IMG/VR virus record: IMGVR_UViG_3300028024_000026
Span: 1 to 21,555 of that record
DNA length: 21,555 nucleotides
Strand: one strand, 5' to 3'
Source of the DNA: a virus
The notes beneath the pieces were generated by a model. The model had not been told where the DNA came from. It searched no databases and saw only the letters and a program-made list of their open reading frames with translations. The translations under genes were made by a program, and so were the position numbers. Below are positions 1-21,555 of this stretch, piece by piece; positions within the stretch are counted from its first letter, which is position 1; each line of letters opens with the position of its first letter.

Positions 1-144
1 CTGAGACATTTCACCGGGCGTGAACGGCTGAATGATCGAGCCCACCTGCTGCGCGACCTTCCGAAGCTGCGAGCCGTACCGAAGCTCGATTCCTCGTGTC
101 TTGACCGGGTTGCGATCGCGCTTGCGGTCTAGGGTGAGGATCAT
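1..144 (-). CDS. Phage head morphogenesis protein, N-terminal part (cut by window edge)
   Basis: This is an open frame of 48 codons without a stop. It starts at an ATG (144-142) three bases after the HNH gene's stop and runs off the window. The visible residues include TRGIELRYGSQLRKVAQQVG, which resembles the N-terminus of minor head proteins of the SPP1 gp7 / Mu gpF type. These normally sit directly after a DUF1073 portal gene and take part in prohead assembly. Its position, separated from the portal only by the HNH gene, fits that role. The family call is from memory of sequence style and gene order. Too little protein is visible to show the conserved C-terminal motif. Confidence 0.55.
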   Translation of the reverse strand, partial: MILTLDRKRDRNPVKTRGIELRYGSQLRKVAQQVGSIIQPFTPGEMSQ

Positions 145-147
145 TTT

Positions 148-840
148 TTACAGTAGTCGTCCCATCCGCTGAGCCCATTCAATGGGGTGCAGCGCGCCTT
201 TCTTCAGGTTGCAAATGGGATGCAGAAGTTGGATATTGAGAATGTCGTTCGATCCACCAAGGGCGAGCGGCACGTTGTGGTCAACGTGGTATTTCGTCTT
301 GATCGATTGCTTACATCCGCAGGCGCACTTGAACTTCTGCTTTACCAGCAATTCTTGAAGTTGCTCACCGGTATGCGAACCTTCCGCGCCCCTCAGCCTT
401 GCTCGCCGCAGATGACGGCCAGCCGATATGCGTTCCGGATGGCGCGCCCGATAGGCGTCCTGAAATTCTTTCCATCTTTCAGGATTTGCTGCTCTCCATT
501 CTGCCGTCTGCAGAAGACGCTCGACCTTTGTAGCATCAAGCCAAGCCGACCGAGCCACCGCATACTTTTCGGGATTCTTGCGTTTCGCCTCTACAATTGC
601 CTGCGCACATTGCTCAGGCTTCAGCGTGCGTCGTAAGCTCTCATCGGCCCGCTTCTTTTCGGAGGAATGAGATGGCCAAGATACCTTGAGGCACGTCTTG
701 CATTGCCCAGATGAAGTATGCCGCTGATCGAGATGCCCGTATTTACAAGGCTTCCCGGTGTAATAGAGTTTGAGTCCTTGCGCCTTGGCATCCTTCAATC
801 GGATGACCGCCCACGAATGGACTACAATAGCGTCAGCCAT
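148..840 (-). CDS. HNH endonuclease, probable free-standing homing-type enzyme
   Basis: 230 residues. The N-terminal part has a Cys/His cluster (C32, H36, C47, C50) typical of phage HNH proteins that begin with GKPCxxGH. The middle (about 80-150) has repeated NPEK/NPERW/HPER segments rich in Arg and Lys. The C-terminal HNH/zinc module has C172, C174 and C176, then H185-V-D-H188, N202 and HPICN at 207-211, with a basic end. Such enzymes nick or cut DNA with metal ions. The start at 840 has an AAGGTG ribosome site six bases upstream. The gene sits between the portal and head-morphogenesis genes, where selfish HNH genes are often inserted. A role in packaging, as for terminase-linked HNH nucleases, is less likely because it is not beside the terminase genes. 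Confidence 0.85.
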   Translation of the reverse strand: MADAIVVHSWAVIRLKDAKAQGLKLYYTGKPCKYGHLDQRHTSSGQCKTCLKVSWPSHSSEKKRADESLRRTLKPEQCAQAIVEAKRKNPEKYAVARSAWLDATKVERLLQTAEWRAANPERWKEFQDAYRARHPERISAGRHLRRARLRGAEGSHTGEQLQELLVKQKFKCACGCKQSIKTKYHVDHNVPLALGGSNDILNIQLLHPICNLKKGALHPIEWAQRMGRLL

Positions 841-875
841 GCTGTCACCTTGTTCAGTAAGGTAATGGTTGGTTA

Positions 876-910
876 GAAGCCTCAGGCGATTCGCAGTCGC
901 TTGGGGCTTC
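876..910. other. Inverted repeat in the portal-HNH gap
   Basis: The arms are GAAGCC (876-881) and GGCTTC (905-910). A nested GCGA/TCGC pair sits inside, in the 77-base gap between the portal stop and the HNH start. There is no T-run, so it is not a classic terminator. It could stabilise the portal message or mark the insertion edge of the HNH gene. Confidence 0.35.
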
Positions 911-917
911 GTCTATT

Positions 918-2360
918 TTACTTCCGAAAGTATCTGTTCCACATAGAATCTTTCGTCGTTTCAGGCTTTAAATCACTGATGTCTGGAAGATCCGTTTCGC
1001 CCGGAGGTGGCGCATTTTTCTCCATCTCTTCGGCTTCGGTAATCGCCTCATCAGTAATTCCACCGAACATGCCGGTGTTGGGCGCTGATGCCTTCAACTC
1101 CTTCATGCCATCACTGATCTTGAGCAGGCTCGCGTCCAGCGCGCCCGTGACGGCTTCGACGGTCGATTTCGCGATTTCCGATTTCTCCTTCTCGGACATC
1201 TCCTGAAGGTTTCGAAATTCAAACCCAAATTCGTCGGGCAATGGCTTACCCAGTGTCGACATGGACATTACCGACAAAAGCCGATGAAGAGGCCTTCTTA
1301 GCTTGCGCTCCTGCTGTTGTTTTACCTTCTCGTGATACTGCTTCATTTCTCCTTCACCGGTCGCGCTCAAACCAGTAGGAGACTGGCCGAACAACCGCGT
1401 GAAGGGCATGCCGAGTGCGCCGCACAACTGCTGCGCGAATTGCGTAAGCATGTCGGACAGGCCGGCGAAAGAGTACGCATGCGTTTCGAACTTGTCCTTC
1501 CCGTCGACAAACGTCATGCCTTCATTGGTCTGGGCGAGACGAGTGAACTCTATTTGTGCCTTGAGACCAGCGAGCGCAGGACCGCCTAAGGCGATGACAT
1601 CGCGCAGACCTTCAATGGTCATCGTGCGCAGATGCGCCTTATAGATCAGTTGACCGGCGCCGACGGATGAGCTGTCGAATGCGATCAGCCGGTCCCACAT
1701 CGGTTCGAGCACCGACAAGCCCCAGCCGTTTTCGCTCACGCGCTGATAGAACGGCAGATCCATGCCATCCAAGCGGATCACGCGCGAATAGTGAATCTTG
1801 GCTTTCGGGATTGCAGCGTAGTCGGCGATGACGTTGTAATAGACTGGCTTACCCATGTCGGGGCCGAATTCCTTTACCACATCATCAACTGGCGGCGAGA
1901 CCATCCAACGGTCGAGAATCAGCAGTCCCTTGAACTGGTCTTTGGCGATTGTCTCAACGCGCAGCGGCGTCGAAAAATCTTGCCCTTCGATCAGCATGAC
2001 GGCAAGCGAGCCGCCATACAGGTTCGCCCACTTGCCATCATCACAAAGAGCATCCCAGATCGCCAAACTCATCATGTCGCGCTCGATGAGAGTGACGTCT
2101 TCCGGCTCCATGCCAGAGATTTCAATGCCGGCGCGCGTCATGTCTTCCGGCATGGCGTCAACGGCTGCACGGACAATCCAACTGCCGCGGTATGCAGCCT
2201 CAAGCGCAATGCGGTTGCGACTTTGATACGACAGCGTGTAGGTCGAGCCAGACGACTGATTATTCGTACCCCAGCCAACATTCGCACCGAAGTTCGCGAA
2301 GCTGTCATTGGTGCGGACAGGCTGCTTCGCAACAGCTTGATTTGCTCTTTTGCGCGACAT
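918..2360 (-). CDS. Portal protein, DUF1073 family
   Basis: 480 residues, the normal size of the DUF1073 phage portal family. It should form the ring at the capsid vertex through which DNA is packaged and ejected. Recognisable segments are the N-terminal RGSWIVRAAVDAMPEDMTRAG (about 58-78), the central WGLSVLEPMWDRLIAFDSS, and the C-terminal third GALGMPFTRLFGQSPTGLSATGEG, followed by a helical region and an acidic, Pro-rich tail. Some databases attach an anti-CBASS label to this family; location directly after terL supports portal here. The ATG at 2360 has AAGGA about ten bases upstream and lies 44 bases after the terL stop. Confidence 0.9.
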   Translation of the reverse strand: MSRKRANQAVAKQPVRTNDSFANFGANVGWGTNNQSSGSTYTLSYQSRNRIALEAAYRGSWIVRAAVDAMPEDMTRAGIEISGMEPEDVTLIERDMMSLAIWDALCDDGKWANLYGGSLAVMLIEGQDFSTPLRVETIAKDQFKGLLILDRWMVSPPVDDVVKEFGPDMGKPVYYNVIADYAAIPKAKIHYSRVIRLDGMDLPFYQRVSENGWGLSVLEPMWDRLIAFDSSSVGAGQLIYKAHLRTMTIEGLRDVIALGGPALAGLKAQIEFTRLAQTNEGMTFVDGKDKFETHAYSFAGLSDMLTQFAQQLCGALGMPFTRLFGQSPTGLSATGEGEMKQYHEKVKQQQERKLRRPLHRLLSVMSMSTLGKPLPDEFGFEFRNLQEMSEKEKSEIAKSTVEAVTGALDASLLKISDGMKELKASAPNTGMFGGITDEAITEAEEMEKNAPPPGETDLPDISDLKPETTKDSMWNRYFRK

Positions 2361-2404
2361 TCTGAGTTATTCCTTGCGCTCAGAGGCGCGAGCATTGAGC
2401 AGAG

Positions 2405-3952
2405 TTATCCAGCCAATTTGGCCCAAACAGAGAGATCCTTTGCGCCGGCCAGCATGTCGTTGATCGCGTCGCACATCGGGTCGATCTGGTCGTCATGCGC
2501 ATGCGTGTCATCGGCCGTGAAGGCCTCGCACTCGCCGATGAAGTCGCTTGCCCATTCGGCATGCTCAGGTACGTGTACATACCCGGAATCGATGTAACTC
2601 ACGATGTCCATCACGCGCGAGAGTTTGTCGCGGTTGCGCTCGATGCCTTCGATCGGGATGCCGCCAGATGCGTGGATGTCCTGAATCAGGCCCGTTCCAC
2701 TGGCTTTGTCCTCGACCTTCATCAGGCGCAACGGCCCCATATACTGGTTGCTGTTCAGCGCTGAATGCTTATTCCAGAAGTCCATCGCGCGCTGGCGCAG
2801 TACCGGGGCTTCCCACTTGCCGCGGATCTGGTCGAGCAGATAGGCCCCGCCATCGAGACCGTAGCCCCAGCACTGGAACACGCTGTAGTCGTTTCGCTCG
2901 GCCGTCTTCTGCGCTGTATCCGCATAGATCTTGCGATAGCGCAACTGAGGCACGATCGCATAACGACGAAAGGCTGCGCCGCGCAAGATGCCGCCACCCA
3001 AAGGCGACGGGCGTTGCATGTATTGGCCACTGAAGACGAATCGGTCGGCGATCTCCGAAGCCAGCAGATCCTGTAGCGGTTCCTTGTACGGCCAATAACT
3101 GAAACGACCGTCTGCGTCGCGCTCTGAGCTATCCACCATCGGGCGGATATGCTCGGGAAGGTTCTCGACATACTCATCCGTGATGAGCGCGGGGATTTCA
3201 ATGAACGTCCAGTCGCCCGGAACCTTGCCGGATTTAATGAAGCCGGTCGGATCTTCCTCAGCGAGCCGCTGCATGATCACGATGATCGGCGTGTCGGGAT
3301 TCGCCCGGCGGCTTTTCACCGTCGAGATCAGTTTCCGGTTCGCTTTGTCGCGATTGGTCTTGCTGTATGCGTCCTCGACCTTGAGCGGGTCATCAATCAG
3401 AATCGCGCCCTGCCAGCCCTCAGCCATGTGGCCGGCGCGGAAGCCGGTGATCTGGCCGCCCAGAGACGTGGCGTAGACGCCGCCAGCCTTCTTGCCGTCA
3501 TCCTCGACGTTCCAACGCTTCTTCGAGTCAGCGTCGCCAGCGATCTTGCGCGGCCACAACTCTTGATACTCTTCCGAGCGCACGACCTCGCGCGCCGTCT
3601 CCGAGTTCAGGACAGCCAGATCGTCCGAGTACGAGATGTGCAGGAACCGAGCGCGCACATTCAGCGCCAGGCCACGCGCGATCAAGTTGATCACGACCTC
3701 TTCGGTCTTCGATGAGCCCGGGGAGACGTTGATTACGACGTTCTTAATCTCGCCGCGGATGACCTTCTCAACAATCTCCGCGATGTAGACGTGATGCCAG
3801 TTGACCCGGAACTCGATACCCTGCCGAATCTTGAAAAAGTGCTTGGTGAACTCAAGGTGATCGGCCTCCAGCTTGACGCGGAGCCGCCTAAGTTTCTCAG
3901 CCTTGATCTGCGCCAGACTTGGTAGCGAGACGTTCGAGGACTTCAAGTTCAT
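2405..3952 (-). CDS. terL: Terminase large subunit (packaging ATPase/nuclease)
   Basis: 515 residues. The N-terminal ATPase has a P-loop variant [10 protein letters not shown] (about 74-83), Walker B ILIDDP (184-189) and coupling motif IVIMQRL (224-230). The C-terminal RNase H-like nuclease shows the expected acidic residues in KIYADTAQK (D345), KVEDKASG (E414/D415) and HAHDDQID (D487/D488). The enzyme translocates DNA into proheads and cuts concatemers. The start overlaps the small terminase gene by 56 bases and has no clear ribosome site, so translation is probably coupled. No other Met occurs before about residue 175, which supports this start. All catalytic residues are present, so the gene looks functional. 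Confidence 0.95.
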
Positions 3953-4403
3953 GGTCGGTCAAATCGGTTAGATCGACCGGAACGGGTTGCGTCTTGATCG
4001 GGCCGCCGTCCTTGCCTGTGTGTTCTAGACGATGCCGGTTGGTGTATGCGTCGCCAGCCTCTTTCGCTACCTGCTCGAGCAATTGAGCGGTCAGGGACAA
4101 ATTGCCCTGCTTCTCGGTGCGCTCAATCATTCGTTGGAGCGTGCGCAGGCGGACGGCCCGATGTGAGACTCCGATCAGGCTCGTGTCTTCCAGAAACGTC
4201 TTGCGGGTCTCGGCGAATATCAGGCGGAATTTCTCGCTCAGTGCCGAGCCGGCGCGCTTGTTCGGGTCATAGCGCTCGCATTGCTGGGGCGAGACGATTA
4301 CGCCAAATTCCTCGTTGACGCTCTTCGCGGCCTGAGAAGGCGTATCGAAGCACGCTTGCGCCTGAACGATGTGCAGTTTGATGTGTTCCGGCAGAGCGGC
4401 CAT
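3897..4403 (-). CDS. terS: Terminase small subunit, DUF2280 family
   Basis: 168 residues beginning [20 protein letters not shown]. The HTH-like segment [16 protein letters not shown] is followed by [17 protein letters not shown], then a helical part with [13 protein letters not shown], all hallmarks of DUF2280. In this type of phage, DUF2280 proteins sit directly before the large terminase and are taken as the DNA-recognition subunit that selects the pac or cos site. The gene overlaps terL by 56 bases in another frame. The ribosome site is weak (TTGAAAG, well upstream). Family recognition is from memory; the role follows mainly from gene order. Confidence 0.85.
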
Positions 4404-4431
4404 ATTCGTTAATCTTTCAACGTGCTGTCAA

Positions 4432-5082
4432 CTAAGCGGCGCGCAGCAGGCAAGTCCCGCAGGCTTGAGCGATATTCAATTGACCGATCTCGGGAGCCTT
4501 GCTGGCGGCTTGCACTAATTTGGCTGTTTCTCCTGCCGCAGCACCTACGCCATAGCGCCGGACAATGCCGACGAATTCTTCGACATCGTGTGAGCGGATG
4601 CCAATTTTTGGGTCACCATCCTGGGTGAAAGCCGGGGCACCGAATGCGTCAACCTTCTGCGCGATGTGATAAAGCTCGTGCTCAACGAGGGAGCACCACT
4701 CGATGTCTGAACACTCTTTGGCGTAAAAGGCGTCGAACGTGATCAGGTAGGCCGGGACTCGCCCGAACCATTCCTTCATCTGCTGCTCTTGGCGCCCTTT
4801 CTGCCACGCGCTGGCGCGAAACGTTACTTCCTCGCACTGGCCGACTACGCGGCGCATCTGGCGAGTGTTTTCTGCCGCGGCCCATAGGTATTGAATGTCT
4901 GCGCCGATCAGGTGCGCGTGGTCTTTGTTGTAGAGCAGCGAACTCTCAGCCATCAGAGTTTTGGCGATCCACTCTTCTACGCCGTCAGCCGGAACGAAGT
5001 GTTTCGTCCAATTTGAGTCATCGAAGAGCAGTTCCGGCGGCATCGGCCGGGTTCTTTCTGGCTGAATCAGGCTTTTGCGCAT
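4432..5082 (-). CDS. Putative phage metallopeptidase (HExxH)
   Basis: 216 residues with a zinc-protease signature HELYH (H135, E136, H139) in SLVEHELYHIAQK and a plausible third ligand downstream (H165 or E168 in SHDVEEF). It matches the small 'putative phage metallopeptidase' family found near terminase genes in proteobacterial phages. The substrate is unknown; possible roles are prohead maturation or host-protein cleavage. It is the first gene of the packaging block, 28 bases before terS. M1 at 5082 is used here, but M14 (5043) is an alternative, since neither has a strong ribosome site. Confidence 0.75.
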   Translation of the reverse strand: MRKSLIQPERTRPMPPELLFDDSNWTKHFVPADGVEEWIAKTLMAESSLLYNKDHAHLIGADIQYLWAAAENTRQMRRVVGQCEEVTFRASAWQKGRQEQQMKEWFGRVPAYLITFDAFYAKECSDIEWCSLVEHELYHIAQKVDAFGAPAFTQDGDPKIGIRSHDVEEFVGIVRRYGVGAAAGETAKLVQAASKAPEIGQLNIAQACGTCLLRAA

Positions 5083-5214
5083 ACTTTCTACTCAGAAATT
5101 AGTAGTCCTACGCGCGATCTCTCTTTGCTCAGAGCGAGCAGTCGGAAGAATCCACTCATATTCGAGGTGCGCGCCCCTGCCTCAATTTATCCCCCGGAGG
5201 TCGAGGGTCGAGAA

Positions 5215-6060
5215 TCATGGCGCGCTGCCGGCGTTATTAGCGGTCACTATGCGGCTTGACCGGGCAGCGGCGCGTTTGTGGCCTGTGCCTAGCTGGCGAA
5301 GCGGCCGGTGGCGCCGGGTCTGCGCGAAAATAAAGAAGCCCGGCGTGTATGCGCTACGGGCAAAGATCGACTTTCATCGACCCGAGGAGAATAGGTTGAA
5401 GGCAAGCGCTACAAGCGACGGCGTTGTGCGCTCGTCCTGCGCGGGGCTCTGGTGGTTCCCGTGTTGGTGAAGCCTCACCAGACACCGAGGCTATTAGCAA
5501 GGTGCCGCGGGGTCGATCCAAAGCGCTGTCAGACCTTCACGACTGAGGTCTGGCATCCCTAACAGCCGGATCGCCGATTCGAACGGCAATCCCACCACTC
5601 GCCAGTGAACTGCTTGCGCTAGGTTGCGCAGCCAAACCTCATGCGTGAAGGCTGAGAATGGCCGGTGCTGATCTCCGGCGCCACACTGGGAGGTTACTCG
5701 TCCGCCGTCGGGCCGTATCGTTTCCGGCGCATCAGCCTGCGCATTCACTCTCACGACTGGCGACTGTGCTTGCGCCCGATTACTCGGTTCGTATCATTTC
5801 AACGATGCAATCGCCATACGTGAAAGCGGTCCGTTGTGCCGCAGGAGAGGACCAAGCTCTAGTACTATCGGCGATCGCGACCAGTTTCGTTGGCCCTACG
5901 GACGCGCTTTGGGCTTATGAACTGGCGCATCACCTGAGACTCGGACCACGAGGGCCGGGCGGCTTCACCCGATTGCTCCTGCCTGCTGCCGTTAGTATTA
6001 GTTGCGCGTCCAGCCCGTAGTCGAGCTGCGGAGCCTATCCGCTGACTGGAACGCGCGGGG
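5215..6060 (+). ncRNA. Gene-free structured region, candidate large RNA
   Basis: About 980 bases (5083-6065) hold no convincing gene but many strong hairpins. One pairs 5220-5229 with 5263-5273 (one bulge), with an inner helix 5241-5246/5257-5262. Others are 5311-5319/5338-5346; 5405-5414/5424-5432 (one bulged C); and 5461-5470/5475-5485 (one bulge). A nested set pairs 5514-5519/5568-5573, 5525-5529/5562-5566 and 5530-5537/5545-5552. Near the end, 6004-6013 pairs with 6046-6056 (one bulge) around 6028-6032/6038-6042. Internal wobbles (5410-5428, 5464-5481, 5529-5553) are U-G only on the plus strand, opposite to the flanking genes. No promoter or terminator is clear, so the ends are approximate. 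An alternative is a structured leader of the late minus-strand message. Confidence 0.4.
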
Positions 6061-6065
6061 GATCG

Positions 6066-6248
6066 CTACTTCGTAGTGTTGTCCAGCACGCCGCATTCTT
6101 CGAGGTACTTGAAGAGGTCGTGCTTCGAGTTGAACACGTGGGGTGTAGGCGCCATATCGCCGCGACGGTAGTCATAACGGCCAGTCACCATCACGCCGTT
6201 ATGCGCAGCAATGATGTTCAGTTCTTCGACCTTCGGCTTATTGTCCAT
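6066..6248 (-). CDS. Small hypothetical phage protein
   Basis: 60 residues from the ATG at 6248 (MDNKPKVEELNIIAAHNGVM...). No family is recognised. The protein has a mixed alpha/beta look, with a C-terminal HDLFKYLEECGVL helix. In-frame upstream ATGs at 6260 and 6287 are possible. The GAGAAGG at 6267-6261 is 12 bases from 6248 but directly touches 6260, so 6248 is preferred. The 6287 start would overlap the preceding gene by 20 bases. It is the last of three small genes following the late promoter and terminator. Confidence 0.55.
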   Translation of the reverse strand: MDNKPKVEELNIIAAHNGVMVTGRYDYRRGDMAPTPHVFNSKHDLFKYLEECGVLDNTTK

Positions 6249-6267
6249 CACAAATCCCATCCTTCTC

Positions 6268-6468
6268 TCATGCTGCCTCCAATCCATAGCCTAAGCCAAG
6301 CTCTTGCGCGTTCTCGGCCAGACGGTCAAGCGCGTCAACTGAACGAATCATCACGCGAAGCCGGTCCAACTTAGCAACGAGCGACACCTTCAGCGCACCA
6401 TCAATGCGGATGCGCTCTATATCGGCTTCGATGCTGTCGATTGCAGCTTGGATTTCGGGGTTCGTCAT
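6268..6468 (-). CDS. Small helical hypothetical protein
   Basis: 66 residues, almost entirely amphipathic helix with heptad-like spacing (IQAAIDSIEADIERIRIDG, then LVAKLDRLRVMIRSVDALDRL), so probably a coiled-coil or helical-hairpin protein. The ATG overlaps the previous stop as ATGA, showing translational coupling. No homologous family is recognised. It lies in the late operon upstream of the packaging genes. Confidence 0.6.
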   Translation of the reverse strand: MTNPEIQAAIDSIEADIERIRIDGALKVSLVAKLDRLRVMIRSVDALDRLAENAQELGLGYGLEAA

Positions 6469-6653
6469 TGGCGGGTCGCAAACATAGCTTCGGCTGCCTG
6501 AGCAGGATCAAAGCCGAAAATGAATAATTCATGCATCGCCTCGTATGCCCCAAGACTCGGTCGCCACGGCGGAACGATGTACCCGGCCAGAACGGCAGCG
6601 TCGAAGGCTACGGACGTCCACGATGCCAGCGCCGCTTGTTCTGCCTCACTCAT
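6465..6653 (-). CDS. Small hypothetical phage protein
   Basis: 62 residues from the ATG at 6653 (MSEAEQAALASWTSVAFDAA...). Starts at GTG 6662 or TTG 6674 would add a few residues, but they run towards the terminator hairpin at 6676-6700. The C-terminal half (AYEAMHELFIFGFDPAQAAEAMF) looks like two short helices. The family is unknown. It is the first gene after the presumed late terminator and is joined to the next gene by an ATGA overlap. Confidence 0.5.
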   Translation of the reverse strand: MSEAEQAALASWTSVAFDAAVLAGYIVPPWRPSLGAYEAMHELFIFGFDPAQAAEAMFATRQ

Positions 6654-6675
6654 ATCGTTCACGGGGAGCACCAAA

Positions 6676-6700
6676 GCAAAAACCCAGCGCGAAGGCTGGG
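6676..6700 (-). terminator. Rho-independent terminator, tR'-like
   Basis: On the minus strand, CCCAGC (6700-6695), a six-base loop and GCTGGG (6688-6683) form a perfect 6-bp GC-rich stem followed by TTTTT (6682-6678). It lies about 130 bases downstream of the promoter at 6859-6831 and directly before the small late genes. This is the position of the lambda tR' terminator that Q overrides. Confidence 0.8.
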
Positions 6701-6830
6701 CTTGGGAAATTCAGGGGGCACGAATCCATCAACGGGTAAAAATGTGCGCCGTTCAGCGCGCTCACCCTTCTGCGGTTTTTTCCACGCAGCTTTTCCACTA
6801 GAAAAATGGTTTTCGAGTGAGTCACTGCGG

Positions 6831-6859
6831 ATTGTAAATGAATATTCCATGGTAAACAA
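6831..6859 (-). promoter_or_regulatory. Sigma70-type promoter, candidate late promoter pR'
   Basis: On the minus strand, the -35 TTGTTT (6859-6854), a 17-base spacer and the -10 TACAAT (6836-6831, five of six consensus bases) lie within 50 bases after the stop of the Q-like gene. The predicted start near 6824 would give a leader of about 130-150 nt ending at the terminator 6700-6676. Confidence 0.6.
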
Positions 6860-6877
6860 GGGGTTGCGAGCGATTTT

Positions 6878-7390
6878 TTAATCATGCAGCAGCGCTCTAA
6901 CCTTGCCTCCCGTCGCAGATGCTGAACCGGTTAAGCAAATCATGATCTCGTCGAAATTGCGGTTATGGCCTTTGTTCCATGAACCATGCGGAATCTTGCA
7001 ATTGCTCTCGCGCTCGAAGTCGGTATAGCGCTTGATGCCTGTTCCATCGCATTTCGAGCACTTATCGCTTAAGCCATGCATCGCTGGAACACTGCCTACA
7101 CCGTGGCACGCATCACATGCGTCGACTGCCCACTCGCGCATGACTCCGGTTGACATGGCGATCACGTAATCCAGATCCTTCGTTTTGAGCCGACCGCGCG
7201 CCTTGCTGACTAGGAGATAGAGCGCGCGCTTATACGCGGCCCCGTCATGAAGGTATTTGAAACGCCAGAGCGACGACCCGAGTGGATCGGAAAGACCTAG
7301 CGCCGTGATACGGTCAATGGCCTTGGTTTCTATCTCGCTCCACGCCAAATTGCTCGACTGAACCGCACTTACGATCTGCTCTTTAATCAT
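6878..7390 (-). CDS. Zinc-finger protein, probable Q-like late antiterminator
   Basis: 170 residues. The N-terminal helical part is followed by DLDYVIAMSTGVMREWAVDAC, then a DnaJ-like zinc module CDACHGVG ... CSKCDGTG (about 92-117), and a basic C-terminus. Phage antitermination proteins of the 82/21 Q type have this arrangement of helical domain plus CxxCxGxG zinc finger. Context agrees: it ends the early operon and is followed at once by a promoter (6859-6831) and an intrinsic terminator (6700-6676), as Q is by pR'-tR' in lambda. The role would be to bind RNA polymerase at that promoter and make it ignore terminators in the late operon. GGAGC lies nine bases before the ATG. The alternative is an unrelated zinc-ribbon protein. 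Confidence 0.6.
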   Translation of the reverse strand: MIKEQIVSAVQSSNLAWSEIETKAIDRITALGLSDPLGSSLWRFKYLHDGAAYKRALYLLVSKARGRLKTKDLDYVIAMSTGVMREWAVDACDACHGVGSVPAMHGLSDKCSKCDGTGIKRYTDFERESNCKIPHGSWNKGHNRNFDEIMICLTGSASATGGKVRALLHD

Positions 7391-7494
7391 GGTGCCCAGC
7401 TCCGCGCGTTGTCACGACTGTATGTTCGCTGCCCAACATTTTACTACAGTTAGCAGTGCGTATCACATTTAGTCAGTTGATTTCGAGGTATTTT

Positions 7495-7740
7495 TCACGC
7501 TTGCTCCTCGCCCGTAACCCCAAGAAACTGATACGCCACGATCCCCGCCTCATGCACCGGCATTTGTGCGACTTTCGGAGCAGGCGGAGGCGGCGTCGGA
7601 TCGGAACTCGGAAACGGCTGATAACCGTGACTCCGCCACCCTGGCCGAGCCGGATGAGCCAGAATCACAACCAGCACCATTACGCTAGCGAATAGGCCAA
7701 GAACGACGCCAGCGAGAAATATTGAGAGGTAGTCCATCAT
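7495..7740 (-). CDS. Small single-pass membrane protein with Pro-rich tail
   Basis: 81 residues from the ATG at 7740, which overlaps the preceding stop as ATGA. Residues 5-29 form one strong transmembrane segment (LSIFLAGVVLGLFASVMVLV). A loop follows, then a run of prolines (DPTPPPPAP) and a soluble C-terminus. There is no recognised family. A lysis accessory role is conceivable but not supported, because no endolysin is next to it. An upstream in-frame extension is possible but would overlap the previous gene by about 80 bases. Confidence 0.6.
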   Translation of the reverse strand: MMDYLSIFLAGVVLGLFASVMVLVVILAHPARPGWRSHGYQPFPSSDPTPPPPAPKVAQMPVHEAGIVAYQFLGVTGEEQA

Positions 7741-7916
7741 TGCTCCGAGCCGTCGTGGCCGTCGTCTACCGCCGCAAACATCGGTGTAAAGCCTTGGCGC
7801 TTGGCGAAGTTCTCGCAAGCCTCCTGGTCGAGGAAGAATCGCAATTCACCCTCGGGCAAGATGGCGAAGAGATATCCGGCATCGCCAACGGCGCGCTCGA
7901 AAAGGAGATAGGTCAT
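7737..7916 (-). CDS. Small hypothetical phage protein
   Basis: 59 residues from the ATG at 7916 (MTYLLFERAVGDAGYLFAIL...). This start is chosen because it overlaps the previous stop as ATGA, like its neighbours. A GTG at 7946 is the longer alternative. The sequence has a beta-strand-rich start, then a helix with FFLDQEACENFAKRQGF and an acidic end. The family is unknown. It is part of the coupled nin-like gene string. Confidence 0.55.
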   Translation of the reverse strand: MTYLLFERAVGDAGYLFAILPEGELRFFLDQEACENFAKRQGFTPMFAAVDDGHDGSEQ

Positions 7917-8104
7917 GCTGAGTACTCCGGTTGCCCGCAAGGGCACGGTACATTCCCATACGGATCGGAACTAGCTCCGCACGAGAGGCATGCCTTCGGG
8001 TAGAAGGTCTCCACGCTACCGTCGAGATGAACAATCCGTAACTCATAAAGCCTAGCGATGCGCGTGCGCTCTACCCGGTCCTCGCGGTTCGTGTCCTGGT
8101 TCAT
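7913..8104 (-). CDS. Small zinc-ribbon protein
   Basis: 63 residues. After a charged N-terminus and a predicted strand (LYELRIVHLDGSVETFYP), two cysteine pairs follow, CLSC (39-42) and CPCG near residue 54. They make a plausible four-Cys zinc site. It could bind nucleic acid or protein; no family is recognised. ATGA overlaps join it to the genes on both sides. Confidence 0.6.
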   Translation of the reverse strand: MNQDTNREDRVERTRIARLYELRIVHLDGSVETFYPKACLSCGASSDPYGNVPCPCGQPEYSA

Positions 8105-8445
8105 TTCGCCGCCTCGATCAATAAGCAGCCGTAGTTCTGGCCGCGCTTCGTGAATTGGAACTTCCCTTTGATTACGCCTCCGACCATGTGCGGAACCATG
8201 TCACAGAACTCCTTCAGGAACACGGTTACATTCGTTCCATTCTCGCGCCTGAAATCGAGATTGGCAGCGCTGCGACCGCGAGAGAAGCCTACGAACGTCA
8301 GCGAGTCATGGAATGGTTCGTTCTTGCGCCATTCCGGGCCAACCTTTTTGTATCCGTCGCCGTCGCGCTCATACGATGAGTCTGGGTAGTGAAGTTGGTT
8401 TCCCTGCTTATCGAACGGGATTTCGTAGTCGCCCTTCTTGCTCAT
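8101..8445 (-). CDS. Hypothetical phage protein
   Basis: 114 residues from the ATG at 8445 (MSKKGDYEIPFDKQGNQLHY...), which overlaps the previous stop as ATGA; the frame stays open upstream to 8481. The N-terminal half is polar and Tyr/Asp-rich. The C-terminal half (NLDFRRENGTNVTVFLKEF ... GGVIKGKFQFTKRGQNYGCL) looks like an all-beta fold of the OB or Sm-like kind. A nucleic-acid-binding role is only a guess. It is part of the nin-like string next to the Ref nuclease gene. Confidence 0.65.
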   Translation of the reverse strand: MSKKGDYEIPFDKQGNQLHYPDSSYERDGDGYKKVGPEWRKNEPFHDSLTFVGFSRGRSAANLDFRRENGTNVTVFLKEFCDMVPHMVGGVIKGKFQFTKRGQNYGCLLIEAAK

Positions 8446-8675
8446 GCTGGCACTCCCGGCCCTTCGGGCAATGGCATCCAAAAGAGATGACGCTGGCCTT
8501 GGATATACCGCGGCGAGGCCGGATATTCCATCCAGTCACCTAACAGCCAATACGCGACACTGATTGCCGTTTCGTTTTCGATCTTGCCGGTGTCTTCATC
8601 GAATACCGGCGTGACGTTCCACGTCAGAATGCGACTGCCGTCGCGCGGCGCTGTTTCGATTGATTGCCAGTTCAT
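8442..8675 (-). CDS. DUF551-like phage protein
   Basis: 77 residues with the typical start WQSIETAPRDGSRILTW and the typical end LFWMPLPEGP of small DUF551-type proteins, which are common in phage early regions. Their function is unknown; the conserved Trp and Pro residues suggest a compact beta fold. ATGA overlaps occur on both sides. The family resemblance is from memory, while the end motifs are clear. Confidence 0.7.
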   Translation of the reverse strand: MNWQSIETAPRDGSRILTWNVTPVFDEDTGKIENETAISVAYWLLGDWMEYPASPRYIQGQRHLFWMPLPEGPGVPA

Positions 8676-9112
8676 ACTTCCTCCGTTTCAAGTTGTTCGA
8701 TGCCCGTTTCCCGCTTCGTCTGCTCGAGCAACTCTCGCTCGGTGCCGAAGTTCTCTTCCCAAACCTCTGGACCTGCGTGGTAGGCAACTCCGTAGCCTCC
8801 TAACCTATGGTGGCCCGGACAAAGACCCAGCACATCGAGATTTCCCGCACGCTGTCCTCCGCCCACGAGAAAGCGAACGTGATGGATTTCACAAGGTGTT
8901 TCTCCGAAGCCCAGGTTCCGGCAGACGATGCAACCCATGCGACATACGGCGCACATATGGCGCTTCTCGACGGCGGTCGCAACCTTGCGACCCTTGGCCT
9001 TGAAAGCCGTCCGCTTCATCTGCGTCTTGGCGCTGGCCAGGGCGAAGGGCTTCGGTGAGGGTTTCCGGGAGAAGCCGGTACGTTTCATTGGCGTCTTTCG
9101 AGCGAGGGTCAT
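8672..9112 (-). CDS. Ref-like RecA-dependent HNH nuclease
   Basis: 146 residues. The basic N-terminus (KTPMKRTGFSRK, KTQMKRTAFKAK) is disordered-looking, as in phage P1 Ref, and would bind DNA. The C-terminal domain has paired cysteines MCAVCRMGCIVCR (about 53-65), CEIHHVRFLVGG, LCPGHHRLGGYGVAYHAG and FGTERELLEQTKR, which closely follow the Ref/RecA_dep_nuc pattern. P1 Ref cuts DNA in D-loops formed by RecA and stimulates recombination, so this gene probably aids phage recombination or disrupts host DNA. All expected His and Cys residues are present. ATGA overlaps join it to its neighbours. Confidence 0.85.
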   Translation of the reverse strand: MTLARKTPMKRTGFSRKPSPKPFALASAKTQMKRTAFKAKGRKVATAVEKRHMCAVCRMGCIVCRNLGFGETPCEIHHVRFLVGGGQRAGNLDVLGLCPGHHRLGGYGVAYHAGPEVWEENFGTERELLEQTKRETGIEQLETEEV

Positions 9113-9471
9113 TGGAACGCCGCCATCAGCCCGTTGACGAATGCATTTCGCTCCCGCTCCTGCGCATCGCGTCGCTGGCCGGGAAGCAATTCCGACTTCA
9201 TCAGCAGGCAGATTTCCGGGTTAAGGGCCATTGCGCACCACGTGCTCAGTCTCCCGTAGTGGAACCGTTCCATACGGACTTCGGCTATCTTCAAGGGACC
9301 AAGCGTGATCTCGCCGAGAGGCGCGCGCCACGTCATGCGAATCGGTTCGGGCACCGGAAACCGCAAAATATTCCACCGCTCACCTCTCTCAAGTCCGCGA
9401 ATAAAATCCTGCGGTACGTCGATCACTGTCAGCGGTTCAAGATCGATTGGGTCAAATACGATGCATCTCAT
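9109..9471 (-). CDS. Hypothetical phage protein
   Basis: 120 residues. The N-terminal two-thirds are beta-rich (VFDPIDLEPLTVIDVPQDF, RFPVPEPIRMTWRAPLGEI). The C-terminus is helical and polar (LLPGQRRDAQERERNAF). There are no catalytic motifs and no family I recognise. The ATG overlaps the previous stop (ATGA), and its stop overlaps the Ref-like gene, so it is translated with the recombination genes. Confidence 0.65.
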   Translation of the reverse strand: MRCIVFDPIDLEPLTVIDVPQDFIRGLERGERWNILRFPVPEPIRMTWRAPLGEITLGPLKIAEVRMERFHYGRLSTWCAMALNPEICLLMKSELLPGQRRDAQERERNAFVNGLMAAFQ

Positions 9472-9941
9472 TTTTCAAATTCCTCCAACACGGCCTCAAC
9501 CATCTGCTCACGCCCAGCATCGTCAAGGTGCGGCCACAAATACCGGTACGCGTGCGGCTGCCGAAGAAACGCTTTGATCCCTTCGTGCACATCGTGGAAA
9601 TCGGAATCCTCCAACGCCTCGTAGGCGATCGACTTCGGCATGGCGATGAATTCACCGGTCGGTCCCGGCAGGAATTCAACGTGACCGGCTCCAGTTTCAA
9701 GCCACTTACGCATGCGCTCGGGATCGTCGAATACTTCCTGCACAGCGAAGAACGCGCCGAGCATGGCGAAATGAAGACGATGGAACCTAGCGCTGCGCGG
9801 GATCTTGAAATCGAACGCGAGCGTCTCGCCGGGGCGCAGCTTCGCGATCTTGCTGCGGAACCGGGCATAGGCGCGATCCTGCTTGTCATCGATGCCAGCG
9901 AGCTTCCCGCGTTCGTCTAGGTGCAGGATGACTTTGCTCAC
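9468..9941 (-). CDS. DUF1367-like phage protein
   Basis: 157 residues from a GTG at 9941 that overlaps the DUF4406 stop as GTGA. The open frame extends upstream to 10106, but that part is Arg-rich out-of-gene translation. Segments such as PRSARFHRLHFAMLGAFFAV and KWLETGAGHVEFLPGPTGEF resemble the DUF1367-type proteins that sit in nin-like regions. Their function is unknown. The C-terminal YLWPHLDDAGREQMVEAVL is helical. The family call is moderate. Confidence 0.7.
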   Translation of the reverse strand: MSKVILHLDERGKLAGIDDKQDRAYARFRSKIAKLRPGETLAFDFKIPRSARFHRLHFAMLGAFFAVQEVFDDPERMRKWLETGAGHVEFLPGPTGEFIAMPKSIAYEALEDSDFHDVHEGIKAFLRQPHAYRYLWPHLDDAGREQMVEAVLEEFEK

Positions 9942-10258
9942 GTTGCCACCTCCGCCGTTCTCTGCACTTCGTCCGCGTACATCAAGCCCATACCGAGAGC
10001 CTTGGCAATGTGGCGTTCCAGTTGCGCGCCGCGGGATTTGTCGAATCCGGGAAGGAAGTACACGGCATCGCACGTCACGAGCTCGCGGATGTCGGCGCGC
10101 ATGCATGCCTGCCAGCCGGCGGTTGGATCCGCATTGATCTCGGCAGGGTTCACGACGTCATAGCCCTGCGAACGGAGGAGCGCCGCCGCGTCGTGGAAGG
10201 CGGGAAAGTTGAGTTCCAAAATTCCCGTCATCGGGCCCGCGATGTAGATGCGCTTCAT
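9938..10258 (-). CDS. DUF4406 protein, nucleoside-deoxyribosyltransferase-like
   Basis: 106 residues starting MKRIYIAGPMTG, the signature of DUF4406, a relative of nucleoside 2-deoxyribosyltransferases with a Rossmann-like fold. Conserved parts include the NFPAFHDAAALLRSQGYDVVNPAE segment, DIRELVTCDAVYFLPGF and SRGAQLERHIAKALGM. Family members may act on nucleotides or bind NAD-like ligands, but the substrate for phage versions is unknown. It lies among the nin-like genes with 4-base overlaps on both sides. Confidence 0.85.
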   Translation of the reverse strand: MKRIYIAGPMTGILELNFPAFHDAAALLRSQGYDVVNPAEINADPTAGWQACMRADIRELVTCDAVYFLPGFDKSRGAQLERHIAKALGMGLMYADEVQRTAEVAT

Positions 10259-10794
10259 GCGGCCGCCCGATAGAGTTGATCTACGACAGTTCCAAACACG
10301 CCGTACTTCCGAATACGGCTGACGGTCGCGCGCTGCTGGCGCTTGACCGCGTTCAGATCATCGCGCGTGCGGCCGCGTGGGCGAGGTGCATCAACCTCAT
10401 CGCCGATCGCCCAAATCTCCACCCAGAAGTGAGCCTTTCCGGGACGGCACCATGCATCGACGTGCACCTTCTTTGCGCTGCCACGGCTTTTCGCGTCCAA
10501 CACTGCTTTAACCTGCCGCGCTGAAAAACCGAGTTCGTCAGCAATCCCTTTCGACGTCAGCTCGGCACCAGTCGCCAGAAGTCGTTCAATCGAGTCCCAC
10601 ACTGCCGAGTAACGCGACCGAACTTTCGTTGGTCGAGCGCCTAAGCCCATGTGCTGGTTCGCATGGATAGATACGGATGAATACGAGCGCCCCTCGAACA
10701 GATGCATGAACTCTTTCAGCGGCGTTTCCGTTACCCAGATACGACGAAGCGCTTCCTCTTCCTTCGTCGTCCAATGTCGATAGAATCGAGTCAT
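10255..10794 (-). CDS. GcrA/SANT-like DNA-binding protein, copy A
   Basis: 179 residues. The N-terminal segment HWTTKEEEALRRIW ... YSSVSIHANQHMGLG (about 7-52) has the layout of a SANT or GcrA-type helix-turn-helix, with W(T)xxE, LxxxW and a final GLGxR. The middle (about 65-115) looks like a winged helix (LTSKGIADELGFSARQVKAVL). The C-terminal tail is basic (RPRGRTRDDLNAVKRQQR). It is paralogous to the next gene upstream (10791-11330). The role is probably transcription or replication control; the target is unknown. GGAG lies eight bases before the ATG, and there are ATGA overlaps on both sides. Confidence 0.6.
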   Translation of the reverse strand: MTRFYRHWTTKEEEALRRIWVTETPLKEFMHLFEGRSYSSVSIHANQHMGLGARPTKVRSRYSAVWDSIERLLATGAELTSKGIADELGFSARQVKAVLDAKSRGSAKKVHVDAWCRPGKAHFWVEIWAIGDEVDAPRPRGRTRDDLNAVKRQQRATVSRIRKYGVFGTVVDQLYRAAA

Positions 10795-11330
10795 GCCGCT
10801 TCTCCGAAAAAGGCGGCGACCAGAGGGTCGCGCCGAACGATGTTCTTTTTGCGTAGCGTGTACCGCTGGCGCCGAATCTGAAGTTCAAGCGGATCGATCT
10901 TTCGTTCAAAGCGCGCATTGCGTTCCTTCTGCGTCATCTTCTTGGGCTTCGGTGCACTGACTCCTTCCCCAATCAGATACATAGCCTGCCAAAGACCATT
11001 GCCAGAAACCTGTTCCCATCGGGTGATGTAAGCGCGCCGTTCCGTCACGAGCCGATTCAATAGCCTCCGCGCGTGACCGAGATTGATATCGACTTCCTTG
11101 AAGACTGCAGCCGCAGACCGCGATCTACCGTCCTCTAGAAGCTGCTCAATCTCATCGAACAGCTTAGATACGCCACGGCGCTTTTCACCCAAACCCTGGC
11201 GGGCGGCCTGGTGACAGGCCGTCGATTTCGTGCGCGCCGGCAGTAGATGCATTTGGCACTTAACCGGGATAGGCGATTTCCAAATACCCGCGAGAATCGC
11301 CAATTCTTCCGGACTCCAACGAGCAGCCAT
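10791..11330 (-). CDS. GcrA/SANT-like DNA-binding protein, copy B
   Basis: 179 residues from the ATG at 11330, which has GGAGG seven bases upstream and shares one base with the previous stop (TGATG). A GTG at 11333 is less well spaced. The layout matches copy A: RWSPEELAILAGIW then STACHQAARQGLGEKRR at the N-terminus, a winged-helix-like middle (SAAAVFKEVDINLGHARRLL), GNGLWQAMYLIGEGVSAPKP, and a basic tail with NARFERKIDPLELQIRRQR. The C-terminal end differs from copy A. It is the product of a tandem duplication followed by divergence. Confidence 0.6.
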   Translation of the reverse strand: MAARWSPEELAILAGIWKSPIPVKCQMHLLPARTKSTACHQAARQGLGEKRRGVSKLFDEIEQLLEDGRSRSAAAVFKEVDINLGHARRLLNRLVTERRAYITRWEQVSGNGLWQAMYLIGEGVSAPKPKKMTQKERNARFERKIDPLELQIRRQRYTLRKKNIVRRDPLVAAFFGEAA

Positions 11331-11689
11331 CACTTCACCTCCGTGATATGAATCCCGATCAGCGCGAGCAAATGCCGTTTCAAACGATAGACCGCCGTCG
11401 AGACGCCTTTGCAGTCCTCAACGGTCAGCCGCCGCGTATCGGGATCGCGATAGGTGAAATCCGCTTTGTAGACGACTGCCGGCTTCTTCCGGCCATCCAA
11501 AATTACGGCCGCCGCGACCTGAAACTTGGTCTGGCGCTCAAGGTCGCGGATCTTCCCGGCACGCTCAAGCAGAACCAGTTCTTGCCAGCGGCGCGCTTCC
11601 CGTCTGGAATCGAAAGTGATGCCGTCGACAACGCTCTTCACGTTCCGATATTTGTTGGGCTTCTTGGCTCTGATGGTAGCGAGGATCAT
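11330..11689 (-). CDS. DUF1064 phage protein, nuclease-fold
   Basis: 119 residues with the DUF1064 pattern: NKYRNVKSVVDGITFDSRREARRWQEL, then IRDLERQTKFQV, YKADFTYRD and VEDCKGV. Residues E31, D76 and E90-D91 with K93 give a PD-(D/E)xK-like arrangement, so a Holliday-junction or other structure-specific nuclease role is plausible, as often proposed for this family. It lies directly after the helicase-loader gene, where lambdoid phages carry recombination or resolvase functions. The ATG overlaps the previous stop as ATGA. Confidence 0.8.
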   Translation of the reverse strand: MILATIRAKKPNKYRNVKSVVDGITFDSRREARRWQELVLLERAGKIRDLERQTKFQVAAAVILDGRKKPAVVYKADFTYRDPDTRRLTVEDCKGVSTAVYRLKRHLLALIGIHITEVK

Positions 11690-12474
11690 TGCGGCGCGAT
11701 CTCCGCATAGCCCTCGTCAGTCAGGCCAATTCTTTCGGCTTGCGCGAGCAATTCCGCCTTGCGATCAGCTACGGCGCGCTGCTCTTCCATCAGTCGCTCA
11801 TGCCTCGCGGCTTCTTCGGCTTCTGGATCGCGGTGCAGCAACGCCTTGAGTCCATCGAGTGCGGCGCGCGCCTCAGTGGTCTGCGCTGGCGCTGAAAGGA
11901 GCAATTCAATTCCTCCTGCTGGCGCGGGAAGCGCCTCTTTCACGGCAACCGAATGTGAGGGCAGCAGGCCATCCACTACGGCTTTTTGCAAAACGGTATG
12001 CCGCTGGTCCTTGTCGGTTCCGATTGACGGCCACCACACGGCAGGTAATCCCTTGGCGCGCGCCTCGGTAATCAAACGCGTGTAGATTTCCTTGAATGCC
12101 ATGCGTGCACCGACCTCATCGCCAAGTTCGAAAATCGGCCGCGCTGTTTTCAACGCTTCGGCGATTTCGTTGTTCATGACGACCGTATTGCCCTCGTCCA
12201 TCGCGCGCACCGAAATCGCCCACGCTTCCTCAGCACCAGGGCGGCTGTCGATGTTTTGCTCGCCGCGGCAACGCTTCACAATATCGGCAGGGACCGGCGC
12301 GTACGAACCCTCGTCGGTGTAGGCGCTGAAGGCGCGCGACACGACGGCGACCGGGAATAGCGAAAGCTTTTGCCACCAGAGGTCCAGCACGTCTTTGCTC
12401 GGCAAGGGCTGGCGGTATGTTTCGAAAGCCAGCTTCAAAGCTTTCGCAAATTCGGGTCGGTCGGCATCGTTCAC
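11686..12474 (-). CDS. Putative replicative helicase loader (P-like)
   Basis: 262 residues from a GTG at 12474, one base after the initiator stop, with GGAG seven bases upstream. An ATG at 12492 is the longer alternative. The N-terminal segment FAKALKLAFETYRQPLPSKDVLDLWWQKL ... YAPVPADIVKRC resembles the N-domain of phage P-type and G39P-like helicase loaders, which bring host DnaB to the phage origin. The middle (about 80-160) has aromatic VWWPSIG. The C-terminus is a long charged helix. It directly follows the O-like gene, as P follows O in lambda. No ATPase motif is seen, so it is not a DnaC-type loader. Confidence 0.6.
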   Translation of the reverse strand: MNDADRPEFAKALKLAFETYRQPLPSKDVLDLWWQKLSLFPVAVVSRAFSAYTDEGSYAPVPADIVKRCRGEQNIDSRPGAEEAWAISVRAMDEGNTVVMNNEIAEALKTARPIFELGDEVGARMAFKEIYTRLITEARAKGLPAVWWPSIGTDKDQRHTVLQKAVVDGLLPSHSVAVKEALPAPAGGIELLLSAPAQTTEARAALDGLKALLHRDPEAEEAARHERLMEEQRAVADRKAELLAQAERIGLTDEGYAEIAPQ

Positions 12475-12475
12475 G

Positions 12476-13414
12476 TCATTTCTCCATCTCAATCGTCATC
12501 GGGTCTTGCACTTGGGTTTCACCGAGGAAGGCTCGCAAGTTCGCCTCACTCTCAGCCTCGCGGCGCTGCGCCGGAGAATCGGCCGTACTCGGTCGAGGCG
12601 GTGAACTGCTGTTTGCAATGAACCGGTCGATCTGGTCTGCGTTGCGAAAGATCAACTCGATTCCGTTGTACTTTTGCCCGGTCGGGTTCGTGCTCGGGCT
12701 ATCGCCCATGTTGTGCGGCGTCAGGCTGCAGCCGCGTATCGCACGGCACAGGTCAGCAGGCGAGTACTTCATCGCCAAAGCCTTCTTGATCGTTTTGCGG
12801 CGTTTGTCGTCCAGCTTCGACGTCGGCGAATTCATCCGTTTTTGCCAGTAGGCGAAAATCTCTACGACTTCATCGCGGTCGATTTTCGGTGCCGAAGGCG
12901 ACGAAATCGACAAAGGGGGTTCTTCAGCAATCGGTGAATCCGGAATCAGAGAATCAGTCAATCGGTGAATCAGAGAATCAGGAATCAGTGAATCAGGGGG
13001 ATTTCCACCGTTATCCTTGCGTGAACCCACCGTTAAATCACCGTTATCCTTTGTAGTCCTTACTGGTAAAGGTTCGGCTGTATCTGCTTCGTCTTCGCCA
13101 GGAAGCTCCGAAGCTTTCTCTGTGCTGTGCGGTGATTGGTGCTTTAAGAAATTCACGATCGAAATGAAGGGCATTCCACGCACCATGTAACGCTTCACGA
13201 AGCCTAACCGTTCTAGTTGCGTGAGTTCACCGTTAACGTCTGCATCGTAGTAAGGGAAGACTTCAGCCTTGATGAACCGAGGCTTGTCTTCTAGTCGACC
13301 TTTCCTGTCGGCAAGGCACCATAGGCCAGCAAACAACAATTGAGCCACGGGGCCAAGATCGGCCAACTCGTAGTTCTTGAAAAAACCCGGTTTTATGTTT
13401 CTTGCTCTGGCCAC
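12476..13414 (-). CDS. Replication initiation protein (O-like)
   Basis: 312 residues from a GTG at 13414 with GGAG six bases upstream. The N-terminal domain, MARARNIKPGFFKNYELADL ... LLFAGLWCLADRKGRLEDKP, is the winged-helix start common to phage replication initiators. A disordered linker (about 115-175) contains the repeated DSLIPDSLI peptide that is encoded by iteron-like DNA. The C-terminal part, EIFAYWQKRMNSPTSKLDDKRRKTIKKAL with CRAIRGCSLTPHNMG and YNGIELIFRNADQIDRFI, is the conserved domain expected to contact the loader or helicase. By analogy with lambda O, the origin lies within the gene, between the two domains. Confidence 0.8.
   Translation of the reverse strand: MARARNIKPGFFKNYELADLGPVAQLLFAGLWCLADRKGRLEDKPRFIKAEVFPYYDADVNGELTQLERLGFVKRYMVRGMPFISIVNFLKHQSPHSTEKASELPGEDEADTAEPLPVRTTKDNGDLTVGSRKDNGGNPPDSLIPDSLIHRLTDSLIPDSPIAEEPPLSISSPSAPKIDRDEVVEIFAYWQKRMNSPTSKLDDKRRKTIKKALAMKYSPADLCRAIRGCSLTPHNMGDSPSTNPTGQKYNGIELIFRNADQIDRFIANSSSPPRPSTADSPAQRREAESEANLRAFLGETQVQDPMTIEMEK
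12928..12994. repeat. GAATC iteron array, candidate replication origin
   Basis: Seven GAATC (GANTC) words start at 12936, 12943, 12951, 12967, 12975, 12982 and 12990, mostly 7-8 bases apart. A 13-base unit CAATCGGTGAATC is repeated exactly with a 31-base offset (12928 and 12959). The array lies in the linker part of the O-like gene, like the lambda ori iterons. The words occur in two reading frames (Asp-Ser and Leu-Ile codons), which points to selection on DNA rather than on protein. Confidence 0.65.
13006..13046. repeat. Second iteron set, CACCGTTA
   Basis: CACCGTTA occurs at 13006, 13028 and 13039, so at spacings of 22 and 11 bases that put the copies on one helix face. A fourth copy is at 13228. 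The first and third copies extend to CACCGTTATCCTT. Next to the GAATC array, these could be additional initiator sites. Confidence 0.5.
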
Positions 13415-13444
13415 GCACCGCTCCGGTATCTAACTATTGCGACT

Positions 13445-13813
13445 TCACGCTTGCGCGATGGCCTTACGCCCGATCAAGCCAATCTGTCTCTTCGCCGCGC
13501 CGAGACTTCTGCGAGCCGCCTTGCGAGCTTGAATCGCTTCGTGGGCGGCAAGGCAGTGCGGGCAGACGGCGAGGTATTTGCGGATCTCGACATCGGTCAT
13601 GAACACGTTGTGCGCGTCTTCATAGTGCGAATCGGATTCAATGACCTCGGGTGTATAGGCGACACTCAGATGCGTCGAATCGCCAAGCTCCGGCGTGCGG
13701 ACACCTGCGCACTTACCGAGGTGATCGCCAAGCGCGGACTTCAGCGAAGCAATCTCGCGCGTGAGGCGCGCATAGTCCGTGCAAGCCTTCAATGCTTTCT
13801 GTTCTTCGGTCAT
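13445..13813 (-). CDS. Hypothetical protein with CxxC motif
   Basis: 122 residues from the ATG at 13813, which overlaps the methyltransferase stop as ATGA. The longer open frame to 13906 is just the shadow of that gene. The N-terminus is helical (ALKACTDYARLTREIASLKSAL); C-terminal features are a CPHC pair in YLAVCPHCLAAHEAI and a basic end. A single Cys pair could make an intermolecular zinc site. No family is recognised. It lies between the methyltransferase and the initiator genes, so a replication-linked role is possible. Confidence 0.65.
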   Translation of the reverse strand: MTEEQKALKACTDYARLTREIASLKSALGDHLGKCAGVRTPELGDSTHLSVAYTPEVIESDSHYEDAHNVFMTDVEIRKYLAVCPHCLAAHEAIQARKAARRSLGAAKRQIGLIGRKAIAQA

Positions 13814-14523
13814 GCCATTTCCCCAAAGAGCGGCGTCTGCTCGGCAACAGGTGCGGCAGGTTCGAATAAGGTTGTTTGGCGCTGGGCGTCTTCGATGCGC
13901 TTGCAAGCGATTTGGAAGTAGCGCTCTTCACGCTCTATGCCGATGAATTTTCTACCGGTCTGGGCTGCCGCTACTCCAGTCGTGCCAGACCCCATGTACG
14001 GATCGAGTATCGAATTGGCATTAGGGATTAGAGACAAACACCACAACATCAGCGAAAGAGGCTTTTGCGTCGGATGTTCTTTGTTCGGAGTGCCGCGTGT
14101 AGCGCTCTCACGGAATAGCGCTGCCGGTCGATTCAAAGACGTCCACGCGATTTCTGCCTGCGAAAAGTTTGTCCAGGGCTGGTCCTTATCCCAGACCAAG
14201 ATCCCGCGAGCCGGCGGTAACGGAAAGTAGTTTCCGCCCCAGATAATCTGATCGGCCGCCGCGTTTCGGAACATCTCGAAAATCTCTGGTGCTGGCGCAA
14301 TGTCCCACTGGACCTGAGACGTGTTCAAAATGCGATTCTTCAGCGTTCCGGAACCTTGCTGGCGCGGTGACTTCCGTACTGCGGTCGTTGAGCCAACGCC
14401 CTCAAGGTTCAAGATGCCGTACGGCGGGTCCGTTACCACTGCATCCACGCGCTCAAGCACCGGCAGAATCGCAGCGCAGTCGCCAAGCCAAAGTTGAGCG
14501 TCGCCGATGATTACCGGGTTCAT
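13810..14523 (-). CDS. Beta-class DNA methyltransferase (probably N6-adenine)
   Basis: 237 residues. The catalytic motif IV, DPPYG (32-36), comes before the AdoMet-binding motif I, DPYMGSGTTG (174-183). HPTQKPLSLM (150-159) and FIGIEREERYF (193-203) also fit. This order defines the beta class, to which CcrM and HinfI-type enzymes belong. DPPY, rather than SPPY, favours adenine. The central part (about 40-150) holds a short target-recognition region. There is no restriction partner, so it is an orphan enzyme, used for self-protection or for regulation of replication and transcription. Specificity cannot be read from sequence. ATGA overlaps lie on both sides. Confidence 0.9.
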   Translation of the reverse strand: MNPVIIGDAQLWLGDCAAILPVLERVDAVVTDPPYGILNLEGVGSTTAVRKSPRQQGSGTLKNRILNTSQVQWDIAPAPEIFEMFRNAAADQIIWGGNYFPLPPARGILVWDKDQPWTNFSQAEIAWTSLNRPAALFRESATRGTPNKEHPTQKPLSLMLWCLSLIPNANSILDPYMGSGTTGVAAAQTGRKFIGIEREERYFQIACKRIEDAQRQTTLFEPAAPVAEQTPLFGEMA

Positions 14524-14912
14524 GCCGCGCTCCGAATAAAGCCGAAGCGTTCCATCCGCTCGGCGAGCTTCGACATCGACCGCTGTGCTTCGATGAACTC
14601 GCGCTGAAGGCGAGCCTTCTCATCTTCCGGCTCGATCGGCGTCGGATCGGCGTAACCGGACTCGCGGGAAAGGAAATTGATAGCTGCATGTGCGCCACGT
14701 TCGCGGCCCATGCGCAAGATCATCAGGACATGCTCTGGTCCAAGCTTCTCGACGCGGTCTTCGTTGAGGCAAGCCAACAAAAGGCGGTGAGCTGCATCCG
14801 GGGTCTTCTCCGGCCACAGCTTGCAACCCACGCCCTTAGCGCCTCCACAGGCTTTCACGACCGAATCCAATGCGTCGTTGAAGGTCTCGTAAAACAAGGC
14901 TTCTTGGCTCAC
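14520..14912 (-). CDS. CII-like phage regulatory protein
   Basis: 130 residues from a GTG at 14912 with GGAG eight bases upstream. The segment DSVVKACGGAKGVGCKLWPE with CLNEDRVEKLGPEHVLMILR is laid out like the HTH region of the CII/CP76-type regulators. A C-terminal helical tail (ARLQREFIEAQRSMSKLAERM) would form oligomers. It is in the cII position, downstream of cro and a terminator and upstream of the replication genes. It would promote lysogeny by activating repressor transcription. The family call relies on layout and position. Confidence 0.6.
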   Translation of the reverse strand: MSQEALFYETFNDALDSVVKACGGAKGVGCKLWPEKTPDAAHRLLLACLNEDRVEKLGPEHVLMILRMGRERGAHAAINFLSRESGYADPTPIEPEDEKARLQREFIEAQRSMSKLAERMERFGFIRSAA

Positions 14913-14927
14913 TTCACACGCTCCCTA

Positions 14928-14956
14928 ATTATTTGTGTTCGTTTGTAGTGCTGCAA
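14928..14956 (-). promoter_or_regulatory. Possible promoter before the CII-like gene
   Basis: On the minus strand, TTGCAG (14956-14951), a 17-base spacer and AATAAT (14933-14928) fit sigma70 boxes. The implied start near 14921 would fall inside or after the GGAG ribosome site, so its transcript would be poorly translated. It may be a chance match. Confidence 0.3.
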
Positions 14957-15046
14957 TGCGGCGAAAAAAATAGAGTTCGGTCCATGGACACAAACTCTCA
15001 AACCTTCAAAACCAGCCAGCCAGACCACACGGCTACCTGCATTCAT

Positions 15047-15093
15047 AAAACGCCCCGCCTACCGGGCCGGGGAAACCAGACCGCTACGGGGCG
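15047..15093 (-). terminator. Hairpin terminator between cro unit and cII, tR1-like
   Basis: On the minus strand, CGCCCCG (15093-15087) pairs with CGGGGCG (15057-15051) and is followed by TTTT (15050-15047). The 29-base loop can form a further GC-rich inner pairing. The location, between cro and cII, is that of lambda tR1. The rest of the 254-base gap 14913-15166 holds the possible promoter above and an imperfect 21-base palindrome (15118-15138), but no gene. Confidence 0.5.
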
Positions 15094-15166
15094 TGCGATC
15101 CGGGGAGACGCTGTTACGCGCTTAGTACTGCTTAGCGCTGAATCGGGGAATAACGAGAGCCGGCTG

Positions 15167-15409
15167 TTAAGCGGCCTTTTCCAATCCTTTGCCGTCAACT
15201 GTCTCGGGGTCGGCATCTGGAATCTGCAGAAAGGCCGCCAGATCGTCTCCGTGAATAATCGCTTGACCAGTGTTGAGTCGATAGCAACGCAGCTTGGAGC
15301 CCAAAATTTCAAACATACCTTCGTGCGTCGCGTAGGGAAGATCGCCTTCAGGCTGACTTCCGGTTTCGCGCCATTGCACGCCAGCAAGGATCTCTTCGTC
15401 GTAGTTCAT
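15167..15409 (-). CDS. Small hypothetical protein after cro
   Basis: 80 residues. The ATG directly follows the cro stop (TGAATG), so it is translated in coupling with cro. The protein is acidic, with ILGSKLRCYRLNTGQAIIHGDDLAAFL suggesting a beta-strand plus helix fold. No family is recognised. It is in the first early operon segment, before the terminator, so it would be made at once when repression is lifted. Confidence 0.65.
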   Translation of the reverse strand: MNYDEEILAGVQWRETGSQPEGDLPYATHEGMFEILGSKLRCYRLNTGQAIIHGDDLAAFLQIPDADPETVDGKGLEKAA

Positions 15410-15748
15410 TCAAGCCCCCTCTTCCGGTTCTTGCGGATCAACTTCTCCGCCGGCATCGCCTTGGGTGTCGTCCGAAGTAGCTATGCGGTCAACCATGCCA
15501 TTTGTCGGGCTATCTGCGATCGACTTGGCCGATGCGCGGATGTAAGCCCAATCAACATCGCTCCGAAGTTGCTCGACGGATATCGCGCGGGAAGTTGCCT
15601 TATCGATTTTTATCGCCATAGACTCGTTGCAACGGCGCTGCTCGTAGGCGATCTGCCAGAGATAGGCGACGGACGTACCAACCGCATCGGCAAGCGCTTT
15701 GCGCTCCTCTTTGGTCAGTGCTTTGAAGTAGGTTCGAAATGGGTTCAT
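15410..15748 (-). CDS. Cro-like repressor, YdaS-type HTH
   Basis: 112 residues from the ATG at 15748; the open frame upstream overlaps cI and is not used. The N-terminal domain, YFKALTKEERKALADAVGTSVAYLWQI ... NESMAIKIDKATSRAIS, is a helix-turn-helix of the YdaS/Cro kind. It would bind the operators between itself and cI, turning cI off and allowing lytic growth. The C-terminal 45 residues are acidic and probably disordered. There is no ribosome site. The extended -10 box lies six bases before the ATG, so the mRNA is probably leaderless. Confidence 0.8.
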   Translation of the reverse strand: MNPFRTYFKALTKEERKALADAVGTSVAYLWQIAYEQRRCNESMAIKIDKATSRAISVEQLRSDVDWAYIRASAKSIADSPTNGMVDRIATSDDTQGDAGGEVDPQEPEEGA

Positions 15749-15754
15749 GCACCA

Positions 15755-15783
15755 ACGATAGCAAATGCTTACGCTAAGTGCAA
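15755..15783 (-). promoter_or_regulatory. pR-like promoter for cro and the early operon
   Basis: On the minus strand, the -35 TTGCAC (15783-15778), a 17-base spacer and the extended -10 TGC-TATCGT (15760-15755) lead to a start at or next to the cro ATG (15748). Two operator-like sites overlap the first T of each box. The same arrangement recurs at 17579-17616. Confidence 0.7.
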
Positions 15784-15829
15784 GCATTTGCGTGCTGAAA
15801 CGATAACTTTTGCGATCACAGCAAATGCT
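15760..15829. promoter_or_regulatory. Operator cluster OR (three AGCAWWTGCT sites)
   Basis: Three near-palindromes lie between cro and cI: AGCAAATGCT (15760-15769), AGCATTTGCG (15783-15792) and AGCAAATGCT (15820-15829). The centre distances are 23 and 37 bases. The first two cover the cro promoter. The third lies over the presumed -35 area of the cI promoter. A degenerate fourth site may sit at 15805-15814. These are the expected CI and Cro binding sites. Confidence 0.7.
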
Positions 15830-15845
15830 AGTTTTCAGGTTTAAT
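15817..15845 (+). promoter_or_regulatory. Weak cI promoter (pRM-like)
   Basis: The -10 TTTAAT (15840-15845) is six bases before the cI ATG, while the -35 region (CACAGC at 15817) is poor and overlaps operator three. That pattern fits an activator-dependent maintenance promoter and a leaderless cI message. Confidence 0.45.
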
Positions 15846-15851
15846 TCGCCG

Positions 15852-16622
15852 ATGGATATCGATGCGTACCGCCGCAAGCGGCTTAAGGACCTGGTCGACA
15901 AAGAAGCGAGTGGCAACGTCGCGGAGTTCGCGCGCCGGCATGCTCAGGACGCAACTCGATTGCGGCAGATGCTTAATCCCAACTACCGAGAGGGGAAGGG
16001 TTTCAAAGAGCGCGTGGCGCGCAGGCTGGAGGAAGACCTTGGACTTCCGGCCCTATATTTCGACCTTGGCATCGAGGATGAAATATCGGGGTTCAAACCG
16101 GAAAATGGTAAAACCGGGAATAGAGGGGTAAATACACCCTTAATCGCCAGCGAACAAAAGCTATCCGGCGCTAATCTAGACTCCACTACCAATATAGAGT
16201 CGGGACCAGAGACCAAAGGGATCTTTCCCCTTATTTCCTGGGTCCAGGCCGGAGCCTGGGAAGAGATTGTGGATAATTTTGCGCCTGGGGATGCCGAGGA
16301 GTGGATAGCATCGCCGGTGAAGGTATCAGCCGCGTCCTTCTACCTTAAGGTGCGCGGAGAAAGCATGTTTGATCCTGCAGACCATCGATCATTCCGCGAG
16401 GGCGAAATCGTCCTGGTGGATCCGAATTGCGATGCCGAGAACGGCTCGTTTGTCGTCGTCAGACTGGACGATGACTCGGAAGCAACTTTCAAGCAGCTCG
16501 TTCTCGAGGGCGGGAAAAAGTATTTGAAAGCGCTGAATCCGACGTGGCCCAACCGGATCTTCGAAGTCAACGGTAATGCGACCATCTGCGGCGTGGTGCG
16601 TTCCAAGATCGTTAAATACTGA
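15852..16622 (+). CDS. cI: CI-like repressor with S24 autoprotease domain
   Basis: 256 residues from the ATG at 15852; upstream in-frame ATGs lie within the operators and are not used. The N-terminal DNA-binding domain is about residues 1-75. A polar linker follows, then the LexA/S24 peptidase: cleavage site A133-G134 in WVQAGAW, nucleophile S171 in VRGESM and lysine K214 in ATFKQL. It keeps the prophage silent and is inactivated by RecA-stimulated self-cleavage during DNA damage. No ribosome site is present. The -10 box six bases upstream suggests a leaderless mRNA, as for lambda cI from pRM. All active residues are intact. Confidence 0.92.
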   Translation: MDIDAYRRKRLKDLVDKEASGNVAEFARRHAQDATRLRQMLNPNYREGKGFKERVARRLEEDLGLPALYFDLGIEDEISGFKPENGKTGNRGVNTPLIASEQKLSGANLDSTTNIESGPETKGIFPLISWVQAGAWEEIVDNFAPGDAEEWIASPVKVSAASFYLKVRGESMFDPADHRSFREGEIVLVDPNCDAENGSFVVVRLDDDSEATFKQLVLEGGKKYLKALNPTWPNRIFEVNGNATICGVVRSKIVKY

Positions 16623-16691
16623 CGATTCACCGCGTTGCGGCCATCATCCCGCGTGGTTCGGGCATGTACCGCGCAGATTGAGCCCACACCC

Positions 16692-16706
16692 TAGCCCGCC
16701 GCGCGC
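16692..16706. repeat. 15-bp direct repeat, left copy
   Basis: TAGCCCGCCGCGCGC is identical to 17478-17492. The right copy is the first part of an intact terminator hairpin, while the left copy lacks the second stem arm. The two copies bracket higBA and may record its insertion. Confidence 0.6.
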
Positions 16707-16746
16707 TTCGCTATAAGGTTTCGCGTACACATGCCGTTAATAACGT

Positions 16747-16775
16747 TTGACGACAGTAACGCCGCGCATTAGCAT
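16747..16775 (+). promoter_or_regulatory. Promoter for higBA
   Basis: The -35 TTGACG (16747-16752, five of six bases), a 17-base spacer and the -10 TAGCAT (16770-16775) end seven bases before the higB ATG. The toxin message would therefore be leaderless or nearly so. GTTAATAAC just upstream is a possible HigA half-operator. Confidence 0.6.
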
Positions 16776-16782
16776 ACTTGAC

Positions 16783-17061
16783 ATGATCCAAACGTTCCGG
16801 TGCGCCGACACTCAAACCCTTTTTGCTGGTCAGCGGGTAGCGCGTTTCGTCAATATTGAGGCGGTCGCCATGCGGAAACTTGCAATGCTGCACCGAGCTG
16901 CCGTGTTGGATGATCTCAGAATCCCGCCCAACAATCGTCTGAAGGCATTGAATCGAGATAGGGCCGGATCACATAGCATCCGTATTAATGACCAGTTTCG
17001 GGTGTGCTTTCGATTCGATGCTGGAAATGCTTTCGATGTGGAAATTGTTGACTACCATTAG
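16783..17061 (+). CDS. higB: HigB-type toxin (RelE superfamily mRNA interferase)
   Basis: 92 residues from the ATG at 16783. The pattern MIQTFRCADTQTLFAG near the start, then IPPNNRLKALNRDRAGSHSI and FRVCFRFDAGNAFDVEIVDYH, is that of HigB toxins, which cut mRNA on the ribosome. The ATG at 16747 is the longer alternative but lies in the promoter. The toxin gene comes first and the antitoxin gene second, as usual for hig. It lies between cI and the second operator cluster, the rexAB position in lambda, so it is expected to be expressed in lysogens, stabilising the prophage or excluding other phages. Confidence 0.92.
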   Translation: MIQTFRCADTQTLFAGQRVARFVNIEAVAMRKLAMLHRAAVLDDLRIPPNNRLKALNRDRAGSHSIRINDQFRVCFRFDAGNAFDVEIVDYH

Positions 17062-17077
17062 CCAAAGGAGTGGCACT

Positions 17078-17380
17078 ATGAACCGCGAAGTCGCCTACCC
17101 GACGCCAGGTGAAATCTTGACCGAGGAATTCCTGGCGCCAATGGGTATCAGCATGTACCGCCTTGCCAAAGATATCGGCGTGCCGCAGCAGCGTATCGGT
17201 GACATTGTGAACGGGCATCGCGCCATCACTGTGGACACGGGCCTGCGCCTGTCTCGGTATTTCGGAACCAGCGACGAGTTCTGGACTGGTCTGCAGCTCG
17301 ATTTTGACACTGTCACCGCGAAGGCTGAACTTGCGGACCGACTGGCCGGTATTCCTCGCTTTGAGCCGGAAGAAGTCTGA
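17078..17380 (+). CDS. higA: HigA-type antitoxin
   Basis: 100 residues from the ATG at 17078, with AAAGGAG eight bases upstream; the frame open further upstream lies inside higB. The Xre-type helix-turn-helix spans about 25-65 (MYRLAKDIGVPQQRIGDIVNG), followed by DTGLRLSRYFGTSDEFWTGLQ, typical of the HigA/VapI family. It binds and neutralises HigB and represses its own operon. It starts 16 bases after the higB stop, so the two are co-transcribed. Confidence 0.93.
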   Translation: MNREVAYPTPGEILTEEFLAPMGISMYRLAKDIGVPQQRIGDIVNGHRAITVDTGLRLSRYFGTSDEFWTGLQLDFDTVTAKAELADRLAGIPRFEPEEV

Positions 17381-17442
17381 AGAGCAGTAGGTAGTCCTCA
17401 GGGCACTCGCCAATAACTACCGCCTCACCTCGCAGATAACCA

Positions 17443-17466
17443 GCCCCGCCACCGAGCGGGGCTTTT
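17443..17466 (+). terminator. Rho-independent terminator after higBA, first of two
   Basis: GCCCCGC (17443-17449), a six-base loop and GCGGGGC (17456-17462) are followed by TTTT. It ends the cI-higBA transcripts before the next promoter region. Confidence 0.85.
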
Positions 17467-17477
17467 CACATCTCCCT

Positions 17478-17502
17478 TAGCCCGCCGCGCGCGGGCTTTT
17501 TT
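17478..17502 (+). terminator. Rho-independent terminator, second of two; holds right 15-bp repeat
   Basis: GCCCGC (17480-17485), a five-base loop and GCGGGC (17491-17496) are followed by TTTTTT. The first 15 bases (17478-17492) repeat 16692-16706 exactly. It is a strong terminator isolating the lysogenic genes from the pL-like promoter. Confidence 0.85.
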
Positions 17503-17578
17503 GCGCCTATTGTTGCCCGAAATGCACACCCATCGGGCGAAAGCAAAAGTTCTCTAAAAAAATTCGACCACGTGCGAT

Positions 17579-17616
17579 AGCTTTTGCTTGCGTTCTTCAA
17601 AAGCACTTGCTATTGT
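17579..17616 (+). promoter_or_regulatory. pL-like promoter with two operators (OL)
   Basis: The -35 TTGCGT (17588-17593), a 17-base spacer and the extended -10 TGC-TATTGT (17611-17616) lie between operator-like sites AGCTTTTGCT (17579-17588) and AGCACTTGCT (17602-17611). The last T of each site is the first T of each box, and the centres are 23 bases apart. The cro promoter shows the same numbers, so CI and Cro probably bind here too. Transcription would run into 17660 and beyond. Confidence 0.7.
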
Positions 17617-17659
17617 TCAGTCAAGCAAGCAAACACCACATCAGACCAGGGGCAGCGAA

Positions 17660-17977
17660 ATGAGCCAAGCACTTGACCACGGAATGCTGAATGTCCCGCT
17701 GGCTAAGCGCGGGAACATCGACGCCCAGCTTGATGCGTACAAGCGCGATCAGGCAGCCGCAGCAAGCGCCACACGCAAGGCCGCAACGGTTCAGCACAAG
17801 TCGGACAAGGCTACGGCCAAAGTCTGCCTCACGCTGATCCTCGATCGTCCTGAGTTGCTGGCCGCCAAGGCTGAAACGATGAACGTGACCGTGAAAGACC
17901 TTCGTGAGCATCTTCGCGGCTGGTCGATCTGGGAACCGAAGAAGCTGATGGCGCTGGCTGATAAGTGGCTCGGATAA
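17660..17977 (+). CDS. First gene of the presumed pL operon, unknown function
   Basis: 105 residues from the ATG at 17660, preceded by AGGGG; the open frame further upstream includes the promoter. The middle is rich in Lys, Ala and Gln (YKRDQAAAASATRKAATVQH), giving a long basic helix. The C-terminal part (TVKDLREHLRGWSIWEPKKL) looks like a small globular helical domain. Its position is that of lambda N, directly after pL, but it has no Arg-rich N-terminal motif of N. An antitermination role is therefore only a positional guess. Confidence 0.7.
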   Translation: MSQALDHGMLNVPLAKRGNIDAQLDAYKRDQAAAASATRKAATVQHKSDKATAKVCLTLILDRPELLAAKAETMNVTVKDLREHLRGWSIWEPKKLMALADKWLG

Positions 17978-17987
17978 GGAGTTTGTG

Positions 17988-18182
17988 ATGAGCGAATGCC
18001 CGCGCGTCGGTCGCTGGATTGGTGCCTGCAAGTTCGAAGCGCGGTATGACCGGATTCCTCCGGAAGCGCGTACCGATCTGTTGGCGCCGTATCAGCCAAC
18101 GATGGAAATCGAGGCCCGTACCAAGCGCATTTACGTCTGCGACGTGTGTGTCCGATGCGGCAAGACAGTAAAGCGTAGTTAG
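17988..18182 (+). CDS. Small zinc-finger-like protein
   Basis: 64 residues from the ATG at 17988 with AAGGAG six bases upstream. The N-terminus has SECPRVGRWIGACKFEARYD. The C-terminus has CDVCVRCGKTVKR, so with C4 and C14 it may form a zinc site. The basic end suggests nucleic acid binding. It is translated ten bases after the previous gene and is the last gene before the structured RNA region. Confidence 0.65.
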   Translation: MSECPRVGRWIGACKFEARYDRIPPEARTDLLAPYQPTMEIEARTKRIYVCDVCVRCGKTVKRS

Positions 18183-18195
18183 CAACATCGTAGCA

Positions 18196-18862
18196 CCCGC
18201 CCCGGCAGAGCCGGATCGCGGAAGGATCTTTAAGCGAATCTAGCAGAGATACCCGCAAGGGAGCGCTCAACGCCCTACCGCTGAAAAGATCGGGGCCTAT
18301 CAACCAAGTGCCTGGCTCCCAGATGGGGCTATAGAACACTTGGAAGATCGATAACACCGCAGCAGACCGTGAGCCGGTTCACCGGAAGTAGCACGGCTGC
18401 TGCGAAGCAGTTTTCAAGAGAACGCACCGCATTCCCTGCCACAGTAGTCCGGCGTAAGGCGTTGCTTGGTCATGGGACTTTAGCCCTGACTTCACGGCAC
18501 GTACACCAGTAGGAAACTCCCTGGTATAGCGTGGTGTGTTCTCTTGAAAGTTGCATTGAATTGTCCTCCTCGAGCGCGAAAGCGTGTGGATGCCCTGCTA
18601 ATCGAGTAAGGCAGGGACTGAAGGTGCCACCAGTAATAAAGGCGAACGACGTACGTCTAGTAGGCGCTTAGCTCCGTCCGACTTGCCGCCGTAAGCGGCT
18701 CCGAATACCCACGAGAGGGAATGATCCGATGCGCTTTCTTGCCAGCACATCGGGGACCCAATAAAGCGACAAGATTAACCGAGGCGCTTGGCAGCTGGAA
18801 AATCGGGGATTGGTCATAGCTAAACTGCCACTAATTTATCTCAGTGCGCTAGGCATTGAGGA
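18196..18862 (+). ncRNA. Candidate large structured noncoding RNA (~0.65 kb)
   Basis: No ORF fits 18183-18880, but helices fill it. A 20-bp helix pairs 18411-18430 with 18531-18550, with three G-U pairs and no mismatch. Another pairs 18358-18365 and 18367-18371 with 18392-18404, capped by CCGG-UUCA-CCGG. Hairpins include 18202-18214; 18252-18261 (GCAA loop); 18304-18310/18337-18343 with an inner helix 18314-18319/18325-18330; 18574-18585 (GAAA loop); 18593-18599/18610-18616; 18685-18699; 18725-18731/18748-18754; and 18840-18847/18853-18860. Bases 18569-18573 can pair with loop bases 18602-18606. All wobbles are U-G in the plus sense. Size and phage setting recall the large ornate RNAs GOLLD and ROOL; identity is unproven and the ends are approximate. 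Confidence 0.6.
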
Positions 18863-18880
18863 CTACTACCGGAGAAGAAA

Positions 18881-19255
18881 ATGCAAGCAACCCCGTTCGC
18901 ACGAGCAAACATGATGATGGCCGCCATTGCAGCAGCGATGAGCCTGGGTGGTGAAGCGCAACGCGCCGCGATGACTGGCATCGGCCCGTATGTTTCGCGC
19001 GGCAAGGGTCGCGGCAAGCTCGCGAAGTGGCTGGGCGGCTCGACACGCAGCAAGTACGCCCCGCACATTGGCAAGAAAGAACAGGAGCGCGCTAAGCGCT
19101 GCTACATGGAAAGCCATTTCCCGGTGCTCGATAAAACGCCTGGACAGAGTAATCCGTGCGCACTGCGCAGCGCTCCAGTGATGTGCCAGATGAGCAAGAC
19201 CACGCACGAAGCGTACCTCGATGCGCGGCAGCAAGAGTACGAGAGCGTGTTTTAA
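18881..19255 (+). CDS. Hypothetical phage protein
   Basis: 124 residues with GGAG seven bases before the ATG. The N-terminus has Ala/Met-rich helices (ARANMMMAAIAAAMSL), then a Gly/Lys/Arg-rich loop (YVSRGKGRGKLAKWLGGSTR) that looks RNA- or DNA-binding. A polar C-terminal half carries two Cys. No family is recognised. It follows the structured RNA by 20 bases, so the last hairpin (18840-18860) may form part of its leader, and a link between this basic protein and that RNA is possible. Confidence 0.7.
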   Translation: MQATPFARANMMMAAIAAAMSLGGEAQRAAMTGIGPYVSRGKGRGKLAKWLGGSTRSKYAPHIGKKEQERAKRCYMESHFPVLDKTPGQSNPCALRSAPVMCQMSKTTHEAYLDARQQEYESVF

Positions 19256-19302
19256 ACATCGCATCTGAGCAGCGAAGAGTAACCAGCCATTAGGAGGCTG
19301 AC

Positions 19303-19440
19303 ATGTTCTATTCCGACTACCTGCGCGACCTGTTGCGCATCGCACACATCGAGATCACGCCTTTTTCTCACGCTTATGTCGAGACGATCAACGGCAAATA
19401 TTCTCGCACCGTTGATTACCGCGATGTGGTCTGGGGTTGA
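19303..19440 (+). CDS. Mini-protein (45 aa)
   Basis: Starts at an ATG with a near-perfect ribosome site AGGAGG five bases upstream. The peptide begins MFYSDYLRDLLRIAHIEITP and ends RTVDYRDVVWG, with a helix followed by a strand-like part. The strong ribosome site and the tight following gene make it real despite its length. No family is recognised. Confidence 0.65.
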   Translation: MFYSDYLRDLLRIAHIEITPFSHAYVETINGKYSRTVDYRDVVWG

Positions 19441-19441
19441 T

Positions 19442-19552
19442 ATGTCGAGCCACGCCCGCGCCCTCCTCTGCTGTATCGGCCTGCGGCACACCGAAGATTT
19501 AGACGGCGCGCTCCGGTGGATTGCCGAGCGGCTTATCTCTGGGAACTACTGA
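19442..19552 (+). CDS. Mini-protein (36 aa)
   Basis: The ATG is one base after the previous stop, with GGGG just upstream. The peptide starts MSSHARALLCCIGLRHTEDL and ends in an amphipathic helix (ALRWIAERLISGNY). Its stop is followed after one base by the next ATG, which suggests coupled translation. The function is unknown. Confidence 0.5.
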   Translation: MSSHARALLCCIGLRHTEDLDGALRWIAERLISGNY

Positions 19553-19553
19553 C

Positions 19554-19637
19554 ATGCCCGAATTTCTTCTTAGCGCTTGCATCGCTTCGGCGTTTATTGG
19601 GTTTTTAGTAATGCTTAGTGTGATGGATAAAAAATGA
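19554..19637 (+). CDS. Single-pass membrane mini-protein (27 aa)
   Basis: The peptide consists nearly entirely of one hydrophobic segment (FLLSACIASAFIGFLVMLSV) with a basic DKK end, so it should insert in the inner membrane. The ATG follows the previous stop by one base, and its stop overlaps the next ATG (ATGA). Tiny membrane peptides of phages often alter host membrane proteins, but no specific role can be assigned. Confidence 0.5.
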   Translation: MPEFLLSACIASAFIGFLVMLSVMDKK

Positions 19638-19819
19638 AAGATCTTCAACCCCTGAAATTCAAACAGATCGCTTCCGACTGGATCACCGAACTGGCCGACC
19701 TGCACGAATGGGCGCCAATGGAAGTCGACGAGATGGGCGAAGAGCCGATGCAGTTTGTGAAGGATATGGTTGCTTTCTTCACGCGCGGCGCGATTCTTAA
19801 CGCGATGAGGAAGAAATGA
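19634..19819 (+). CDS. Small hypothetical protein
   Basis: 61 residues, ATGA-coupled on both sides. It is acidic in the middle (APMEVDEMGEEPMQFVKDM), with an aromatic helix FVKDMVAFFTRGAILNAM at the end. No family is recognised. Its place in a tight row of overlapping mini-genes makes it a true gene. Confidence 0.65.
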   Translation: MKDLQPLKFKQIASDWITELADLHEWAPMEVDEMGEEPMQFVKDMVAFFTRGAILNAMRKK

Positions 19820-19962
19820 ACCGCCTCGTTGACAAGGACTTCCGTCACGACGAATGGCTGCTCTCTGGCCTACCCGATGACGACGAAGACATTGAGTTAG
19901 ATGATGACCACGGCGACGACATCGATAGCGATCGTCGCACCGAAATGATTAAGGGGGTTTGA
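19816..19962 (+). CDS. Highly acidic mini-protein (48 aa)
   Basis: The ATG overlaps the previous stop (ATGA). The middle is a run of Asp and Glu (GLPDDDEDIELDDDHGDDID), giving a strongly negative charge like DNA-mimic or anti-host phage proteins. No family is recognised and its target is unknown. It ends seven bases before the next ATG. Confidence 0.6.
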   Translation: MNRLVDKDFRHDEWLLSGLPDDDEDIELDDDHGDDIDSDRRTEMIKGV

Positions 19963-19969
19963 AATTGCA

Positions 19970-20302
19970 ATGATCGAATTGAAGGGCTGGATCTGGGGAA
20001 AGAAAGAAGTCTACGAACGCGAAGTGAAATACATGTTCTTCGAAGGCGGTGGCTCGAATTACTTCAGCGAGCAAGGGTACTTTCAGGTTTGCGAACACAC
20101 GGTTGAGGTTGAGTTGCCAGAAACATTCAATCCGGTCGCGGCCCAGGTGTCCGCACTGAATGCCAAGAAGGAAGCGATTCAGCGGCAGTTCACCGACCGC
20201 ATTCGGGAAATCAACGACGCGATTTCGAACTTGCAGTGCTTGACGTTTGACCCGTCTGGCACCGCTTCTTACGAAGTCGCATCAGATGAGATTCCTTTTT
20301 GA
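19970..20302 (+). CDS. Hypothetical protein with SSB-like C-terminal tail
   Basis: 110 residues. The N-terminal half is beta-rich with aromatic and Gly residues (MIELKGWIWGKKEVY, FFEGGGSNYFSEQGYFQV). It is followed by a helix (VSALNAKKEAIQRQFTDRIREINDAI), and the protein ends ...YEVASDEIPF. The last residues match the acidic DxIPF tip of bacterial single-strand-binding proteins, which docks many repair and replication enzymes. The body does not show a clear OB fold, so it may instead mimic SSB to recruit or block host partners. Ribosome site spacing is long (GGGGG, about 13 bases). Confidence 0.65.
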   Translation: MIELKGWIWGKKEVYEREVKYMFFEGGGSNYFSEQGYFQVCEHTVEVELPETFNPVAAQVSALNAKKEAIQRQFTDRIREINDAISNLQCLTFDPSGTASYEVASDEIPF

Positions 20303-20310
20303 TAGACGCT

Positions 20311-20332
20311 GGCCCGGCGTAATGGGCCTTTT
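20311..20332 (+). terminator. Likely rho-independent terminator
   Basis: GGCCC (20311-20315) and GGGCC (20324-20328) with an eight-base loop are followed by TTTT. The stem is short but all GC. It is nine bases after the stop of the preceding gene and would end the pL operon unless antiterminated. Confidence 0.55.
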
Positions 20333-20335
20333 CAA

Positions 20336-20471
20336 TGGATCGCTTTGTACGGCGTGGAGCCTTCACGAGCTAAGAAGCGCCGAGTTGGTCAAGGTACCGG
20401 GCCTGCCGTACCTTGACTGGCGTAGAGGACAACGAGTCTTAGGACAGAATCCTCGTTTGCAGAGCGATCCA
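20336..20471 (+). ncRNA. Four-way-junction structured RNA element (136 nt)
   Basis: The closing helix pairs 20336-20349 with 20458-20471 over 14 unbroken pairs, two of them U-G wobbles in the plus sense. Three hairpins radiate from the junction. They are 20350-20354/20378-20382 (with inner 20358-20360/20369-20371); 20388-20397/20408-20417, a perfect 10-bp stem; and 20431-20436/20452-20457. Together they form a cloverleaf-like fold. The wobble sense supports transcription on the plus strand. It lies between a terminator and the secreted-protein gene, so it could be a small RNA or a 5' regulatory leader. It is not a tRNA: no T-loop, anticodon arm or CCA is present. Confidence 0.6.
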
Positions 20472-20526
20472 CTGAACAGCAGTAACGGCAACGTGACCGA
20501 CTCACGCACATACGAGGAAAATAAAA

Positions 20527-21258
20527 ATGAAACGCAGCATCTTGGCAGTATCAATTCTGGCTTTAGCAATCAGCGCACCGGCGTTCGCCGAGCCATCCGC
20601 GGTCACTGCAGGCGGCTTTTCCAACATTAATGTGAATACCGCGATTAGCGGCAACGTCACGGCAGTCAACGGCGGTTTCAGCGAGTCGCAGGCTACGCAA
20701 AATCAGACGGCATTCGGCAGCATCACATCGACGGCTACCAAAGGCACAACGTCTATCGGCGGCCAGAACGTTCCGACGCAGACGGTCGGTACGGTTGGCA
20801 CGGTCGGGGTGACGTCGAACAGCAGCGCATGGAACTATTCGACTGGCAGTGCAGGCGGCAGCGCGTCAGTAGTAGGCGGCGCAGGCGCGATTGTGAGCGG
20901 GACCAACGCTATCCAGGGTGTGGCAGCTGGCAGCGGATACGCCGGAGTAGGCGCGACCGAAGCGATCACCGCGGGCACGAACGAGGGCGGTTATACCGCA
21001 TCGGTCGCCAATGCTAACTTCGGGTCGACACAAACATACGACAGCATCAAGTCGGGCAGCACGGCCTCGGCTGGTGTTAGCTCGGCTCTGGCAGGTGGCG
21101 CTACTGCTAGCAACACATCGGGCGTCATGACGGTGAACGGCGCAGCACTCAGCACGCCGGATACGCTGTCGATCGGCAACAGCGGAACCTTCACGGCAAC
21201 GGGTACCGCGAGCACGGGTGTCAACACCAACGCAACGGTTGGCGATAACCACGAATAA
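20527..21258 (+). CDS. Secreted Gly/Ser/Thr/Ala-rich protein
   Basis: 243 residues with a clear Sec signal peptide (MKRSILAVSILALAISAPAFA, cut before EPS). The mature part has almost no charged or large residues and is built of Gly, Ser, Thr, Ala, Val and Asn, with loosely repeated GxxxA/TxG units (VGTVGTVGVTSNSS, SVVGGAGAIVSGTN). Such composition suggests an extended beta-structured or adhesin-like exported protein. GAGG lies upstream of the ATG. No family is recognised. Export from a phage gene fits either lysogenic conversion of the host surface or an envelope-phase late function. Confidence 0.75.
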   Translation: MKRSILAVSILALAISAPAFAEPSAVTAGGFSNINVNTAISGNVTAVNGGFSESQATQNQTAFGSITSTATKGTTSIGGQNVPTQTVGTVGTVGVTSNSSAWNYSTGSAGGSASVVGGAGAIVSGTNAIQGVAAGSGYAGVGATEAITAGTNEGGYTASVANANFGSTQTYDSIKSGSTASAGVSSALAGGATASNTSGVMTVNGAALSTPDTLSIGNSGTFTATGTASTGVNTNATVGDNHE

Positions 21259-21270
21259 CAAGTTTTACAC

Positions 21271-21309
21271 AGCACCGGAAACAACCGGTGCTTTACCAAT
21301 AAGCACCGG
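21271..21309 (+). promoter_or_regulatory. Mutually exclusive hairpins before the next gene
   Basis: AGCACCGG occurs at 21271-21278 and again at 21302-21309. CCGGTGCT between them (21285-21292) can pair with either copy. The first pairing gives an 8-bp hairpin; the second gives a 9-bp hairpin (21285-21293/21301-21309) that covers the start of the GGGGA ribosome site. The layout resembles an RNA switch or attenuator. The first hairpin has only three T after it, so it is weak as a terminator. Confidence 0.5.
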
Positions 21310-21318
21310 GGAAACACC

Positions 21319-21555
21319 ATGAAAAAGAATATCGCAGCAATCGCACTCATGTGCGTAACGACTGCAGCATTTGCCGATTTGACGTCGACCGTAAGCTCGA
21401 ACGTCGCAGCTACGACGTCCGCGCAGAATGCTGGCAATGCTCAAAACATCAACTTCAACAGTCCAGGCAACACAGACGCGACGATCCACAGCGCACCGAC
21501 GGTCTACACGCCGTCGATGCCGGGAAGCTTTGCCCAGGCAAATTGCATGATGGGC
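21319..21555 (+). CDS. Secreted protein, N-terminal part (cut by window edge)
   Basis: 79 codons from the ATG at 21319, with GGGG seven bases upstream, are open to the window end. A short signal peptide (MKKNIAAIALMCVTTAAFA) is followed by an Asn/Ser/Thr/Ala-rich stretch like that of the previous gene, then APTVYTPSMPGSFAQANCMM. The latter recalls small exported phage proteins found near lysis or DNA-transfer genes, but the family is not certain. It is probably co-transcribed with the preceding secreted protein, 60 bases upstream. Confidence 0.65.
   Translation, partial: MKKNIAAIALMCVTTAAFADLTSTVSSNVAATTSAQNAGNAQNINFNSPGNTDATIHSAPTVYTPSMPGSFAQANCMMG

What the first reader, a model, noticed from the sequence alone, without database searches (positions are those of the whole stretch)
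18196..18862. A large plus-strand structured RNA in the presumed pL operon
About 700 bases lack any gene but are packed with helices: a 20-bp helix closing a ~100-nt domain (18411-18430/18531-18550), a 13-bp helix with a UUCA cap, GNRA tetraloops (GCAA, GAAA) and at least eight more hairpins. The internal wobbles in the long helix are all G-U in the plus sense and would be A-C mismatches on the other strand. This marks a transcribed RNA rather than palindromic DNA. Large ornate RNAs of phages (GOLLD, ROOL) are a precedent for size and setting, but I cannot show that this belongs to either class.
Basis: partly seen in the sequence, partly recalled or inferred. Interest (0 to 1): 0.85.

Follow-up and report, generated by a model that had tools for sequence, protein, structure and literature searches.

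The report
Modular phage early-operon RNA with boxA
About 0.68 kb of untranslated sequence in a Paraburkholderia-type phage is a real, conserved, elaborately folded RNA that begins with the same "boxA" signal that bacteria put in front of their ribosomal RNA; it is built from interchangeable folded parts (in some relatives a disabled tRNA), and it matches no described RNA family.

Summary
The stretch 18189-18875 matches non-coding stretches in the early operons of about 40 other phage and prophage loci, mainly Paraburkholderia and Caballeronia plus distant Burkholderiaceae. These share folded modules, not genes. Module A (with a pseudoknot), the P4 hairpin and module B show heavy compensatory change, and G-U against A-C counts (48:1 and 79:11) fix the plus strand. 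No Rfam family matches, so it is neither GOLLD nor ROOL by covariance model. It is present in 18 of 19 loci chosen by module B, against 2.4 expected by chance. In a minimal version the RNA starts directly at a sigma-70-like promoter beside the repressor gene. Most likely the boxA recruits host NusB-S10 so that RNA polymerase reads through this long untranslated RNA and on into the early operon. The modules are swapped between phages, and some copies carry anticodon-damaged tRNAs. What the modules do is open: an RNA-polymerase-modifying antiterminator, a GOLLD/ROOL-like trans-acting RNA, or a decoy. Transcription was not observed; it is inferred.

The parts
17575..17620 (+). pL-like promoter/operator region of the early operon (inferred)
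   Evidence: Window 17556-17619 is 78% identical to the region just upstream of the RNA in L011/L017, where the RNA follows with no gene between.
18189..18222 (+). 5' hairpin (stem within 18197-18221), in the boxB position of rrn leaders
   Evidence: Homologous in L011, L005, L035, L049, L050, L038, L009, L025. Stem changes are paired, e.g. CCGGC/GCCGG versus CCAAC/GTTGG.
18225..18234 (+). boxA-like element GATCTTTAAG
   Evidence: boxA in 18 of 19 loci chosen by module B, 2.4 expected by chance, just 3' of the 5' hairpin. Host rrn boxA is TGCTCTTTAAAA / GTTCTTTAACAA; phage versions.
18248..18301 (+). Module A core: closing GATA/TATC, CCC/GGG hairpin with GCAA loop, AGCG/CGCT stem, pseudoknot GCCC (18272-18275) with GGGC (18293-18296)
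   Evidence: 22 sequences: pseudoknot 100% paired, 4 of 4 pairs with double changes; AGCG stem 3 of 4. The pseudoknot was not in the model used to align.
18304..18343 (+). Module A second hairpin with conserved CAGAU loop and CUAUAGAAC strand
   Evidence: 11 of 12 pairs with double changes (helices 5 and 6).
18355..18406 (+). P4 arm: 13-bp hairpin with asymmetric internal loop AG / (A,G)(A,U)GUAG and UUCA cap in the window
   Evidence: 18 sequences, 95.4% paired, 14 of 17 pairs double-changed while the internal loop is nearly invariant.
18407..18554 (+). Module B: long helix 18411-18430/18531-18550 closing a domain with conserved AGUANYYCGGCGUAAGG and ACACCAGUAGRAARCUCCCUG strands
   Evidence: 21 distinct sequences, 22 of 36 pairs double-changed, 94.5% paired, 79 GU versus 11 AC cells.
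18553..18710 (+). 3' module containing most of module C (CCGACUUGCCGCCGUAAGCGGCUC, 18676-18718)
   Evidence: nhmmer E = 1.6e-11 to L043; module C also in L007/L008, L033, L044, L045, L046.
18694..18831 (+). 3' module F
   Evidence: Homologous in L021 (G002) E = 2.3e-5 and L034 E = 0.003; pairs not tested for covariation.
18830..18875 (+). 3'-terminal hairpin (CUCAGUGC...GCAUUGAG) running into the Shine-Dalgarno region of the next gene
   Evidence: Homologous to L040, E = 7e-4. The next ATG is at 18881.
18881..19255 (+). Downstream ORF, 124 aa, unknown; not part of the RNA and replaced by unrelated genes in most relatives
   Evidence: no Pfam or PHROGs family; different genes downstream in L007, L009, L012, L013, L022, L060-L066.

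Best explanation
18189-18875 is a modular structured RNA transcribed as part of the phage's repressor-controlled early (pL-like) operon. Shown from sequence: conserved plus-strand RNA folds including a pseudoknot; a boxA directly after the first hairpin in nearly every relative; exchange of modules between phages; no link to any particular downstream gene; a minimal version that begins at a sigma-70-like promoter beside the CI-type repressor. Inferred: the nascent boxA binds host NusB-S10 and assembles an rRNA-type antitermination complex. RNA polymerase can then cross 0.2-1.2 kb of untranslated, structured RNA without Rho stopping it, and go on into the early genes. The folded modules are the functional cargo of this protected stretch and are replaced one for another in different phages.
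For: Covariation: module A 20 of 27 pairs, module B 22 of 36 and P4 14 of 17 with double changes; covariation score in 0 of 500 shuffles; slides collapse. Strand: GU:AC 48:1 and 79:11. boxA: 18 of 19 loci versus 2.4 expected, same order as host rrn leaders (hairpin then boxA); L062 CGCTCCTTAAAAACTCAGTTACCGATAG resembles host leader TGCTCTTTAAAAACTAACAGCCGATAAG, and L058 CGCTCTTTAACAAGTCGGAAGAGATAG resembles host spacer GTTCTTTAACAATCAGGAAGAAGTAG. Sigma-70-like promoters (e.g. TTGACA-17-TTTAAT in L057) lie about 45-50 bp before boxA in L057-L066, next to an HTH plus S24-peptidase repressor in L060. Downstream genes differ while the RNA is kept. In E. coli a 567-bp non-coding insert in a 5' UTR causes Rho termination that an upstream rrn boxA relieves in a NusB- and SuhB-dependent way (PMC4807359); rrn order is boxB-boxA-boxC (PMC10250234).
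Against: No transcript, termination or Nus-binding measurement. The window's own boxA (GATCTTTAAG) is two mismatches from GCTCTTTAAC. One copy per phage genome where found, and no boxA-like site was found on the minus strand, where the opposite early operon lies, unlike nutL/nutR. boxA alone would not require such conserved folds, so the fold's own task is unexplained. PMC4807359 argues that at rRNA the Nus complex serves maturation more than antitermination.
Confidence: 0.6

Rival explanations
1. nut/put-type antiterminator: the folded modules themselves (module A pseudoknot, P4) bind RNA polymerase or NusA, with boxA, and make it resistant to terminators along the whole early operon, as HK022 put RNA does without a phage protein.
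For: The minimal version is a promoter-proximal 0.2-kb leader of hairpin-boxA-module A(-P4) in phages with different repressor operators and different first genes. No conserved N-like protein was seen beside it.
Against: Many relatives with boxA lack module A or P4 or replace them. Long versions lie after one or two genes. Only one copy per phage, where put and nut occur in both early operons. No test of terminator read-through.
Confidence: 0.22
2. Trans-acting ornate RNA like GOLLD/ROOL: processed from the early transcript, it folds into a stable particle, perhaps an RNA-only oligomer, and boxA only ensures complete synthesis and folding as for rRNA.
For: Size, phage location, extensive covarying folds, tRNA domains inside some copies (L007/L008, L035, G009); GOLLD also carries tRNAs in its linker (PMC12286853).
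Against: No Rfam GOLLD/ROOL match even at E<=10. The composition varies too much for one symmetric assembly. Minimal copies are only about 0.2 kb. No terminator of its own; it abuts the next gene's ribosome site.
Confidence: 0.25
3. Decoy or mimic: the tRNA-like arms capture host or defence factors that act on tRNA or rRNA precursors (anticodon nucleases, RNases, Nus factors), and module swapping reflects an arms race.
For: Pseudo-tRNAs with 6- and 8-nt anticodon loops inside the arm. Recurrent tRNA-like module E, also in P1 and other enterobacterial phages. rrn-like boxA.
Against: The window copy has no recognisable tRNA domain; module A and P4 resemble no tRNA.
Confidence: 0.08
4. A cis regulator (riboswitch-like) of the gene that follows.
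For: It directly precedes a ribosome-binding site in many loci.
Against: The gene that follows differs between loci that share the RNA, and conserved modules lie far from the start codon.
Confidence: 0.03
5. Palindromic DNA, a decayed gene or chance folding.
For: The minus strand also folds well.
Against: Compensatory changes and G-U bias, a pseudoknot, and no shared reading frame.
Confidence: 0.01

Closest known systems
rrn antiterminator (boxB-boxA-boxC) of rRNA operon leaders and spacers
   Same: Hairpin followed by a boxA of the same sequence; long untranslated structured RNA downstream, sometimes with tRNA domains
   Different: Not rRNA; lies in a phage early operon under a repressor; followed by novel folded modules and then protein genes
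Lambda nut sites
   Same: Early-operon boxA near a pL-type promoter beside the repressor
   Different: No lambda-like boxB after the boxA and no N gene recognised; large conserved folds instead; found in one early operon only
HK022 put RNA (from general knowledge)
   Same: Structured RNA early in the pL transcript, function independent of the downstream gene
   Different: put is about 70 nt in two hairpins without boxA dependence; sequence and folds differ; antitermination not shown here
GOLLD and ROOL RNAs
   Same: Phage-encoded ornate RNAs of 0.6-0.9 kb, tRNA association
   Different: No match to their models; different modules; early operon; extremely mosaic; oligomerisation untested

Membership tests
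GOLLD (Rfam) | Match to the family covariance model | tested here: not met
   No hit at gathering or at E<=10, nor in 16 related loci
ROOL (Rfam) | Match to the family covariance model | tested here: not met
   Same searches
GOLLD/ROOL-like RNA-only cages | Homo-oligomeric assembly | not testable with these tools
   Needs in-vitro RNA and cryo-EM
rrn-type boxA antiterminator | boxA sequence after a hairpin, conserved across relatives | tested here: met
   18 of 19 loci against 2.4 expected; host rrn boxA compared
rrn-type boxA antiterminator | NusB-S10 binding and Rho resistance | not testable with these tools
   Needs reporter and binding assays
Lambda nut site | boxA followed by an N-binding boxB, with an N protein | tested here: inconclusive
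   No compact hairpin directly after boxA; Pfam/PHROGs found no N-like protein among the few genes tested
Lambda nut / HK022 put | Present in both early operons | tested here: not met
   One module-A match per phage record in the 6 of 10 records that have one; no boxA-like site on the window's minus strand
HK022 put RNA | Direct RNA polymerase modification without phage proteins | not testable with these tools
   Needs in-vitro transcription
tRNA | Cloverleaf with functional anticodon loop | tested here: not met
   Window: none. Relatives L007/L035/G009: tRNA fold but wrong anticodon-loop length

The most novel reading that the evidence does not exclude
A new class of large modular phage RNA that borrows the host's rRNA-type transcription and folding machinery (boxA, Nus factors) to build an rRNA-like, tRNA-bearing RNA particle early in infection, from a kit of exchangeable RNA parts shared among phages.
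Probability: 0.3. Interest if true: 0.92.

Novelty: new variant of a known kind. Interest (0 to 1): 0.8.

Why it matters
Few large phage RNAs are known and none has an explained job. This family supplies about 40 loci with alignments, covariance models, promoters and a boxA handle, so one can ask directly whether phages use the rRNA antitermination/chaperone complex to make big non-coding RNAs. It also shows RNA domains, tRNA-derived ones included, being exchanged between phages as protein genes are.

Tried and rejected
Rfam at gathering and at E<=10: no match in the window; in relatives only tRNA. BLAST of the RNA against INPHARED phages and PLSDB plasmids: no match. Riboswitch for one gene: rejected, because downstream genes differ. 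Folding energy as evidence for the strand: rejected, because the minus strand folds better. A 5'-3' closing helix (GUAG/CUAC) across the whole RNA: seen in some loci, not consistent, not claimed. Reading L007 as module shuffling (C before B): withdrawn, because L007 appears to hold two tandem units, each with its own hairpin and boxA-like site. A wider search of 399 order-level and 369 class-level genomes with the refined module A model found only P. dilworthii, though the first-look filter scored few candidates, so absence elsewhere is weak evidence. The literature library held no description of this RNA.

Full report
WHAT IS THERE. The window is a 21,555-bp IMG/VR virus contig. On the plus strand a CI-type repressor with an S24 peptidase domain (15852-16622) is followed by a HigB/antitoxin-like pair (16747-17377) and then small early genes; terminase and portal genes are on the minus strand. 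Between the 65-aa ORF ending at 18182 and the 124-aa ORF starting at 18881 there are 698 bases with no gene. Minimum-energy folding is significant on both strands (z -3.1 plus, -4.5 minus), so energy alone cannot assign the strand.

RELATIVES. Searches with the downstream protein and with short DNA patterns found the same kind of non-coding stretch in IMG/VR contigs L002-L014 and L033-L050, L004 excepted. They also found it in Paraburkholderia dilworthii WSM3556, P. phenoliruptrix LMG 22037 and Caballeronia glathei DSM 50014, and in six further Paraburkholderia genomes (8 of 146 in all, two already known). A covariance model of module A then found it in 13 of 398 Burkholderiaceae genomes, 10 of them distant; a model of module B found 3 of 398. 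The DNA is not in the INPHARED or PLSDB copies.

COVARIATION. Module A (window 18248-18343) was aligned in 22 sequences: 95.2% of pair cells are standard pairs, 20 of 27 pairs have changes on both sides, the covariation score is 0.54 against 0.17 in shuffles (0 of 500), and slid structures give 34-42% paired. The pseudoknot GCCC/GGGC, which was not part of the model used to align, is paired in all 22 sequences with double changes at all four positions (variants GTCC/GGAC, GCGC/GCGC, CCTC/GAGG, CCGT/ACGG, GCGT/ACGC). P4 (18355-18406) in 18 sequences has 95.4% paired and 14 of 17 pairs double-changed around a nearly invariant asymmetric internal loop. Module B (18407-18554) in 21 distinct sequences has 94.5% paired and 22 of 36 double-changed; a purely sequence-based MAFFT alignment of nine already showed 16 of 36. 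G-U outnumbers A-C by 48:1 in A and 79:11 in B, so the functional molecule is the plus-strand RNA. The shuffle control ignores relatedness and the larger alignments were fitted to models, but the slid controls keep relatedness and the pseudoknot played no part in the fitting.

THE boxA. In 18 of 19 loci chosen only by module B, a sequence within two mismatches of GCTCTTTAAC lies upstream, where dinucleotide shuffles predict 2.4; inspection of the contexts shows it immediately 3' of the first hairpin (the one exception, L007, has GGATCTTTCAAAA). In the module A set it is equally regular. Host rRNA operons of two element-bearing genomes have TGTTCTTTAAAAACTAACAGCCGATAAG and TGCTCTTTAAAAACTAACAGCCGATAAG in the 16S leader and GTTCTTTAACAATCTGGAAGAAG or GTTCTTTAACAATCAGGAAGAAG in the spacer. 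Distant phages have CGCTCCTTAAAAACTCAGTTACCGATAG and CGCTCTTTAACAAGTCGGAAGAGATAG. Order and sequence are rrn-like (boxB-boxA-boxC; PMC10250234). The window's copy is GATCTTTAAG (18225-18234).

THE MINIMAL VERSION. In L057-L066 a sigma-70-like promoter (e.g. L062 TTGACA-N17-GATTAT, L061 TTGACC-N17-TATAAT) is followed at once by the 5' hairpin, boxA, module A, usually P4, then a ribosome-binding site and a gene that differs between loci. In L060 an HTH plus S24 repressor lies upstream on the same strand. In L011/L017 the long version also follows the promoter with no gene between. The window's 17556-17619 is homologous to that promoter region.

MODULARITY. A presence scan gives boxA first, then A, P4, an arm, B, then C/D/E-type modules, each present or absent independently. 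In L007/L008 and L035 the arm is a tRNA fold with a 6-nt anticodon loop (ARAGORN, and Rfam tRNA at 44 bits for L007); in genome G009 it is a long-variable-arm tRNA with an 8-nt loop. The window's own 3' half is covered by modules shared with L043, L021/L034 and L040; its pairing was not tested statistically.

MECHANISM. Shown: conserved plus-strand RNA structure, boxA position, exchangeable modules, promoter proximity in the minimal form, independence from the downstream gene. Inferred: boxA recruits NusB-S10 and protects transcription of this untranslated stretch. A direct precedent is the E. coli reporter in which a 567-bp non-coding 5' UTR causes Rho termination and an upstream rrn boxA restores expression, dependent on nusB and suhB (PMC4807359). 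Not shown: any transcript, Nus binding, or what the folded modules do. A put-like role in modifying RNA polymerase and a GOLLD/ROOL-like trans role remain open; one copy per phage argues somewhat against a nut/put site pair.

COMPARISON AND NOVELTY. Not GOLLD or ROOL by covariance models. GOLLD shares phage setting, size and occasional tRNAs in its linker (PMC12286853). It works, as inferred, like an rrn leader or lambda nut site, but carries large new folds. No description was found in the held literature. I rate it a new variant of a known kind (large structured phage RNA plus boxA leader), with interest 0.8.

Noticed in passing
window 20322-20482: A second strongly folding untranslated stretch in the same operon (z = -4.9, closing helix UUCA.UGGAUCGCUUUG/CAGAGCGAUCCA.CUGAA), similar by nhmmer (E = 1e-4) to the module after the pseudo-tRNA in L026.
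   Followed up: partly
L027:560-960, L013, L022, L025, L060; L071:1494-1602 and 1760-1892: A tRNA-like module E (GGAAUGCGCAGRCUGAUGCGC ... CYGGAGAUCAGYRCCRG) recurs in these operons and also in enterobacterial phages such as P1, HK629, mEp460, P7, Cronobacter ES2 and Pseudomonas AH02, in CMS-2020a inside a tRNA cluster; no Rfam match. It looks like a separate widespread phage RNA.
   Followed up: partly
L026 672-1220, minus strand (genome G009): A 182-aa ORF sits inside the RNA shortly after boxA and splits it; it looks like a homing-endonuclease-type protein to the eye, but Pfam finds no family.
   Followed up: partly
L007 3300-4398, L046 5600-6700: Some phages seem to carry two RNA units in tandem, each with its own 5' hairpin and boxA-like site.
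   Followed up: no
L060, L061, L062, L066 downstream of the first gene, on the element's strand: A conserved untranslated element (CACCUCCCCGGCGAGGGAACGCCCCCGAUGAUGCAGGCGUGACGGCCGCCAG) follows the first gene in the distant group.
   Followed up: no
window 20527-21258 and 21320-21555: Two adjacent genes for proteins with signal-peptide-like starts in the phage early operon, the first a low-complexity repeat protein with no family match.
   Followed up: no
L017 about 2690-2890: Another palindromic, untranslated stretch after an acyl-carrier-protein-like gene in the Caballeronia glathei prophage.
   Followed up: no

Follow-up and report, generated by a model that had tools for sequence, protein, structure and literature searches.

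A structured RNA of a temperate phage and its kinship to a domain of a large modular phage RNA

Results

Gene setting of the small RNA

The DNA analysed (hereafter named the window) is a virus contig of 21.6 kb (21,555 nucleotides) from a temperate tailed phage. The terminase of this phage shows 76% identity to that of Burkholderia phage BgManors32, and the window also encodes a repressor and a HigBA-like pair, consisting of a HigB-like toxin and an HTH antitoxin (16747–17380), which lies between the repressor and the early genes. Beyond about 17.6 kb, the genes in the remainder of the contig are directed rightwards, and a large and a small structured RNA are found in this part of the window (Table 1). 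The gene that follows the small RNA and the gene adjacent to it (20527–21258 and 21319–21555) both encode proteins with apparent signal peptides that are rich in Gly, Ser and Thr. Neither a family match nor a homologue was found for these two proteins, and a search for relatives of the first one (243 aa, apparently secreted) gave none. Reverse transcriptase, sought as the companion of a Retron or DRT non-coding RNA, was absent among the neighbouring genes that were scanned.

Table 1. Coordinates of the RNA features and flanking genes in the window
Feature	Position	Strand	Remarks
Large structured non-coding RNA, without D3 slot	18183..18860	+	z −3.2; blocks common to L026/L027, L023 and L024
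boxA-like element GATCTTTAAG	18225..18234	+	5′ part of the large RNA; read from the sequence, putative function
D4 domain of the large RNA	18406..18555	+	Long closing helix; aligned with L024, L044, L049 and L053
Upstream gene	19970..20302	+	110 aa, phrog_2479-like; stop codon 4 nt 5′ of the RNA unit
Whole conserved RNA unit	20307..20479	+	173 nt; 5′ element plus four-way-junction domain
Invariant 21-nt element CGCUGGCCCGGCGUAAUGGGC	20307..20327	+	Hairpin GCCC/GGGC
Outer extension of the closing helix, 5′ side	20331..20334	+	UUCA/UGAA, pairs with 20473–20476; invariant in the three homologues
Closing helix P1, 5′ arm	20336..20349	+	14 bp with 20458–20471, two G-U pairs; two double-sided changes
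Hairpin P2 (CGGCG...CGCCG)	20350..20382	+	Junction motif CGGCGUGGAG common to the large-RNA domain; stem pairs invariant
Hairpin P3	20384..20421	+	All seven distal pairs kept, each with a double-sided change in at least one homologue
Hairpin P4	20425..20454	+	Pairs invariant
Closing helix P1, 3′ arm	20458..20471	+	Pairs with 20336–20349
Downstream gene	20527..21258	+	243-aa protein, apparent signal peptide

Fold and extent of the small RNA

A sequence-only reading of this DNA had placed at 20336–20471 a 14-bp closing helix with two G-U pairs, enclosing three hairpins that included a 10-bp stem, and had considered such a fold unlikely by chance. The coordinates and the fold were correct, and the second statement was borne out by shuffling: the minimum free energy of the 136-nt segment was −64.9 kcal/mol, compared with −43.7 ± 3.8 kcal/mol for the shuffled sequences (z −5.57), and none of the 200 shuffles folded as well. 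The 10-bp stem is the perfect core of the middle hairpin of the junction, which extends to 14 bp when its G-U pairs are included. Two closing helices of this strength that enclose 80–240 nt are present on the + strand of the window, one in this segment and the other at 18403–18558, against a mean of 0.4 per shuffled window, and only 2 such helices with an equally dense fold were seen across 40 shuffled windows. The fold of the small RNA is genuine, and this is a structured non-coding RNA.

The extent of 136 nt given by the earlier reading holds for the junction. The unit itself is bigger (20307–20479; −80.6 kcal/mol, z −6.40), as the closing helix continues outwards and conservation in the homologues L045 and L090 runs from CGCUGG to CUGAACAG, beyond which the flanks differ. 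In the window, neither a promoter-like nor a terminator-like site was found to delimit the small RNA.

Covariation in close homologues

Homologues were sought by exact-pattern scans of IMG/VR. Two contigs containing the whole unit (L045 and L090) were obtained, which gives three close copies including the window, and the four-way junction is kept in all of them. The distal pairs of P3 are all kept in the three sequences, and each of them (7 of 7) shows a double-sided change in at least one homologue. In P1, double-sided changes affect 2 of the 14 pairs; near the junction, one pair of this helix is broken in L045 and several in L090. P2, P4 and the 5′ hairpin do not vary among the three sequences, and covariation gives no independent test of their pairs. 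The differences in length between the window and its homologues are not multiples of three; no reading frame is kept, and hence the sequence is not coding. The sequence-only reading had named homologues with uncompensated broken pairs as the observation that would tell against an RNA structure. This was checked, and the compensatory changes support a structured RNA.

The − strand of the 136-nt segment also folds, although worse than the + strand (z −3.4). This and the long terminal inverted repeat would fit a palindromic mobile element of the MITE or REP type, or a chance palindrome beside a terminator. However, no target-site duplication was seen, blastn with the RNA gave no match in phages or plasmids, the scans of IMG/VR gave only the three close copies, and compensatory changes lie inside the unit. 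These changes disfavour the explanation, which is hardly credible. Host-genome sets centred on an Enterobacter genome and on one bearing DUF4148 returned no copy; these sets included no genome with a known copy, and hence this result is uninformative.

Neighbouring genes

The RNA unit begins 4 nt past the stop codon of the preceding gene in both the window and L090. The genes before and after the RNA differ among the window, L045, L090 and the more distant relative L008.

A rival explanation is that the RNA acts in cis, as a leader that folds within the 5′ untranslated region of the following gene and controls its translation or stability. The RNA lies close 5′ of a start codon in the cases examined (47 nt in the window), and the same small gene (MGK..FERLDRQ) is preceded by separate structured RNAs in L023, L024 and L032. 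Nevertheless, any RNA in a compact phage operon precedes some gene, the next gene is unrelated across the window, L045, L090 and L008, and a related domain sits inside a large non-coding RNA in L040, L042, L032 and L044. A cis-acting leader is therefore unlikely. The sequence-only reading had proposed either a small RNA or a cis-acting leader of the signal-peptide gene. The structured RNA stands, on the evidence of the compensatory changes, whereas a leader dedicated to the secreted-protein gene finds no support, since unrelated genes follow in L045, L090 and L008.

The invariant 5′ element

The 21-nt element at the 5′ end of the unit was searched for by 17 of its nucleotides, and 23 viral contigs were obtained. 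Among the 16 distinct flanks, the four unsearched bases (CGCU) were present in every one, and the bases just outside the element vary. In many contigs the element is followed by a structured RNA that has a separate closing helix. The element (CGCTGGCCCGGCGTAATGGGC) was observed 5′ of diverse structured RNAs in L071, L072, L075, L076, L082, L087, L089 and others, some of them with tRNA-like T-arms. GenBank phages and E. coli genomes gave no full match. The element is a likely candidate for a binding site. A putative alternative fold of the element is an H-type pseudoknot (CGCU/GGCG).

The small RNA had been described in the sequence-only reading as lying after a terminator. An intrinsic terminator (hairpin 20311–20328) was considered and rejected: this hairpin is part of the conserved element, and the U-run is not kept. 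The bases 3′ of the hairpin are CUUUU in the window and L090, AUGUU in L045, and ACC, AAUC or others elsewhere, most other sites having no U-run.

Relationship to the D3 slot of a large modular RNA

L008 contains a domain of 169 nt closed by a 22-bp helix, located shortly 5′ of the start of a homologue of the 19970–20302 gene, which is thus downstream of the RNA in that contig. The 5′ arm of this domain matches that of the window at 24 of 29 ungapped positions, as read from the sequences, and the opposite arm shows compensating changes. The inner part of the window and L008 RNAs is misaligned by MAFFT; this ungapped comparison of the 5′ arms and covariance models were used instead.

Through the motif UUGURCGGCGUGGAG, this domain was also located within the large non-coding RNAs of L032, L038, L040, L042 and L044. 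A covariance model made from the window and L045 (R1) was searched in 520 kb, and matched the D3 domains of L038 (E 2e-6), L032 (3e-5), L042 (7e-5), and L008 and L040 (2–4e-3); the domain of L044 was not found in this search. An independent model made from L040, L008, L032 and L042 alone (R2) was searched in 310 kb and found the window at 20325–20481 (E 9e-7). The small RNA and the D3-slot domain have in common the 5′ junction with this motif and the closing helix, detected by independent models in both directions. Within the D3 set (L040, L008, L032 and L042), 10 of the 44 pairs are changed on both sides (0 of 500 shuffles).

Further matches to R2 in L023, L024, L047, L052 and other contigs are slots that retain the frame GCAGUUUUUCGUGAAUGGCGUUG...CAGCGCCAUUCACGAAG around a different inner part. 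This inner part of D3 varies widely: the window type and the L040 type have GGCGUGGAG and GGCGUAGA in common, not all hairpins. In L049 this exchangeable slot of the large RNA (4422–4509, − strand) is filled by a tRNA-like element with an odd anticodon, the only such element given by ARAGORN, which detected no tRNA or tmRNA in the window. No convincing match to R2 was found in Burkholderia phage Bcep176, a known hammerhead carrier. L033–L036, L039, L041 and L043, obtained in the first pattern search, and L046 were discarded as coding or chance matches. On these sequence comparisons, the small RNA belongs to the family of domains that fill the optional D3 slot of a large modular RNA in related phages, and here it stands alone.

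The large RNA

This large phage RNA is modular, with a size of about 0.7 kb or more, boxA-like elements, several closed domains and the optional D3 slot. Relatives of the large RNA of the window are present in at least ten virus contigs. Its 18183–18425 region shows 85.6% identity to L026/L027, and pieces of it occur in L023 and L024. In the alignment of the D4 domains of the window, L024, L044, L049 and L053, both sides are changed in 10 of 48 pairs. The large RNA gave no Rfam match, and no blastn match in phages (query L040) or plasmids (query L042); blastn did not detect it in the L045 and L090 records either.

The D3-type domain of the window stands alone 1.5 kb downstream of the large RNA, and L008 is split likewise. 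In L032, however, an in-slot D3 is accompanied by a separate small RNA, and L053 lacks the two. Absence from the slot and separate occurrence therefore do not go together as a rule, and the split into a large RNA without D3 and a separate D3 domain is suggestive.

Several other observations were made in these contigs. A 27-nt hairpin near the 3′ end of the large RNA (CCGACTTGCCGCCGTAAGCGGCTCCGA, window 18678–18704) is found exactly in Pseudomonas phage IME307, and the IME307 region containing it matches more than 200 Pseudomonas phages, whose genomes are of several unrelated sizes, as well as some Bordetella phages and one Stenotrophomonas phage. IME307 (L006) also contains RNAs with long closing helices of 22 and 21 bp at 4320–4536 and 5307–5502; the short hypothetical genes annotated over them are probably wrong annotations. 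In L023, repeats of GGTTACTGAATCAGTAACC and its variants are clustered at 1856–2061, in direct and inverted orientation.

The boxA-like element is imperfect in the window and nearer to the consensus in L040, L044 and L006, the best copies being NUCUUUAACAA. The occurrence of boxA-like elements in the 5′ portion of the large RNAs, the early operon position and the invariant 21-nt element found between unrelated flanks in phage contigs are what might be expected if the small RNA were an antitermination element, either HK022 put-like or boxA-type, modifying RNA polymerase or Nus factors and sustaining a long early transcript. Against this, the unit lies in the middle of the operon, away from the early promoter, and its domain is multi-branched, a feature that put is not known to need. 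Furthermore, the 21-nt element gave 0 matches in HK022 at up to 3 mismatches, and put was rejected as a homologue. We consider an antitermination role quite unlikely.

Hammerhead ribozymes beside relatives

Type II hammerhead cores with all the conserved residues and the three stems were identified in five distinct copies. The hammerhead is located 5′ of the large RNA in L008, L023, L040 and L049, and 80 nt 3′ of the small RNA in L045. The core pattern did not occur in 9.7 Mb of shuffled sequence. No type II hammerhead was found in the window. The L040 copy scored 24.4 of the 37 bits with RF02276 (E 0.017), under the Rfam cut-off, and the L045 copy was unreported by the Rfam search. In L024, L042 and L044 the hammerhead 5′ of the large RNA is replaced by a different conserved structure (CTGTTCGTAGCG...CAGTGCGAATAGCAC), which could be another processing element. 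Hammerheads are known in intergenic regions of phages, including Burkholderia phage Bcep176, and those of prophages flank genes, with the cutting of long phage transcripts as their proposed role (PMC3088659).

Discussion

The structure of the small RNA is conserved regardless of the genes beside it, and hammerheads adjoin its relatives. From this we infer a chain of events in which the module would be transcribed as part of the early operon of this temperate phage, which has relatives among Burkholderia phages, and would be cut out of the transcript. The released module would then work in trans as a folded RNA, and probably share a particle or process with the large RNA from the same transcript. 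Overall, we regard it as fairly probable that this structured RNA of about 173 nt is processed out of the early transcript and then acts in trans, perhaps as a partner of the large RNA. The main rivals of such a trans-acting module are the leader for the next gene and the polymerase-modifying element.

A specific form of trans action would be that of a decoy or counter-defence RNA, binding a host defence or RNA-processing protein. The highly conserved core with its variable peripheral stems and the exchange of inner domains, with a tRNA-like element in the L049 slot, are in agreement with this role. However, neither a target nor an adjacent defence gene was found, and we judge a decoy improbable. 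A more elaborate model, put forward tentatively and with considerable doubt, is a modular RNA particle made of interchangeable closed domains, one of which is here a separate RNA that would join the large RNA in trans, with processing by ribozymes in the relatives.

Very large folded phage RNAs are among the least understood RNAs. In the present family, domains are swapped between phages and one of them (173 nt) is small enough to be studied alone, so that the role of large phage RNAs becomes testable on a small molecule rather than on a 0.7-kb RNA.

Comparison with known systems places this RNA apart from the families searched. The small RNA of the window matched no riboswitch, leader or other family in Rfam 15 beyond a chance snoRNA match (10.6 bits), and neither the window nor ten relatives matched the GOLLD or ROOL models. 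The HK022 put RNA is likewise a structured RNA of an early phage transcript; unlike put, the domain described here is far larger and not promoter-proximal, and its 21-nt element is not present in HK022. With regard to the type II hammerheads of prophages (RF02276), copies with a perfect core adjoin the RNAs of the relatives, whereas the 136-nt RNA itself is no hammerhead. No description of domain exchange together with a separate domain was found in the open-licence literature searched, and the RNA family with large modular members is undescribed. GOLLD and ROOL are its nearest counterparts in kind, not in sequence, being likewise large, ornately folded phage RNAs of unknown function. The linker of GOLLD may hold tRNAs (PMC12286853), which resembles the tRNA-like element in one slot of the large RNA described here. 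In contrast to GOLLD and ROOL, the present family has exchangeable closed domains, one of which also occurs as a separate small RNA.
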